Shown in pieces: positions 1 to 64,000 of a stretch of DNA of 64,000 nt (position 1 is the first letter of the stretch; each line of letters starts with the position of its first letter). This DNA is from Nitrospiraceae bacterium (lineage in GTDB: Bacteria; Nitrospirota; Thermodesulfovibrionia; Thermodesulfovibrionales; UBA6898). The DNA is taken from assembly GCA_020347665.1 (NCBI GenBank), contig CP070737.1:355515-419514 (forward strand). The letters are read 5' to 3'. The notes under the pieces were generated by a model. That model searched no databases and was not told where the DNA came from. It was given only the letters and a program-made list of their open reading frames with translations. Position numbers and translations under genes: made by a program.

Positions 1-126
1 ACTGTGTAATCCGTTCCACAGGTAGGTAACCCGATTCCCAGAAAAACGGGCAGCTCTCTGCGATCGCACCTTATTATTGGAAGGGTCTTTCCGGCAGGAT
101 TCGAGTTCCTGTTTCAGCCTGCTTTC

Positions 127-2271
127 TTATCTCCTTACCCGGAGTACCCCTTCTATCTGGCCAATCTTATGAATAAGGGTCTGGAGCTGGGCATTATTCT
201 TAACCGCTAAAATAATGGTTATATGGGCTTGCCGGTCAGAGCTGGTTGTTGCTGAAAGGTGACTGATGTTCACATTTACTGATGAAATGAGCGCGCTCAG
301 GTTCGCCAGAATGCCCGGCCTGTCCACGGTCTCAACGAGCACGCGGGCCTGCGCCCGCGCTTCATCAGAGGTCTGCCAGGTGACGTCAACGAGCCGTGAA
401 TCCTCGTAGGCTATCCGTCCGAGGTTCGGGCAGTCCTTCCGGTGAATGGTAACCCCCTTTCCTATGGTAACAAAGCCGACGAGGGTATCACCGGGTATCG
501 GATAACAGCACTTTCCCGTGTGGTAGAGTATGTTATCCATTCCCTTGATGCTGATGCCTTTCAGCTCTTTCGGGGGTTTCCGTACCCTGACCGGCTGGGG
601 TGCTTCCTCCCGGGTTTCCGGCAGAAGCCTGTTGATGACCTGGTGGGGCGAGACCTTTCCGAATCCAACTGAAACATAGAGATCTTCGAGTGTATTTATG
701 GTAAACGACCGGGCAGCCTGCCGCATGTCATCCGACTTTATCAGTGATACGCTCAGATTATGCCTCCTCAGCTCAGCCTCAAGGAGCTTCATGCCGAGCT
801 CAATGCCCTGTGCCCGTTCCTCTTTTTTAATCCATTGTTTTATCCGTGTTTTTGCCCGGTGCGTAACAACAAACTTTAGCCAGTCTCTGCTTGGACCGTG
901 CGTCGTGGATGTGATGATTTCAACAGCATCACCATTTTTCAGCTGATAGCGTAGCGGAACCATCTTTCCGTTAATCCGGGCACCGACACACTTATGACCA
1001 ACCTGGGTATGGACGCTGTACGCAAAATCAACCGGTGTGGAACCAAGCGGCATCTCCTTGATCTCTCCTTTTGGCGTAAACACATATACCACATCAGGTA
1101 CGACCTCGCCTTTTACTTCCTCAAGAAAATCAAGTGCATCCGGGATTTCCTGCTGAACCTGGATAAGGTCCCGCAGCCACGATATGTACTTACTGCTCTT
1201 TTCGTCAAACCTCCCTTTCTCCTTGTATTTCCAGTGAGAGGCTATCCCTTCCTCTGCAAGCCGGTGCATCTCTTCTGTCCGTATCTGGAATTCGACCCGT
1301 TCCCCTTTTGGTCCTATGATCGTGGTATGGAGTGACTGGTACAGATTGGATTTCGGAACACCGATATAATCCTTAAACTTGCCGGGGATCGGGGTCCAGA
1401 GCGAATGTATGAGTCCGAGAATTGCATAGCAGTTTCCCTTTGTATCAGTCAGCACCCGTATGCCCAGAACATCATGGACCTGGTCAAAGGTTATCCGCTG
1501 CTTCTGCATCTTCTGGTAAATGCTGTAGTAATGCTTGACCCGTCCTGAAACCCTGGCCGGCATGCCTTCTTCATTAAGTTTTTTTCTGAAGAGTTCGACC
1601 ACCTCCGCGATATACCCTTCCTGCTCCTCTTTCCGCTTTGCAACCTTATCGACCATCTCATCATAGAGCTCGGGCATAAGAAACCTGAACCCAAGGTCTT
1701 CAAACTCCGTCTTCAGCCAGCCGATACCGAGCCGGTTGGCGATCGGGGCATAGATATCAAGGGTCTCCTGTGCTATTCGATGCTGTTTTGCTGAAGAAAG
1801 GTACTGGAGGGTCCGCAGGTTATGGAGCCGGTCAGCAAATTTGATGAGAATCACCCTTACGTCTTCAGACATCGCAAGGAGCATCTTCCGAAAGTTCTCA
1901 GCCTGTGCCTCCTTTTTTGTCCTGAACTCCATCTTCGACAGTTTTGTCAGGCCTTCCACAATGAACGCGACCTCAGCCCCGAAGATCTCCCTGATATCCT
2001 GTATGCTGGTTCCGGTATCCTCTATAGTATCGTGAAGTAGTCCGGCTGCAATAGATGATTCATCCATCTTCATCTCCACTAGGATATAGGCTACCGAAAG
2101 GGGATGTTTGATAAACGGAGAACCCTCTCTTCTTTTCTGGCTGCAGTGGGCTTCGCTCGAAAAGTGGTATGCCTTTTTCAGGATATCATCATCTACATCG
2201 GGATTATATGAATGGATTTTGTCGAGAAGACCGTTCAGGGTTAAGGCTTCTCTGGTTAAGACCTCTTTCAT
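127..2271 (-). CDS. rel: Bifunctional (p)ppGpp synthetase/hydrolase, Rel/SpoT family
   Basis: Makes and degrades the alarmone (p)ppGpp in the cytoplasm. At 714 aa it has the full long-RSH layout: an N-terminal HD hydrolase domain with the intact HDTIED motif (H80, D81, E84, D85), a synthetase domain at about 235-345, a TGS domain at about 392-452 and a C-terminal ACT domain at about 645-714. The synthetase loop reads KFKD (298-301). This is the basic type seen in bifunctional Rel/SpoT enzymes, unlike the acidic EFDD of monofunctional RelA, so both activities are expected. It starts at an ATG with only a weak ribosome site. It is divergent from yajC across a repeat-bearing spacer and is not in an obvious operon here. 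Confidence 0.96.
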   Translation of the reverse strand: MKEVLTREALTLNGLLDKIHSYNPDVDDDILKKAYHFSSEAHCSQKRREGSPFIKHPLSVAYILVEMKMDESSIAAGLLHDTIEDTGTSIQDIREIFGAEVAFIVEGLTKLSKMEFRTKKEAQAENFRKMLLAMSEDVRVILIKFADRLHNLRTLQYLSSAKQHRIAQETLDIYAPIANRLGIGWLKTEFEDLGFRFLMPELYDEMVDKVAKRKEEQEGYIAEVVELFRKKLNEEGMPARVSGRVKHYYSIYQKMQKQRITFDQVHDVLGIRVLTDTKGNCYAILGLIHSLWTPIPGKFKDYIGVPKSNLYQSLHTTIIGPKGERVEFQIRTEEMHRLAEEGIASHWKYKEKGRFDEKSSKYISWLRDLIQVQQEIPDALDFLEEVKGEVVPDVVYVFTPKGEIKEMPLGSTPVDFAYSVHTQVGHKCVGARINGKMVPLRYQLKNGDAVEIITSTTHGPSRDWLKFVVTHRAKTRIKQWIKKEERAQGIELGMKLLEAELRRHNLSVSLIKSDDMRQAARSFTINTLEDLYVSVGFGKVSPHQVINRLLPETREEAPQPVRVRKPPKELKGISIKGMDNILYHTGKCCYPIPGDTLVGFVTIGKGVTIHRKDCPNLGRIAYEDSRLVDVTWQTSDEARAQARVLVETVDRPGILANLSALISSVNVNISHLSATTSSDRQAHITIILAVKNNAQLQTLIHKIGQIEGVLRVRR

Positions 2272-2374
2272 ATTTTATTATACTATTTTGCCTGTGCAAT
2301 CACTATCCCCCACCCGGCAAAGCCTGCAATAAACGCCTTCGGCACGCAAAGCGCATACCGAAAAAGGCAAAAAA

Positions 2375-2580
2375 AGTAAGGAGTAGGAAATAAGGGAAAA
2401 ATCGCAAAGCGCATAGTGTAAAAAAACAGACCGCCCGAAGTAGGCTGAGGTTAAGAAAAAGGAGAGACGCGGAATGCATAACTGAGAACACTGAACCGAG
2501 AACATAGAATTATGAACCGATAATATCCTGTCTCATTATTTGTTTCTGTTTTCTCCTTACTCCTTACTGCTTACTCCTAA
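2375..2580. repeat. Degenerate 7-bp periodic repeat region (arm 1: 2375-2402; arm 2: 2481-2580)
   Basis: In the 386-bp rel-yajC spacer the sequence falls into consecutive heptamers. Examples are AGTAAGG AGTAGGA (2375-2388), ACTGAGA ACACTGA (2481-2494), ACCGAGA ACATAGA (2495-2508), and TACTCCT TACTGCT near 2558-2571. Read on the minus strand, 2481-2522 gives GTTC-centred heptamers with the same vocabulary as the array at 7402-7541. An exact 11-bp inverted repeat (AGTAAGGAGTA at 2375-2385, TACTCCTTACT at 2558-2568) links the two arms. A separate 13-bp direct repeat, CGCAAAGCGCATA, occurs at 2345 and 2403. No credible ORF fits this spacer. Confidence 0.7.
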
Positions 2581-2597
2581 CCGCCTTATCGGTTGTC

Positions 2598-2627
2598 TTG
2601 ATAAATAAACAGTAAAGAGGGTATAGT
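2598..2627 (+). promoter_or_regulatory. Sigma-70 promoter of yajC-secDF
   Basis: TTGATA (2598-2603) and TATAGT (2622-2627) are separated by 18 bp. Each differs from the consensus by one base. The site lies about 30 bp upstream of the yajC start, giving a short leader that contains the AAGGAGGT ribosome site. Position and fit make this the likely promoter for the Sec genes. Confidence 0.6.
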
Positions 2628-2657
2628 ATCTAACTAATCTTTGGAAGGAGGTGCAGA

Positions 2658-2978
2658 ATGTTTACAGAACTTGCATATGCAATGGCTCCACCTCAGGGAA
2701 GTGAGGGCGCGGGCGGCGGACTAATAAGTTTTCTCCCTCTGATTTTGATATTTGTCATATTCTATTTTCTGCTTATCCGGCCCCAGCAGAAACGGGCAAA
2801 AGAACATAAAAGCATGATCGAGAGCCTGAAAAAAGGTGACAAAATCATAACAACGGGTGGCGCATATGGTGTCATTGAAGAAGTAAAGACAAATACCGTG
2901 GTCGTGAAAATCGCTGAAAACGTACGGGTGAAATTCGGCAAAACATATATCGCGACAGTGAGGCAGGAAGACGACTAA
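2658..2978 (+). CDS. yajC: Preprotein translocase subunit YajC
   Basis: Small single-span inner-membrane protein of the SecDF-YajC accessory complex. The 106-aa product has a hydrophobic segment at about 24-44 followed by the family signature around LIRPQQKRAKEHK and the GDKIITTGG loop. A strong AAGGAGGT (2643-2650) precedes the ATG. It is first in the yajC-secD-secF cluster, the usual order. Length and motifs are typical. Confidence 0.95.
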   Translation: MFTELAYAMAPPQGSEGAGGGLISFLPLILIFVIFYFLLIRPQQKRAKEHKSMIESLKKGDKIITTGGAYGVIEEVKTNTVVVKIAENVRVKFGKTYIATVRQEDD

Positions 2979-3081
2979 ATCTGTCTGCTGATGCGAGATG
3001 TTTGATGAACTGTTAGACTGTTTTATCCTCGCTTTTATCAGAAGCAAACATACTATTATGTTACTTTATTCGGAGGCTTAA

Positions 3082-4704
3082 TTGAAAAAGAACGTTCTCT
3101 GGAGATTTCTGTTGATCGGCTTTACCGTTCTTGTTGCGGCTGTATTCTTTTTGCCGAATACCCCGCTCTTCAAATACATGCCTGCATGGTGGCAGAAGAG
3201 CATGCCGAACAAGGGCATTGTACTCGGTCTGGATCTGCAAGGCGGCCTGCACCTTGTGTATGAAGTTCAGGGTGATCAGGCTGTTCGCACATCTACGGAA
3301 CGATATGCCTTTTTAATCAAGGAAGCGCTTGAGAAAAAAGAGCTTGAAGCTGATGTGAAAACATCCGGGCTTATGATAGAGGTCTCCCCGTCGACAGAAG
3401 CTGTGGAAAAACGAATAACAAAGAGCTTTTCAAATTTCGATATCGTGTCAACAGGGGACCAGCTGGTTCTGAGGCTCTCTGACGATGAAAATACCTATAT
3501 AAAGGAAACTGCAGCTGAGCAGGCCCTTGAGACCATTCGGAACAGGATAGACCAGTTTGGCGTTTCCGAGCCAACGATCGTCCGTCAGGGTGAAAATGAA
3601 ATAGTAGTTCAGCTGCCGGGTGTAAAGGATCCAAAGCGGGCGATAGACCTGATCGGGAAAACGGCTTTGCTTGAATTTAAACTCGCTGATGATGAGGCAG
3701 CTGTTGGGTTTGACCTGCCGTCATTGATTGCTCCGGGAGAAGAAGATGACGTCCTCGCTGAATTCCAGGACAAGATTCCCCCTGAAGACGAGATTCTCTT
3801 CTTGAAGCGGAAGAACCCTGAAACAGGCATTGAAACAAAATCTCCGATATTGCTCAAGAAGAAGACACTCCTGACCGGAGACCTCCTGAGCGAGGCGCGG
3901 GTGAGTATTGATACCCAGTACAGTGAGCCATACGTATCGATAACATTCAATAGCGAGGGTGCAAAGCGTTTTGCAGAAATTACGGGTGATCATGTAAATG
4001 AACGCCTTGCTATTATCCTTGACAATACGGTCTATTCAGCTCCGGTTATCAGGGAAAAGATTCCCGGTGGCAGTGCCCAGATCAGCGGACGCTTCACCAT
4101 GGAAGAAGCAAAAGATCTGAGCATTGTGCTGAAGGCTGGTGCGCTTCCGGCACCGCTGAACATGCTCCAGAACGTGACGGTTGGCCCGTCGCTTGGCAGG
4201 GATTCGATTGAAGCAGGCAAAATAGCAGGTATTATCGCAACGATCGCGGTTATTCTGTTTATGCTTATTTATTATCGCTTCTCGGGACTGATTGCCGACT
4301 TCGCGTTATTTTTAAACGTTGTCCTGCTGCTCGGGGCCATGGCTTCGCTCAATGCAACCCTCACGCTCCCCGGGATTGCCGGAATTATTCTGGCGATAGG
4401 CATTGCTGTTGACTCAAATGTGCTAATGTTCGAACGGATACGTGAGGAACTCAGGGCAGGCAAGCCGCCTCGGTCTGCCATTGATTTTGGTTATGACAAG
4501 GCTTTTTCGACCATATTTGATTCTCATGTAACAACATTGATCACCGCAGCAGTACTGTTCCAGTTCGGCACTGGTCCGATCAAGGGATTTGCCGTAACGC
4601 TCAGTCTTGGTGTTGCGATTAATCTTTATACAGCGCTTATCGGAACGAAGTCTGTGTTTGATCTGATGACGAGCAGGTACAAGATCAAGAGGCTGAGCAT
4701 ATAG
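3082..4704 (+). CDS. secD: Protein translocase subunit SecD
   Basis: Proton-driven accessory subunit of the Sec translocon that aids late steps of export from the periplasmic side. The 540-aa protein begins with one transmembrane helix (about 9-26). A large periplasmic region follows, containing the [12 protein letters not shown] signature near residues 48-60. The C-terminal half has the five-helix RND-like membrane domain (about 365-530) with [14 protein letters not shown]. The start is a TTG at 3082 with GGAGG (3072-3076) at good spacing; no better ATG exists. secF follows after 8 bp. Confidence 0.96.
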
Positions 4705-4712
4705 GAGACACC

Positions 4713-5624
4713 ATGTTCGAGATTGTAAAAAACACAAAAATAGATTTTATCGGAAAGAAATACATAACCGTACTCGTCTCAGGGACGTTTATTCTGCTCA
4801 GCATTATAGCTATTGTTCAGATCAGTACAGGAAAAGCGAACCTCGGGATTGATTTTGTGGGTGGCACAACGATTCAGGTGCGCTTTGACAAGGCTGTATC
4901 ACTGCAGAATGTGCGATCTGCTCTCGATCAGGGAGGCCAGCAGGATGTTGAACTCCAGGATATTCCCGCGGAAAACAAAGTGCTTATAAAAACAAAAAAG
5001 ACTGACGCTGATCTGAATACGGTTGCCGAAGGCATTACAACCGCTCTCAGGCAACATCTCAGCGGCAATGATTTTACTGTTGATGCCACGACCGCAATCG
5101 GCCCCAAGGTGGGAAGCCGTCTCAGAAGGGATGCTGCCATGGCCATTATTATGGCAGCGATCGGGATACTTATTTATATTGCCTTCAGATTCCACTTCCA
5201 GTTTGGCATTGGTGCTACCCTCGCTACGTTCCATGATGTCCTGGCAGTGCTTGCCATTTTCTATATCATGGGCAAGGAAATAAATTTGATCGTTGTTTCA
5301 GCCCTTCTGACAATTGCAGGGTATTCACTCACTGACACGGTAGTTGTCTATGATCGAATAAGAGAAAATCTCAGGGTGCGGGTGAAGGAGCCAGTCAAGA
5401 ACGTCATAAACGTGAGTCTGAATGAAGTGCTTTCAAGAACGATCATAACATCAATCACCACGTTCCTGGCAGCATCAGCACTTTTTTTTCTCGGCGGGGA
5501 AGTTATCCATGACTTTGCGTTCGCTATAATGATGGGTATTATTATCGGAACATATTCCTCAATATTTGTTGCGAGTCCGGTTCTGCTTCTCTGGAAGGCA
5601 AAAAGACCGTTCGCAAAAAAATAG
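4713..5624 (+). CDS. secF: Protein translocase subunit SecF
   Basis: Partner of SecD in the inner membrane. The 303-aa product has the N-terminal helix, then the LGIDFVGGTTIQVRF signature typical of SecF, and a five-helix C-terminal domain with AGYSLTDTVVVYDRIREN. Its ATG lies 8 bp after the secD stop, preceded by TAGGAGACACC, so the two are co-translated. Length is normal for the family. Confidence 0.96.
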   Translation: MFEIVKNTKIDFIGKKYITVLVSGTFILLSIIAIVQISTGKANLGIDFVGGTTIQVRFDKAVSLQNVRSALDQGGQQDVELQDIPAENKVLIKTKKTDADLNTVAEGITTALRQHLSGNDFTVDATTAIGPKVGSRLRRDAAMAIIMAAIGILIYIAFRFHFQFGIGATLATFHDVLAVLAIFYIMGKEINLIVVSALLTIAGYSLTDTVVVYDRIRENLRVRVKEPVKNVINVSLNEVLSRTIITSITTFLAASALFFLGGEVIHDFAFAIMMGIIIGTYSSIFVASPVLLLWKAKRPFAKK

Positions 5625-5640
5625 TTGAATCCTTACCACC

Positions 5641-7395
5641 ATGCAAAAAAGATGGCTCGTTAACAGAACGAACCCTGACTTTATACAGTACCTGTCCAAA
5701 ACCGCTTCGATTTCACCAATCATCACCCAGATAATGGTGAACCGGGGGATCAAAACCGCACCGGATATTGCACGTTTCCTGCATGGAGACATTCAGGATC
5801 TTTCTGATTCCATATGCATTCCGGGTATGCGAGCAGCCGTTGAAAGAATAATCAGAGCCATTAACAGAAAAGAAAAAATACTGATACATGGAGATTATGA
5901 TGTTGATGGAATCTGCGCCACGGTGATTCTGCATCAAGCCATTCAAGCGATGGGCGGGGACTGTCGTTATTTTATTCCAAACCGTTTCAAGCATGGCTAT
6001 GGATTTAATCCTGAAGGCGTCACCGTTGCAGAGCAACAGGCTGTAGGGTTGATCATCACGGTTGACTGCGGCATAACAGCCCTTGACACTGCGGCCCTCT
6101 GCAGAGCAAAAGGGATCGATCTTATTGTTACTGACCACCATGAACCTATTCGAAAACCAGCAGTCAACATCCTCAACCAATCTTCAGATACCGGCGGTGT
6201 AGCATCAAAACCTGCTGATACGGTTCTGCTGCCTGATGCAGTCGCTGTCATAAACCCGAAACTTATGGCCGATACCCCGACCCTCCGGTTTCTTTCAGGG
6301 GCAGGTATCGCGCTGAAGCTCGTGCAGGCCTTAGTATCTGAAGGCTATGCACGCATGTCATATCTTGATTTTGTTGATCTTGCAACACTCGGTACGGTTG
6401 CCGACATGGTCCCCCTGAGAGGAGACAACAGAATTATTGTGCGTGAAGGCCTCTCCCGGATAGCTCAGGGAACCCGGCCGGGTATCAGGGCGCTCGCTGC
6501 GATTGCAGGCATTAGCGGCAAGGAGGTAAAGGCCGGGAGACTCTCATTCTCTCTTATACCGAGGATGAATGCTGCGGGAAGACTTGGAGACACGCACGAT
6601 GTGATTGAGATGCTCAGCACTGATTCATCTGACAGAGCAGAACAGATCGCGCTACGGCTTGATACATTGAATACAGAACGGCAGGAGATAGAAGAAAAGA
6701 TGTTCCAGGAAGCAGTTGGTATGCTTCAGGGTAGGGATGCGTTATCAGTTATTGTGCTTGCATCTGAATTATGGCATCAGGGGGTGAACGGCATTGTGGC
6801 GTCGCGGCTTGTTGAACAAACCTATCGGCCTGCAATTGTCTGTGCTATAGAGGATGGTATTGCCAAGGGTTCGGCACGGAGCATTCCGTCATTTGATATC
6901 TGCACGGCCCTTGCTGACTGTAGTGAGCTGCTGTTAGGGTTCGGGGGACACCATCAGGCAGCCGGCCTCAGGCTTGAGGCCGCCAATCTTCATGCATTGG
7001 GGAAAAAACTTTGCACGCTCTTTGATGAAACAGAGGATGTTGAACGAATACCATCGCTCGCGATAGATGCTGATGTGAGTCTTGCAGATATCACCGGGGG
7101 CCTTATGAGGGACTTCCGTCTGCTTGAGCCTCTTGGATCAGGTAATCCTGAGCCGCTGTTTGGCTCAAAGATGCTGTCCGTAGATTCATCGCGGATCGTT
7201 GGAAACAATCATCTTAAAATGAAACTCAGGCAGAAATCATATGTCATCGATGCAATCGGCTTTGGCCTGGGTCAGGACCGCGGTCATCTTGACGTATCAA
7301 CAACGATTGATGCGGTTTATACCCCGTCCATAAACGAGTGGAACGGGAGACAGTCTCTCCAGCTTATCATTAAGGCGTTCAGGCCAAGCCTGTAA
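5641..7395 (+). CDS. recJ: Single-stranded-DNA-specific exonuclease RecJ
   Basis: 5'-3' single-strand DNA exonuclease acting in recombination and repair. The 584-aa protein carries the DHH-family metal motifs: HGDYDVDG (83-90), VDCGIT and TDHHEP. A DHHA1 domain follows with GFGGHHQAAGL, and then a C-terminal OB-like RecJ domain. It starts 16 bp after secF with no strong ribosome site and may be transcribed with the Sec genes. The stop codon sits within a short stem (AAGCCTGT, loop AAAA, ACAGGTTT, 7386-7405) that could weakly terminate. Confidence 0.95.
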   Translation: MQKRWLVNRTNPDFIQYLSKTASISPIITQIMVNRGIKTAPDIARFLHGDIQDLSDSICIPGMRAAVERIIRAINRKEKILIHGDYDVDGICATVILHQAIQAMGGDCRYFIPNRFKHGYGFNPEGVTVAEQQAVGLIITVDCGITALDTAALCRAKGIDLIVTDHHEPIRKPAVNILNQSSDTGGVASKPADTVLLPDAVAVINPKLMADTPTLRFLSGAGIALKLVQALVSEGYARMSYLDFVDLATLGTVADMVPLRGDNRIIVREGLSRIAQGTRPGIRALAAIAGISGKEVKAGRLSFSLIPRMNAAGRLGDTHDVIEMLSTDSSDRAEQIALRLDTLNTERQEIEEKMFQEAVGMLQGRDALSVIVLASELWHQGVNGIVASRLVEQTYRPAIVCAIEDGIAKGSARSIPSFDICTALADCSELLLGFGGHHQAAGLRLEAANLHALGKKLCTLFDETEDVERIPSLAIDADVSLADITGGLMRDFRLLEPLGSGNPEPLFGSKMLSVDSSRIVGNNHLKMKLRQKSYVIDAIGFGLGQDRGHLDVSTTIDAVYTPSINEWNGRQSLQLIIKAFRPSL

Positions 7396-7401
7396 AAACA
7401 G

Positions 7402-7541
7402 GTTTGCAGTTCACAGTCGTCAGTTCATGGTTGACGAATTACGGTTTACAGTTGTCAGTTCTATATTCTAGGTTCACAGTTCAGCGTTCTCTGTTCAATG
7501 TTCTTTGTTAACTACTTACGAATCACGAATTACGGTTTTAA
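7402..7541. repeat. Array of about 20 degenerate heptamers (GTTCACA-like)
   Basis: From 7402 to 7541 the DNA divides without a break into about 20 heptamers, most beginning GTT or ATT. GTTCACA occurs at 7409 and again at 7472, GTTCATG at 7423, GTTCAGC at 7479, GTTCTCT at 7486, and AATTACG at 7437 and 7528. The phase is kept for the whole 140 bp while individual units differ, so this is a diverged short tandem repeat. It fills the recJ-helicase spacer. The same vocabulary appears on the minus strand at 2481-2522. Confidence 0.8.
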
Positions 7542-7560
7542 GGCCGTGTCTGATACAATA

Positions 7561-9525
7561 ATGAAAATGAAAAAATATTATCTTCACAGAGAGGCTGTTC
7601 CGCTCAAGGTAGCGTATGAAGAAGATCTCAATCCTGAACAGCATGCGGCTGTGATGCACGAAAGCGGTCCGGCACTGGTGCTAGCCGGTGCCGGGACCGG
7701 TAAGACACGGGTGGTAACCTACAGGGTTGCACGCCTCATCGAGACCGGGACACCTGCAGAGAATATCCTGCTGCTCACGTTTACGAACAAGGCTGCCCGC
7801 GAAATGATGCGGCGGGTCGAATACCTCATCGGGAAAAATATTTTCGGGTTATGGGGGGGCACCTTCCATCATATCGCGAATCTCTTCCTGAGACAACATT
7901 ATCAGCATGCCGGCTTTCGCCAGGGTTTTTCTATCCTTGACCGGGAAGACTCTCGGGAACTCTTTGAAGCGTGTTTGTCAGACATATCAAAAAGAGATGC
8001 CGTGCTTCCGAAAGGAGCTGTGCTCTCTCACATAAACAGTCTTGCTAAAAACACCGGCTTAAGTATTTGCGATTCAATTGCCCGACAGTTCCCTCATTTT
8101 TCAGCGGTCGCTGACGAGATAGAAAAGATTGTTCTTCAGTATGAAAAAAAGAAACTCAAACTGAATCTCATGGATTTTGATGATTTGCTCATTGGATGGA
8201 AAGCCATATTTGAAAATGATGCAACCATCCGTGAATATTACTCTCTGAAGTTCACCTATATCCTTGTCGACGAATATCAGGATACGAACAGACTTCAGGC
8301 TGACATTATTGACCTGACGACCGGCACAGACAGAAACGTGATGATCGTCGGTGATGATGCCCAGTCCATATACTCGTTCAGGGGAGCAGACTTCGAGAAT
8401 ATTCTCACGTTTCCCGATAAATACAGGGACACCGTTCTCTATAAGCTCACCACGAATTACCGTTCAACACCCGAGGTGCTTCACCTGGCAAACAAGAGTA
8501 TCATTCATAATCAGAAGCAGTTTCACAAGGAACTACATGCGGTGCGCGGACCGGGAGAGTTGCCTGCTCTCGTTCCGGTAAAGGATGTGTTTGAACAGGC
8601 TGAATTCGTTGCATCTGTGATCATGGATCTGAATACCGACGGAGCCTCATTTGATGATATAGCGGTTCTGTACCGCTCGCATTACCAGTCCATGGAAATC
8701 CAGATGACGCTGCAGCAGCGTGGTATCCCTTTTGAAGTGCGGTCCGGACTAAAGTTCTTTGAACAGGCCCATATCAAGGATATTCTGTCATTTTTGAGAA
8801 TCATAGCGAATCAGCATGATGAAATCAGCTGGAAGCGGGTTTTGAAACGTATTCCCGGCATTGGCAATATTACGTCAGGGAAGGTATGGACCCTCATTCA
8901 GGACGCTGAACAACCGCTTCAGAAGATCGCGGATGCTACTGCGGTTGTTCCGAAAAAGGCTGTTAACGGATTTAACCAGTTTCTGGATCTGCTCAGAGCA
9001 CTCTGCCACGAACGATACAGTACAGCGCCCGCCGATGCAGTGGAATACCTGTTGCGGAACGGGTATGAAGAGTACCTCTATAACACGTTTCCCAATGCCG
9101 AGATGCGGATCGAAGATATTGAACAGATGATCAGGTTCTCTGAACGGTACGATTCCCTTGAGGTATTCCTGAGTGATCTTACACTTCAGGGGGTATCCGA
9201 GGCTGAGGAGCAGGCAGCGGAAACGCTCGACGGACGTGTTGTCCTTTCGACCGTTCATCAGGCAAAGGGTCTCGAATGGAAAATCGTTTTTATGATTGGC
9301 CTGAATGACGGGCGATTCCCATCTTCAAAATCCCTGAAGAACGGTGATGAGGAAGAAGAGAGACGGTTATTCTATGTCGGGGCAACACGGGCAAAAGAAA
9401 CACTGTATCTCTGTTACCCTTCATCTGCTGATGACTGGCAGGCAATCGGCTTCTTACGACCGTCGAGGTTTCTCCGGGAACTGCCGGACGATTGTTTTGA
9501 GGAGGTCGTTGTTGAGGATGTGTAA
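7561..9525 (+). CDS. ATP-dependent 3'-5' DNA helicase, UvrD/PcrA superfamily I
   Basis: Superfamily I helicase for repair and replication restart. The product, 654 aa from this start, shows Walker A AGAGTGKTR (Lys about residue 48), motif II VDEYQDTN, motif III DDAQSIYSFRGA, LSTVHQAKGLEWKIVF, and motif VI EERRLFYVGATRAKE. It is shorter than typical UvrD (about 720) and lacks a long C-terminal tail. The frame is open further upstream to 7498, but that stretch lies inside the heptamer array, so the ATG at 7561 (or 7567) is preferred. PcrA, UvrD and Rep cannot be separated by eye. Confidence 0.92.
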   Translation: MKMKKYYLHREAVPLKVAYEEDLNPEQHAAVMHESGPALVLAGAGTGKTRVVTYRVARLIETGTPAENILLLTFTNKAAREMMRRVEYLIGKNIFGLWGGTFHHIANLFLRQHYQHAGFRQGFSILDREDSRELFEACLSDISKRDAVLPKGAVLSHINSLAKNTGLSICDSIARQFPHFSAVADEIEKIVLQYEKKKLKLNLMDFDDLLIGWKAIFENDATIREYYSLKFTYILVDEYQDTNRLQADIIDLTTGTDRNVMIVGDDAQSIYSFRGADFENILTFPDKYRDTVLYKLTTNYRSTPEVLHLANKSIIHNQKQFHKELHAVRGPGELPALVPVKDVFEQAEFVASVIMDLNTDGASFDDIAVLYRSHYQSMEIQMTLQQRGIPFEVRSGLKFFEQAHIKDILSFLRIIANQHDEISWKRVLKRIPGIGNITSGKVWTLIQDAEQPLQKIADATAVVPKKAVNGFNQFLDLLRALCHERYSTAPADAVEYLLRNGYEEYLYNTFPNAEMRIEDIEQMIRFSERYDSLEVFLSDLTLQGVSEAEEQAAETLDGRVVLSTVHQAKGLEWKIVFMIGLNDGRFPSSKSLKNGDEEEERRLFYVGATRAKETLYLCYPSSADDWQAIGFLRPSRFLRELPDDCFEEVVVEDV

Positions 9526-9561
9526 TGGGTTACATGCACGATACCGGGAGATCAATATTCT

Positions 9562-10605
9562 ATGACGCTTACTGACGCCATCAGGAGTGGGTTCACAATC
9601 ATTAATAAACAATGGCAACTGGTCGCCATTCAGGTTGTCCTGTGGATCATCAATTGTATCTTTCTGTTTCTTCTGGTCGGCGTTCCCTTTGTCATCGCCC
9701 TTGTTATGCTGGGAATCGATATCACTACCCTTGCGGCAGGAAATAATCTGACCGGCCTCCTGCAGAATCCTGTTGAACTCTTTTCAAAATATCTGGGACT
9801 GGTCCTGGTAGTAATCACAGCGATTTTTGTGTATGTTCTGGTTGCCACAACACTCTGGATATACGTTTACGGGGGGACAGCGGGCATCATAGGCCAGACC
9901 CTTCTCGAGCCGTCACTCCAGTTCAGTATGCGTAGTTTTTTCGGTCAGGCAAAAAAATTTTTTTTTCCTCTCATGTGGTACTTCTTTGTTATTGGACTGG
10001 TCTTTACTGCTATTGTATTTGTCATAGGGCTGTTCGGCGGAGGGACTGCTCTGCTCGTAGCAATGGCAAAATCCCGTGATTCAACCCTTGCCCTCTTTCT
10101 CGGTATTTTCTTTACTTCAGTCGTCATCATAGCATCACTGAGCATCCTGATCGCTGCGCTCGCAGTGACCACGTTCGGCATTGCGTCGCTTTTCTTTAAA
10201 GGCAGGGGCGCTTTGCAATCCTTTCTTGACGGCATAACGTTTTTATGGAACAGTCAAAAGGCCTTCTGGCTGTATCTGGTGCTCCTCGCGGGATACATTC
10301 TGGCGAGCATTCTGATCATGTTTATATTTTATCCGTTCCAGATGATACCGGTAGCCGGGGCTATACTTTCTCTCCCCTTGCAGATCCTGTCGTCCATTGT
10401 GCAGGGTTATCTCGGGCTCGTGTTCTTGGCCGCTCTCTTTGCCTATTTTTTTGACCAGGAGATGAGGAAGTCTGAACCAGTTCCTGACATGCCTTCTCCC
10501 GGTCCTCTCTACGCAGGGTCCAGTGATCCCGTGAATACTTCTTCTGTGCAAGATGCTCCGCCAGAAGGATTTCCTCATCAGTCAGATGAGCACGAACGAG
10601 CCTGA
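9562..10605 (+). CDS. Polytopic membrane protein of unknown function
   Basis: Unrecognised 347-aa integral membrane protein. About six hydrophobic segments are visible (roughly 18-48, 75-105, 130-165, 175-205, 230-255 and 262-295), several rich in Gly and Ala. A polar Pro/Ser-rich cytoplasmic tail of about 50 residues follows. The overall look recalls membrane domains that precede glycerophosphodiester phosphodiesterases, but no catalytic domain is present. Its 3' end overlaps the convergent lipM-like gene by 245 bp, and the overlap falls mainly on the polar tail. Spacing to the helicase is 36 bp. Confidence 0.75.
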   Translation: MTLTDAIRSGFTIINKQWQLVAIQVVLWIINCIFLFLLVGVPFVIALVMLGIDITTLAAGNNLTGLLQNPVELFSKYLGLVLVVITAIFVYVLVATTLWIYVYGGTAGIIGQTLLEPSLQFSMRSFFGQAKKFFFPLMWYFFVIGLVFTAIVFVIGLFGGGTALLVAMAKSRDSTLALFLGIFFTSVVIIASLSILIAALAVTTFGIASLFFKGRGALQSFLDGITFLWNSQKAFWLYLVLLAGYILASILIMFIFYPFQMIPVAGAILSLPLQILSSIVQGYLGLVFLAALFAYFFDQEMRKSEPVPDMPSPGPLYAGSSDPVNTSSVQDAPPEGFPHQSDEHERA

Positions 10606-11305
10606 CGGCGAATACCTCCTCAAAAGAGGCTGTAATTGAATGTTTCAACATTCCTTCTGACAGCCGGGGCTGAACCTCTTTCAGCGCAACGGTAATCTGT
10701 CCCAATGCAGCCGTCTGCGCCTCCCCAAAAATATTCCGTAATACCAGATGATTATGGCGATACGGTATGGAGCCCTGCTGGAGCAGGCAGCCTGGCCAGC
10801 GTTTCTGGGCTGACCCGATAAGTTTTTTCTGATCTATGCGTATTTCCCCATATGAGCTCGCCTGGAAGCAGAGGGGACTCTGTGCAAGAACGGTTCCCTT
10901 TTCCCGTTCCTGTCTGGCGTATGCATTGATATGCATTTTTTCAAGGGCACGCATAAAAGCCCTGCTGATCTGGCAATAACTGGTGAGCAGGTCCTCTGAG
11001 AAGGGGGCGTGGTCTGTCCTGACAGAGAAGCTGTAGGTTAATTCATCATCATGCAGAACTGCGCGTCCGCCCGTAGGTCTCCTGACAACAGGAATATCAT
11101 GCTGTCTGCAGTAATCCGTATCAATACCGTCGGTCTTTTGAAAATATCCCAGACTGAGTGAGGCAGTGTCCCATCCATACAACCGTAATGTCGGAGGCAC
11201 ATCACCCCGTCTGACAAACAGTGCAACAGCCTCGTCAATTGCCATATTGTGAGAGGCCCTGCATTGTCCCGAGTCTATAAACCGCCATGCAAGAAATTCG
11301 CTCAT
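10361..11305 (-). CDS. lipM: Octanoyltransferase LipM-type (lipoate ligase family)
   Basis: Member of the biotin/lipoyl protein ligase fold family that attaches octanoyl or lipoyl groups to GcvH or E2 domains. It has RRPTGGRAVLHDDELTYSF (75-93) and the KKLIGSAQ substrate-lysine motif (K161). A Cys at 146 in the LCFQASSYGEI context matches the catalytic-cysteine position of LipM rather than lipoate ligase LplA, which lacks it; this assignment is inference from the motif. The recognisable domain ends near residue 264 (about 10513). The last 50 or so Arg-rich residues run antisense to the neighbouring membrane gene and look like read-through sequence. Confidence 0.85.
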   Translation of the reverse strand: MSEFLAWRFIDSGQCRASHNMAIDEAVALFVRRGDVPPTLRLYGWDTASLSLGYFQKTDGIDTDYCRQHDIPVVRRPTGGRAVLHDDELTYSFSVRTDHAPFSEDLLTSYCQISRAFMRALEKMHINAYARQEREKGTVLAQSPLCFQASSYGEIRIDQKKLIGSAQKRWPGCLLQQGSIPYRHNHLVLRNIFGEAQTAALGQITVALKEVQPRLSEGMLKHSITASFEEVFAVRLVRAHLTDEEILLAEHLAQKKYSRDHWTLRREDREKACQELVQTSSSPGQKNRQRERPRTRARDNPAQWTTGSARGEKV

Positions 11306-11393
11306 GATGAGATAGCAGGTGAGCTCCTGAGAATAAAAGATATTGCCTGCTGATTACGCATACCCGGAAGGCCGGCCTCTTCTCTCAAACAGT

Positions 11394-11582
11394 CTATTTT
11401 TCCTTCAGCACAATCTTATGCTGTAACAGTGAAACCTCCTGCAGTTCTCCTTCAAAGACTTTCTGTTCTCCAAAGAGGTTCTTCAGGAATATCTTTCCTT
11501 CTTCAGGCTTCATGATATCTACATTTTCGAGATAGAGTTCTTCCCTGCCGTCTTTTATGATATATGCATTTGCCTCACACAT
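11394..11582 (-). CDS. CooT-like small nickel-binding family protein
   Basis: A 62-aa protein beginning MCEANAYI. It has the conserved Cys2 and the pattern IFLKNLFGEQK...VSLLQHKIVL seen in the CooT family. In the carbon-monoxide-oxidation context CooT is a small Ni(II)-binding protein using Cys2; outside that context the family role is unknown. Its start overlaps the end of the upstream DUF3842 gene by 8 bp, so the two are translationally coupled. No carbon monoxide dehydrogenase gene is in this window. Confidence 0.78.
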   Translation of the reverse strand: MCEANAYIIKDGREELYLENVDIMKPEEGKIFLKNLFGEQKVFEGELQEVSLLQHKIVLKEK

Positions 11583-11991
11583 CTGCCCGCTCCTTTATCT
11601 TCTCAAGTATTTTTTCTATAACATGGGGAAGTGGTTCCTTATCAACCCCCACGATATCAATGCCTTCCTGGTTTAAGGGAAGGAAAATTTTTATTGACGC
11701 TGAAGCCGTAATTGCCGAAGCCATCGAAGCGGTTACCTCACCAAGCATGGCATTCGGAAGGACGATACTGAGCGGTCCGATAATCATATCAACCCGGTCC
11801 GCATTCCATATGATTGCGTTTTCTCCGGTCGCTCCTTTATTGGCCTGCAATTTCATCATCGCAGACGTTGCAGTGGCATTCGTTCCGAGGGCTATCACCT
11901 CCACGGTTTCCCTGAATTCTTCCTTCAGCCTTTTCACGATGAGACTGCCGATACCGCCTCCCTGACCGTCGATAACCGCTATCCTGAGCAT
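11575..11991 (-). CDS. DUF3842 family protein
   Basis: A 138-aa protein with a glycine-rich nucleotide-binding-like start, IAVIDGQGGGIGSLIVKRL, and the conserved block ALGTNATATSAMMKLQANKG followed by GATGENAI. It matches the uncharacterised DUF3842 family by these motifs. Pairing with a CooT-like gene, with overlap, suggests a joint function, possibly in metal handling (inference). No promoter was recognised upstream. Confidence 0.8.
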   Translation of the reverse strand: MLRIAVIDGQGGGIGSLIVKRLKEEFRETVEVIALGTNATATSAMMKLQANKGATGENAIIWNADRVDMIIGPLSIVLPNAMLGEVTASMASAITASASIKIFLPLNQEGIDIVGVDKEPLPHVIEKILEKIKERADV

Positions 11992-12213
11992 ATGTGAAGT
12001 ATAAATAGATCAGGACCACGCTGTCAAAGCATACAGGGTACCGCATAGGGGTAGAGGTATCGGGACAGAGAACGCAGATGCAGGAATCAGAAAGCTACAA
12101 AAAGAATTCTGATATTGAAACGGGTATTACGATATAATATAGATTCTTTTTTATGACGGACGTTATATAATTCAGTTAATCGGTTATGCTCATATTCAAA
12201 ACGGGAGGATACC

Positions 12214-13407
12214 ATGAAGCGTTTGCCGGACAGAAAAGGGTATTTCGGAATATTCGGGGGACGTTTTGTGCCTGAAACGCTTGTCCCGGCACTTGAAGAA
12301 CTTGGAATAGCCTACCGCGAAGCGAGCATGGACCGGGAATTCCAGAGAACACTCGCCATCCTTCAGAAGACCTATATCGGCAGGCCAACGCCGCTCTACT
12401 TCGCTGAACGCCTGACAGAGGAAATAGGCGGAGCACGGATCTATCTCAAGCGTGAAGACCTGGCTCACACCGGTGCCCACAAGATAAATAATGCCCTGGG
12501 TCAGGCACTGCTGGCCAAGAGGATGGGAAAGAAACGCCTGATCGCGGAGACCGGTGCCGGTCAGCACGGAGTGGCAACCGCAACCGGCGCAGCTCTCGCC
12601 GGGCTCTCGTGCGAGATATATATGGGATCGGAAGATATTGAGCGCCAGTCTTTGAACGTTTTCAGGATGAGACTGCTCGGAGCAACGGTCACCGAAGTTA
12701 CAGAAGGATCAAAGACCTTAAAGGATGCTATAAACGAGGCGCTCAGAGACTGGACGGCGAATGTAAGAACAACGCATTATGTTCTGGGCACGGTATTTGG
12801 TCCCCATCCCTTCCCCCGGATGGTAAGGGATTTCCAGTCGATAATCGGCACGGAAACAAAAACCCAGATAGTGAAGGCTGCAGGCAGGCTTCCTGATTGT
12901 CTCATCGCCTGCGTGGGAGGTGGCAGTAATGCAATTGGTCTGTTTCATGAGTTTCTCAAACAGAGCGATATCCGAATGATAGGGGTTGAGGCCGGGGGAA
13001 AAGGTATAGCGTCGGGCGAACATGCTGCACGGTTTGCCGGAGGATCAGTTGGCATATTTCAGGGATGCAGGAGTTATCTGCTTCAGGATGAAAACGGTAA
13101 TATACTCGGAACGCATTCCGTATCAGCGGGACTGGATTATGCATCGGTCGGTCCTGAACATTCCTTTTTGCGTGATGCAGGCAGGGTCGAGTATACGCTC
13201 GCCACTGACGAAGAAGCACTCGATGCCTTCGCTCTGCTTTCACGCAGCGAGGGAATAATACCCGCACTTGAATCTGCTCACGCTATCGCCGAGGCGGTGA
13301 AGCAGGCGCCGAAGCTTTCACGAGACGCCATAATCATTATCAATCTCTCCGGGCGGGGGGACAAGGACGTTCAGCATGTCGCACGAATAAAAGGCGTGGA
13401 ATGGTGA
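12214..13407 (+). CDS. trpB: Tryptophan synthase beta chain
   Basis: Condenses indole with serine to form tryptophan using pyridoxal phosphate. The 397-aa product has the PLP lysine in [13 protein letters not shown] (K90), the GGGSNAIG phosphate-binding loop and the GPEHSFLRD segment, as in TrpB1. GGGAGG at 12203-12208 precedes the ATG. It is followed by trpA in the usual order with a 1-bp TGATG overlap. The 222-bp upstream region has a TATAAT at 12133 but no convincing -35, and no recognised leader peptide. Confidence 0.97.
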
Positions 13408-14183
13408 TGTCATCCATCAGCAGGACGTATAAAAAAATTCTTAAAAAGAACGGCAAGGCCTTTATCCCGTATATCATGGCCGGGTGTCCGGACATGCAGA
13501 GGACGAGCGAGATTATCCGTCTGCTCGAAGATTGTGGCGCTGATATGATCGAACTGGGTGTACCCTTTTCAGACCCACTCGCGGACGGGCCTACCATACA
13601 AAAGGCTTCACAGCGCGCCCTGGAACAGGGTGTTACATTGTCAACGGTTATCGATTTTGTACGACACCTCAGGAACCAAACACGGATACCGCTTATCCTG
13701 ATGACATACTATAATCCGGTTTCCCGGTATGGCGACGGGCGGTTTGTTGCTGATGCGTCTGCTGCGGGTGTGAATGGGGTGATCATTCCTGATCTGCCCC
13801 CTGATGAGGCGTCTGACCTGATACGACGTTCCAAAACAGCAGGATTTGATACCATCTTCCTCCTCGCACCCACATCGACTGAAGACAGAATCAAAAGGGT
13901 TGCAAAGGCAACGACCGGATTCATTTATTATGTATCGATTACCGGCATCACAGGGTCAAGGCTTTCACTTGATCCAGCGATAGCGGAGCATATTAAGAAT
14001 ATCAGACGCTTCTCTGATAAACCAATTTCGATTGGTTTTGGCATTACGACTCCAGAGGAAGCCTCCACCGTTGCACGGCTGGCGGATGGGGTGATCGTAG
14101 GGAGCGCCATTGTCAAAAGAGTTGAAGATTCTGATGAACATCTGAAAGAATATATACTTTCATTGAGAAAAGCCATACAGTAA
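13407..14183 (+). CDS. trpA: Tryptophan synthase alpha chain
   Basis: Cleaves indole-3-glycerol phosphate and passes indole to TrpB. Catalytic residues fall in ELGVPFSDPLADGPTIQ. With the ATG at 13407 these are E49 and D60, the same numbering as the well-studied enterobacterial enzyme, which supports this start over the ATG two codons upstream (13401). The start shares one base with the trpB stop. The (258 aa) TIM-barrel length is normal. Confidence 0.96.
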   Translation: MSSISRTYKKILKKNGKAFIPYIMAGCPDMQRTSEIIRLLEDCGADMIELGVPFSDPLADGPTIQKASQRALEQGVTLSTVIDFVRHLRNQTRIPLILMTYYNPVSRYGDGRFVADASAAGVNGVIIPDLPPDEASDLIRRSKTAGFDTIFLLAPTSTEDRIKRVAKATTGFIYYVSITGITGSRLSLDPAIAEHIKNIRRFSDKPISIGFGITTPEEASTVARLADGVIVGSAIVKRVEDSDEHLKEYILSLRKAIQ

Positions 14184-14245
14184 TATTATGTTTTTCCGGA
14201 CAGGGACAGGACATTTTCCTCTCCGTTTTCAGACGGGGAACGAGG

Positions 14246-14281
14246 CAGATGGAGCCCCCGGTCTACCGGGGGCTCCATCTG
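14246..14281 (+). terminator. Perfect 16-bp hairpin between trpA and accD
   Basis: The arms 14246-14261 and 14266-14281 pair perfectly (CAGATGGAGCCCCCGG with its complement) around a TCTA tetraloop. The stem is GC-rich. No T-run follows on either strand, so it is not a textbook intrinsic terminator. It may act as a U-less terminator, an RNA stabiliser or a processing site between the trp and acc genes. Confidence 0.6.
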
Positions 14282-14378
14282 GATACAGAACCTCTGTGCC
14301 TTCAGCCGCACGAAACAAACATCCGAAAATAGGTATTCAATACAGATGTCTGTATAACGGGCAGCAAGGGAAATAACG

Positions 14379-15212
14379 ATGGCATGGTTCAAGAAGGGCA
14401 AACCTGTTAAAGCTGATAAAAAGGTAAAGATCCCTGAAGGTTCATGGGTCAAGTGCAACAACTGTAAAGAGATCATATACCGCCAGGAGCTGGATAAAAA
14501 TGTGAAGGTATGTCCCAAGTGCAACTACCATTTCAGAATCAGTGCAATGGAACGGTTGGCACTTCTCGTTGATGACCAGAGTTTTCATGAATTGGATGTG
14601 GACCTCGTTTCCAATGATCCTCTGAAGTTCAAAGATAAAAAACCGTATAAAGAACGTCTGGAAGAGAATAGAGAAAAGAGTGGGCTCCGGGAAGCCTCTG
14701 TCTCGGGCGAAGCCACGATCCATGGGCATCAGGTAGTTGTTGTGGTACTCGATTTCTCCTTTATGGGCGGAAGCATGGGATCGGTTGTTGGCGAAAAGAT
14801 ACTGAGAGCAGCGGAACTCGCCCTTGAGACTAAAAAACCCTTTATTACGGTTGCCTCATCAGGTGGTGCGCGCATGCAGGAAGGAATATTTTCACTTATG
14901 CAGATGGCACGGGTCTCTGCAGTAATCGCCAAGCTCAGAGATAACGGCATTTTGTATATCTCTATTCTTGCTGACCCGACATTCGGAGGCGTTACCGCAA
15001 GTTTTGCCATGCTGGGGGATATCATAATAGGAGAACCCCGAAGCCTTGTGGGGTTTGCCGGCCCCCGCGTCATAGAGCAGACAATCAAGAAACAGCTTCC
15101 CGAGGACTTTCAGCGTTCAGAGTTTCTTCTTGATCATGGACTGATTGACAAAATCGTTGACAGAAAAGAACTGAAAAAGACCGTTGCTCAACTTATTGAG
15201 TTATTGACATGA
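14379..15212 (+). CDS. accD: Acetyl-CoA carboxylase carboxyltransferase subunit beta
   Basis: Zinc-containing beta subunit of the carboxyltransferase that makes malonyl-CoA for fatty acid synthesis. The 277-aa protein opens with a four-cysteine ribbon (VKCNNC and VCPKCNYH) and continues into the carboxyltransferase domain with FMGGSMGSVVGEK and SSGGARMQEG. It ends by overlapping folC by 4 bp (ATGA). The accD-folC arrangement is common in several phyla. The alpha subunit is not in this window. Confidence 0.96.
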   Translation: MAWFKKGKPVKADKKVKIPEGSWVKCNNCKEIIYRQELDKNVKVCPKCNYHFRISAMERLALLVDDQSFHELDVDLVSNDPLKFKDKKPYKERLEENREKSGLREASVSGEATIHGHQVVVVVLDFSFMGGSMGSVVGEKILRAAELALETKKPFITVASSGGARMQEGIFSLMQMARVSAVIAKLRDNGILYISILADPTFGGVTASFAMLGDIIIGEPRSLVGFAGPRVIEQTIKKQLPEDFQRSEFLLDHGLIDKIVDRKELKKTVAQLIELLT

Positions 15213-16516
15213 AATACGCAGAGACAATTGATTATCTTTACGGTCTTCAGAAATTCGGGATGAAATTCGGGCTTGACAATATCAGGCTGCTGCTCAGTGC
15301 TCTCGATAATCCCGAACGGTCATTCCGCTCAATACATGTTGCCGGCACAAATGGAAAAGGGTCAACCGCCGCCATGATCGAGTCCATTTTACGAACCTGC
15401 ACTGTGACAACCGGTCTTTTTACATCACCTCATCTCGTGAGCTTCACTGAACGGATCAGAATAAACGGCAGGGAAATACCAGAGGATGACGTTATTGCGC
15501 TTGCCGATCACATCAGATGGGTAGCAGACCGTATCGGGGATTTTTCACCAACTTTTTTTGAGGTAGTCACAGCTATGGCGTTTCAGTATTTCAGAAACAG
15601 GGGAGTTGACTGGGCAGTAATAGAAACAGGCATGGGCGGAAGACTCGACGCAACAAATGTCATACTGCCTGAAACAGCTGTGATTACCAGCATCGGGGTA
15701 GACCATACAGATTTTCTCGGGAATACCCTTACGAAAATAGCAGAAGAAAAGACCGGTATCCTGAAGCAGAATGTGCCGGTCATATCAGCTGAACAGATCC
15801 CTGAAGTGGCAGATGTCCTCATCCGTAAAGCCGCATCATCGAATGCTCAGGTCGTATTCTACGATGCTCATTTTTCTTCAGAGATGGTTTCGTGTGAGCA
15901 TAACGGGATCTGTTTTAATTATTCCGGCAGCTCCGCATACAGGAACATAAAACTTCCTCTCTCGGGTGAATTCCAGATGGTGAATGCTTCACTGGCCGCC
16001 AAAACAATAGAAGTAGTCTCGAAAAAATACGCTGGCATGAACTGCGATATACGACAGGGACTCGAACAGGTCCAGTGGGAAGGCCGGCTTGATATGATAA
16101 AAAATGATCCTGCCATTCTTGTAGACGGTGCGCATAATCCTCCTGCTGCTCGGGAACTCGCACACTATCTTCAACAGAAACTCACAAAAGAGTGCCAGCG
16201 GATCATACTCATAATCGGTATTATGGGGGACAAGAATGTCGGAGATATTCTGGCGCCGCTTCTCCCCCTATCGTCCGAAATCATTTTCGTCTCACCTGCA
16301 TATGAACGGGCGGCTTCATGTAAGCTGCTTGCAGACACTGCCGCGTCAATGGGGTATTCATCTCAACAGGCTCTGTCAGTAATCGACGGCATTCATCGTG
16401 CGGAGAGTCTGTATCGGCCTGGTGATCTCATTGTCATAACCGGCTCTTTTTATACTATCGGAGAAGCTAAAGAAGCACTCTTCAACAAGGGCATACTGTC
16501 TCGACTCCGAGAATGA
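15209..16516 (+). CDS. folC: Bifunctional folylpolyglutamate/dihydrofolate synthase
   Basis: Adds glutamate to folates and may make dihydrofolate from dihydropteroate. The 435-aa Mur-ligase-family protein shows the P-loop HVAGTNGKGSTAAMIE near residue 45, FTSPHL, the ETGMGGRLDATN block and GVDHTDFLG. The C-terminal domain has VDGAHNPPAARE. Its start and stop each overlap the neighbouring genes by 4 bp, so accD-folC-lptD form one coupled unit. Confidence 0.94.
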   Translation: MKYAETIDYLYGLQKFGMKFGLDNIRLLLSALDNPERSFRSIHVAGTNGKGSTAAMIESILRTCTVTTGLFTSPHLVSFTERIRINGREIPEDDVIALADHIRWVADRIGDFSPTFFEVVTAMAFQYFRNRGVDWAVIETGMGGRLDATNVILPETAVITSIGVDHTDFLGNTLTKIAEEKTGILKQNVPVISAEQIPEVADVLIRKAASSNAQVVFYDAHFSSEMVSCEHNGICFNYSGSSAYRNIKLPLSGEFQMVNASLAAKTIEVVSKKYAGMNCDIRQGLEQVQWEGRLDMIKNDPAILVDGAHNPPAARELAHYLQQKLTKECQRIILIIGIMGDKNVGDILAPLLPLSSEIIFVSPAYERAASCKLLADTAASMGYSSQQALSVIDGIHRAESLYRPGDLIVITGSFYTIGEAKEALFNKGILSRLRE

Positions 16517-18498
16517 ATACCGCTTATGCACCGAGAGCTGCTGTTCTGCTGAAGCCGGGGTTACGACAGACACCACTCTTTTTTCTCCTCCTCTTTGCTG
16601 TGCATGTATATCTCTGTTTTTTCACGGGCGTTGCCGGCGCAGCGGTTCCGACAACTGTTCTGTCATCAGATACCCTTGAGTATTATTCTCAAACTGAGAA
16701 GATCGTTGCCAGTGGTTCGGTGAAGATTGTCCGGGGCGATACGGTTATCCGTGCTGATGAGGCAGTGTTATTCAAGGATACATCTGATGTAATTGCAACG
16801 GGGAATGTCCGCTATGAGGATACAATTATTTCTCTGTCAGCGTCAGAGGCAGAGTTGAATCTTGAAACAGAGACAGGAATACTATTTCACGCGGAGCTTC
16901 TATACAAAAAAGAGAATTACCATATCTCTGCTGACAGGATAGAGAAACGGGGAAAAGGATATTTTTATAGCCCGGACGCTCGCTTTACCACCTGTGACGC
17001 GCCGGTCCCGGCATGGTGTTTTCGCGGAAAAAAGGTGCATCTCCGGGCCCCAGAAGGCCTGCGCGCCCGGGATGTATCTTTTGCGATCAAGAATATCCCC
17101 GTGCTCTACACGCCCTATGTGTGGGCTCCTTTTATGTCCGAGCGGAAGACCGGGTTTCTCCAGCCTTCTGTCGGCTACAGCACCGACCGGGGTCTCAAGA
17201 TCAGCATCCCCTTTTTCTGGGCAATAGCTGAAAACAGGGACGCAACGGTTGTACTCGATTCCTACAGTAAACGCGGCATAGGAACAGGCATTGAATACCG
17301 CTTTGTGAAACCAGGCGGTATCAAGAGCGCCTGGTGGGCCTATCACATCAGGGACTCAGAGCTGGACAAGCATTTTTGGGAGTTGCAGGCACTTCATGAA
17401 CAGCGCAGCGGGAACAGGGCCGGCGGTTTTCTCAGTATTAACTATGTGAATAGAAAAGAATTCTATGATGAGTTCGACCCGCGGTTCTCCATACGTACTC
17501 AGCGCTTTCTTGAATCAACGGGAGAAATCACTATCCCGTTTTCTGAATCCCGGTTCTATCTTCTTTCACAATACTGGGTAGATCTAGAACGGGATACCGG
17601 AGACGTCCCCCAGAGACTTCCCGAGATTGGATACGTTCTGAATTTCACCTCTGTGAAGAATTTCCAGATAGCCGGATCTGTAACTGCCTCGAATATGTGG
17701 CGTGATAATGGTCTTTCGGCTGGCAGATTTGATATCTATCCGCAGATCCTGTTTTCTGCCGGGAAAGACGTTGTTCTGACGCATCGCTTCGGGGCACGGG
17801 GCACTGCGTACTCGTTTTATAAGAACAGTAATCAAACGGATGATTCGGTCCAGAGACTGGCATTTGAATATGATGTCGTCGGACATATGCGACTCATGCG
17901 GACATATCGCTCATTTACCCATGTTCTTGAGCCCTCGCTCCGGTATCACTTTATTTACTCATCTGAGGACAATTTGCCCGTGTTTGACTCGACAGAGCTG
18001 TTCAGGAAGATATCCAGAATCGAACTGAGTCTCTTAAACAGAGTTCTTCTCAAGGGGAGTGAAGTTGCTACCGTTCGTATTACGCAGGCATATGATGCTG
18101 AGCTCGGAGACAGGCCTTTTCTCCCTCTCTCCTTGCAGGCAAACATTAAAACTCCCCTGCCGCTCATCATTGATGCAGATTACAATGTCCACTACGGCAG
18201 GCTGGATGCAATCAGCTCAGCTCTTTCGTTCAGAATGTATGGGATAGCATTCAGCTTCGGCCAGAGATACAACAGGGCAGATGACCTGCTGGCGTTCACG
18301 ACGTATCTTCAATTCAGGCCCCACAGATCGATAGACGTTGAAAGCGGACTCTGGTATGATGCAAAGGGAGAGGGAGTGCAGGATCTGCACGTCATTGTGC
18401 GTTATATGCGGCAGTGTTGGGGTCTCACCTATGAATTCCATAAGAGACCTGATGATTATAGCATGACAGTAAAGTTCAATCTGAGGGGGCTGAATTAG
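16513..18498 (+). CDS. lptD: LPS-assembly outer-membrane protein LptD
   Basis: Outer-membrane beta-barrel that inserts lipopolysaccharide into the outer leaflet. The 661-aa protein has a hydrophobic export signal at about 20-43. An OstA/LptA-like jellyroll domain follows (TVLSSDTLEYYSQTEKIVAS onward), then a long barrel domain rich in alternating aromatic strands and ending in a phenylalanine-containing strand. It is somewhat shorter than enteric LptD (about 780). Overlap with folC by 4 bp shows translational coupling. The double stop TAG TAG closes the frame. Confidence 0.9.
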   Translation: MNTAYAPRAAVLLKPGLRQTPLFFLLLFAVHVYLCFFTGVAGAAVPTTVLSSDTLEYYSQTEKIVASGSVKIVRGDTVIRADEAVLFKDTSDVIATGNVRYEDTIISLSASEAELNLETETGILFHAELLYKKENYHISADRIEKRGKGYFYSPDARFTTCDAPVPAWCFRGKKVHLRAPEGLRARDVSFAIKNIPVLYTPYVWAPFMSERKTGFLQPSVGYSTDRGLKISIPFFWAIAENRDATVVLDSYSKRGIGTGIEYRFVKPGGIKSAWWAYHIRDSELDKHFWELQALHEQRSGNRAGGFLSINYVNRKEFYDEFDPRFSIRTQRFLESTGEITIPFSESRFYLLSQYWVDLERDTGDVPQRLPEIGYVLNFTSVKNFQIAGSVTASNMWRDNGLSAGRFDIYPQILFSAGKDVVLTHRFGARGTAYSFYKNSNQTDDSVQRLAFEYDVVGHMRLMRTYRSFTHVLEPSLRYHFIYSSEDNLPVFDSTELFRKISRIELSLLNRVLLKGSEVATVRITQAYDAELGDRPFLPLSLQANIKTPLPLIIDADYNVHYGRLDAISSALSFRMYGIAFSFGQRYNRADDLLAFTTYLQFRPHRSIDVESGLWYDAKGEGVQDLHVIVRYMRQCWGLTYEFHKRPDDYSMTVKFNLRGLN

Positions 18499-18513
18499 TA
18501 GGAACGAGTAAGC

Positions 18514-19869
18514 ATGAAAAGGATACTGCTCATCAGCAAAGACGCTGAATCACGTACTCGGATAGAGAACGCAATGAATGACGAGGGCCATCATGTCGAG
18601 ACCGTTGCCAGAGGTAAGGACGCCGTGAACCGCATGTCAGAACATGATTACAGCCTTGTTTTGATTGAGGAGAAACTTCATGGGCAAAAGGGACTGAACG
18701 TCCTTAAAGAGATCAAGGCCGCCGGGTATACCATGCCGGTAATTCTCATATCCGAACAGGGCTCAAAGGAAGTCGCATTGCAGGCTATCAAACATGGGGC
18801 ATATGATTTCTTTTCCAAACCAATCCATGATGAATTTGTCGCAACTGTCATTAACCGTGCACTGGAAAAATATGCGCTCGAACAGGAACTTTCAGAGCTG
18901 AAACAGCAGGCTGCCGACAAAGTGCTGGAAGACGAGATCGTTGCACACAGTCCTGCAATGATACAGACCATGAACCTTGCACGGAAGGTGAGCAAAACTG
19001 ATGTTACCGTAATGATAACCGGTGAAAGCGGCTCCGGAAAAGATCTGTTTGCAAAAACATTACACATGATGAGCACCCGGTCAGGAGGTCCGTTTGTAAG
19101 TGTTAACTGTGCTGCTATTCCTGAGACCCTGCTGGAAGCTGAATTATTTGGCTATGAGAAAGGTGCTTTCACGGGAGCTGCACGACAACACCAGGGCCGT
19201 TTTGAGCGGGCTTCCGGAGGCACAATCTTTCTTGACGAGGTCGGTAACATACCCATGAGCCTCCAGTCAAAATTACTGCGCGTCCTTCAGGAAAAAGTTA
19301 TTGAGCGGCTCAGCGGCATGAGTCCGATAGCTGTCGATGTACGGGTCATATCCGCTACCAACAAGAATCTTGATATTGAAGTTTCGCAGAAGCGTTTCAG
19401 AGAAGACCTGCTTTACAGAATACGCGTGTTCGATATACGGATACCTTCCCTGAGAGAACGGAAAGAAGATATCCCGATTCTTGCTGAACGGTTTCTTGCA
19501 CAATATGGTGAGAACATGGGGAAAAATATTGCTGGTTTTGATACCATGGCCATGAAATTCTTTATGACCTACCTGTGGCCCGGTAATGTGCGCGAAATGG
19601 AGAATCTCATTCAAAGAGCGCTCATTCTTGAAGAGGGGAATATGATAAAAGGTGAAACGGTCTTTTCTCTTGTATCTGAAGAGAACATGACCCGATCTCC
19701 TGATTACATAAACGCCAAAGAAAAGGTTAGCTCGGTTGCAGAACATGAGGAAAAAAAACTTATTATGGAGGCGCTGATAAAGTCGCATTGGAAACGTCAA
19801 AAGGCAGCAGACTATCTCGGCATGAGCAGAAAGAGCCTGTTCAATAAAATGAAGAAATACGGCCTATAG
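18514..19869 (+). CDS. Sigma-54-dependent activator with degenerate receiver domain
   Basis: NtrC-family activator of 451 aa in three parts: receiver (about 1-120), AAA+ (about 140-375) and Fis-type helix-turn-helix (AADYLGMSRKSLFNKMKK) at the end. The AAA+ part is intact, with Walker A GESGSGKD, GAFTGA for sigma-54 contact and Walker B TIFLDEVG. The receiver is not: where family members have the phospho-accepting Asp, this protein has Glu52 (VLIEEKL), and the usual DD pair near residue 9 is KD. The conserved Lys (FFSKP) remains. Phosphorylation-independent activity is inferred. It lies 15 bp after lptD and converges on the APS-kinase-like gene with a 6-bp overlap. Confidence 0.9.
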   Translation: MKRILLISKDAESRTRIENAMNDEGHHVETVARGKDAVNRMSEHDYSLVLIEEKLHGQKGLNVLKEIKAAGYTMPVILISEQGSKEVALQAIKHGAYDFFSKPIHDEFVATVINRALEKYALEQELSELKQQAADKVLEDEIVAHSPAMIQTMNLARKVSKTDVTVMITGESGSGKDLFAKTLHMMSTRSGGPFVSVNCAAIPETLLEAELFGYEKGAFTGAARQHQGRFERASGGTIFLDEVGNIPMSLQSKLLRVLQEKVIERLSGMSPIAVDVRVISATNKNLDIEVSQKRFREDLLYRIRVFDIRIPSLRERKEDIPILAERFLAQYGENMGKNIAGFDTMAMKFFMTYLWPGNVREMENLIQRALILEEGNMIKGETVFSLVSEENMTRSPDYINAKEKVSSVAEHEEKKLIMEALIKSHWKRQKAADYLGMSRKSLFNKMKKYGL

Positions 19870-20388
19870 TCTCTTCAAAAGAAACTGCTGAATCGCAGCC
19901 ACCGTTTCCTGTACTGTTTTCTTTTCAGTATCAATTTCCAGTTCCGGTTGTAACGGCATTTCATAGGGAACCGTTATGCCCGGAACCGGCCAGCCCTCTT
20001 CGCCTTTCCGGTAGACATCTTCAGGGGCACCGTGGCGGTCCAGCCGCAACCGTTCCCGTTCCATGCTTATTTCCAGGGGACAGCTGAGATATATTTCAGC
20101 ATACTGAGTTATCTCTTTCCGTGCACGGTCCCTCCATCGTCTCTTGTGTCCCGTTGCATCAATGATAACCGGATGATCCAGTTCTGTAAGCTTTTTTGCA
20201 ATGTACACGATACAGCGGTATACCATGTCTCGCTCAGCTTCTGAATATGTCGGCTCCTGGGTAATGCACATACGCAGTTCATCCATGCTGAGTACGACAA
20301 AGTCCGGATAGAGCTCACTGAGTGCGACTGCAACAGTACTTTTGCCGCTGCCAGGAAGTCCGGTAATCCAGAGTGCTAATCCGCTCAT
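19864..20388 (-). CDS. cysC: Adenylylsulfate kinase-like protein
   Basis: P-loop kinase of 174 aa resembling APS kinase, which phosphorylates adenylylsulfate to PAPS. It has the P-loop GLPGSGKST (10-18), the VLSMDELR segment in place of the usual DGDxxR, IIDATGHKRRWRDRAR, and a C-terminal PGITVPYEMPLQPELEIDT that parallels the FTGIxxPYE motif. Departures from the standard motifs mean another small-molecule kinase of the same family is possible. No sulfate adenylyltransferase gene is adjacent. Confidence 0.72.
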   Translation of the reverse strand: MSGLALWITGLPGSGKSTVAVALSELYPDFVVLSMDELRMCITQEPTYSEAERDMVYRCIVYIAKKLTELDHPVIIDATGHKRRWRDRARKEITQYAEIYLSCPLEISMERERLRLDRHGAPEDVYRKGEEGWPVPGITVPYEMPLQPELEIDTEKKTVQETVAAIQQFLLKRL

Positions 20389-20533
20389 ACCGCAAGCATA
20401 GCTCGTTGTCAGTTTATAATCAAGTGTCTTTTTCGCTTCCGGATGGTGTTATACGGTTCTGCAGATTCTGATCTTCCTGCATAAGGCCTTCGCTATGAAC
20501 ACCCGTCAGTACTGCCTGTTATCGTGATAGGCA

Positions 20534-23326
20534 TTACTGTTTTCTGTCCAGAACTTCACGGAGCTTTCCAGCCAGTTTATGGGGAATAATCGGCTTCTCC
20601 ATAAGTTCCACCCCCTCATCCAGGACACCATGATGGGCAAGTGCATCATCCGAATACCCTGACATGAAAATAACCCTGGTCTCAGGACATCTGGAACAGA
20701 CGTCTGCAGCCAGCTCACGGCCACCTGTCTCAGGCATGACCATGTCAGTCAGTAAAAGGTCTATGGGGGTTTCGTGCATCGCAACAATCTGCAATGCTTC
20801 TCTGCTGCTCGATGCCTCAAGATAGTGGTATCCCAGCGGCTCAAGTATCGAATAAATGAGCTGCCGGATTGAAGGGTCATCATCCACAACCAGTATTGTT
20901 TCCGTTCCGGCTGGAAGAGATTTCTTTTCCTGTTGTTTTTCTTTTTTCATTTCTTTTTCGGCAGCCGGCAGATATATTTTGAATATTGTGCCCATCCCTG
21001 GTTCACTGTATACGGAAATGTGTCCGCTATGCTGCTTCACTATGCCATACACCGTTGAAAGACCCAGACCGGTTCCTCTTCCTATTTCCTTGGTGGTAAA
21101 GAACGGGTCAAAGATCCTTTCCTGCAGGTCCCGGGTCATTCCTACGCCCGTATCGCGTACCGATAGCTGTACATACGGGCCGGGGATAATGTGCTCATGT
21201 TTACCGAGGGCAATACTGTCCAGATCGATATCAGTTGCCGTAATAGTCATGGTTCCACCCACCGGCATCGCATCACGGGCATTAATCACCATATTCAACA
21301 GGACCTGCTCAATCTGAACAGGATCAGCCATAATATGTATGGCCGGAGCCGCCATCTGCAGTTCAAGTTTTATATCTTCCCGTATGATCCGGCCGAGCAT
21401 CTTTGCCATGTTTTGGATGAGTGTGCAAAGATTGATAACTTCTATCTTCAGCACCTGTTTCCGGCTAAACGCGAGGAGCTGTCGTGTCAGCTCCGCCGCC
21501 TTATAGCCGGATTCCCTGACAATATCAAGATGTTCCCTGAGCGGACTGTTTTCAGGCAGTTTCATAAGTGATAAATCTGTAAATCCAATGATTGAGGAAA
21601 GGACATTGTTGAAATCATGAGCCACGCCGCCGGCTAAACGGCCAATCGAGTCCATTTTCTGCACCTGCATCAGCTGCGACTGAAGGGCCTTGTGCTCGGT
21701 AATGTCTCGCATAATAACAACTGAACCGATGATATTTTCTGCGGGATCGAGAACAGGATCTGCAGAAGCTAAAACCCAAATATCTTTTTCAGTGAAATGC
21801 AGTTCAGCCTCTGCATGTTTTTTCGATCGCTTCATCTGCTCCAAGAGATTCGCCTCCGACGGAGAATCCATATGCGGAAAGAGAGCGTACATATGTTTTC
21901 TGACGAAAACGCCGAAGGGTTTTTCCAGAAAAAGGGTCGTCGCCGCATTCGCCTTTACAATAGTGAAATCGCGGTCAAGGAGCAGTATCATGTCGTTTGT
22001 GGAATCAAAGGTCGTTCGCCACTCATGTGCTGCCTCAGTCAGTTTTACTTCCATCTCTTTACGTTCATATATCTCTTCCAGCAGTTTTTCATTCGCAGCG
22101 ATGAGATCCTTTGTGCGTTCTATGACCGAGCCTTCCAGCTCAGTTTTATCATGCTGTAATGATTTTTCATTAATCTTCCGTGACGTGATGTCTCTGACAT
22201 ATTGAATGATATACGATATCGTCCCACGTTGATCATATATCGGGTATGCGTGACGTTCTGACCAGATCTCATGCCCGTCAGCAGTCTGTTCGACCTGTTC
22301 CATCACAGAGGTATCACCGGATGAGAATGTTTTCTCCGCCTGACAGTTATTACATATAGTATCTCGCTTTTTTAGAGTCTTATAACATCTGTGTCCAATA
22401 ACCGTATCGACTGCTTTCTGCAGACTGCCTACATAGAAATCATTCATCCGCACTATGATGTAGTTTCGGTCGATAATGTAGAGCGGCTCCTGAATACTGT
22501 CAAAAATTGTGTTCAGAAATGATTCTGATTTCATCAGGGACTTTTCTGTTTTCTCTTTCTCTTCTATTTTTTTATTCAGAGTTTCATATCCCCGTTGCAG
22601 CCTGAGACTCATCGCGTTGAAATTGCTCGCGAGCAGACCAAACTCGGTCTGATCCCAGTACGACGTCTGGTATCCGAGCTCTCCTGCAGCTATCCTGTTC
22701 GTTGCTGTAAGGAGTTCTTTTACGGGACGGGTAACGAACCTTATTATCGATGCAGCTATAAGAATACCCAGGATAACCGTCGAAAGCAGCGAGATAAAAA
22801 GGATTGTTTTCACTTTCTTTATGTTTGACACAGCAGCCTGTGTCATCAGCACAAGCTTTGCACTCGCCTCCATGGACATTGTTTCAGCCGTAGCCTGCAA
22901 CTGATTGCCTATCTCTGCTGCTCTCAACTTCAACTGATGCATCTGATTTTTATCCGCAGATGATGAAATATAATGGCTCAACGCCATTTTGTATTCTGTG
23001 ATAAGGTGTTCCAAATCCTCTAAACGGTTGTCCATTTGAGCAGAGTGATGACAGTTCCGGCAGTTTCGTGCGTTTTGTTCGAGGTTTATTACATGGTCAA
23101 CAAGTGCATCAAGATTCTGGGCAAGGGGGGTCCGGATCGTATAGAGATCTGCCTGGACTGCCTGGACTCGTATCACCAGATTTTTTCGGAGATCTTCAAC
23201 TTCATGGAGTTTAATGAGATGGGTGAGTTCATCCGAGGATTTTTTTATGTGCAGGGTAGCTACGAGCGCACCAGATGCTGAGATGGCAAACAGTGCGATG
23301 AATAATAAGATAATTCTCTGTTTCAT
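20534..23326 (-). CDS. Hybrid histidine kinase with periplasmic c-haem motif
   Basis: Membrane sensor kinase of 930 aa. Order: transmembrane helix (about 4-24), helical periplasmic domain, second helix (about 176-199), HAMP (about 200-250), two PAS domains (about 271-390 and 440-540), HisKA with VAHDFNNVLSSIIGF, HATPase with DTGVGM and GTGLGLSTVYG, and a C-terminal receiver with an intact phospho-Asp (LLLTDMVMPE). The periplasmic domain contains CRNCH (89-93), the covalent haem c motif. The first PAS has a Cys-rich segment (CNNCQAEK) of a type common in PAS_4 domains. A redox or gas sensor is inferred. No separate regulator is adjacent. Confidence 0.9.
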   Translation of the reverse strand: MKQRIILLFIALFAISASGALVATLHIKKSSDELTHLIKLHEVEDLRKNLVIRVQAVQADLYTIRTPLAQNLDALVDHVINLEQNARNCRNCHHSAQMDNRLEDLEHLITEYKMALSHYISSSADKNQMHQLKLRAAEIGNQLQATAETMSMEASAKLVLMTQAAVSNIKKVKTILFISLLSTVILGILIAASIIRFVTRPVKELLTATNRIAAGELGYQTSYWDQTEFGLLASNFNAMSLRLQRGYETLNKKIEEKEKTEKSLMKSESFLNTIFDSIQEPLYIIDRNYIIVRMNDFYVGSLQKAVDTVIGHRCYKTLKKRDTICNNCQAEKTFSSGDTSVMEQVEQTADGHEIWSERHAYPIYDQRGTISYIIQYVRDITSRKINEKSLQHDKTELEGSVIERTKDLIAANEKLLEEIYERKEMEVKLTEAAHEWRTTFDSTNDMILLLDRDFTIVKANAATTLFLEKPFGVFVRKHMYALFPHMDSPSEANLLEQMKRSKKHAEAELHFTEKDIWVLASADPVLDPAENIIGSVVIMRDITEHKALQSQLMQVQKMDSIGRLAGGVAHDFNNVLSSIIGFTDLSLMKLPENSPLREHLDIVRESGYKAAELTRQLLAFSRKQVLKIEVINLCTLIQNMAKMLGRIIREDIKLELQMAAPAIHIMADPVQIEQVLLNMVINARDAMPVGGTMTITATDIDLDSIALGKHEHIIPGPYVQLSVRDTGVGMTRDLQERIFDPFFTTKEIGRGTGLGLSTVYGIVKQHSGHISVYSEPGMGTIFKIYLPAAEKEMKKEKQQEKKSLPAGTETILVVDDDPSIRQLIYSILEPLGYHYLEASSSREALQIVAMHETPIDLLLTDMVMPETGGRELAADVCSRCPETRVIFMSGYSDDALAHHGVLDEGVELMEKPIIPHKLAGKLREVLDRKQ

Positions 23327-23636
23327 GTATGAGCTATCCGGTATATCGTTTCCTGTTTGTATCCTGCGTTTACTGTTCTGATATTATGCAAATGCAATAC
23401 CAGCTCTTTTCCTCATCGGGACCAGTTCTGTTTCCTTTAATATCAATATGTTAACAGGACATCATGATGTGACCTGATCATGATTCGGCAAGCACTGTCA
23501 CTGATTTGACAAGTGAATCACCTTCAGGATCCGGACTGCCAGGATGATGGTATTCACCAGGTTATGGGGTGTCCAGCATGGCTGATCTCAAGGAACTATC
23601 AGTATATGAGGATCGCGAGGACGGCTTGCTGCTGAA
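23327..23636. other. Intergenic region without recognised gene
   Basis: A 310-bp spacer between two minus-strand genes. No ORF with a credible ribosome site, no tRNA and no strong hairpin was found. It should contain the promoter of the hybrid kinase, but no good -35/-10 pair was identified. Confidence 0.5.
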
Positions 23637-24344
23637 CTATTCTTCAGCGTAATACAGGATGCGGCTGCATTGCGGGCACTGGATAATATCTTTGTTCTTC
23701 TTCAGTTCTACGAACAGCTGGGGTGGCACATGCATGTTGCATCCCTGGCAGATCTCATCCCGGGCGCGGGTCACTGCAACCCCCTGTTTCGTATCAATCA
23801 GCGTCATATATATATTGTAGGTATCTCCGTCAAGCACACTGATATGCTCCTGCCGTTTCTCCTGCAATACCGCCAGTTCCTCTTTATGCAGATGCACTTC
23901 AGCGTCCAGCTCTTTTTTGAACCGGTTGATTTTCTCAACCTCTCTGTTTACGATATTTTCTTTTTCCTTTTCCCGCTGTACTGAATCATCGAGTTCTTCC
24001 ATGAGAACCAGAATGTTCTCTTCCACCTCGGATATTTCATGCTGGAAGACCTCTATTTCTTTCAGATAGGCCTGATATTCCTTGTTCGTCTTTATCTCGG
24101 AAACCCGTGATTTCATCTTCTCAACCTTCGCAAGTATGTCTTCGAGGTATGCTTCCTGTTCTTTTCTTTTCTTTGCAATGTACTTGCTCTTTTGCCGTAT
24201 TGCTTCAAGTTCATACTGAGCCTTTTTCAGCGGTTCATCAACTTCATGAATACGTTTCGGTACCTTTTCAATAAACCTCTTCTTAAAAAGAATTTGCGAA
24301 TCGGTATCCTGTAATGCAATGAGATGTTTCAGGTGGTCATTCAC
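23637..24344 (-). CDS. C4-type zinc-ribbon coiled-coil protein
   Basis: A 235-aa protein with a long charged coiled coil (about 30-175) followed by a C-terminal four-cysteine ribbon, CQGCNMHVPPQ and QCPQCSRILYY. This layout is that of the COG1579/zf-RING_7 family, which is widespread and poorly characterised, with proposed nucleic-acid or flagellar links in some bacteria. It sits just downstream of the CAU tRNA on the same strand and could be co-transcribed from the tRNA promoter (inference). Confidence 0.85.
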   Translation of the reverse strand: MNDHLKHLIALQDTDSQILFKKRFIEKVPKRIHEVDEPLKKAQYELEAIRQKSKYIAKKRKEQEAYLEDILAKVEKMKSRVSEIKTNKEYQAYLKEIEVFQHEISEVEENILVLMEELDDSVQREKEKENIVNREVEKINRFKKELDAEVHLHKEELAVLQEKRQEHISVLDGDTYNIYMTLIDTKQGVAVTRARDEICQGCNMHVPPQLFVELKKNKDIIQCPQCSRILYYAEE

Positions 24345-24360
24345 TCAGCCTCCCCTATAA

Positions 24361-24436
24361 TGGTGGGCCCACCAGGACTCGAACCTGGGACCAACCGGTT
24401 ATGAGCCGGTAGCTCTACCAGCTGAGCTATGGGCCC
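24361..24436 (-). tRNA. tRNA with CAU anticodon (Ile2 or elongator Met)
   Basis: A complete cloverleaf on the minus strand. The acceptor stem GGGCCCA/TGGGCCC has CCA encoded (24361-24363). The D arm contains AGCTCAGCTGGTAGAGC, the anticodon arm is ACCGG-CTCATAA-CCGGT and the T arm has GGTTCGAGTCC. The anticodon is CAU. The GGGCCC acceptor and the GGCTCATAACC loop context look more like tRNA-Ile2, whose C34 is modified to lysidine, than elongator Met, but this is not certain by eye. Confidence 0.93.
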
Positions 24437-24498
24437 TCATACAAAGTAAAAAAATAGTGGTACATAATTCTTTGCGGTTTTTTTGCGACCAAACTGCT

Positions 24499-24527
24499 AA
24501 TATAAAACGGACCTTGTATTAAGTCAA
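24499..24527 (-). promoter_or_regulatory. Sigma-70 promoter for the CAU tRNA
   Basis: On the minus strand TTGACT (24522-24527) and TATATT (24499-24504) are spaced by exactly 17 bp. The -35 box overlaps the rpoD stop codon (24524-24526). A start near 24490 would give a 5' leader of about 55 nt ahead of the mature tRNA. Confidence 0.65.
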
Positions 24528-26098
24528 GCCTTTTCAAGGAATTCCCTCAGCCACTTGCTCCGGGAGGGATGCCGCAACTTTCTGATAGCCTTGACTTCGA
24601 TCTGTCGTATTCTCTCACGCGTGACGTCAAATTCAAGCCCAACTTCCTCAAGTGTATGCGGCATATCTTCGTCAATGCCAAATCTCTTTTTAATAATATT
24701 CTGTTCTTTCTGACTTAAGGAAGATAACGAGCGCGTTATATTTCTCTTCATGTCATCCTGAATAGCGATATCAAGGGGCGACATCGTTGCCTTATCTTCA
24801 ATAAAGTCTCTCAGGTGACTGTCCTCTTCTTCTCCTATGGGTGTCTCAAGCGAAATTGGTTCCTTGGATATTTTCTGCATTGCCTTCACTTTTTCTGCCT
24901 GCAATCCTAATCTGCCTGCAATCTCTTCAGTCGCAGGTTCCCGACCCTTTTCCTGAACAAGTTCTCGTGTCACTTTCGTTAACCTGTTGATTGACTCGAC
25001 CATATGAACAGGAATTCTGATTGTCCTCGATTGGTCGGCAAGGGCTCTCGTAATAGCCTGTCTGATCCACCACGTAGCATAGGTACTGAATTTATATCCC
25101 CTTCGGTATTCAAATTTTTCCACTGCCCTCATGAGTCCTATGTTCCCCTCCTGTATGAGATCAGAGAATCCCAGCCCTCTTCCCAGATATCTTTTTGCAA
25201 TACTTATAACAAGCCGAAGATTTGCTTCAATCAGGGATCCTTTTGCCTCATTGGTTTCCCGTTCGCTGGATAGAAGAATCCTGTGGGCTTTTTTCATCTC
25301 CTCATAGGGCATTCCAAATAGGGCCTCTTTTTTCTCAATCTCTTTTTTAATTGATCTGCATTCCCCGAGGATCGATTTTACTTCCGCAATGACCGCCTTA
25401 TTTCTAATTTTTTGGGGTATCCGGCCACCCTTCAGGTTTTCGATATCAACACCAAGCAATGTTGCCTTTTTTCGGGTAGACAGGATTTTTCTGTTGAGTG
25501 CATCTATCTGGGCTATCGCTTTATTCAGCTCATCAGAAAAAGCGAGAATGACATCATCTCTCAGTTTGAGATCAAGTATTTTTTCAAGAATTTTATCTCT
25601 ATTGACTTTCAGAGATTGCAGAACCTTTTTTTGTGATGTGGCAGCTGATGTTTTCAGTTTCTTCAGGAGCAGTTTTCTCCTCTGATGAAGAGACTTAATC
25701 GCCTGCGTGATCTGATAAAACCGTCTCCGTTCCTGCATAAGACCTTCATCATCGTCATCGTCTCCGTTTATGATGATATTCTCCAGGGGAGCTTCCCCCA
25801 TTTCTATCAGTTTTCCGAGCGCGACAATCTTTTTCAGCGCAAAAGGAATTGAAAAAATAACCCGTGCCGTTTTTTCTTTTCCCTGTTCTATCTTTCGTGC
25901 AATCTCGATCTCACCGTTCTTGGTTAGGAGGGGTACTCCGCCCATTTCCCGTAAATAGATTTTAATGGGGTCATCCTTCCCCTGAATCAAGATTTCTTCA
26001 TTCTCTCCTTCTTTTTCGACAAGCTCGTTTTCCTCTTCCTGCAGATTGAATTTATTCTCTTCCTCAAAATCATCAAAATGGTCAAAATATTCCTTCAT
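24524..26098 (-). CDS. rpoD: Primary sigma factor RpoD (sigma-70)
   Basis: Housekeeping sigma subunit of RNA polymerase. Region 1.2 starts at [11 protein letters not shown], a non-conserved charged region follows, then region 2 ([34 protein letters not shown], split here as a span at about 308-341) and region 4.2 with the [10 protein letters not shown] helix-turn-helix. From the chosen ATG (26098), which has an AGGT ribosome site and lies 13 bp after dnaG, the protein is 524 aa. Only about 42 mostly acidic residues precede region 1.2, so classic region 1.1 is missing or very short. The frame continues upstream into dnaG but that part looks like out-of-frame shadow. It is last in the rpsU-dnaG-rpoD operon. 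Confidence 0.96.
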
Positions 26099-26111
26099 AG
26101 GTACCTGATTG

Positions 26112-27779
26112 CTACGCTTTTTTCCTTTCTCGTAATAATGAATGCATACGGTGCAGGTCTCCGGATTTTTTTGCGTGATGAAACTGTTCATCAAATTTTC
26201 TCTTTTCAATGCTTCCCAGACAATCTTCGACAATCCGGTCAACCTGATTAAAATCAAAACCGGGATTCATAGAAAGCTCATCAAATAATTTCTTCTCTTT
26301 GTCATCGGTCTTATGAAGTATTTCAGATATATCAGCCTTATTTTCCAATGCAGCTATGTTATTAAACAATGACGCTACCGTTTTATCCCGAAGATCATTC
26401 AATTCCAGCTGGGAAAGGACCTGGTCTGCTTTTTCAGGAAACGCTAGTACCACACTCAGGAGGAGATGCTCCTCTCTGTTTATCTTTCCACGAACAGGAC
26501 TCGAAAGATTGGGTTTATTTTTCCCTGCCCTGTTTTTTAGTTTTTTGAACTTCTCCCTGATCAGTGATTCACTGATTCTGGTTTTCCCTGAAAGCTCGAT
26601 AAGCATCTGATCTGCCATAAAGGAATCAGTGTTTTCAGATATGAGCGTTACTGCACCATGAACCTTATCTGTTTCATCACCTGCGGTTACCCTCAGTATG
26701 AAATCGATCATGCTCACGGACGTATCGAGTAATGCATTGAATGCCGTATTTCCATACTTCTCAAGGTAGCTATCAGGGTCTTCGTTTTCCGGCAACAGGA
26801 GAACTTTTGCTCTCAAATTATTCTGACATAAAAGCGGCAATGCTCTCTGTGCAGCAGCTACACCGGCAGCGTCACCATCAAATACAACGACAACATTAAC
26901 AGCACTGGTCAGGGGCTTCAATTTTTTGAGAGACTCGGAGGTTAACGCTGTTCCGAGTGGCGCAACGGCATTGTCATAACCGTGCTGATTGCAGATAATT
27001 ACGTCCATATAGCCTTCCACAATCATAACAAAGCCTTGGCGTCTTATTCCTTCTCGTGCTGCATGAAGTCCATAGAGAATTTCAGACTTTTTGAAAATCG
27101 CTGTCTCTGGTGAATTTATATACTTTGGCATCGAATCGTCAAGTGCCCTGCCTCCAAACGCGCACACCGTGCCATTCGCAGTCATAATGGGGAATATGAG
27201 TCTTTCCCTGAACATGTCATAGTATCCTTTTTTCCCTTGAACGACAAGGCCGGCTTCCTTCATAATCTCGTCACGATAACCCGACCTTCTGAGATAGTTT
27301 AAAAGGTTGCCCCATCCCGGTGGTGCATAGCCAAGGAGAAACAACTGAACAGACTCATCAGTAATCCCTCGTGATGTAAAAAATCTGGACGCCGCCCCTG
27401 AGCTCTGTATGTTCTCCCGGTAAAAGTGGGAAGCCTTACGAATTACTTCTCTCAGCTGTTCATTTTTCTCTGAGGCTGTGCCGTTGCTCGTCCGTACCGG
27501 TATCGTTATGCCTGCCCGTTTTGCAAGCACGTCCAAAGCTTCTTTAAAGGAATACTTTTCATGCTCTGTTATAAACTGTATAACATCACCCCCGACACCG
27601 CATCCGAAACAATGAAATCTCTGCCGGGAAGGACTGACCGTAAATGAAGGCGTTTTTTCTGTATGAAAGGGGCAGAGACCTTTCCAGTTCTGTCCCGCTT
27701 TCTTCAGGTGCACATAATCTGAAATAACGTCAACGATATCAATCTTCGACTTTATATCGTCAAGGAGCCGTTCAGCCAT
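26112..27779 (-). CDS. dnaG: DNA primase DnaG
   Basis: Synthesises RNA primers for replication. The 555-aa protein has the N-terminal CHC2 zinc domain ([13 protein letters not shown] and [11 protein letters not shown]), the TOPRIM core with VEGYMDVI and VVFDGDAAG, and a C-terminal helicase-binding region. Slightly shorter than the enteric enzyme (581). It lies between nif3-like and rpoD in the macromolecular-synthesis operon. Confidence 0.96.
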
Positions 27780-27860
27780 CTCTTATTCCTGTATGGGGAA
27801 ATTACTGATCTATTTTAACATGAACAGAACCAGGAAAACGCACTGTTTATGCCGACAGGA

Positions 27861-28820
27861 TCAGCCGCCTCTGCTCACCCGTTGAAAGCCTGAGCATTCA
27901 AGGATGGTCGCTGATTCACCGTGCAGGAGCTTATCCAGCAGCAGATTTACTCCGAGGTTATCACTCGAGATATGCCCTGCAACAACAAGGTTCAAGTGAT
28001 TGTTTTCTGCCTCTTTTCTATGTTCTTCACTGAGATGCATTGCAACGATCGTGCTTATTCCTGCTGACGCGAGACTTTTGAAGATGTCTTTTGAGCCTTC
28101 GGTTCCCCCGGTCATATCAACGAATATCCTGCCAGCTCTCCGGTTTCTCGACCCCAGAAAGATCTTCGGCCCTGAGCCGTTCCGGATCGCGTTGCCATAT
28201 TCGGGAATACCCCTAAGGATATCCATAATATCGGAAAGGGTACGGGGCTGCTCGGTATCAAACAGCCGCTGGAGATACGTCACCACCATGTTGTCTGTTG
28301 GTGTGTGAAGACAGACAAATGGCAGGCCCAGCAATCGTGCAGCATCAACCGCTCTCGTATGATTGGCAGGCATCAGCTTTCTTTCAACCTCTTTTGCTCT
28401 TCCATCCATAAGGTGTTCCGCTATGTTTATCGGAACACCCAAACGGCTCAGTATGTCAGATTGCATATGCATGACAGAATAGAGGTTGGCAAAAGCCATA
28501 CCTTCCGGATGATGAGAAAAAAGAAGGTCTATTGTAGTACCGTTCTTCCTCAGGGTTTCAGCGAGTAAAACCTCACCCACTTCGATATCAATACCTATAA
28601 GAATATGTTTGATCTCTTCTTCTCCGCTACCATGCAAAATCCGGGAATCAGAATAGGGATTCTGCAAGGATTCCATATCAAAGATCTCTTTCTCATCTGA
28701 TCTCATCTTTTCGTATTCTTCCCTGATACGCCTCAGGTCAGCTGACACTTCTCCCCTGCCGCGAGGGTCATTATCAATACCTATTTCAATAGCTTTTCGG
28801 TATAATTCTTTCAGTTTCAT
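27861..28820 (-). CDS. NIF3-like protein (DUF34 family)
   Basis: A 319-aa protein with features of the NIF3/DUF34 family of metal-dependent proteins: LLFSHHPEGMAF with a His pair, and a C-terminal VVAGHISSDNLGVNLLLD corresponding to the second metal-binding block. Residues 1-90 form a charged N-terminal extension. The biochemical role of the family is debated. It is embedded between yqeY (3-bp gap) and dnaG (81-bp gap), so it is co-expressed with replication and transcription genes. The assignment rests on motifs rather than strong overall similarity. Confidence 0.7.
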   Translation of the reverse strand: MKLKELYRKAIEIGIDNDPRGRGEVSADLRRIREEYEKMRSDEKEIFDMESLQNPYSDSRILHGSGEEEIKHILIGIDIEVGEVLLAETLRKNGTTIDLLFSHHPEGMAFANLYSVMHMQSDILSRLGVPINIAEHLMDGRAKEVERKLMPANHTRAVDAARLLGLPFVCLHTPTDNMVVTYLQRLFDTEQPRTLSDIMDILRGIPEYGNAIRNGSGPKIFLGSRNRRAGRIFVDMTGGTEGSKDIFKSLASAGISTIVAMHLSEEHRKEAENNHLNLVVAGHISSDNLGVNLLLDKLLHGESATILECSGFQRVSRGG

Positions 28821-28823
28821 TGT

Positions 28824-29279
28824 TTACTTCCGCAATGAATGCAGACGCTTACGCACTTTATTGTTTACGAGTCGCCCATCGGCTAATCCTTTTACGCGGG
28901 GCATAAGCATCTTCATAACCTTTCCGATATCAGCTTCGCTTTCAGCTGATGAAGCTGCAACCGCTTCCTCGATCATATCATCAATCTCTTTTTCTGAAAT
29001 AGGTTCCGGCAGGTATCCCTGGATAATGGCCAGCTCCGCTTTCTCTTTTGCCGCCAGGTCTTCCCTTCCCCCCATAGAAAACTGTTCAATGGATTCTCTT
29101 CTCTGTTTCGCCATCGAGGATAAAAGGGAAAGGACCTCATCATCAGTAAGATCCTTTCCCTTTTGAATGCGTTGATTCTGAATGGCAGACTTGATTAATC
29201 TCAGAACAGAAAGTTTGATTTTTTCAGAATGCTTTAATGCTGACGTGAGATCATCATCAATCCTCTTCACCAAAGACAT
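28824..29279 (-). CDS. yqeY: GatB/YqeY domain protein
   Basis: A 151-aa helical protein of the YqeY family, related to the tail domain of GatB and thought to bind tRNA. It has LRLIKSAIQNQRI near the start, then YLPEPISEKEIDDMI and IGKVMKMLMPRVKGLADGR, all typical. It begins 1 bp after rpsU, a neighbour pairing seen in many bacteria. Confidence 0.92.
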   Translation of the reverse strand: MSLVKRIDDDLTSALKHSEKIKLSVLRLIKSAIQNQRIQKGKDLTDDEVLSLLSSMAKQRRESIEQFSMGGREDLAAKEKAELAIIQGYLPEPISEKEIDDMIEEAVAASSAESEADIGKVMKMLMPRVKGLADGRLVNNKVRKRLHSLRK

Positions 29280-29280
29280 A

Positions 29281-29478
29281 TCATCTGTTCACCATCCGTA
29301 TTCTCTTGGCGGCTTTTTTCCGAGCAGCTATTGCCTTTTTTTTCTTCTTTGTGCTCGGTTTGTCGTAATATTCTCTCTTTTTTACCTCAGAGATAATTCC
29401 TTCTTTTTCGCACTGCTTTTTGAAGCGCTTCAGCGCGTTTTCAAAGGAATCGTTCTCACGGACCCTGACCGAGGGCAT
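29281..29478 (-). CDS. rpsU: 30S ribosomal protein bS21
   Basis: A 65-aa basic protein of the small ribosomal subunit needed for initiation in many bacteria. The sequence starts [19 protein letters not shown] and ends in a Lys/Arg-rich tail ([16 protein letters not shown]). A GGAGGGG ribosome site precedes the ATG. It is first in the rpsU-yqeY-nif3-dnaG-rpoD operon and has a clear promoter upstream. Confidence 0.96.
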
Positions 29479-29515
29479 CCATACATCACCCCTCCCTGTT
29501 TAAAAAAATCAAACA

Positions 29516-29545
29516 ATATTACCAATTAATTCCATGGTGTGTCAA
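29516..29545 (-). promoter_or_regulatory. Sigma-70 promoter of the rpsU-dnaG-rpoD operon
   Basis: On the minus strand a perfect TTGACA (29540-29545) is followed after 18 bp by TAATAT (29516-29521). The predicted start, near 29509, would give a leader of about 30 nt containing the GGAGGGG ribosome site of rpsU. Confidence 0.65.
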
Positions 29546-29835
29546 TGCTGCACAGGAGGCAATATCGCGACCTCATTTCAGGTACTGCTCCTATAGCTTC
29601 CTTTAAAATTCTGGGAATGGAGAAGGAATTATGCTCTGATGTGTTCTATTGAAAAATCAATTCAGGTTATGATAAGTTGTATCATACCTGTCAGCAGGGA
29701 TTACACGGATAACCATACTGTTTCGTACATAACATAGAAACATGTAAGTTAGCTGCACGTTATTCATCGGCATCAGTAATCCTTGATACCAGAGTTTTAG
29801 GGGTAGCGTTTCCTGATTCATATGCGCTGTTGATA
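29546..29835. other. Divergent spacer between rpsU operon and ntrB-like gene
   Basis: No ORF, tRNA or hairpin was recognised in this part of the 357-bp divergent spacer. The right end must hold the control region of the plus-strand kinase, but no confident sigma-70 or sigma-54 (TGGCAC-N5-TTGC) site was seen. Confidence 0.45.
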
Positions 29836-30873
29836 ATGATTCCGTTCGATGCAATCATAAACAGTCTTGATGAAACAATTATTCTATTCAATAAACAGAA
29901 AGAGGCGATATACATTAATAGGGCCGGAGAAGAATTGTTCAGCAAAAGCTCAAAGGATATTATCGGTAAAAAATTTTCACAGCTGGTGCGCGGCAGGGAG
30001 GCCATTTCTTTCCATATGAAGAAATCATTGGATGATGGCCGATCGTTCAAAGGAACATCAATGACGTTGAACATCGGGAAGAGTATCAATGTCGACTTCA
30101 ACCTCTCACCCTTTTTTGTTAACGACCGGATAGAGGGTGTCATCCTGTCTCTGTCCCTCAATTTTGATATTGTAAAAAGGGAAGATTCTGATTTTGACTC
30201 AGTTGTGTACCTGCTCGGTTCAATAGCTCATGAAATAAAAAATCCTTTGGGAGGCATCAAGGGTGCTGCCCAGTTACTGGGTAAAAACACACATAGTGCG
30301 TCTACTGACGAATGTACAGAACTGATCATACGCGAAACCGACAGGCTCAATGCGCTTTTAAACGATTATCTGACCGTATGTAAACATCCGTCATTCGGAT
30401 CAGTAAACATTCACGAAGTCCTTGAAAAGGCCCTCGCCGTGATGAAAACGCAGCTTGAAACATCAGACGTGCAGCTGGAGCGGATGTATGATCCAAGCCT
30501 TCCCGAAATAAAGGGAGATGAAGGCAAACTCTTGCAAGTCTTTATAAACATTATAAAAAATGCTGCTGAGTCCATGGCAACCGGCGGAAAACTCGAAATT
30601 GCTACGTATCCATCAAGAGAGCTGTTCAGTAAAAGCGGCAAGGCCAAACGCATGGCAGTCATAGCTATCAGGGATTCAGGTAAAGGAATAGCCAAAAAAG
30701 ATCTGGAAAAAATATTTATGCCCTTCTATACCAAGAAAAAGAAAGGTGCTGGCATAGGTCTTGCTTTTTCAAAAAAATCTATCAGGGACCACGGGGGGTT
30801 TATCACGGTACAAAGCAAAAGAAATTCGGGAACCTGTTTCACTGTTTATCTGCCATATGAAATCATTGGATAA
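29836..30873 (+). CDS. PAS-domain histidine kinase, NtrB-like
   Basis: Cytoplasmic sensor kinase of about 345 aa with no membrane segment. The N-terminal PAS domain (about 5-110) is followed by HisKA with the phospho-accepting His in SIAHEIKNPLGGIKGAAQLLG and a HATPase with RDSGKGI and GAGIGLAFSKK. The layout matches NtrB/GlnL-type kinases. A TTG two codons upstream (29830) is a less likely start. The gene overlaps its partner activator by 17 bp. The signal need not be nitrogen. Confidence 0.88.
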   Translation: MIPFDAIINSLDETIILFNKQKEAIYINRAGEELFSKSSKDIIGKKFSQLVRGREAISFHMKKSLDDGRSFKGTSMTLNIGKSINVDFNLSPFFVNDRIEGVILSLSLNFDIVKREDSDFDSVVYLLGSIAHEIKNPLGGIKGAAQLLGKNTHSASTDECTELIIRETDRLNALLNDYLTVCKHPSFGSVNIHEVLEKALAVMKTQLETSDVQLERMYDPSLPEIKGDEGKLLQVFINIIKNAAESMATGGKLEIATYPSRELFSKSGKAKRMAVIAIRDSGKGIAKKDLEKIFMPFYTKKKKGAGIGLAFSKKSIRDHGGFITVQSKRNSGTCFTVYLPYEIIG

Positions 30874-32257
30874 GAAAATACTGGTCATTGATGACGACGA
30901 GAGTATCATCTGGGTTATTAAAAAAGCTCTCGAACCACTCGGGTACCGGATGATGGCACGTTCCAAGCTTGCTTCCGGTCTGCGGGCGGTTCAGGAAAGA
31001 CCCCAGGTAATTCTGCTTGATCTCATCCTTCCTGATGGAGACGGCCTGGAGGGTTTACGGGAAATTCATTTGATGAATCCTGAAGCAGCGGTTATCATGA
31101 TAACCGCTCATGCCAAAATGCAATCAGCAATTACCGCTATGCAGGAAGGTGCATATGATTATATTGAAAAGCCCTTCGACATTGAAGAACTTAAGATTGT
31201 TGTTGAAAAGGCCTTTAAAGATCTGTCGCTCAAGGCGGAACTCAAGATTCTGAAAAAGGAAGCGTTCGAAACTGATTCTCCCCACATCGTTGGAAAGAGC
31301 CCCAAAATACTTAAGGTCTTTAAAGCTATCGGAAGGGTTGCATCAAAAGACGTTACTGTCTTAATAACCGGGGAAAGCGGTACCGGCAAGGAACTGGTTG
31401 CGAAGGCAATTCACATTAATAGCAGCCGTTCTATTGGTCCTTTCGTCGCAATAAATTCCGCTTCCATACCCCGGGATCTTCTGGAATCAGAGCTCTTTGG
31501 GTATAAAAAGGGTGCTTTTACCGGAGCAACAAGAAACAAAACTGGTCAGATACAGGCCGCACATGGCGGCACGTTATTTCTCGACGAGATCGCGGAGATG
31601 GACACAGGCCTTCAGGCCAAGCTGCTCCGCTTCCTGCAGGACAAAGAGTTTACACCGCTTGGCAGTAATGAGAGCATCAAGGCTGATGTGCGTATTATTG
31701 GAGCGACCAACAGAAACATGAAAGAAGCCGTATCCAGTGGATCGTTCAGGGAGGATCTCTATTACCGCTTTAACGTGGTTCAGATAAAAGTACCCCCATT
31801 ACGTGACCGGAAAGAGGATATTCCTCTGCTGATAAAACATTTTTTGCGGGAGGCAAGCGAGAAACTTGAAACAGGAAGAAAGGAATTCTCAAAGGAAGCG
31901 AAGACGCTCCTGACAAAATATGACTGGCCGGGAAACATCCGGGAACTGGATAATGTCATCAAGCGGGCCTGTATTCTCTCCTCTGGAACGGTCGTCGACC
32001 GTAAGGATCTGATTATTGACGAAGACAATGCATATTCCGTAAAAGATTTTCTTGAGGATAAGCTGAAACGATACCTGAAAGACATGACAAAGGTTTCAAA
32101 TTTTAAACTTTATGATACCGTGTTGTCTGAGGTCGAAAAAGCACTTATTATGATTGTTTTAAAGGAAACAAATGGCAACCAGCTGAAAACGGCAAAAGCA
32201 CTTGGCATTAACCGCAACACGCTCAGGACCAAGATCAAACAGTATCGGATCAAATAA
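30857..32257 (+). CDS. Sigma-54-dependent response regulator, NtrC family
   Basis: Activator of 466 aa from the ATG at 30857, which begins MKSLDKKILVIDDDES just as receiver domains do; the frame is open further upstream only within the kinase gene. The receiver has the phospho-Asp in VILLDLILPDGDG and the Lys in IEKPF. The AAA+ domain has GESGTGKE, GAFTGATR and TLFLDEIAEM. A Fis-type helix-turn-helix (KTAKALGINRNTLRTKIK) ends the protein. Unlike the regulator at 18514, all phosphorylation residues are intact. It works with the overlapping NtrB-like kinase. Confidence 0.92.
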   Translation: MKSLDKKILVIDDDESIIWVIKKALEPLGYRMMARSKLASGLRAVQERPQVILLDLILPDGDGLEGLREIHLMNPEAAVIMITAHAKMQSAITAMQEGAYDYIEKPFDIEELKIVVEKAFKDLSLKAELKILKKEAFETDSPHIVGKSPKILKVFKAIGRVASKDVTVLITGESGTGKELVAKAIHINSSRSIGPFVAINSASIPRDLLESELFGYKKGAFTGATRNKTGQIQAAHGGTLFLDEIAEMDTGLQAKLLRFLQDKEFTPLGSNESIKADVRIIGATNRNMKEAVSSGSFREDLYYRFNVVQIKVPPLRDRKEDIPLLIKHFLREASEKLETGRKEFSKEAKTLLTKYDWPGNIRELDNVIKRACILSSGTVVDRKDLIIDEDNAYSVKDFLEDKLKRYLKDMTKVSNFKLYDTVLSEVEKALIMIVLKETNGNQLKTAKALGINRNTLRTKIKQYRIK

Positions 32258-32348
32258 GTTCGCTCTATCTGAAAGGCACTTCTGTCCGTCTACTTGATAA
32301 AATGACGATTAATTGCTAAGGTAACAAAAAACCATATGCGAGGTAGTC

Positions 32349-32519
32349 ATGCCAATACATAAAGACCTTCTTGATATTCTTGCCTGTCCGAAGTGTAAAG
32401 GTGAAATTACTCTGAATCAGGAAGAAAACGGCTTGATCTGCGAGCAGTGCAGGCTGTTCTATCCAATAAAAGACGATATCCCGGTGATGCTGATCGACGA
32501 AGCAGTGGATATTTCCTGA
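32349..32519 (+). CDS. Trm112/YcaR-like zinc-ribbon mini-protein
   Basis: A 56-aa protein starting MPIHKDLLDILACPKCKG, with a second pair CEQC and the ending YPIKDDIPVML. This is the Trm112/UPF0434 (YcaR) pattern, a small zinc-ribbon family. GAGGT at 32339-32343 is the ribosome site. It lies between the NtrC-like gene and the convergent NarL-type gene, with 1 bp separating its stop from the latter. In lipid A contexts YcaR lies beside lpxK, but here it is far from it. Confidence 0.88.
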   Translation: MPIHKDLLDILACPKCKGEITLNQEENGLICEQCRLFYPIKDDIPVMLIDEAVDIS

Positions 32520-33179
32520 TCAGGTCTCGAGTTTGATAATCCCTTTATAGATAGCGAACTTGATCAATCCCGCACGGGACCGGATATCAAGTTTTTCCGA
32601 AATATTCGTCTGATGAGCGATAACCGTTTTTACACTGATAGTGAGCATGGTCGCGATTTCCTTATGACTGTGCCCCTCTGCTATGAGTTTCAAGACCTGT
32701 TTCTCACGGTCCGTCAGTCTCTCGTACGGGTCTTCAACCATGGTGCCGGATGACGTGCCAAGATACCCGTCGATGACCTTTGAAGCGATCGATGAATGGA
32801 GATACGATTCACCCTGAGAAACAGCCCTAATCGCTGCTATCAGATCGGTGCCAACCGCGTGCTTCAGGATATAGCCTGACACCCCGGCCTTCAGGAGCCT
32901 GCTGACATATGCCTTATCATCGTACTGGGTCAGAATGAGAATTTTGATCTCCGGCATGGTCTTTTTAATCTCCAGGGTCGCTTCAATGCCTCCGAGTTCC
33001 GGCATGGAAATATCCATGAGGATAATATCAGGTCTCAGTTCCTTGGCCTTCTGTATCGCCTCAAGGCCATTGGCAGCCTCACCAGCAATTTCAATGTCAT
33101 CATGCATTCTCAAGAATGCCATAATACCTTCTCTGACGAGTGCATGGTCATCAGCTATCATTACTTTTATCTTGCTCAT
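32520..33179 (-). CDS. NarL/FixJ-family response regulator
   Basis: A 219-aa two-domain regulator. The receiver has VMIADDHALVREGI, the phospho-Asp in IILMDISMPELGG and the usual Lys in GYILKHA. The C-terminal LuxR-type helix-turn-helix reads LTDREKQVLKLIAEGHSHKEI. The ATG at 33179 has a GGAG ribosome site 6 nt upstream and is preferred to the one at 33191. It overlaps the 3' end of its partner kinase by 29 bp, so the pair is coupled. Likely targets are the adjacent cytochrome genes (inference). Confidence 0.93.
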   Translation of the reverse strand: MSKIKVMIADDHALVREGIMAFLRMHDDIEIAGEAANGLEAIQKAKELRPDIILMDISMPELGGIEATLEIKKTMPEIKILILTQYDDKAYVSRLLKAGVSGYILKHAVGTDLIAAIRAVSQGESYLHSSIASKVIDGYLGTSSGTMVEDPYERLTDREKQVLKLIAEGHSHKEIATMLTISVKTVIAHQTNISEKLDIRSRAGLIKFAIYKGIIKLET

Positions 33180-35007
33180 TTTCTTCTCCAAACATATGTA
33201 ATGGAATTCTCAACGTAATTCTTGTCCCACTGCCGGGTTGGGAATAGATATATAAGCTGCCATTCACCAGGGCTGCCCGCTCTTTCATGCCGAGCAGCCC
33301 GAGTCCCCTGCCGTCTTCAGTTCTCTGCAGCGCAGATGTCACATCAAATCCTTTTCCGTCGTCCTCTATGTCCACCGAGAGAACGCTTTCGTCGATCTTG
33401 AAAATGATAAATACATTTTCTGCTTCTGCATGCCGGGTAATGTTCACTACAGCCTCCTGGAGAATCCTGAAAAGGGCTGTCTCGATATACGGATCAAACC
33501 GTCTTCCGTGCAAGGAGGCCACATTCAGGAAGTAGGTAATATTCTGTTTACCCAGATGCCTGTCGAGCAGCCACCTGATAGCTGCTTCAAGACCAAGGTC
33601 ATCCAGTGTAGACGGCCTGAGGTTTTCTATGACATTATGCACACTGTCAAGCGTCTGCAGTGCAATTTTCTTTATTTCCGTGACCTTACTGCCCGGGGGG
33701 TGTTCGGGCTGAGCAATGCACATATCCAGCCTCATTAAAATGGCCGCCAGGGATTGCATGGTTTCATCGTGCAGTCCTCGTGCAATTCTTTTGCTCTCTT
33801 CTTCTTGTGCCGTAATCACCTTTTCAAGGAGGTGCTTGATTTTTTTCTGCCCGACTGCCAGTTCATTCGTCCTCTCTGATACGCGTTTCTCAAGTTCAAC
33901 ATTATATCGCTGAAGTTCCTCGAGGGAATCAGCCAGCTTTAACCGCATAATCTCAAAGCTGGAACTCAGCATGCCGATTTCGTCAACTCCTCCGAAACTT
34001 ACTGACTGCTTCATATTTCCCGAGGCTATTTTTCTGGTCGCGTTAATCAATTCATGGATCGGTCTTATAATACTTCTGCTCATGCCGACCGCGATCATGA
34101 GTGCAACACCTATCGAGATGATACTAAAGAGAATGAATGTTTTTCTCAATTTACGCGCCGGGGCAAATACGTCCTCCTCGGGTTGCAGTATGGAAATGCC
34201 CCATGGCGCTGTTGTGAGAGGCGCGAATGCCAGAATATCTGTCGAAAGGCTTGCACCCTTTTCATATACTGCTGCTCCCTCTTCAGAGTGGCACCGGTGA
34301 CACTTTTTGACAACGTACTCCTTGTTCTTTATGAGATTTTCCAGAAACTTGTTATGGTCGCTCCCGGTAAAGATTCGTTCCGGATTGTTTGATGCGATGA
34401 TAATGCCGTGGCTGTCCACAATTTCTATATGCGTGTCTGTTTCAATAGGTATATTTCTGATCACCTGCGAAAGCATATAATTCGTGGGGTTAATTTCTCC
34501 GCCGACAATGCCGACTGCTTTACCGTCTTTGTTCCTGAGAGGTGTGAGGGCAAAAATTACTTTCTTCTTTATAGGATCGACGGTATAAATGTCGGAAATA
34601 ACCGGTTTGCCGTCAGCAATGATCTTGCTGATATACGGAATGTTTAAAAGGTTGAACGAGCTTTCAATCCGTGACGGATAGGTTAACACTGTATTGCCGT
34701 CTAAATCGAGGAGAAAGATGCCATCCGTAAATATTGAATACTGATACGCCGTCTGCAAAGCCTTCTTTTCCGGCTGCCAGTCGCCATCATTGAAGTCAAT
34801 CCCGCCTGAAAGAGAGATATCATATAGCCGGTTAAAATTCTGTTCAAGAATGGAATCCCCGTGGTTCGCAATAGTCTTTGCGAGCTCTACCCTCCTGCCC
34901 AGAGACTGTTCTATGGTATCTTTAACCGTTATATAGCTGGCAATCCCGATACTGACAATTATTATCAGGATACAGAGGATGAGTGAAATTATAATTCTCT
35001 TATACAA
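33151..35007 (-). CDS. NarX-type histidine kinase with Cache sensor and c-haem motif
   Basis: Membrane sensor kinase of 618 aa. A first helix (about 5-25) is followed by a large periplasmic dCache-like domain, a second helix (about 290-310), HAMP, a coiled coil, HisKA_3 with the phospho-His in RIARGLHDETMQSL (H413) and a HATPase with EDDGKGFD and GLGLLGMKERA. Inside the periplasmic domain is CHRCH (236-240), a haem c attachment motif, just before the membrane-proximal half. The gene is followed by its regulator and preceded by cytochrome b after 9 bp, so the kinase and cytochromes are probably one transcript. Redox or oxyanion sensing is inferred. Confidence 0.9.
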   Translation of the reverse strand: MYKRIIISLILCILIIIVSIGIASYITVKDTIEQSLGRRVELAKTIANHGDSILEQNFNRLYDISLSGGIDFNDGDWQPEKKALQTAYQYSIFTDGIFLLDLDGNTVLTYPSRIESSFNLLNIPYISKIIADGKPVISDIYTVDPIKKKVIFALTPLRNKDGKAVGIVGGEINPTNYMLSQVIRNIPIETDTHIEIVDSHGIIIASNNPERIFTGSDHNKFLENLIKNKEYVVKKCHRCHSEEGAAVYEKGASLSTDILAFAPLTTAPWGISILQPEEDVFAPARKLRKTFILFSIISIGVALMIAVGMSRSIIRPIHELINATRKIASGNMKQSVSFGGVDEIGMLSSSFEIMRLKLADSLEELQRYNVELEKRVSERTNELAVGQKKIKHLLEKVITAQEEESKRIARGLHDETMQSLAAILMRLDMCIAQPEHPPGSKVTEIKKIALQTLDSVHNVIENLRPSTLDDLGLEAAIRWLLDRHLGKQNITYFLNVASLHGRRFDPYIETALFRILQEAVVNITRHAEAENVFIIFKIDESVLSVDIEDDGKGFDVTSALQRTEDGRGLGLLGMKERAALVNGSLYIYSQPGSGTRITLRIPLHMFGEENEQDKSNDS

Positions 35008-35016
35008 TGTCCTAAA

Positions 35017-35760
35017 TTAACCGGCGTGCTGATCAGCTTTCGTTTCGTTTTGACTCTCGTGTTCGAGAGATTCGCCGGTTATTCTCTCGTATTCAAGTGG
35101 ATGTTCATGGGTCATTCTCTTCACTGATATTTTTCCTGTAAAGATCGAGGTATCAAGGGGAAATACCTCAGGACTGAAGACAGCGTTATACAGATGCCAT
35201 GTAATGATTACCAGAAAGGCAAGGAGTGCTTCGTTTGTATGGGCTGCCTTAGCCGCCGGGATAAACTCTCCCGGCAAAAACCGTACGCTTACGGTCGGAA
35301 ACCAGAGTATCAGTCCGGTAACAATCATGAGGAGCCCCCCAACGACTACTCCCCAGTACTCAAATTTCTGCTTATAATCATACCGGTCGCATCGTGCCGG
35401 ATGATCTGTGACACCGAAATAATACTTCAGATTTTCGATAGCATCAGTAAAATCCTTTCTGTTTATCACCATGGTTGCCTGCCATTTTCTGAACACCAAT
35501 CCCACCGAGGCCACGAAAATGTGAAAAACGGTCATGACGGCAAATATCAGACCGGTATACCGGTGTATGAGGCGTACTGAATCCACGCCGCCGAGCGTAA
35601 GAATAATCCATTGCGAAAGATTGTATTCATGGAACTTTTGCGACAAACCGGTCACCACAAGAACAGCAAAGGTTATCATGGCAAGCTGATGCTCAAGTAT
35701 CCGGTAGGTACTGAATCTTCTGAACTTCCCTTCTATGAATACACCTTCTTTTGCCGACAT
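35017..35760 (-). CDS. Four-helix cytochrome b (formate dehydrogenase gamma-like)
   Basis: Integral membrane haem b protein of 247 aa. Four hydrophobic helices are visible (about 27-45, 66-90, 135-156 and 175-196) with candidate haem ligands H24, H66, H80 and H189. This is the pattern of the FdnI/cytochrome b561 family that exchanges electrons between quinones and periplasmic partners. Only 21 bp separate it from the upstream 13-haem gene, and a kinase gene follows. A quinol oxidoreductase subunit feeding or draining the cytochrome is inferred. Confidence 0.85.
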   Translation of the reverse strand: MSAKEGVFIEGKFRRFSTYRILEHQLAMITFAVLVVTGLSQKFHEYNLSQWIILTLGGVDSVRLIHRYTGLIFAVMTVFHIFVASVGLVFRKWQATMVINRKDFTDAIENLKYYFGVTDHPARCDRYDYKQKFEYWGVVVGGLLMIVTGLILWFPTVSVRFLPGEFIPAAKAAHTNEALLAFLVIITWHLYNAVFSPEVFPLDTSIFTGKISVKRMTHEHPLEYERITGESLEHESQNETKADQHAG

Positions 35761-35781
35761 GGCACCTCCTGTCTATTACTC

Positions 35782-37212
35782 CTATCTATTAACAGTATAA
35801 CGCCAAATATGCAGGAGTATCTGAAGTATCAACCCGACCATCATGAACGGAATAAATATCTTATATATGAGATTAATCGTGAAAACGAGCGGTGCCCGTT
35901 TCAGACTCGGCTTGTAATGAGAAATCCAGCTGTCCGGGAAATCCGCCGTTGCGTCCGGATGACATTTCTGGCACCGCCTCAGAAGCTTTGTTTTGACAAC
36001 AGACGATGCCGGGCCCGTCGTCGTCGTAATATCGTGAATACCGTGGCAGTCAATGCAGGCCGCTATGGGCTTGAACGTTGATGCAGCCCCGGTCTCTTTT
36101 TGCCTGCCGTAAAATGTAAGCGTAACCCCGTGAAAATCCTGCAGGTAACTCTTCAGCACATCTGTAGTAAGATTATACCTGTCCATAAGCTCACGATTAG
36201 CATGGCAGTTGCCACACATCTGTGGAATTTGCTCCCGATAATCAAAGGTTCTCGGATCCTCAATATCGTGAGCTCTGTGGCAGTTGGCACAAACAGGTAC
36301 ATCCTGATTATGTTCCTGAAACAGGGCAGTCCCGTGTATACTTGCCGAATAGGTGTTGTATATGTCTTTATGGCATGTCTTGCATCTTGTCGCGCTCGTT
36401 GTCCTGTCTTTATGCGATTGACTGATCGCATGTGATCCATGACAGTCAACACAAACCGGTGCTTTAAGGTTGCCCTGACTCAACATGGAATAATGGATAC
36501 TTTCGAGTGTTTTTGTGTATTTATCAAAATGGCACCGCCGACAGCTCTCTGATGAGGTAAGCGTAAAATCTCTCCTGCTTCTGAATGTTCTTACGGGGTG
36601 CTCTTCTGGTGAAAAACCGAAGTGACAGTCTGAACAGTACAATTTATTATGAACAGATAACCGGAGCATTTCGGATTCGATACGTACAGACATCGCGTCA
36701 CCATTTGCAAAGCTCATGGTCAACTCATTCGAATGACATCCAAGACAATACTCGGAGGCCTTGGATGCCACTTTTGAAACAGATGTAACAGCATGGGCTC
36801 CGTGACAATCAACGCATACCTTACCGCCTTTCCTGGCCATCTTTGTCATTCGTGTGTGCAGTTCCGACCTGAACGTACTATGGCAGTTTCTGCAGAGCAT
36901 TGCTCCTGAAATCGTATATTCCCTTTTGGTGTTCAGCTTTCTGCTTGGATGATTCTGGGCTGAAAATCCGGTATGGCATCCTGAGCAGTCAAATGATCTG
37001 TGAACCGAGTCTTTGAATTGACGTTCATCTACATATAAAGGGAGTGTTTCACCATACATCAGCGATATTTCGAATCCCTTAATACCGTGACAACCAAGAC
37101 AGATCTGAATCTCACCGATGGGATTGGTCGGGTCAGCAGAAGAGAATGTTGGTATGAAAAGAAAATTCAGAACCATTAGATACCCGAATAGATGGCAAGC
37201 CCTTTTTAGCAT
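35782..37212 (-). CDS. Membrane-anchored 13-haem cytochrome c
   Basis: Periplasmic multihaem cytochrome. Thirteen CxxCH motifs are counted, among them CLGCH, CSGCH, CRNCH, CVDCH, CKTCH and CQKCH. Several sit in paired blocks where a distal SVH or SIH precedes the next motif. The chosen ATG (37212) has AGAGGAG at good spacing and yields a signal peptide ending near FSSA. A C-terminal hydrophobic helix (last 35 residues) anchors it. It heads a cluster with cytochrome b and the haem-motif kinase. The exact substrate cannot be told; octahaem nitrite or hydroxylamine enzymes are not an obvious match. Confidence 0.9.
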   Translation of the reverse strand: MLKRACHLFGYLMVLNFLFIPTFSSADPTNPIGEIQICLGCHGIKGFEISLMYGETLPLYVDERQFKDSVHRSFDCSGCHTGFSAQNHPSRKLNTKREYTISGAMLCRNCHSTFRSELHTRMTKMARKGGKVCVDCHGAHAVTSVSKVASKASEYCLGCHSNELTMSFANGDAMSVRIESEMLRLSVHNKLYCSDCHFGFSPEEHPVRTFRSRRDFTLTSSESCRRCHFDKYTKTLESIHYSMLSQGNLKAPVCVDCHGSHAISQSHKDRTTSATRCKTCHKDIYNTYSASIHGTALFQEHNQDVPVCANCHRAHDIEDPRTFDYREQIPQMCGNCHANRELMDRYNLTTDVLKSYLQDFHGVTLTFYGRQKETGAASTFKPIAACIDCHGIHDITTTTGPASSVVKTKLLRRCQKCHPDATADFPDSWISHYKPSLKRAPLVFTINLIYKIFIPFMMVGLILQILLHIWRYTVNR

Positions 37213-37363
37213 CCGCATCTCCTCTCTGGTGCGCAATGGTAAACGATACGTTACCCTCATAAGAATAACAAGTCAGATTATTATATACAATAGGTATAAA
37301 TTCTTATAATCAGGGGAATAATTTCCTAGGCACTTTTCTCCCAAAGCATTATAACTCTCTGTT

Positions 37364-37903
37364 TTATAACATACTTTCAGCAATTTTCAGCAGCTCATTT
37401 GAATGTAAATGGGAGAGCAGTATAATGCTGAACTGTTCATTTCTCCAGGAAAGCTTATTACATATTTCCCTCCTGCGGCACACCGCCGTCTCCAGAATGC
37501 CTTCCCGGTCTTTTATAAAAACAGAGCTCTGCTTCTTCTTATAGAGAATATCAGTATCAAACGGAGGCGTAAAATCCGCTCGCACATCGGTCTGATAAAT
37601 CGAGAGCACCGGATCTCTGGTACCAGTTTGCATAAAGTGCATAATAACTAAAACAAATGGCTTTTTCTGTCCAAATATTTGAGCAGGAGGCCATGAAATT
37701 TCTTCAGGGAAATAAGACGGTATAAATACTTCCCGTAATTGAAGACGGGACTGCACCTCTTCTATGGTTCTGTATTTTCTTAAGTCTTCTTTCTGGATTG
37801 CAAGAGGCACCCAGTTCAGCAGCTTCAGAACACCGAGAATGATAAGCACAGAAAATACAAATGAAAATACTCTATACCATGTTCTCTTTTTCATTTGAGC
37901 CAT
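37364..37903 (-). CDS. Membrane-anchored hypothetical protein
   Basis: A 179-aa protein not recognised. It has one N-terminal hydrophobic helix (about 11-31) after a basic start and an apparently extracytoplasmic remainder with a Pro/Phe-rich middle. Two Cys flank a basic patch (VCRRREICNK). It begins 3 bp after the stop of the membrane metalloprotease gene, so the two are coupled; an inhibitor, substrate or anti-sigma-like partner of the protease is possible but unproven. Confidence 0.6.
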   Translation of the reverse strand: MAQMKKRTWYRVFSFVFSVLIILGVLKLLNWVPLAIQKEDLRKYRTIEEVQSRLQLREVFIPSYFPEEISWPPAQIFGQKKPFVLVIMHFMQTGTRDPVLSIYQTDVRADFTPPFDTDILYKKKQSSVFIKDREGILETAVCRRREICNKLSWRNEQFSIILLSHLHSNELLKIAESML

Positions 37904-37906
37904 CGG

Positions 37907-38911
37907 TCAAACCACAAAATAATTTATTATTACTATTACACTGATCGTTACCAAAAAGGCACCCCATTTAAAAGAGCTGTTGTGAGCCGTATCACTGTTC
38001 TGCTCAAGACGTGTTATCCGTTCCATGAGCAGCAGGTTATGGCTGTGTTGCCATATCTCATCTTTTATGGCCCTGATTCTTCCACCGGGAGCCTGTTTGC
38101 TTTCACCGGGTGAAGCATAGAACACTTTTAATGTCGAGGCAAGCACCTGCGGTTTTTTCGTCAGTGATATCGTTATATCATCACAGATGTGTTCATCATC
38201 CTGCACTATTTTCCTGAAGACAATAAGCGCAATCGGATTGAAAAACATGAGAATCCGTACTATGAAAACGATCCAGGTTGTTGCGTTGCTCCTCCTGACT
38301 ATATGGGCAAGCTCATGCGCCAGCGCGCAGCGGCATTGTTCTGTATCCAGCTTATTTAGAAGGCCTGAAGAAATAATGATCGAATGGTTTCTTGACCCTG
38401 TGGTCACAATAACCGGTCCCTGATCTTTAATAATTGACACCGGTGGTTTTTCGATGCCAAGCGTTTCGCTCAGCTCAGTGACCATGGCATCTATCGCCGG
38501 ATCTGGCGGAAGCTGCTGTCCACCCGAAGCTATTGTATCCTTTCTGCCATAATCCCTTACTATCGGGATAATCTCCTGCATAAAAAAGACAGCCGCCGTG
38601 CTCCCCAGTATAAGCAGAAAAAGTAATCTGAGAGGAACCATATCCCACAGCTCCAGCCCGAGCCACCGATTCATACTAAAAAGGGCTGTCTGTTCGCGGA
38701 ACTGCAGAGACCCCCTGTGCTGGTTGACGAGACTATACAGCGGGAACATACTTATCGGAAGTATGAGTGTCATAAGCCGATATCTGAAGAGGGCAAGAGG
38801 ATTTCTAATATCCCATATCCGGATTGCACGCTCAATGATCAGAATAGTAATGAACGAATGAATAATATTCTGGACAAGATACGATCCTATTGGTGAGTTT
38901 AATAACCACAC
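37907..38911 (-). CDS. Membrane zinc metalloprotease, BlaR1/M56-like
   Basis: A 334-aa membrane protein with hydrophobic helices near 12-30, 45-62, 94-112, 210-232 and at the C-terminus. The catalytic zinc motif HELAH (199-203) lies in CALAHELAHIVRRSN, and a downstream DDEHICDD could supply the third ligand. The topology recalls the protease part of BlaR1/M56 sensors or HtpX-type M48 enzymes. No penicillin-binding sensor domain is attached. The start is a GTG. The coupled downstream gene may be functionally linked. Confidence 0.78.
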   Translation of the reverse strand: MWLLNSPIGSYLVQNIIHSFITILIIERAIRIWDIRNPLALFRYRLMTLILPISMFPLYSLVNQHRGSLQFREQTALFSMNRWLGLELWDMVPLRLLFLLILGSTAAVFFMQEIIPIVRDYGRKDTIASGGQQLPPDPAIDAMVTELSETLGIEKPPVSIIKDQGPVIVTTGSRNHSIIISSGLLNKLDTEQCRCALAHELAHIVRRSNATTWIVFIVRILMFFNPIALIVFRKIVQDDEHICDDITISLTKKPQVLASTLKVFYASPGESKQAPGGRIRAIKDEIWQHSHNLLLMERITRLEQNSDTAHNSSFKWGAFLVTISVIVIINYFVV

Positions 38912-38975
38912 GATTTTGCCTTACCTATTCTATACTGGAACAAATAATGAGATTCAAGGAATTTTTTTACAATGG

Positions 38976-40217
38976 CTATTCAACAAGATAGGAAAACCGC
39001 TTCTTGAATTCTTTGGTGCTCAATTTCGCGTGCTTTGCAAGTCTGGATACTGTTCCGCCTTTAAAATCCTTTTTTTCAAGACGGATCATATAATTTCTGC
39101 CAACCTCGTAATTTTCAGAATTGACATCAACAAGCCTCACTTTAATATTTCCTGTGACGCGTTCCGTCATTTCGACAAATGATACCGGTCTTAACTTGCC
39201 CTCGTCAAATACAATCATGGCTCCTGATCCTCCATTCAATAGGAACCTGACCGCTCCGTAGCCGAGATTTCTCGTATATTCTATGTCGTATGGGATCGGA
39301 TCTGCAGCTCTCAGTTCATACCCAACGGTCTTGTGCACAATAGTCATAGGGATCCCGCGCGACTCTAGACTCTCCCGCACTTCGTCTCTGAGTATCCCTC
39401 CGAACTGAAGCTCGGAAAATCTGATCCGGCCAAGCTCATCCCGCCTCATGTTTCCAAAGAGCGCACTATCGCTCACATTTAGTCTGCCCGAAATACCCTC
39501 GGCAAGGACAACCACACCATGATTCTTGCCCATTGAAAGCCTTTTTATGATCGCACCTTCGAGGATATCAGCGACTCTTTTCATGCCAAGCTTATTATGT
39601 TCGAATTCTTCGGGAATTAAGGTAACCGTAGCGCCGGCTGCCTTGCCAATGCCAAGTGCCAGGTGGCCGGAAGAACGCCCCATGGTCGTAATAAAGTACC
39701 ACCTGCCCGTTGTCTTTGCGTCTTCCATAATATTCTTTACAATTTCAACTCCCCAGTCGCGTGCTGTCTGATATCCGAAACAGGACTGCCCTGCCGGAAG
39801 ATAGAGATCATTATCAATAGTCTTGGGAACATGAACGACCGCTATTTTCCCCCGCGCTTCCTGTTCAATCCACCGTGCCATAAACGCAGTGCCATCACCG
39901 CCAATGGTTATGAGATGCCGTATGTTCAGAGAACGCATCGTTGCAAGGAGTGTTTTGAACTTTGTCTGGGCATCGTCAACAGAATCCCGAGACGTTCCCA
40001 GTATTGAACCGCCAGAGGTATGAATTCTCGAAACATCCTTAATGCGCAGCGGCAGAGCGCATCTAAGGTCACCGGAAAAGAGGCTCTTGAATCCTCCGCG
40101 GATCCCTATGACGTCCCGCCCCTCGGTAATTGCTTCGATTGTTGAAGAGCTTATGACACCATTAATTCCCGGAGCCGGTCCACCCCCAACAACAATGCCT
40201 ATGATCCCTTTTTTCAT
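38976..40217 (-). CDS. pfkA: 6-phosphofructokinase
   Basis: Glycolytic enzyme of 413 aa phosphorylating fructose 6-phosphate. It has GGGPAPGING at the start, GGDGT (106-110) and PKTIDND (131-137). Gly109 at the position that is Asp in pyrophosphate enzymes points to ATP, whereas Lys132 is shared with pyrophosphate-type and plant-type or group III enzymes. ATP dependence is therefore likely but not certain. It follows a class II aldolase gene by 43 bp on the same strand, so the two glycolytic steps are co-encoded. No strong ribosome site is seen. Confidence 0.9.
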   Translation of the reverse strand: MKKGIIGIVVGGGPAPGINGVISSSTIEAITEGRDVIGIRGGFKSLFSGDLRCALPLRIKDVSRIHTSGGSILGTSRDSVDDAQTKFKTLLATMRSLNIRHLITIGGDGTAFMARWIEQEARGKIAVVHVPKTIDNDLYLPAGQSCFGYQTARDWGVEIVKNIMEDAKTTGRWYFITTMGRSSGHLALGIGKAAGATVTLIPEEFEHNKLGMKRVADILEGAIIKRLSMGKNHGVVVLAEGISGRLNVSDSALFGNMRRDELGRIRFSELQFGGILRDEVRESLESRGIPMTIVHKTVGYELRAADPIPYDIEYTRNLGYGAVRFLLNGGSGAMIVFDEGKLRPVSFVEMTERVTGNIKVRLVDVNSENYEVGRNYMIRLEKKDFKGGTVSRLAKHAKLSTKEFKKRFSYLVE

Positions 40218-40235
40218 ATGCTTTTGATCCGTTCT

Positions 40236-40255
40236 TTCTGAACAGCCGTTCAGAA
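40236..40255 (-). terminator. Short hairpin between aldolase and pfk genes
   Basis: TTCTGAAC (40236-40243) and GTTCAGAA (40248-40255) form a perfect 8-bp stem with an AGCC loop, placed in the 43-bp gap upstream of pfk on the minus strand. It lacks a T-run, so an mRNA-processing or expression-tuning role is as likely as termination. Confidence 0.35.
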
Positions 40256-40260
40256 CAGGT

Positions 40261-41619
40261 TTATCGTGTCCCGAGTATCTCTCCGGGTACAGCCTTTCGC
40301 ACGGGAACAGGGTGTATCGTCTTCTGCACGATTTCTGTCGTATTGACTACCCGCAACTTCTCAAATAAGAGAGCAAATTTCTCCTCAAGTTCAGTCATAA
40401 TAGACTCTCGTATCGTCTTGTCAAGATCCCACCATGATTTCTTCAGCGGGCCAAAGCCTTTTTTTCTTGTTTTATACATAAACTGCTCCTCTGTCTGGCC
40501 CTCTTTCTGCTCTCCGGAAAATTCCTGTTTTATAAAATCGTATATCTCGTTTCTGAAGCTCTCCGGCAAGTGGGTACTGTCATAAATAATGTTCTGGAAT
40601 CCCGTGGCAAGGTGAACCTCTGACGTGCCGGTCTCGGGAAACATATTGAACGCGTCATCAGGCAGTGTTGATGCTCCGTGTTGTACTGCACCTGAAAGGC
40701 CAAACTCTCTGCGTGCAATATCCGATAACTGCCGCAATGTCTCAAAGTCTATACTCACCTGGGCCAGTGTCCCGTCAGGCAGGACAACGCCACCGTGAGA
40801 TGTTCCGGACTGAACACTCAGCTTGCTCAGTCCTTTTCCTGACGTAAAGGTGCTGTTGAAGCCCGCAAGGTAGGCCTTGAGTTCTTCCGGAGTGCTGTTC
40901 TTTTTGCCGATTTCGCCAATTTCGCCACCGACCGATATGTCGACGCCCTGAGGCTGTATGGATCTGATAAGGGCTGCCAGTTCCGCAGTTTTTTCAAAGT
41001 TCGGTCTCTGCTGCTCGGTCAGATCAGGCTTATCAAGATCAACCAGTGTTGAAGCATCAATATCAATATTGTAAAACTCCGCTTCAATTGCCTCAGTAAT
41101 CAGGCCTTTTATGTATCCGGTTTCTGCCGCCGGGTCGCTCAGAAAATGCTTCCGGACCAGCTGGAAATGATCACCCTGAATAAATACCGGCCCGGTGAAT
41201 CCTTCCCGAACAGCGGCTGCCAGCACAACCGCGGCATATTCAAGCGGTCTCTGCTGCGTATATCCAATTTCAGAACGGGCAATCTCAAAAATAAACGCAC
41301 CCACACTGAGTTTCTTTGCTTTTCTAAAGACCGTTCGCGCGGAATCATAGGTAAGACCCCTGATATTGATAGCTGGGACCGTAAAGCCCGGATAGTTCCT
41401 TCCCATTTCCTCGTACAATCCCTGTATTGAAGCAGGTACGGCTCCGTAGGCCTTTGCTATCTCCTTGATCAGCAGGAACAGGTCCTTCTTTCTCTTGCCC
41501 TCTGAAAAGACAGCTTCATATATGGTTTCGTCCATGAGCTGAGAAAGTCTGCCGCGATCCTTGATCTCAATGGTCTCTTTCTCTAATGTTACCGCACTGC
41601 TGAGTTCCCTGATGCTCAT
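40261..41619 (-). CDS. Class II fructose-bisphosphate aldolase-like enzyme
   Basis: A 452-aa protein of the class II (zinc) aldolase family. Support comes from FIQGDHFQL (the catalytic Asp/His pair), VQSGTSHGGVV, QHGASTLPDD and GTSEVHLATGFQN. It is longer than usual FbaA (about 350) with an N-terminal extension of about 80 residues and a charged C-terminal extension. Tagatose-bisphosphate aldolase is the alternative. AGGAGG lies 5 nt before the ATG. Adjacency to phosphofructokinase supports a fructose-bisphosphate role. Confidence 0.82.
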   Translation of the reverse strand: MSIRELSSAVTLEKETIEIKDRGRLSQLMDETIYEAVFSEGKRKKDLFLLIKEIAKAYGAVPASIQGLYEEMGRNYPGFTVPAINIRGLTYDSARTVFRKAKKLSVGAFIFEIARSEIGYTQQRPLEYAAVVLAAAVREGFTGPVFIQGDHFQLVRKHFLSDPAAETGYIKGLITEAIEAEFYNIDIDASTLVDLDKPDLTEQQRPNFEKTAELAALIRSIQPQGVDISVGGEIGEIGKKNSTPEELKAYLAGFNSTFTSGKGLSKLSVQSGTSHGGVVLPDGTLAQVSIDFETLRQLSDIARREFGLSGAVQHGASTLPDDAFNMFPETGTSEVHLATGFQNIIYDSTHLPESFRNEIYDFIKQEFSGEQKEGQTEEQFMYKTRKKGFGPLKKSWWDLDKTIRESIMTELEEKFALLFEKLRVVNTTEIVQKTIHPVPVRKAVPGEILGTR

Positions 41620-41823
41620 TTCATCCTCCTTTGGTTAAATCACGTATTTTTTTCCATAACAATCTGTAGACGTATATTTTTCCAGGGCGTATCTACACAA
41701 TAGCAACAGGAAAAACAATGAAGCTTCAAACCCTGAATCAAGAATATTATACGCCTTTTCTCCGGCCATTACGAACAGTATCACAATAAGAAATACCCAC
41801 CGATCGGCACGATATGAACGGAA

Positions 41824-41994
41824 TTATTTCTTTTTTTCCTCCTCATTATCCTGCTTGCCGGGAGGGATGCCCTTCGTTACGGTAATATCCTCTGCAAAAT
41901 CAGGGCAGCGCATATCCTTGCCGGACACTGAGAATTTCTTCTGGCAGTTTTCTCTCCAGGCGCACAGAATGCAGATTTCCCGTTTGGAACTCAT
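41824..41994 (-). CDS. Cys4 mini-protein, unknown function
   Basis: A 56-aa protein not recognised. Four cysteines (C8, C11, C17, C30) are spaced CILC, then RENC, then RCPDF, suggesting a metal site. The tail is highly charged and ends in a Lys run. It has an excellent ribosome site (GGAGGTGAG directly before the ATG) and starts 1 bp after the stop of the nuclease-fold gene, so it is the last member of the lipid A operon transcript. Codon usage looks like its neighbours. Confidence 0.7.
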   Translation of the reverse strand: MSSKREICILCAWRENCQKKFSVSGKDMRCPDFAEDITVTKGIPPGKQDNEEEKKK

Positions 41995-41995
41995 C

Positions 41996-42826
41996 TCACC
42001 TCCTGAAATACCACTGTAAGACCTTTTGTATATTCCCGATAATACCGCCTTTCGCGTTTATTATAAATATTCTGTCCTGCATCTGGAAGAGTTCTTTTTC
42101 CATTCGCACAATATCTGGCGGTTCAGGAAACCTGTTTTTGAGTTCCTGATCAAACATCGGAACAATCTTGTCTTTCATCCTGAGTTCGGTATCCATAAAA
42201 AAGATCGCCAGCTCAGGAGACAAATCAGTAATCCGCTGAAAAAACGCAGTTATCTCTCTGTCATACACCTGCTTCGGCGGTGATGATTTCACCTCCATAT
42301 AGAGAATGGATCCGTTATACTTTGCAAGCACATCATAGTCGCCGCCCACTGCAGGCCTTTTGAACTTTACTCCCCAAAGCGTGTCAAAGCCAAATTCCCT
42401 CTTCAAGATCTCTGAAACATACCATTCAAGTGTTTCTCCAAAACTTTTCACCGGTTTATGCAGGAGCAAAAAACCATGATCTTTTTTTCCTATGAGGCCA
42501 GTCCTGAACAGGTAGGCAATGTATTCTTCTGTCACTGTTGCAGTCGAATATCTCGTGACCGCTTCAGGCATAAAAAAATCCTGATGTTTTATGACGTCTC
42601 TGAGAAAAAGTCTGAATGAATATTTATGAAGCATACGGTAGTAATCATCAATAAGTTCCCCCCGGGGAAGAAGGAGATCTTCAGCCGGTTTTTTCCGGTA
42701 AATCTGAAACCCCCGCCTCCTGAGGATAATGTCAATACGCGGCGTCAGCTCATTCAGGGTTTCTCTGAGACGTGTGACCTCTTTTCTCAGATATGCGAGT
42801 TCATCAAATTCAGTACTATCTGCCAT
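41996..42826 (-). CDS. PD-(D/E)XK nuclease-fold protein, unknown function
   Basis: A 276-aa protein with an N-terminal coiled coil (about 8-30) and a C-terminal domain containing GGDYDVLAKYNG followed by ILYMEVKSSPPKQV. The spacing of D165, E178 and K180 is the PD-(D/E)XK nuclease signature. Restriction-like, repair or decayed nuclease roles are all possible. It follows yjbQ by 56 bp and is coupled to the Cys4 mini-protein. No methyltransferase or toxin-antitoxin partner is nearby. Confidence 0.7.
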   Translation of the reverse strand: MADSTEFDELAYLRKEVTRLRETLNELTPRIDIILRRRGFQIYRKKPAEDLLLPRGELIDDYYRMLHKYSFRLFLRDVIKHQDFFMPEAVTRYSTATVTEEYIAYLFRTGLIGKKDHGFLLLHKPVKSFGETLEWYVSEILKREFGFDTLWGVKFKRPAVGGDYDVLAKYNGSILYMEVKSSPPKQVYDREITAFFQRITDLSPELAIFFMDTELRMKDKIVPMFDQELKNRFPEPPDIVRMEKELFQMQDRIFIINAKGGIIGNIQKVLQWYFRR

Positions 42827-42882
42827 TTTCCTGCCGGTTCAGGGCACTGCAAATCTTTTCCGTGATAGCGGTCGTCAGGGAA

Positions 42883-43281
42883 TTACGTGCCGGAAATGGT
42901 AACAGTGACTTTTCTGGTCCGGGGTCCGTCAAACTCACAGAAAAAGACAGCCTGCCAGGTTCCAAGCAAAAGTTTTCCCTGTTCAATAAAAATATTTTCA
43001 GAAACACCAACCAGGGTCGATTTAATATGAGCTGCGGAATTACCCTCAGAGTGATGATAATCGCCATCAAACGGAACGAGTTTATTAAGATAGACCAGCA
43101 TATCACGCATTACGCTCGGATCAGCACCTTCATTGATCGTAAGAGCGGCTGTTGTATGAGCAACAAAGAGATGGCATACCCCGTTTGTAATACCTGAATC
43201 TCTCACGACATCCTGTACTGTTTCCGTAATATCAATGCATGCTGTTCTTTCTTTGCTTTTGACCGTAATATAGGTACGCAT
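42883..43281 (-). CDS. yjbQ: YjbQ family protein (UPF0047)
   Basis: A 132-aa protein of the YjbQ/UPF0047 family. It shows HTTAALTINEGADP, the YHHSEGNSAAHIKSTLVG block and LGTWQAVFFCEFDGPRTRKV, all highly conserved. Some members have weak thiamine-phosphate synthase activity; the physiological role is unclear. It lies 17 bp after lpxK in the same operon. Confidence 0.93.
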   Translation of the reverse strand: MRTYITVKSKERTACIDITETVQDVVRDSGITNGVCHLFVAHTTAALTINEGADPSVMRDMLVYLNKLVPFDGDYHHSEGNSAAHIKSTLVGVSENIFIEQGKLLLGTWQAVFFCEFDGPRTRKVTVTISGT

Positions 43282-43298
43282 GGCTCCTCCTGTAGGTG

Positions 43299-44348
43299 TT
43301 AAAAACCGAATATATGGGTATAAAAATCCGCTTTGACTGAGAACGCTATTTCCAGTATCACCATATTTATCGGGAGATCAAAGGTCTTCATTTTTATTAT
43401 ATCTTTTTCTGTTGTAACAATTGTATCAGCCCCTGTCCTCCCTGCTTCATCCGCGATCTCCCTGACGTCCTCTGAACGATATCTGAAATGGTCCCGGTAG
43501 TGCCTGAGCCCGGTCAGTACAGCACCTGTTGACTCAATGGTCTTCCTGAATGACACCGGGTTTGCAAGCCCGCAGAATCCAAATACCTTTGTGCCGCTGA
43601 GCACAGCAGCAGGCATTCTTTCTCCTGCCACGGTAGTACACCCGACCAGTGTGTGGCAGGCAGAATAGATCTGTGCCTGATTATTATGGAGCTTTATTTC
43701 GTCTATCAGATCACGATGCAGATCATCATCGTTTCGGCCTGATTCCGCAGTTCCTGTTATCACAATAACATCAGCGCGGGAAAGGGCATCGATCGGCTCC
43801 CTGAGTCTGCCGAAAGGAATCAGTTTTCTGTTGCTGAAAGGATTCTCCGAATCGATGAGGACAATATCTTTGTCCCGATAGAGTGTCCAATGCTGGAACC
43901 CGTCGTCAAGGATAAAGACAATCTCGGAATTCGTAATGGATGATGCAGCATGCTCTTCCTGCTGATGTTTGATTGCTTTTATGGCAAACATTCCCGCATT
44001 GTATCTGTTTTTACCTTTTACGACTGGAATACCACGTAATTTTTCTCCCATTAATGCCGGCTCATCACCGGCTCTCGTAACGTCAAGAAGGAGCCCTTCT
44101 CCCTTTGTGACAAAACAGGGGCCTTGTTCACTTCCTTTGTATCCCCTGGTAAGGATTACGGGCAAAAATCCTCTGCTCTGAGCCTCTTCTGCCATGGCAA
44201 TGGTTGCTGGTGTCTTGCCAGTTCCCCCCAGGGTCAGATTGCCTACGCTCACCACCCGATACGGCAGCCTTTTCTGGTGCTTGATGCCAAAATATCTTTT
44301 GATAGACAATCCGAGATAATACAAGCGTTCAGCGATGCCCATGTTCAC
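43299..44348 (-). CDS. lpxK: Tetraacyldisaccharide 4'-kinase
   Basis: Phosphorylates the 4' position of the lipid A disaccharide at the inner membrane. The 349-aa product has the P-loop VGNLTLGGTGKTPATIAMA, the LTRGYKG motif, FILDDGFQHW and VLIDSENPFSNRKLIPFGRLREP, all LpxK hallmarks. It overlaps waaA by 4 bp. Confidence 0.95.
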   Translation of the reverse strand: MNMGIAERLYYLGLSIKRYFGIKHQKRLPYRVVSVGNLTLGGTGKTPATIAMAEEAQSRGFLPVILTRGYKGSEQGPCFVTKGEGLLLDVTRAGDEPALMGEKLRGIPVVKGKNRYNAGMFAIKAIKHQQEEHAASSITNSEIVFILDDGFQHWTLYRDKDIVLIDSENPFSNRKLIPFGRLREPIDALSRADVIVITGTAESGRNDDDLHRDLIDEIKLHNNQAQIYSACHTLVGCTTVAGERMPAAVLSGTKVFGFCGLANPVSFRKTIESTGAVLTGLRHYRDHFRYRSEDVREIADEAGRTGADTIVTTEKDIIKMKTFDLPINMVILEIAFSVKADFYTHIFGF

Positions 44349-45592
44349 GTCCGGAGATGTGCTTCGATTATTTTCATTGCCCTGTCCACGGCACCGGAAT
44401 GCTTCAGGTAAACGTCCCGCGCTATCTTTCCAGCTGTTGCAGCCTTCTCAGGGAACGCGAGGAGTTCATGCACCATGCGGGAAAGGGTGTGAGCCTCAAC
44501 CTTGAATGCCGCTCCGGTTTGGTAGAATTCTTCGATAAACGGAAAATTTTCCATATGTGGGCCACAGATTATCGGCTTTCCCCAGTATGCAGGCTCCAAA
44601 GGATTCTGGCCACCAAAACCATTGAAACTCTTTCCAATAATTGCTACATCGGCAGCACCATAAACCCCGGCGAGTTCACCAACCGTATCAAGGAGTATGA
44701 TTCCGGAAGCAACCAGCTCCGGTGCCAGATGCCGTATGTCCAAATCGGATCTTTTTACAAAGGGAATCTGGTTATTCGCGAGCAATGCTGCGACTTCTTT
44801 GAACCGGTCGGGGTGCCTCGGTGCCATGATAATTTTGAGGTCAGGAAATCTTTCAATCGTGTCCCGGTAAACAGAGAGAACCAGTTCTTCTTCACCGCGG
44901 TGCGTGCTGCCTGCTACAACCAGCGGTCCACTCAGCTTTTTTGCCCACAAGGGGATCGTGCCAGCGATGTCCACATCAAATTTGAAATTGCCATTAACTA
45001 ATATGGTATCGTTATCCGCACCAATCAGCACCAGCCGTTCGGCGTCAATACCCGCCTGCATGGCAAAGCTGGTCACGTAGGAAAAAACTTTTTTCATAAA
45101 AAACGATATCAGCCGATACCCCTTTGCCGAGCTCTCGGAAATTCTGCCGTTCAGGAGCAGAACAGGAATCTCTCTCTCCCCCATTGCCTTGAAGATATTC
45201 GGCCAGAGTTCAGTCTCGATTACAATGAATATTCGCGGGCTTACCCTCTTTAAACACCTGTTCAAAATGAATGGCATATCAAAAGGCAGGTATACGACCT
45301 CTGTTCCTTCAGGTGCTTTTTCTTCTGCAACGTTTTGACCTGTATCGGTGATGGTCGAGAGTAGTATGGGGATGTCCCCGTATACATTACGCAATTTTTT
45401 GAGAAGGGGAATCGATGCATTCACTTCCCCGACTGAGACCGCATGTACCCATATGGAAGATCCGACAGACGGAAGATATCCCAGCTTTTCATACAGCCAT
45501 TTCTTCCTCAGCGCCTGTGGCCTCCTTACATACTGCGGTATGAAAAGAACACAGATCGCGATGGTATAAAGGATACTGTAAATAAGAAACAT
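44345..45592 (-). CDS. waaA: 3-deoxy-D-manno-octulosonic acid (Kdo) transferase
   Basis: Adds Kdo to lipid IVA. The 415-aa GT30 protein has a membrane helix at the N-terminus, then SIWVHAVSVGEVNAS with the family base Glu, VIETELWPN, and VVAGSTHRGEEELV. FGGQNPLEPAYWGKPIICGPHM is the C-terminal nucleotide-sugar site (given as a span about 350-371). It starts 8 bp after lpxB and overlaps lpxK by 4 bp. Confidence 0.95.
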   Translation of the reverse strand: MFLIYSILYTIAICVLFIPQYVRRPQALRKKWLYEKLGYLPSVGSSIWVHAVSVGEVNASIPLLKKLRNVYGDIPILLSTITDTGQNVAEEKAPEGTEVVYLPFDMPFILNRCLKRVSPRIFIVIETELWPNIFKAMGEREIPVLLLNGRISESSAKGYRLISFFMKKVFSYVTSFAMQAGIDAERLVLIGADNDTILVNGNFKFDVDIAGTIPLWAKKLSGPLVVAGSTHRGEEELVLSVYRDTIERFPDLKIIMAPRHPDRFKEVAALLANNQIPFVKRSDLDIRHLAPELVASGIILLDTVGELAGVYGAADVAIIGKSFNGFGGQNPLEPAYWGKPIICGPHMENFPFIEEFYQTGAAFKVEAHTLSRMVHELLAFPEKAATAGKIARDVYLKHSGAVDRAMKIIEAHLRT

Positions 45593-45600
45593 ATCCGAAT

Positions 45601-46749
45601 CTACCGGTTCATTGACCAGCCGGCCATTTCAGCCACTATTTGAGCAGTCCTTCTGGATGCATGCTTTCCGGAAAACTGATTCTGCAGTGCATCATACGCC
45701 TGCAGGATACTTTCCCTGTAGTGCTTCTGTTCAATTATCTTTCTGAGTTCGTTCATAATATGATCCGTGGTGACATTGTTCTGTATGAGCTCTCTGATGA
45801 CCGTCCTGCCGGATAAAATGTTTACCAGGGAAATATAGTGCACTTTAACCATCAGCTTTCCGATCCAGAACGTAAGAGGAGACAGCTTGTAAATTACCAC
45901 GATCGGCACCCCCAGAAAGGCAGCCTGAAGAGCAGCAGTCCCTGAGGCAATCACTGCCGCATCTGAAACAGAGAGCACTCCAAGAGCCTTTCCCTTATTT
46001 ATGATAACCCCTTCCTGCTCGAGATCGGCAATGAAGGCGGCATATGCTTCCAGATTCGTATTGTGCGCAAACGGAACGCAGAACCGGAAGTCCTTATAGG
46101 TCTTTCTGAACTCACGAATGACCTCGACAATCACTGGCAACAGTTTCTTAATTTCATTCGGCCGACTGCCCGGCAACAGCGAAAGGAGCGGTTCATCTTC
46201 ATTGATTTCCAAATCCTTCTTGCACATCCCTTTGTCTTTCCGCATTTTCTGGATTTCGTCAAATACCGGATGGCCGACAAATTCAGCATTGAGGTGCACA
46301 TTCTTGTACAGATCTTCTTCAAAGGGAAGTATGACCGCCATTCTGTCAACTCTTTGGGCTATGGTACGGATCCTCTTCCTCCGCCATGCCCACACCTGGG
46401 GGCTGACATAATAGAGAATCTGTATTCCCTGTTTTTTTGCTTCCTGGGCCAGCCTGAGATTAAATTCCGGATAATCAATCAGCACAAGCACATTCGGCCT
46501 GAAGTGTCTGAGCGCATCACTGGCACGCTTATACGATTTTCGTATTTCCCATAGCGATGAAAATACCTCGGTAAGTCCAAAGGAACTCGTTATGCCTGAT
46601 ATCAGTTCAACCCCGGCCTCTTTCATCCGTATACCTCCGATGCCGATAATATCTACGGTGGACCGGATTTTTTTGAGTTCATGAGCGAGAAGTGCGCCAT
46701 AGAGTTCTCCTGAGGCCTCCCCTGCGATGATCATGACGGTGTCAGACAT
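45601..46749 (-). CDS. lpxB: Lipid-A-disaccharide synthase
   Basis: Joins UDP-diacylglucosamine-type donor and lipid X to the lipid A disaccharide. The 382-aa GT19 protein has IIAGEASGELYGALL at the start, the YYVSPQVWAWRRKR motif, LLSLLPGSRPNEI and ASGTAALQAAFLGVP. It overlaps the upstream aminotransferase gene by 8 bp, tying the two together. Confidence 0.96.
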   Translation of the reverse strand: MSDTVMIIAGEASGELYGALLAHELKKIRSTVDIIGIGGIRMKEAGVELISGITSSFGLTEVFSSLWEIRKSYKRASDALRHFRPNVLVLIDYPEFNLRLAQEAKKQGIQILYYVSPQVWAWRRKRIRTIAQRVDRMAVILPFEEDLYKNVHLNAEFVGHPVFDEIQKMRKDKGMCKKDLEINEDEPLLSLLPGSRPNEIKKLLPVIVEVIREFRKTYKDFRFCVPFAHNTNLEAYAAFIADLEQEGVIINKGKALGVLSVSDAAVIASGTAALQAAFLGVPIVVIYKLSPLTFWIGKLMVKVHYISLVNILSGRTVIRELIQNNVTTDHIMNELRKIIEQKHYRESILQAYDALQNQFSGKHASRRTAQIVAEMAGWSMNR

Positions 46750-47830
46750 TATTAATGATATCTGCTATGTTCTCTATAGTTGCTTCTTCAAGGTCAGGAT
46801 ACATAGGCAGAGACAGAACCTGTTCTGCTGCCTCTTCAGCAACCGGGAAATCTCCCCTCTTATAGCCTAAAAATTCCACAGCTACCTGCATATGAAGCGG
46901 TACCGAGTAATAAATAACCGATGAGATGTCACGGTCTTTCAGGCAATCCCGTATTCTGTCCCGCTTGCCGCTTCTTATCGTAAACTGGTGGTAGACACAG
47001 TCCATTCCCGGTTTTTCAAAAGGGGTGATAATATCGCCGGAGAGCAGTTTGCGATACAGGGATGCCTTCAGTCTTCTCTTCCCGTTGTTCTCATCAATAC
47101 GCTTTAACTTTATGAGGAGAATACCTGCCTGAAGTTCGTCGAGTCTGCTATTGAATCCGATTTTTTCATGTTTGTACGCACCGGCTGAACCGTGATTTCT
47201 CAATTTCTTTATGATATCCGCTATCGATGGATCAGGTACGGTAATCATACCCCCGTCACCATATGCACCGAGGTTTTTTGACGGATAAAAACTGAAGCAG
47301 CCCGCATCGCCGAAACTCCCTACTTTTTTCCCGTTCAGAGCAGCCCCGAATGCCTGAGCACAGTCTTCGATGACTTTCAGATTATGCTCTTTGGCGACCG
47401 TCATAATCCGGGTCATATCTGCCGGCAGACCAAATAAATGTACCGGCAGTATTGCCTTGGTCTTTTTTGTGATTCTTGCTTCGATCTCGCCGGGATCCAC
47501 ATTCATGGTGTCGTGTTCGATATCAATAAAAACAGGCCGTGCACCTCTGTATACAATTGCCTCGACCGTTGCAAAAAAAGTAAACGGGGTGGTAATCACC
47601 TCGTCCCCGTGCCCGATGCCAAGGGATGCCAAGGCAAGATGCAATGCATCAGTTCCCGAGGCAACTCCAACGGCATTGGAAACGCCGTGATACGACGCAA
47701 TTCTTGTTTCAAGCTCAGATACTTTTTTGCCCAGAATATATTGAGAGCTCTCCAGGATCTCTGATACAACAGCAAGAACATCATCCCGAATATTGCCGAA
47801 CTCTTTTTTTAGATCAATCATGGGTATCAT
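46742..47830 (-). CDS. DegT/DnrJ/EryC1-type sugar aminotransferase, GnnB-like
   Basis: PLP-dependent aminotransferase of 362 aa. It has VGVASGTDALHLAL, LPVHLFGLPADM, VIEDCAQAFGA and the PLP lysine K185 in SFYPSKNLGAYGDGG. In other bacteria a DegT enzyme paired with a Gfo/Idh/MocA oxidoreductase next to lpx genes (GnnB with GnnA) converts UDP-GlcNAc to UDP-GlcNAc3N for amide-rich lipid A. The position here, 75 bp after such an oxidoreductase and overlapping lpxB by 8 bp, supports that role by inference. The alternative is another 3- or 4-amino sugar for surface glycans. Confidence 0.88.
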   Translation of the reverse strand: MIPMIDLKKEFGNIRDDVLAVVSEILESSQYILGKKVSELETRIASYHGVSNAVGVASGTDALHLALASLGIGHGDEVITTPFTFFATVEAIVYRGARPVFIDIEHDTMNVDPGEIEARITKKTKAILPVHLFGLPADMTRIMTVAKEHNLKVIEDCAQAFGAALNGKKVGSFGDAGCFSFYPSKNLGAYGDGGMITVPDPSIADIIKKLRNHGSAGAYKHEKIGFNSRLDELQAGILLIKLKRIDENNGKRRLKASLYRKLLSGDIITPFEKPGMDCVYHQFTIRSGKRDRIRDCLKDRDISSVIYYSVPLHMQVAVEFLGYKRGDFPVAEEAAEQVLSLPMYPDLEEATIENIADIINNV

Positions 47831-47905
47831 GGTATCAAGCCCAGATCATACGACAGGAGGTTCCTGTCTGTTGTACGCCCACCGGTCCCCTGTGCTCCCC
47901 CGTCA

Positions 47906-48856
47906 TCAGCCGCGCACTGTCCGTTCATGGTTTCTCCTGTTTTTCTGCTTCAGCAGTTCCGTAATTTTCACGGCTATCTCAAGGGCGTATAATGCGTCAC
48001 GACCGGAAACCTGTGGTCCCGTTCTCTTACGAATGCACCTGATGAAGTCCAGAAGCTCTTCCCGCAACGGTTCCTTTTGTTCAGGTTGAATCGTATCCAT
48101 AGCCATCTGCGCATTTGCATCTTTATAGTATCGACGCACCTCCTGACTCTGAAAATCAACCAGTATAAACGAGTCTTGTTGATGAACCTTCAGTCTTCGC
48201 ACCTTTTCAGATGAAAGCCTGTTTGCTGTTATCAGGGCAGTGCATCCGTTCTCAAATTCAAGCCATGCCTTTGCAACATCAATCTTTTCCGTGATTATTG
48301 ACTCACCAATGGCCCGTATATCCCGTAATTTCGAATGGATAATGCTCATAATGAGATCGATATCATGAATCATCAGGTCAAGCGTCACATCAACATCAGT
48401 ACCCCTTCCGAGAAACGGTGATATCCGTTCTGATTCTACAAACCTGGGCTTACCAATGAACTGGGAAGCGGCAATAATGCCCTGGTTGTACCGTTCCAGA
48501 TGCCCTACCTGAACAATTCTGTCACGCTTTTCAGCTTCAGCAATAATCGCCTCTGCCTCACCGATATTCTCTGTTATCGGTTTTTCGATCAGGATATCCT
48601 TGCCGGCCTCAAGGCAGTCCATGGCAACCCGGTAATGTGTTGTAGTCGGCGTAGCAATACTTATTGCATCACACAATTTAAAGATATCTGAATAACTGGC
48701 ATAATGCATGCATCCGTATGTTCCAGCCACATCCGCGGCTTTTGTGCTGTCAGTATCAGCAACAGCAACGAGGTCAGCATCTTCGATTTCAGAATAAATT
48801 CTGGCATGATGCCGTCCAAGGTATCCGACTCCAATAACTCCCATTCTGAGAGGCAC
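47906..48856 (-). CDS. Gfo/Idh/MocA-family oxidoreductase, GnnA-like
   Basis: NAD-dependent sugar dehydrogenase of 316 aa. The Rossmann start GVIGVGYLGRHHARIY, the ISIATPTTTHY block and ILIEKPITENIGEAEAI with the catalytic EKP are clear. The start is a GTG (48856) supported by AGGAG at proper spacing. It heads the minus-strand operon gnnA-gnnB-lpxB-waaA-lpxK. Acting before the aminotransferase, it would oxidise the sugar 3-hydroxyl (inference). It is divergent from trpD. Confidence 0.88.
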   Translation of the reverse strand: MPLRMGVIGVGYLGRHHARIYSEIEDADLVAVADTDSTKAADVAGTYGCMHYASYSDIFKLCDAISIATPTTTHYRVAMDCLEAGKDILIEKPITENIGEAEAIIAEAEKRDRIVQVGHLERYNQGIIAASQFIGKPRFVESERISPFLGRGTDVDVTLDLMIHDIDLIMSIIHSKLRDIRAIGESIITEKIDVAKAWLEFENGCTALITANRLSSEKVRRLKVHQQDSFILVDFQSQEVRRYYKDANAQMAMDTIQPEQKEPLREELLDFIRCIRKRTGPQVSGRDALYALEIAVKITELLKQKNRRNHERTVRG

Positions 48857-49056
48857 GTGTTCTCCTGAACGCTTTATTGTTTAACACGTATTGTGCACTA
48901 TAAAACACTTTTTCAGCAAGGAATTTGAGGCTATGGCTCACTTGCCTCCAGGCTTTTTTCTGTTCCGTATCAAGCTGCCCGGGGTACGCTCATGACACTT
49001 ATTTTTTGGAAGGATGTGTTACAATTGAATCCACATATCTTCCCGGGAGATTCATA

Positions 49057-50067
49057 ATGATTAAGGAAGCGATTAACCTTCTTGTGAGCGGCATTAATCT
49101 TTCAGAATCTGAAATGGCTGAATGCATGAAGGAGATCATGGAAGGCAGGACCACTGATGCTCAGATTGGTTCCTTTCTTACGGCTCTCAGAATTAAGGGT
49201 GAAACCGTCGATGAAATTACCGGTGCTGCCCGTATCATGCGGGACAAAGCAGCAACGATTAAGGCACCTGAAGGTGTTCTTGACACCTGCGGCACCGGAG
49301 GAGACATGTCTCACACGTTTAATATTTCCACAACAACCGCACTGGTCGTCGCGGCAATTGGAATTCCTGTTGCAAAACACGGCAACAGGGCAGTATCGAG
49401 TCATTCCGGCAGTGCTGATGTCCTTGAGTCTCTGGGCATTCGCATCGATCTCTCTCCGGATAAAGTCGAGAAGTGTCTCTCTGATACGGGATTCGGCTTT
49501 CTCTTTGCCCCGCTGTTCCATCCCGCGATGAAATATGCTATCGGCCCGCGGCGCGAAATGGGAATCAGGACGATATTTAATATTTTGGGGCCGATAACAA
49601 ATCCTGCCGGCGCGAAACGACAGATACTCGGTGTCTTTTCGAGCAAGCTCACGGATCCACTTGCCCATGTATTGGGGAATCTCGGGGCTGAGGATGCCAT
49701 GGTCGTTCACGGTGAGGATGGATTAGATGAAATTACGATTACGAATGGAACCAAGGTATCACGGTATGTTAATGGAGCCGTTGAAAATATGTATTTTTCT
49801 CCTGAAGATTTCGGGCTTGCCCGAGCTAAAAAAGAAGATCTGATCGGGAAAGGCAGAGAAGAAAATGCTGCCATAACGCTCAACATCCTGAAGGGCGAGC
49901 ATGGACCAAAAAGAGATATTGTTCTGATAAACTCTGCAGCTGCCCTCACGGTCTCGGGAAAAACAGCTGATCTGTTAGATGCCCTTGAAATGGCTCGGGC
50001 ATCAATTGATTCGGGGAAGGCCCTCCAGAAACTTGAAGAGATTAAAAAGGTTTCCCACGTTTTATAA
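49057..50067 (+). CDS. trpD: Anthranilate phosphoribosyltransferase
   Basis: Second tryptophan-specific step, joining anthranilate to PRPP. The 336-aa product starts MIKEAINLLVSG and has DTCGTGGDMSHTFNIST, AKHGNRAVSSHSGSADVLE, LFAPLFHPAMK and the VHGEDGLDEI motif. GGGAG at 49044-49048 supports the ATG at 49057. The frame is open upstream but without signal. It stands alone, away from trpBA, trpG and trpE, and ends at a strong hairpin. Confidence 0.95.
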   Translation: MIKEAINLLVSGINLSESEMAECMKEIMEGRTTDAQIGSFLTALRIKGETVDEITGAARIMRDKAATIKAPEGVLDTCGTGGDMSHTFNISTTTALVVAAIGIPVAKHGNRAVSSHSGSADVLESLGIRIDLSPDKVEKCLSDTGFGFLFAPLFHPAMKYAIGPRREMGIRTIFNILGPITNPAGAKRQILGVFSSKLTDPLAHVLGNLGAEDAMVVHGEDGLDEITITNGTKVSRYVNGAVENMYFSPEDFGLARAKKEDLIGKGREENAAITLNILKGEHGPKRDIVLINSAAALTVSGKTADLLDALEMARASIDSGKALQKLEEIKKVSHVL

Positions 50068-50068
50068 G

Positions 50069-50104
50069 AGCGAGATGGGCCGCGGATTCGCGGCCCATCT
50101 CGCT
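50069..50104. terminator. Perfect 16-bp hairpin between convergent trpD and cytochrome b genes
   Basis: AGCGAGATGGGCCGCG (50069-50084) pairs perfectly with 50089-50104 around a GATT tetraloop, directly after the trpD stop. The genes on both sides converge here, so a bidirectional terminator is the natural reading. No T-run follows on either strand, as in the trpA-accD hairpin, which has the same size and loop length. Confidence 0.7.
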
Positions 50105-50125
50105 GATTGCTCAGCAGAGCTCCTG

Positions 50126-50764
50126 CTATGCTGATGCAGGCTCATGTTCCTCTTCTTCTTCATATCCCGTAACCATAGCCTTGATATGTGCCATGGGCGT
50201 ATGGCCGAGTGTCGCCAGATAGACGTGCACAAAAATAAAGGACGAGAAGAATAAGAAGAGAAACACATGTATCGTATCAACAATCTTGATTCCTCCAGCG
50301 AGATTGATCCACTCCTCAAACATCTTGATATCCCAGAGGAAGAGGCCTGAAACGAGCTGCAGCGGTATCAACAGCAACATTATGGAGAGATACGCAATCT
50401 GCTGCATCGGGTTGAACTTGTTGTCAGGTGAAGGGTGATGAGGATTCTCGTCGCCCATAAAAAGTCCGTACCCGTAATACCGGGCCTGCCGCATGCTTCC
50501 CAGAACAAACTTCTTGATTCTCAGCGGAGGAATATAGATCTTGATTTTCCCCGTAAAGAAATAATAAACAACCCAGATGAAAAAGTTGAAGATCAGTATG
50601 AACCCGAATATATTATGAATGTCAACAGCTGTCTCGAATTTTGTCAGGCCCAGTAACTCATGATATCTGATCTGCACACCGGTGATAATAAGTACGATAA
50701 AACTGAGCGCATTTACCCAGTGCCATACGCGCACCGGTATCGGATGAAGGTATATCTTTTTCAT
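50126..50764 (-). CDS. Cytochrome b561/hydrogenase b-type membrane subunit
   Basis: A 212-aa membrane haem b protein. The start VRVWHWVNALSFIVLIITG is the signature of the Ni,Fe-hydrogenase/formate dehydrogenase cytochrome b family, with haem-ligand candidates H15 and H50 and two or more in the TIHVFLFLFFSSFIFVHVY helix. Four helices are visible. The C-terminal tail is Glu-rich. It overlaps the upstream 13-haem gene by 4 bp. It parallels the cytochrome b at 35017 in partner but belongs to a different subgroup by sequence. Confidence 0.87.
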   Translation of the reverse strand: MKKIYLHPIPVRVWHWVNALSFIVLIITGVQIRYHELLGLTKFETAVDIHNIFGFILIFNFFIWVVYYFFTGKIKIYIPPLRIKKFVLGSMRQARYYGYGLFMGDENPHHPSPDNKFNPMQQIAYLSIMLLLIPLQLVSGLFLWDIKMFEEWINLAGGIKIVDTIHVFLFLFFSSFIFVHVYLATLGHTPMAHIKAMVTGYEEEEEHEPASA

Positions 50765-52512
50765 CTTCTGCCCCCCTTTCTCAGCTTGTTCATCCTCCGT
50801 GCTTCCCGTATGGGAGAAGTCAGTATTCTAAGGGTAATATGTCCGATAGGCACTGCCATTCCCCCGAATACCATCAGAATGCCAAGCCAGTCAAGTATTT
50901 TCAGCCTTGTACTACCGAGAACATAGAACTGACGAAGGGAGAGAAGGGAGGTCATTGACCCAAGTACTTCGGGGTCAGCCTTATACTGCGTAACTCTTCC
51001 GTCAGCCCTCACAACTGCGACAGTCACGGTTTTGAAAAAGTCCGCATCAGCATGATGACAACTTTCACATTTCCTGACTGCATCCTTTTTATTGGAGAGT
51101 TGGTGTGCTTCTGTAATAGTTCTCGTGTCCATTCTTCCCAGAAAGGTTACCTTGGCATCAGCCCCTTCTTTATTGAGCTGTTTTACAATATCCCAGAGTT
51201 CATAGGAGTCAATACCATCTCCGTGCGGATCTATCCTTTCAGAAAGCCCTTCATATTCGATGCCGAGAATATTCACTATCTGTTCCGCGGTAAATGGCTC
51301 CCCGGTATTTTCATCATAGAGTCTCAGAAAGATTCCCCTCTGAGAGTCTGGTGAGTGACATGCAGCGCAGGCAACCATACTTAAATGGAGTTGTGAATTT
51401 GGAAGCCATGCGTCGTGGAGATCCTCGGCTTCGGTATGACATCCGAGACACGCTCCTTTCAGCTTTTTTGTCATTGCGGTTGCCGTAACTTCATGCGCCA
51501 CATGACAGGAAAAACAGAGCGGGGCCTTATGCTGACCCTCCAGCCGGGCCATACCATGTACACTTTGTTCATAAACCTCAAATACATTTTCGTGACACTT
51601 TCTGCACGGTACACCGCTTAAGGTATTATAGGTAGCTTTTTGACTAACGTCATGAAATCCATGGCAGTCTGTGCATACAGGGGCATCCCGGTTGCCCTCG
51701 ATCATCATGGTGTAGTGAATGCTGCTTTCAACAGCACGGTGCTTATCAGCGTGACACTGGTTACAGACACCCGATACGGCAATTGAGTGTTCACGAATAC
51801 TTTCAAATTCCTTGACCGGATGTGACGATCTGGAAAATGCGTTATGGCAGTCCGAACAGACATGACTGGTATGAACAGAAGCCTGTAAATCATCCGGATC
51901 AACAGAGAGGGATAGTGTTTCTCCGTTATTCATTGTTTTCGTCATGTTTTCTTGATGGCATGTAAGACAGTACTGATTGTCAGCTTTGGCGGGTTTCCAT
52001 TCGGAAAGGCGCTTCACGGTGTGAGCGCCATGGCATTGGGAACATGGCGGACCATGAGTTCTGTTCGTAAGATACGCATGGATCGGTCTGGCTCTGAGCT
52101 GAGCATCTGTATGGCAGGTCCTGCACGCTTTCGACGTATCAAGTGCAAATGCCTTTTTGCTGTCGAATACTCTGCCCGGGTGTGATGCCATTGAGATGTT
52201 CTGGTGGCAGTCAGTGCAGCTCAACATGCTGTGCACAGAACCCCTGAAGTCTGACGCATTGACGAACACCGAAAGCTTTTCCTTGTTCTTAAACACCTTG
52301 ACCAGTCCGTGTGATGAATGACAGGTCATGCACAAAGGAGCATTTTCAACAATGGCTGCTTTCCTGGCCTGAGCAATTTCTGGCAGTGCTACGAGCAGGG
52401 TCATGAACACGATCAACGGTAGCAGTGCGATATAGAATACGCCGAATATCGGACCGAGCAATACCAGAAGCACTTTTTTCCCTGAAATCTGTTCAGCTGT
52501 ATCATCAAACAT
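50761..52512 (-). CDS. Membrane-anchored 13-haem cytochrome c with two anchors
   Basis: A 583-aa multihaem cytochrome. An uncleaved N-terminal helix (about 14-45) precedes thirteen CxxCH motifs (CMTCH, CTDCH, CRTCH through CESCH). A C-terminal helix (about 540-562) and basic cytoplasmic tail follow. Between haems 12 and 13 lies an insert with ERIDPHGDGIDSYELWDI, an EF-hand-like acidic segment. The ATG has AAGGAGGT 7 nt upstream. Motif order and the SVH...SHP block match the cytochrome at 35782, so they are paralogues. It overlaps cytochrome b by 4 bp and has its own promoter. Confidence 0.9.
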   Translation of the reverse strand: MFDDTAEQISGKKVLLVLLGPIFGVFYIALLPLIVFMTLLVALPEIAQARKAAIVENAPLCMTCHSSHGLVKVFKNKEKLSVFVNASDFRGSVHSMLSCTDCHQNISMASHPGRVFDSKKAFALDTSKACRTCHTDAQLRARPIHAYLTNRTHGPPCSQCHGAHTVKRLSEWKPAKADNQYCLTCHQENMTKTMNNGETLSLSVDPDDLQASVHTSHVCSDCHNAFSRSSHPVKEFESIREHSIAVSGVCNQCHADKHRAVESSIHYTMMIEGNRDAPVCTDCHGFHDVSQKATYNTLSGVPCRKCHENVFEVYEQSVHGMARLEGQHKAPLCFSCHVAHEVTATAMTKKLKGACLGCHTEAEDLHDAWLPNSQLHLSMVACAACHSPDSQRGIFLRLYDENTGEPFTAEQIVNILGIEYEGLSERIDPHGDGIDSYELWDIVKQLNKEGADAKVTFLGRMDTRTITEAHQLSNKKDAVRKCESCHHADADFFKTVTVAVVRADGRVTQYKADPEVLGSMTSLLSLRQFYVLGSTRLKILDWLGILMVFGGMAVPIGHITLRILTSPIREARRMNKLRKGGRR

Positions 52513-52911
52513 CTTTCATACCTCCTTTCATGAATTTATTTCTTTTTTTACTAAGTGCTCTCTCTCTTCACCCCCTTTCCATCAAGAAAGAATTACTATG
52601 CAATCTAAATTTATAATTATAATATTACAGCAACAAAGTCAAGTCTTTTTTCTGTTTTTCAGCAACGCACCTCCCTGGCTTTCCGGATGGATGCCCTTCT
52701 TCCCTTTCAGAATATCAGGAAACAGAGGCCTGATCAATTGGCATTCATTCTTATTTGGATGGGGAATATATCTTATTTTACCGACGGCCTGTGAAGTGAT
52801 TACAGCTGAATATTCTTTTAATATAAAAGCGTTATAGTAACGTGCGAGGTCTGTTCAGGAAATACTCAGGATGTCATGGGAGCAGAACCGTCCTTTTGAA
52901 TGAAAACGTCT
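52513..52911. other. Intergenic region upstream of the second cytochrome operon
   Basis: A 399-bp spacer between two minus-strand genes. The left part holds the leader and promoter of the cytochrome operon. In 52643-52911 no ORF, tRNA or hairpin was recognised. The region just upstream of the promoter is AT-rich, which is compatible with regulator binding. Confidence 0.45.
52616..52642 (-). promoter_or_regulatory. Candidate promoter of the 13-haem/cytochrome b operon
   Basis: On the minus strand TTGACT (52637-52642) and a perfect TATAAT (52616-52621) are separated by 15 bp, shorter than ideal. The predicted leader to the cytochrome ATG is about 95 nt. The box is flanked by AT-rich sequence. 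Confidence 0.45.
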
Positions 52912-53610
52912 TCAGATATGATGAATATCATCATTCTCTCCTTTTTCTTCCAGTTTCTGCTCTATGTATTTTTCAGCTGGCTTTTTTCCAGCCAATCCGA
53001 AAGCAAGAGCGAGAGCCAGAACAACTCCTCCAAAAACGATTGCGAAAGCTATGAGCACGGTTTCTTTACCAATACCAAGTAATTCGAGCGCCATACTTAC
53101 CGTAATTGCAAAAACAGTAAAGCGAACAAACTTCCCAAGCAGGCCCGCAATAGCCATGCCCGCATTGACCGATGCGATTAACGCCGCTCTGCCAAGGAAA
53201 TTCCCTGCCATATAGCCGACAATAACCACCGCAGCTGCCCCGATAACCTTCGGCAAATAAAACAGAAACGTTCTTAAAAGATCCTCAATTGCTGAAATTT
53301 TGAGGGCATCCAGTCCCATAATGAGAAAAGAAATTATCACTATCCAGAAGATAAATCTGCCGCTCAGAAGAGATAACGGTTCCTTGATGCCTCCCTTATT
53401 CAGGGCGTGCTTGATTCCTAATTTTTCGGCAAGCGCATCAATTTTGACAAATCTTAATATCGCTACGATAATAGGCCTGAGGATCCATGCCAGAATGACT
53501 CCTGTAATAATAAGAACAAGGCTCGTAAAAAGATTTGGCAGAAATGCCGCAAGTTTTCCAAGAAACCCTTTGAATGGTTCCAGGAAGATTGTATTGATTA
53601 TTTGGGCCAT
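52912..53610 (-). CDS. TM-helix repeat channel-like protein (mechanosensitive type)
   Basis: A 232-aa membrane protein with Gly/Ala-rich helices in repeated pattern (LVLIITGVILAWILRPI and AAVVIVGYMAGNFLGRA), matching the conserved TM-helix family found in small mechanosensitive-channel-like proteins. Four or five helices are present and the C-terminus is charged. No full MscS beta domain is present. It starts 15 bp after a glycosyltransferase gene, suggesting a shared osmotic or envelope role (inference). Confidence 0.75.
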   Translation of the reverse strand: MAQIINTIFLEPFKGFLGKLAAFLPNLFTSLVLIITGVILAWILRPIIVAILRFVKIDALAEKLGIKHALNKGGIKEPLSLLSGRFIFWIVIISFLIMGLDALKISAIEDLLRTFLFYLPKVIGAAAVVIVGYMAGNFLGRAALIASVNAGMAIAGLLGKFVRFTVFAITVSMALELLGIGKETVLIAFAIVFGGVVLALALAFGLAGKKPAEKYIEQKLEEKGENDDIHHI

Positions 53611-53625
53611 AATGGTACCTCTTTT

Positions 53626-54888
53626 CTATTCCCATCTTTCGATGAGATATGGTTTATTCTTTTCATACGCGATACAGAGAGACTCAAGCCTTTTCTCCAC
53701 ATCTGCGGCTGTATTGTTGGCCATATCCATCACAAGAGAAGCAACTTTGCCGAGATAAAGGGGTGCGAGCGTTTTCAGGACATGTTCCCTGTTCATTACC
53801 TTCCTGTGCCAGGCAACAGCAACGTCATAAATGAGAAGGGTCCAGAGTTCATCGCTGAGCGAAAAAGGTTCACGTTCTGCAGTTGCAACCAATTCAGAAA
53901 AATTGTCCGGGCTGATGATTTCCTTCCAGATATCACCTAATTCTTTTAACCCGAGCTGAAACATATTAACCATCCTATCAACATTGACGTGAATAGGTTC
54001 AAGCCCTACGGAAAACTGAAACCCAAAAAGCGGGACCGGCTCTGTCATCATGATATTTTTCCATTTTCCAGTATATTCTTCCATAAGCATAAACACGGTG
54101 CTTGTTACCTGATTGAGCATGGCAGAAAGGTCTGAAGACGGGTCTTTTGCTGCGTGTATCTTTGCCCCGAGAAACGCCTGGCATACCTTGAAATCATTGG
54201 CCACTGCTGTCGTGGTCATCCAGATGTCAATGCCGAAACGGGCAACATCGGTTTCCCAAACATCCTTGGTAAGATAAAATTCTGCAAGTCTGCCGGAAAA
54301 GCCGAAATCCCCCCCAATAGGTTGTCTGATATGCCGGCCGTAGAGTGATCTGGTGAGAGGATAAACAATACTATTGGTAATTGTACCGTCATATTTATGC
54401 CTTAGGTAATAAGGACTGACAAAATCAAATTCACGCTCAATCACCGGCCGTATGAGGAGATCTATCCACTCAGGGGTAATACTCCTGAGATCTGAATCAA
54501 CAACAGCACAGGCTTTTACCCCAAGTGTCTTGGCAATCTCAAATACGGTTCTAAAAGCACTCCCCTTACCGGGAATGCCGTGATACGGAATTACAATCTT
54601 TGAAACAAAATCCTTACTCTGACTGATAAGGAGCGGCTGAAAATCCTGGATGAGTGTCTGTTTAACAATTTCACGCGTGCCGTCTTGAGAACCACCATCT
54701 GAGTTTATGAGCACAGATTTCCTGTCAGGAAAATACTTGGCTATCCCTGCCTGCACAGCCCTTACAACATGTCCGATGGTATCCACATTGTTAAAGCTCG
54801 GAATACCGATGAGAATATCAGCTTCCTGTAATGCTCCGAGTTTTTCTATGACCGGCTCGCTTAAAACGCTCGTTTTTATGACGACCAC
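53626..54888 (-). CDS. GT-A family glycosyltransferase
   Basis: A 420-aa cytoplasmic glycosyltransferase. It has DILIGIPSFNNVDTIGHVV, SDGGSQDGT and the metal-binding DSD (131-133) of GT-A enzymes. The acceptor half has GGDFGFSGRLAEFYL. The overall pattern resembles glucosyl- or mannosylglycerate-type synthases more than polymer-forming GT2 enzymes, but this is a visual impression. The start is GTG with no strong ribosome site. The next gene encodes a channel-like protein, so compatible-solute synthesis is a plausible job. Confidence 0.75.
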   Translation of the reverse strand: MVVIKTSVLSEPVIEKLGALQEADILIGIPSFNNVDTIGHVVRAVQAGIAKYFPDRKSVLINSDGGSQDGTREIVKQTLIQDFQPLLISQSKDFVSKIVIPYHGIPGKGSAFRTVFEIAKTLGVKACAVVDSDLRSITPEWIDLLIRPVIEREFDFVSPYYLRHKYDGTITNSIVYPLTRSLYGRHIRQPIGGDFGFSGRLAEFYLTKDVWETDVARFGIDIWMTTTAVANDFKVCQAFLGAKIHAAKDPSSDLSAMLNQVTSTVFMLMEEYTGKWKNIMMTEPVPLFGFQFSVGLEPIHVNVDRMVNMFQLGLKELGDIWKEIISPDNFSELVATAEREPFSLSDELWTLLIYDVAVAWHRKVMNREHVLKTLAPLYLGKVASLVMDMANNTAADVEKRLESLCIAYEKNKPYLIERWE

Positions 54889-55178
54889 CCGTTAACGCAT
54901 TTCGCTATTTCGTTATATTAATCTCATTATATATAATTTCATAAACCAAATGAATATATATTTACCGGGATTCTTAGTCACTATTGGTTCAAGGAAATGG
55001 GCACTGTATCGTCCTCTTTCCCTCTGCATAGATTTTTGATTTCTTGGGGAATTCCTTTTTTTGACAGGTACGTTGCAACGATTCATACCCCCTATTGAGA
55101 GGGGTGATCCCGTGATTTCAGGCAGTAATGTCATAGATATGATCAGGAAGAATCCTTGATGATTGCATCTAAGTTTCC

Positions 55179-55745
55179 TTATCCGAGCGTGAGAAAATTT
55201 CTCAGCAGATCCTTTCCCACTGTGGTGAGGATTGATTCCGGATGAAACTGCACTCCTTCCATGAGCACGTCATGATGCCGGATACCCATAATCTCATCGT
55301 CATCCGTCCACGCGGTTATTTCAAAACAGTCAGGCAGGGTCTGCTTCTCGATTATCAGTGAATGATAACGGGTCGCTTCGAATGGCTCTGGGATGTCACT
55401 GAAAATCGTCCTGCCGTCGTGATGAATGACTGATGTCTTTCCGTGCATAAGTTTGGGGGCACGAATGATCTTTCCGCCATAAGCAGCCCCCATCGACTGG
55501 TGGCCGAGACAGACCCCCAGGAGGGGGATCGTTCCGGCAAAATGTTTTATGACAGCAACTGATATCCCGGCATCCTTTGGCGTACCCGGCCCGGGGGATA
55601 TGACAATCCGGTCAGGATGCATGTGTTCGATCTCTTCAATCGTTATCTTGTTATTTCGGAATACCCGTATATCTTCACCCAGTTCGCCAAAGTACTGGAC
55701 AAGGTTATAGGTAAAGGAATCATAGTTATCGATCATTAAAAGCAT
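55179..55745 (-). CDS. trpG: Anthranilate synthase glutaminase component
   Basis: Class I glutamine amidotransferase of 188 aa supplying ammonia to TrpE or PabB. It starts [19 protein letters not shown] and has the catalytic Cys in [19 protein letters not shown], and the His/Glu pair in [10 protein letters not shown]. It is 57 bp downstream of trpE. The same protein may also serve folate synthesis as PabA. Confidence 0.94.
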
Positions 55746-55802
55746 TATCGGCTTACCTTATTATATTATTCTCAGTGCAATCTTTTTGCTTCTATTTCTT
55801 AT

Positions 55803-57275
55803 TTACTGCAGTCCATTCTCTGCCATATCCACCGCTTTCATCATTCCTTTCGCCTTGTTAACGGTTTCCTGGTATTCCTTTTCCGGCACTGAATCAGCAA
55901 CGATCCCTGCTCCGGCCTGTACATATACCGTACCATCCTTAATGATAAGGGTCCGTATGGTTATGCAGGTATCCATATTTCCGGTAAAGCTGAAATAGCC
56001 TACAGCTCCAGCATAGGGGCCTCTCCGCGTCTGCTCAAGCTCTTCAATGATCTCCATTGCCCGCACTTTCGGCGCCCCGGTTACGGTCCCCGCGGGAAAG
56101 CATGCCGCAAGAACATCAAAAGAATCAAGCCCGTCCTGCAGGTCACCTTCAACGTTCGAAACAAGATGCATCACATGACTGTACCGTTCGACCGACATCA
56201 TTTCAGTGACCGTGACAGAGCCTGTTTTTGCAACTCTTCCCACATCATTTCTGCCGAGATCAACCAACATAATATGTTCGGCAATTTCCTTGGGATCTGC
56301 CCGTAACTCCTGTTCTAGTGCTCGATCTTTCAGGACATCTGCTCCCCGTTTTCTGGTGCCTGCAATCGGTCGAAGGACAATCCGTCCCTCTTCAAGCCTT
56401 ACCAGTATCTCTGGAGACGACCCAACAATCTGCGCGTTACCAATATCAAGATAATACATATACGGAGACGGATTGATAACGCGCAAGGCCCGGTATATAT
56501 CAAATGGATGTACTGGTGTCGAACGCTCAAATCTCTGGGAAAGCACCACCTGCACAACATCCCCTGCCATTACATAATCTTTGGATTTCTCAACGCAGGA
56601 CAGGAATGTTGCCTTTGATACATTCGAAGTAAATGTCCTGGATGCTCCGGAATGTCCTGGATTATTGACCATGAAAGGAGCCTTGAGTTTCATAATAACC
56701 TGCTCAATCTTTCCTTCAGCCGCTCTATACGCGGCAACCTCATCCGTATTTTCGGTAAACACACTCGAGACAACTTTAATTTTCTGTTTAAGGTTATCGA
56801 AAATGAGAATGGTATCGGTCAGCATGAAGAAAACATCCGGCACATCAATCCCCTTTTTATTCCTGTCGGGTATCTCTTCAAAACAACGAACCATATCATA
56901 CCCGATAAATCCCACGAGGCCGCCGTAAAAACGTGGCAGGCCCTCAACGGCAACAGGCTTGTACGCCTGAAGTTCGTTTCTGATCACGTCAAACGGATTG
57001 TCTGATTGAACAGTCTGTCTCTGATTCCCATCAGTCATGATTTCAAGGGTTTTGCCTCGTCCACGGATGATTTTATATGCGTGCGCACCGATAAACGAAT
57101 AGCGTGCCCATGTTTCTCCGCCCTCAACACTTTCAAGAAGAAATGAAGGGCTTGTACTGAGTTTTAAAAACGCAGTAACAGGAGTATCGGTATCAGCCAG
57201 TATCTCCCGGTATACCGGCACGACATTTCCCTTTTTTGATAATTCCCTGAATTGTTCCAGCGCCGGGTGCAGCAT
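55803..57275 (-). CDS. trpE: Anthranilate synthase component I
   Basis: Converts chorismate to anthranilate with TrpG. The 490-aa protein has LLESVEGGETWARYSFIG near the N-terminus, the tryptophan-feedback region seen in TrpE, and the chorismate domain with PSPYMYYLD, RPIAGTRKRG, LVDLGRNDVGRV and FPAGTVTGAPK. It lies in trpE-trpG order on the minus strand with candidate promoters in the spacer shared with tRNA-Gly. No Trp-rich leader peptide was seen. Confidence 0.95.
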   Translation of the reverse strand: MLHPALEQFRELSKKGNVVPVYREILADTDTPVTAFLKLSTSPSFLLESVEGGETWARYSFIGAHAYKIIRGRGKTLEIMTDGNQRQTVQSDNPFDVIRNELQAYKPVAVEGLPRFYGGLVGFIGYDMVRCFEEIPDRNKKGIDVPDVFFMLTDTILIFDNLKQKIKVVSSVFTENTDEVAAYRAAEGKIEQVIMKLKAPFMVNNPGHSGASRTFTSNVSKATFLSCVEKSKDYVMAGDVVQVVLSQRFERSTPVHPFDIYRALRVINPSPYMYYLDIGNAQIVGSSPEILVRLEEGRIVLRPIAGTRKRGADVLKDRALEQELRADPKEIAEHIMLVDLGRNDVGRVAKTGSVTVTEMMSVERYSHVMHLVSNVEGDLQDGLDSFDVLAACFPAGTVTGAPKVRAMEIIEELEQTRRGPYAGAVGYFSFTGNMDTCITIRTLIIKDGTVYVQAGAGIVADSVPEKEYQETVNKAKGMMKAVDMAENGLQ

Positions 57276-57291
57276 ATTGACAAAGAATTCC

Positions 57292-57320
57292 TTTTTAAAT
57301 TAGTATGTTGTATCAGTCAA
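57292..57320 (-). promoter_or_regulatory. Candidate overlapping promoters of trpE
   Basis: On the minus strand TTGACT (57315-57320) has TAAAAA (57292-57297) at 17 bp. A second set, TTGACC (57330-57335) with TACAAC (57307-57312), also at 17 bp, overlaps it. The -35 boxes are good and the -10 boxes weak. The spacer is divergent with tRNA-Gly. Confidence 0.4.
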
Positions 57321-57391
57321 TAATTGTATGGTCAATGAATCTCAGTTGATAACACTATACCATACGGTCGTTGATCAGTATGCAGAAAAAT

Positions 57392-57466
<75 letters not shown>

Positions 57467-57555
57467 TTGTATTGCCGGTACATGAGAAGCTGGGAAGCCA
57501 TAATACTGTTTTTTCTGCTCTGGACGTCTTAATTGCTCAACTTCTGGAACGATAT

Positions 57556-57631
57556 GGCGGCGTACCCAAGTGGCTAAGGGAGAGGTCTGCAAAACCTTTA
57601 TTCAGCGGTTCAAATCCGCTCGCCGCCTCCA
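57556..57631 (+). tRNA. tRNA-Cys (GCA)
   Basis: A complete cloverleaf: acceptor GGCGGCG/CGCCGCC, D arm with CCAAGTGGCTAAGGG, anticodon loop CTGCAAA giving GCA, and T arm CGGTTCAAATCCG. CCA is encoded at 57629-57631. It lies 89 bp after tRNA-Gly. Its 3' 22 nt overlap the 3' end of the convergent 617-aa gene on the other strand. Confidence 0.97.
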
Positions 57632-59463
57632 CTGATTGACAGCTCCCTGTCTTCCCTGATTGACGCCAGGATTTCACTATCAAGCCCCTTCTCATTAAAA
57701 TATTCCTGTTCGATCGATTCAATGTAAAAATGGTCAAGTCCGCTGTTTTCGAAAAAATCCCTCCTGAGCGAATACTCACTGTTGTTGATGATCCTGGGGA
57801 GGATCTGGCTGAGATATACGGATTCTTTGCGCAGGTCCATAAATACTTTATCAAAAAGACGGGTAGGTATTTTATTCGCAATTCCCTTTTCAGCAAGTTC
57901 CTGGGTAATATCCTGTTTCAACTGCCGTTTTAAACCCTTTATATCAATACCGGGAAAAGCAGTCTTCATCTTTTCTTTTAACGCCGCGTGAACCGCATAA
58001 TATAATGTTTCTTCCTGAGCCACCTTCCTGAATTCTTTCATGACATCTTTAATAGAGGCTTCGCCATGCTGGATTTTCTCTAAACCCCGCGATATAAGAC
58101 GTATCTTCCGTTTTCCATAATCTGTTATATACGTATCAGACAGGAGACCCTTGATAAAAGTTGACTTGAACAGGTCTCTGTCAAGCTCGTCAAATTCCTT
58201 TTTGTTCCCCAGTAGACTTCTCAATGAGGCCTCTTTAACTGCCATATTTTTCATGAATGCCAGCTGGCTGAGCACTGCATAAACGTTGTCATACCGGTCG
58301 AAATAGGTAACGATCGACGTAAACTCTTCAAAAATAGCATAATCCTTTGTTTCCCGCGCGAGGTCATCACACGCCTTGCCAACATCGAGAAGCACCTGTT
58401 CAAATCCCCGATCACTCTGGGTGTTTGCCGTACTCTTTGCCCGTATCAAGCGTATAATATCCTCCTTCAGAATATGTTCTTTTAAGGAAGGATCTTTGAA
58501 AAAAAGGTTCTGCAGAATCGCACGTACTTCGGTCAGATAATCTTTCTTATCATCCTCCTGAATGACTTTTCCCTTCAATAAACGGTCATCAAGCGTATCG
58601 AACAATATATGCGGTATGTTATTTCTGATGCTTAAGGTTTTCAACCGGTTGAGTTTTGCCTTATCCGAAGGAGAAAGGGAATCCCGTGAAAGTCCCTTAA
58701 CCAAAATGTTTCTATACTCATCAACAACATTTCTGTTTTCTGAATGCCGGTACATAACATCGATTTTCATCCGTTCCTGTTGATACTGATCTATATGCTG
58801 CCTCTCGACGACATTATTGAGCATTTTTTCTTTTTCAGAGCACTCATCCTTTGTTACCGAATAGCAACTCTTGAATAGATTATAAAATTCCTGATTCGCC
58901 TTATGAATCAGTTTAAAGGCAAGGAGAATTGAGCCCGTCTCCCCTAATTCGTCATAAAAGTTCATCAGCAACTCGGTATCCCGGTCATCAGACAGGTAAT
59001 CTGTCCTCTTGAGAAACTTGCCGACAGAACGCAGAATCGATTTTTGACGTTTTTTGTATTCAGTGCTGACATCTGTGGAAACGAGAAAATAATAATTTTT
59101 TACGGCGTGTCCCTGGAGAAAAAGCCTGCTAAAGGACTCCGATCCCTGAATGGCATTCGTAAAGACCACCTGTTCGCTACCATCCATGTATGCCCCAAAC
59201 ATAATCAGCCGGTTTAAGACATCATTTTTTGCTGTATCCTTTACCGGCTTTTCCACGCCAAACATATATTCACAAAAACTTCCGCCCGTACCCTTATAGG
59301 AAATGCCGTCCTCTGAAATGATGAATTCATTGCCCCTGGAAAAAAAACGGATCCTCGACTGCTCTTCTTCACAAAAGTATGTATTATACGCCTTTACCCC
59401 GGATATAAATGCAAAATATTCAACAGGGCCTATACTGCCATGAAATCGCAGGTCTTTAATCAT
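57610..59463 (-). CDS. Large hypothetical protein (possibly TIGR04442-like)
   Basis: A 617-aa soluble, mainly helical and highly charged protein without signal peptide or membrane segment. No catalytic motif was recognised. The N-terminal about 130 residues look beta-rich (GSIGPVEYFAFISG and onward) and the rest alpha-helical, with repeated Lys/Glu stretches. It recalls an uncharacterised family annotated as TIGR04442, but I am not certain. The last seven residues are encoded antisense to the tRNA-Cys 3' end, so the true stop is within the tRNA gene. It is transcribed away from the transglycosylase gene. Confidence 0.7.
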   Translation of the reverse strand: MIKDLRFHGSIGPVEYFAFISGVKAYNTYFCEEEQSRIRFFSRGNEFIISEDGISYKGTGGSFCEYMFGVEKPVKDTAKNDVLNRLIMFGAYMDGSEQVVFTNAIQGSESFSRLFLQGHAVKNYYFLVSTDVSTEYKKRQKSILRSVGKFLKRTDYLSDDRDTELLMNFYDELGETGSILLAFKLIHKANQEFYNLFKSCYSVTKDECSEKEKMLNNVVERQHIDQYQQERMKIDVMYRHSENRNVVDEYRNILVKGLSRDSLSPSDKAKLNRLKTLSIRNNIPHILFDTLDDRLLKGKVIQEDDKKDYLTEVRAILQNLFFKDPSLKEHILKEDIIRLIRAKSTANTQSDRGFEQVLLDVGKACDDLARETKDYAIFEEFTSIVTYFDRYDNVYAVLSQLAFMKNMAVKEASLRSLLGNKKEFDELDRDLFKSTFIKGLLSDTYITDYGKRKIRLISRGLEKIQHGEASIKDVMKEFRKVAQEETLYYAVHAALKEKMKTAFPGIDIKGLKRQLKQDITQELAEKGIANKIPTRLFDKVFMDLRKESVYLSQILPRIINNSEYSLRRDFFENSGLDHFYIESIEQEYFNEKGLDSEILASIREDRELSISGGGERI

Positions 59464-59565
59464 CGTAAAAATATACCATAGGAATTCAAAATATTCTATA
59501 AGGAGACATCTGAAAGCTATTGCTAAAGCGAAATAATTTATCTATCATACTCTAAAGAGCAACGC

Positions 59566-61551
59566 ATGAATCATATACAAAAAAAAGACTCTGGGAGTTA
59601 TCTGAGCTCGGGCCTCTCCCTCCTGATGTGCGTATTCCTTGTCCTGGGCATTCTGTTACCCTGTCGGTATACCCGCGCATATGCTGGTACCGTGTCGGCC
59701 AAGGTATACCTCCAACAGGGCATTCAGGCGCTTGAACAGAGCCGCTATGACGAAGCAGTAATAAAACTGACAATAGCCCAGGCCGAGTTCGAACTCCTCC
59801 AGGATTATGCACTGTTCTATCTTGCAGAAACATTCCATAAAATCGAAAAACATGGCAGATCATTAGACACGTTCAGAGTGCTTCTTGACCGGCATCCAGA
59901 GTCGCCACTCGTAAGAAAGGCGCGGATGGCAGAGATACGGGAAGCCCTTGAAGAAAAGGAAGATAATCTCCTTCAGTTATTTAAATCGTATGTCAGTATG
60001 TATCCGTCCGATGAAGAGATATCTTTTAAATATGGCATGTTCTTGAAAGAGAGCGGCAATGAAAAGGAAGCTATCTCTATTTTTAAAAAAATTTATATCG
60101 CTGGAGGTCTCTTTTCAAACATGTCGTTACGTGAACTGCCGCCATCATCTATTACGGTATCTGATCGCATTGAACGGGCCTCAAGCCTGAAAAAGGCCTA
60201 TGCTTTCAGGGAAGCTGAACATGAACTGAGAACGGCATTATCTCACGATACTGGAAAATACAGAAATACCATACTGAAAGAGCTCGCCAATGTGCTTTTT
60301 AGGCAGAAGAAATATCATGAGGCCGCGTCACTGTTTGACAAAATAGATGACCATTATTACACGGCACGTTCTCTGTTTAGAGCAGGTGACATGAACGGAT
60401 TTGAACTGGCACTTCAGGATCTCCTCTCAACGAAGAATCGGAAAGCAGGCGTTCTGCTCGTTGCTCTCGCCCACGACTCCAGAAGAAGTAAGGACTATGA
60501 AAAGGCTCTGGAACTCTACCAGGAGGCATTGAGGCAATTTCCGAATGTGAGAGAATCTGCCAACTGGGGTATTGGATGGACTTCTTACCTTACGGGAGCA
60601 TATGAAAAAGCAGCTGACATCCTGTCAAAACTCTATGCAATATACGATGATCCCAAATATCTTTATTGGCGGGCAAGAAGCGTTGAAGCATCAGGTGAAG
60701 ATGCCTCCGGGTTATTCGATGAGCTTATGCAGATGAATGATAATTATTATTCGTTTCTGGCAACAGTCAGAACCGGAGCTCCTCTCGTACCCTCTGTCCC
60801 GTGGGATGAACTGTCCGTCCAGAAAACCTCCCAGAAGCAAAAGTTCAAACGTGTTGAAGCATTGCAGTCCATCAACATGACAAAGGAAGCGACATGGGAA
60901 TTAATTCCTGTATCCAAGAAAATTACCTCTCCTGAGGATTTTCTTTATATCGTCTCGAAGTTCCAGCAACTTGGTGAATTTAAGCGTGCACTATCGATGT
61001 CAGGCAGAATAACCTATTCCGAACAGCTTCATTATTTCTGGTATCCGCTTGCATTCTGGGACATTATTGAGCCACTGGCAAAAAAATATTCTTTTGATCC
61101 CTTTATCATTCTGTCCGTTATTCGGGAAGAAAGTCATTTCGACGCCTCGGCACAATCAGTCGCCGGAGCACGCGGGCTTATGCAGCTCATGCCGCAGACG
61201 GCATACAGACTGGACAAAACACTGAAGCTTGGCATAAAGAATGCCTCGCAAATCCATGATGTGCAGAACAATATTCACCTTGGCGTCTATTATCTGAAAT
61301 CCCTGCTCAATGAATTTCATTCAGTCCCTCATGTGCTTGCAGCCTACAATGCAGGGAAGCAAATGGCACGGAATTGGGAAAATCGCAGGACCTATGCTTC
61401 CGTTGATGAATTTATCGAAGATATCTCTTATCCTGAGACGCGAAAGTATGTTAAGAAAGTGCTTCATACCTATTTTCAGTATCGGAAATTTTCGTTTCCT
61501 GAGTCCGATACAACCGTTCCGGAGAGTATGCCCATTCCTATTTTTAAATGA
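59566..61551 (+). CDS. slt: Slt70-like soluble lytic murein transglycosylase
   Basis: Periplasmic enzyme cleaving peptidoglycan to anhydromuropeptides. The 661-aa protein has an N-terminal signal (about 16-40), a long superhelix of TPR-like repeats (about 45-480) and a C-terminal SLT domain. That domain shows VIREESHFD with catalytic E522, GARGLMQLMPQTA and AYNAG. This is the Slt/DUF-TPR architecture. A zapB-zapA pair follows, linking it to cell-wall growth and division. Confidence 0.93.
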   Translation: MNHIQKKDSGSYLSSGLSLLMCVFLVLGILLPCRYTRAYAGTVSAKVYLQQGIQALEQSRYDEAVIKLTIAQAEFELLQDYALFYLAETFHKIEKHGRSLDTFRVLLDRHPESPLVRKARMAEIREALEEKEDNLLQLFKSYVSMYPSDEEISFKYGMFLKESGNEKEAISIFKKIYIAGGLFSNMSLRELPPSSITVSDRIERASSLKKAYAFREAEHELRTALSHDTGKYRNTILKELANVLFRQKKYHEAASLFDKIDDHYYTARSLFRAGDMNGFELALQDLLSTKNRKAGVLLVALAHDSRRSKDYEKALELYQEALRQFPNVRESANWGIGWTSYLTGAYEKAADILSKLYAIYDDPKYLYWRARSVEASGEDASGLFDELMQMNDNYYSFLATVRTGAPLVPSVPWDELSVQKTSQKQKFKRVEALQSINMTKEATWELIPVSKKITSPEDFLYIVSKFQQLGEFKRALSMSGRITYSEQLHYFWYPLAFWDIIEPLAKKYSFDPFIILSVIREESHFDASAQSVAGARGLMQLMPQTAYRLDKTLKLGIKNASQIHDVQNNIHLGVYYLKSLLNEFHSVPHVLAAYNAGKQMARNWENRRTYASVDEFIEDISYPETRKYVKKVLHTYFQYRKFSFPESDTTVPESMPIPIFK

Positions 61552-61723
61552 AGCGGTATGCAGAGCATGTCGTGAAAATCGCAGTGACGTGTCCCATATG
61601 GACATTGTGCGTGTACATCTGGTATCGTATGAAATGGTATCGGAGAGATCACTTTTTGATAATCCTTCATCAGGAAAGAAAAGTGCTCTGAAAGTTTCCG
61701 GCAATAAAAAGGAGGTTGCCTCA

Positions 61724-61942
61724 TTGGATAGGCTAAAAAATCTCGAAGAAAAAATTACTTCTGCTGTTTCAAAGGTTAAAGCGCTCAAGGAAGAAAAAAA
61801 CTCCCTGGAAAAAAGGATCAAAGAACTGGAAACCCTTGTAAATGAAAAGACTCAGGAAATTGACGCATTACATTCAGAGAAGAACTCCATTAAAGAACAG
61901 GTAGAAGACCTTCTGGGCGAACTGGAAGCACTCGAATTATGA
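61724..61942 (+). CDS. zapB: ZapB-like coiled-coil division protein
   Basis: A 72-aa protein that is coiled coil throughout, starting LDRLKNLEEKITSA-like with regular heptads (KIKEL-type spacing of Leu, Ile and Val) and ending LGELEALEL. The start is taken as the TTG at 61724 because GGAGG (61711-61715) lies 8 nt upstream. The frame is open far upstream but that part overlaps slt out of frame. Position directly before zapA and the fold support ZapB, which bridges ZapA to FtsZ rings; sequence evidence alone is weak. Confidence 0.78.
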   Translation: MDRLKNLEEKITSAVSKVKALKEEKNSLEKRIKELETLVNEKTQEIDALHSEKNSIKEQVEDLLGELEALEL

Positions 61943-61955
61943 GGCATGCTTAGAA

Positions 61956-62222
61956 ATGGGAAGTGTTGAAGTAAACATCCTGGGACAGAAATATACCGTA
62001 CGCGGGGATGCCAATGAAGAACACATCCAGAAACTTGCCGCCTATGTGGATGCTGAATTGAAAGACGTATACAGCAACGCGCCGAATATTACACCTCTGA
62101 AGGCTGCGATACTCGCTTCTCTGAATATTGCTGACAAGCTCCACAAACTCCAGAACATGCAGGACGATATCGCAAAGAATATAGAAGAGCAGACCAATGC
62201 GCTCTCCGGTCTTTTTGACTGA
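61956..62222 (+). CDS. zapA: Cell division protein ZapA
   Basis: An 88-aa FtsZ-binding protein that stabilises the Z ring. It begins VEVNILGQKYTVRGDANEEHI, continues with KLAAYVDAELKDV and has the long C-terminal helix with ILASLNIADKLHKL. It follows the zapB-like gene by 13 bp and ends at a hairpin. Confidence 0.93.
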   Translation: MGSVEVNILGQKYTVRGDANEEHIQKLAAYVDAELKDVYSNAPNITPLKAAILASLNIADKLHKLQNMQDDIAKNIEEQTNALSGLFD

Positions 62223-62224
62223 TC

Positions 62225-62251
62225 ACAGATACCGCATGTCGCGGTATCTGT
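62225..62251. terminator. 11-bp hairpin between convergent zapA and 9-haem gene
   Basis: ACAGATACCGC (62225-62235) and its exact complement (62241-62251) flank an ATGTC loop just after the zapA stop. No T-run follows. It is placed between convergent genes, as with the hairpin at 50069. Confidence 0.55.
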
Positions 62252-62277
62252 CAGCTCACATCCGAAGCTGTATCACA

Positions 62278-63096
62278 TCATTGCAGTAACGTTTCAATAT
62301 TCCGAGCCATTCGCACATTATCATGTTGCACAAACTGATGGCAAAAAAAACAATCGATCTGTTTTACCGTAACATGGTGACGATGAATATACTCGGGTTC
62401 GTTATATTTCTCTGTCCTGTTTATGTGGCAGAAGAAGCATTTTTCTTTGGGGACGTTAGATGATCCGATCACGACTAAGCTGTGACAGTCCACACAGACA
62501 GCGCCTTTTTCAAGTGGTTCTTCATGATCGAACAGAATTCCTCTGTAACGGACAGTCCCCTGGGGTTCTTTATGACATACTGTGCACTGTTCGGTAAACT
62601 TGCTGTCTTCTTCTCCATGAAGATGACAGATGAAACAGACATTCTTTGAAACTTTCATATGCTCCCCCTGAACAATATCTGAATGGCAGCTTCTGCAGTG
62701 GAGTAAAATGCTTTTCCTCTGTTCCGTAAAATGCGGTTTGTGATCAAAGACAATGTTCCATTTCGTGAAATCAACCGTGGACTCTATCAATCTTCTTTCA
62801 TGGCAGCCGTCCTGCAGGCAATTCCTATCAGGGACAACAGTGAGTGGTCTGGGATTGAACGTTCCGGCTATAAACCTGATCTGCCCTGAGAGCGCATTCA
62901 GGGGGCCATATTCATGACATTTAAGGCACGGTACCATATTATGTGTCGACTGTTCCCATTTATTATAATAAGGTGTAATAAAATGGCAGTACCGGCAGAT
63001 CGCAGGTCTTTCGATCATTACCTCTCTTGCGAAAAAGTATGTTGCCGTAAGCAACACAAGAACGACGAGAATGAACATTACTGTTATTTTTGTCAT
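62278..63096 (-). CDS. Membrane-anchored 9-haem cytochrome c, NapC/NrfH-like start
   Basis: A 272-aa multihaem cytochrome from the ATG at 63096, which has AAGGG at good spacing. One N-terminal helix (about 4-22) precedes eight CxxCH motifs (CRYCH, CLKCH, CRSCH, CFICH, CTVCH, CVDCH and two CFFCH). A ninth site is of CX4CH type, CLQDGCH. The first 60 residues resemble NapC/NrfH quinol dehydrogenases, which have four or five haems, so the rest looks like an added domain. No enzyme partner is adjacent. It is divergent from the broken DUF502 gene. Confidence 0.88.
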   Translation of the reverse strand: MTKITVMFILVVLVLLTATYFFAREVMIERPAICRYCHFITPYYNKWEQSTHNMVPCLKCHEYGPLNALSGQIRFIAGTFNPRPLTVVPDRNCLQDGCHERRLIESTVDFTKWNIVFDHKPHFTEQRKSILLHCRSCHSDIVQGEHMKVSKNVCFICHLHGEEDSKFTEQCTVCHKEPQGTVRYRGILFDHEEPLEKGAVCVDCHSLVVIGSSNVPKEKCFFCHINRTEKYNEPEYIHRHHVTVKQIDCFFCHQFVQHDNVRMARNIETLLQ

Positions 63097-63120
63097 CCTG
63101 TACCCTTTCCTCCATTCATT

Positions 63121-63148
63121 ATACATAATCCACCATACATAATCCGCC
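63121..63148. repeat. Tandem 14-bp repeat upstream of the 9-haem gene
   Basis: Two adjacent copies of ATACATAATCCRCC (63121-63134 and 63135-63148) differ at one base. The 14-bp unit equals two heptamers. They lie about 25 bp upstream of the cytochrome ATG, near where its promoter or ribosome-site region would be. Confidence 0.6.
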
Positions 63149-63328
63149 GAAAAAATGCGGTCCCGAAGCAGTATGCCAGGAAGTTTTTTCCATCACTTTG
63201 GGAAAAATGTTCATTTGTTTACCGTACCGAAAGCACCGATCAGGGATGCCCCGATATAATACGCTAGGAGTGGTCTGGCCTCTCGCGGTCAGATATCATA
63301 TAGTTCTGGAACAATAAGGTGGACTGCT

Positions 63329-63870
63329 ATGAAAAGGATATCGCGAATTTTTTTTGAAGGGCTCTTGGTTTCCGTGCCCTTAGTGGCAACTCTGTATGTT
63401 ATTTGCGTCGTATTTATCAGGATAGATAGCCTCTTTCCGTTTCAGATACCGGGAATCGGTTTTGTGATTGTGCTATTTACAATCGCTGTCATTGGATCTG
63501 TTTCTTCTAATTTTATTACGAGCCATTTAGTGCGTTTTGTAGAGAGGCTCTTTACCCGTTTACCATTCGTCAAGATGATTTATACAGCAATTAAGGACCT
63601 GATCGGGGCATGTTCAGCGATAAAAAAGGTTTTAACAGGCCCGTGCTGGGCAGTCTTTTTCCCGGCAGCATGCCGCAGGTTATTGGTTTTGTAACCCGAG
63701 AAAGCCTCGATAACCTGGGGCTTTCAGAATGCGTTGCAGTATACCTGCCGCAGTCATATAACTTTGCCGGAAACCTCCTGGATGTATCACGGACACAGAT
63801 AACCCCTCTTGCCGTTTAGAGCGGAGATGTCATAGCATTTATTGTATCCGGCGGTGTAACAGCACCATAA
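63329..63870 (+). pseudogene. DUF502 membrane protein gene, frameshifted and with internal amber codon
   Basis: The N-terminal part (63329 onward) has two hydrophobic helices and the DUF502 pattern (GLLVSVPLVATLYVICVVF, GSVSSNFI, LPFVKMIYTAIKDLIGA). It then shifts by -1 and resumes in another frame as FSDKKGFNRPVLGS, VIGFVTRES and VAVYLPQSYNFAGN. That frame meets TAG at 63817-63819, and the conserved family ending continues in the same frame as SGDVIAFIVSGGVTAP before TAA (63868-63870). The shift lies near or on A AAA AAG (63622-63628), which would also serve as a -1 slip site. Gene decay or sequence error is likeliest; recoding is a weaker option. The ribosome site is AGGTGG. Confidence 0.8.
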
Positions 63871-64000
63871 CGGAGGGGCATACCACATGGTGTGCAGGTG
63901 TCTGTATTTCTTTTTATCTCGTATTCCGGTTTCATGGTCGTGCGCCCGATCCATCTGTTCCTGATGCAATCGTTTGCTTCATAAAAATACTGCTTTTATG

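Follow-up and report, generated by a model that had tools for sequence, protein, structure and literature searches.

CbcBA of Geobacter is an inner-membrane complex whose genetics have been published, the primary paper on it reportedly being that of Joshi from 2021. The complex has been described as an inner-membrane quinone oxidoreductase (PMC12977616), and the Pfam domains reported for its subunits are PF01292 for GSU0593 (cbcB) and PF09699 for the heptahaem GSU0594 (cbcA) (PMC7726332); the members of the cbc5 cluster have also been listed (PMC11434368). Among other described systems, CbcL of Geobacter sulfurreducens carries a multihaem c domain and a diheme b domain at the inner membrane and passes electrons to PpcA (PMC9129911), and Mco of the ANME-2a/b archaea combines a VhtC-like b subunit with a multihaem cytochrome (MHC) of 7-11 haems (PMC9012536).

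The window, by which we mean the whole 64-kb stretch of DNA analysed here, encodes two modules, which we term type A (the 50-kb module) and type B (the 35-kb module), in each of which a multihaem c-type cytochrome (P0001 and P0003, respectively) lies beside a b-type cytochrome of family PF01292 (P0002 and P0004; Table 1). An earlier note on this DNA had credited both cytochromes with 13 CxxCH motifs, C-terminal anchors and b partners of different subgroups, all of which agrees with what we found: there are exactly 13 motifs in each, with no other cysteines in P0001, the anchors are present in both, and the two b subunits share 22% identity, fall on separate tree branches and have different nearest models (thiosulfate-reductase/hydrogenase b for P0002, formate-dehydrogenase gamma for P0004). 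Its statement that the haems run in a similar order holds for haems 1-11, which are in register (33% identity over 330 aa, E 1e-66), but not for the parts bearing haems 12-13, which are unlike and in which the spacing is ~95 residues in P0001 and ~23 in P0003. Similarly, the shared SVH-CxxCH-SHP block exists as SVH-CxxCH-xHP, with SHP only in P0001 and NHP or EHP in P0003. With the haem motifs masked, the two proteins scored 294, whereas shuffled sequences averaged 31.5 and never exceeded 50, so their likeness is not a chance effect of the motifs.

The paralogy of the c subunits and the presence of both modules thus stand as the earlier note described them, but the proximity of the modules is not conserved. 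In the relatives compared, type A and type B modules are on different contigs (C156 and C70 in G003; C10 and C86 in G010), so their closeness here is incidental, and for the same reason we rejected a reading of the two modules as a single pair. There is also a third bc module outside the window (C1:1883821-1886274; L003, L037), made up of a 7-haem cytochrome, an FdnI-like b and a 9-haem lipoprotein-like cytochrome, whose gene order recurs in the relatives read with a last gene of 6 or 9 haems. Three further ORFs in the window, all on the minus strand, are recorded here for their own sake. That at 62278-63192 joins an NrfH-like N-terminus to c3/c7-type haem domains, with 8 CxxCH motifs plus one C-x4-CH (CLQDGCH), and a similar 8-haem protein is encoded at L126:17345-18256; a long ORF at 20534-23383 resembles a sensor at its N-terminus and has one CxxCH (CRNCHH); and 38976-40217 encodes a diphosphate-dependent phosphofructokinase (589 bits to NF041103).

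Table 1. Coordinates in the window of the features of the type A and type B modules
Feature	Position	Strand	Remarks
Type A
13-haem c-type cytochrome subunit P0001, CbcA-like with duplicated haem units	50761..52512	-	583 aa
N-terminal signal/hydrophobic helix of P0001	52366..52512	-	residues 1-49; AxA-like site at end, A49 invariant; putative cleavage
P0001 haem unit 1	51988..52347	-	haems 1-4, residues 56-175; masked comparison with unit 2
P0001 haem unit 2	51622..51984	-	haems 5-8, residues 177-297; masked comparison with unit 1
P0001 five-haem CbcA-like core	51055..51621	-	haems 9-13, residues 298-486; matches PDB 28pb
Degenerate EF-hand-like loop of P0001	51196..51231	-	DPHGDGIDSYEL, residues 428-439, between haems 12 and 13
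P0001 C-terminal membrane helix	50830..50901	-	residues 538-561, invariant His558
PF01292 four-helix cytochrome b P0002, CbcB-like	50126..50764	-	212 aa; His15, 50, 166 and 180 predicted haem b ligands
Perfect 16-bp inverted repeat	50069..50104	.	4-nt loop; between the b gene and convergent trpD
Type B
Paralogous 13-haem cytochrome P0003	35782..37260	-	492 aa
FdnI-like PF01292 cytochrome b P0004	35017..35760	-	247 aa
Sensor histidine kinase of the operon	33151..35007	-	dCache-HAMP-HisKA_3-HATPase, conserved CxxCH
LuxR-type response regulator of the operon	32520..33191	-	

Both reading frames of the type A module are open over the intervals given in Table 1 and, as read, form a two-gene unit in which an AGGAGG ribosome-binding site lies immediately 5' of the P0001 ATG and the c and b genes overlap by 4 bp; a sigma-70 promoter scan gave 8 matches against 4.7 expected. 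The neighbours are an MscS-like gene upstream and trpD downstream, and the inverted repeat that separates the b gene from the convergent trpD is a probable two-way terminator. P0002 was assigned to PF01292 with an E of 2e-29. All four haem-ligand positions of FdnI have histidine counterparts in P0002, P0004 and P0012; one of those in P0002 is shifted by three alignment columns relative to FdnI, with an identical 14-residue spacing. In P0001, haems 1-4 and 5-8 form a tandem repeat (z = 13.6 with the haem motifs masked), and a 17-haem relative, P0014, has a third such unit (z 23). AlphaFold models of P0001 (pLDDT 72, pTM 0.52) and P0003 (pLDDT 65.7, pTM 0.45), single-chain models of medium or low confidence, gave no significant PDB match in fold searches and, therefore, no structural claim made here is based on them.

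A search of the PDB with the P0001 sequence gave one strong match, 28pb (E 1.4e-13; profile E 6.7e-28), which was deposited as 'Cytochrome c' and is heptahaem judging by its sequence. Haems 1-2 of 28pb correspond to the first two haems of P0001, and haems 3-7 of 28pb to haems 9-13 of P0001, a stretch in which the WLP...LH motif and the insert are also shared; over the c core, the identity of P0001 to 28pb and Geobacter CbcA is only ~24-30%. A scan of named genomes with P0001 as the single query gave no matches, and the same genomes queried with 28pb gave 33 loci, nearly all from Geobacterales/Desulfuromonadales and some of them interrupted by frameshifts or contig ends. With the exception of one distant locus (L070), a PF01292 gene 41-54% identical to P0002 adjoins the 7-haem gene in these loci. 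In L070, from a Thiotrichaceae member, we observed an ORF (2181-4181) that fuses a 9-haem cytochrome with a b domain akin to those of types B and C. In Geobacter argillaceus (L041) the c-b pair is flanked on one side by a sigma-54 response regulator and on the other by a 12-haem cytochrome, an arrangement consistent with the cbc5 cluster. The Pfam domains of this pair are the same as those reported for GSU0593 and GSU0594. The identification with CbcBA runs along a chain from 28pb to the Geobacterales loci to the published domains, and not through a direct alignment of GSU0593/GSU0594.

A phylogeny of the b family, one of the checks proposed in the earlier note, grouped the type A b sequences with those of Geobacter (SH-aLRT 98) and kept them separate from types B and C; the tree was built quickly, and its outgroup branches are long. 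The earlier note had missed these experimentally studied relatives of the 28pb/CbcA type, and its suggestion of a new type of quinol-cytochrome complex finds no support in the 50-kb module, which belongs with Geobacter CbcBA. Our best reading is that this module is probably a haem-expanded CbcBA variant, not a new kind of enzyme.

Type A is present in 46 of the 296 genomes sampled from this phylum. Among the loci read, type A c subunits from Geobacterales have 7 haems and those from this phylum 13 or 17, with none intermediate; the one entry of 12 haems is the present gene itself, truncated by the end of a locus. All complete type A loci examined have the b gene immediately beside the c gene, and the remaining neighbours differ from locus to locus (trp genes, V-type ATPase, groEL and, in L127/L128, a divergent hydrogenase-like cluster). 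In the loci read of the 17-haem family f10 (including L027, L029, L267 and L273) a gene for a 4-haem cytochrome comes next after the pair, and its product is a candidate soluble partner. The EF-hand-type loop has its canonical form in 25 of the 30 type A proteins with seven haems and 12 of the 15 with seventeen, but in only 5 of the 35 with thirteen; in P0001 one residue of it has been lost. Judged by sequence, type A in this phylum is a form in which the five-haem CbcA core and tail were kept and the N-terminal four-haem units were duplicated.

A major question arising from these observations is "What does the P0001/P0002 pair do?" It is, in our judgment, quite probably a CbcBA-like oxidoreductase of the inner membrane that connects menaquinone with periplasmic cytochromes and has an enlarged c subunit. 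For this pair we infer quinone binding, complex formation and electron acceptors as follows: P0002 would carry a pair of haems b spanning the membrane, and would bind and oxidise quinol, the electrons would pass from the haems b to the membrane-tethered 13-haem c chain of P0001, and P0001 would deliver them to small soluble periplasmic cytochromes, for which the three trihaem c7-like proteins of the genome are candidates. As a guess, the tail His558 may lie near the quinone pocket. As the earlier note stated, no reductase catalytic subunit lies beside the module, and no catalytic Mo or Ni subunit is encoded with P0002 in its neighbourhood. The part of its proposal of a quinone-linked conduit that concerns a periplasmic acceptor fits the diheme-type b, the bis-His-capable c haems and this lack of a catalytic subunit, but an extracellular acceptor is unsupported: a family search of the genome (~91% complete, read in stretches and with 8,600 bases as N) gave no MtrB porin, and likewise no QrcA and no [NiFe] hydrogenase (PF00374).

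In which direction would the electrons flow? We regard flow from quinol to the periplasm as more likely than the reverse because the work in Geobacter points that way. The genome has dsrA, however, so flow could instead run from the periplasm to quinone: periplasmic cytochromes would then feed the menaquinone pool through the same complex and drive sulfite/sulfate reduction, as has been proposed for CbcBA in the sulfate-reducing syntroph Seep-SRB2, which lacks Qrc (PMC10553843). This is a serious possibility that we nevertheless think unlikely. Besides dsrA, the genome has a dsrMKJOP-like cluster (by inspection), and QrcA and [NiFe] hydrogenase are among the families not found. On the other hand, the pair has no linked gene for an enzyme that would donate electrons in the periplasm or outside the cell, possible periplasmic acceptors exist, NrfHA among them (NrfH passes its cut-off and has an NrfA-like neighbour), and in a genome estimated to be 91% complete such absences weigh little.

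If P0001 were itself a periplasmic reductase that received electrons from its b subunit and acted on nitrite, hydroxylamine, tetrathionate or a similar substrate, then an open haem of the NrfA, HAO or OTR type would be expected. Profile searches gave weak matches to HAO and NrfA chains that lean that way, as do fold matches to HAO that fall short of significance. However, no reductase family model scored above its cut-off, and the type A c subunits have 13 invariant non-motif histidines for 13 haems, in addition to His558 in the C-terminal helix (the type B c subunits have the same count plus His484). Each c haem of either type can thus, as far as the sequences go, be bis-His, and since every haem has its invariant partner, none in P0001 need be catalytic; we rejected a catalytic haem in P0001 on this ground and rate the reductase reading as very improbable. 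The reading in which P0001/P0002 serves as the membrane part of a hydrogenase, formate dehydrogenase or thiosulfate reductase whose catalytic subunits are encoded elsewhere is weaker still, because the scores that favour it (145 bits to thiosulfate-reductase cytochrome b and 83 bits to hydrogenase b for P0002) are both below the curated cut-offs, the genome-wide family search, which among these three enzymes covered [NiFe] hydrogenase, found none, each of the three PF01292 proteins that the genome encodes adjoins a multihaem cytochrome, and it is the c-b pair, not any catalytic gene, that is conserved.

The type B module is the more novel of the two: in the open-access literature we found no characterised relative of its c-b pair. 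Type B b subunits (at least 50% identity to P0004) are present in 34 of 61 related genomes, and the downstream sensor kinase in 31 of 35 type B loci, some of these loci being too short to tell. The CxxCH of this kinase (CHRCH here) is kept in 22 of the 23 kinases that cover the region, and the kinase is probably, from this motif, a c-haem redox sensor. Tentatively, type B (32520-37260) may be a separate quinol-cytochrome family, comprising a 13-haem conduit, an FdnI-like b and a sensor kinase with covalent c haem, which with types A and C would give three parallel b/multihaem routes out of the quinone pool, assembled from four-haem units that can be duplicated. If this were true, the redox state of the periplasm would regulate the type B complex that serves it.

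The occurrence in another phylum of CbcBA-type pairs with 13- and 17-haem c subunits widens the marker set for such systems, and cautions against annotating genes of this kind as hydrogenase, thiosulfate-reductase or DmsE proteins. Also, the natural series of 7, 13 and 17 haems on one core offers a test of wire length versus added four-haem units.

How, then, does the type A module compare with the described systems? In the wide sense of CbcBA (GSU0593/GSU0594, part of Cbc5, Geobacter sulfurreducens), its sequences place it within that kind. P0002 is likewise a PF01292 b subunit and falls on the CbcB branch, P0001 is a membrane-tethered c with the same five-haem core, an insert before the last haem and a similar C-terminal helix, sharing the WLP, FYxLGSTR and GHxTxR motifs of the CbcA core and tail, and the c and b genes are adjacent with c first, as in the Geobacterales loci. 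In the strict Geobacter sense it lies outside, since its c subunit has 13 haems and not seven, and the cbc5 context (a gene of the 12-haem CbcC/OmcQ type and a sigma-54 regulator) is absent beside it; its EF-hand-like loop is also degenerate. CbcL similarly couples an inner-membrane multihaem c to a diheme b, but as one polypeptide with 9 haems and six helices, whereas here there are two ORFs, 13 haems and a four-helix b. Mco, likened by description and not by subunit homology, also has a hydrogenase-type b repurposed next to a multihaem cytochrome, but is archaeal, uses methanophenazine and has its b gene before its c gene. Finally, FdnI, the gamma subunit of formate dehydrogenase-N of E. coli, shares the four-helix diheme b, with its four histidines kept in P0002, and is nearer to the type B and C b subunits; it serves a molybdenum dehydrogenase with an Fe-S subunit, whereas P0002 has a 13-haem cytochrome beside it and no such partners.
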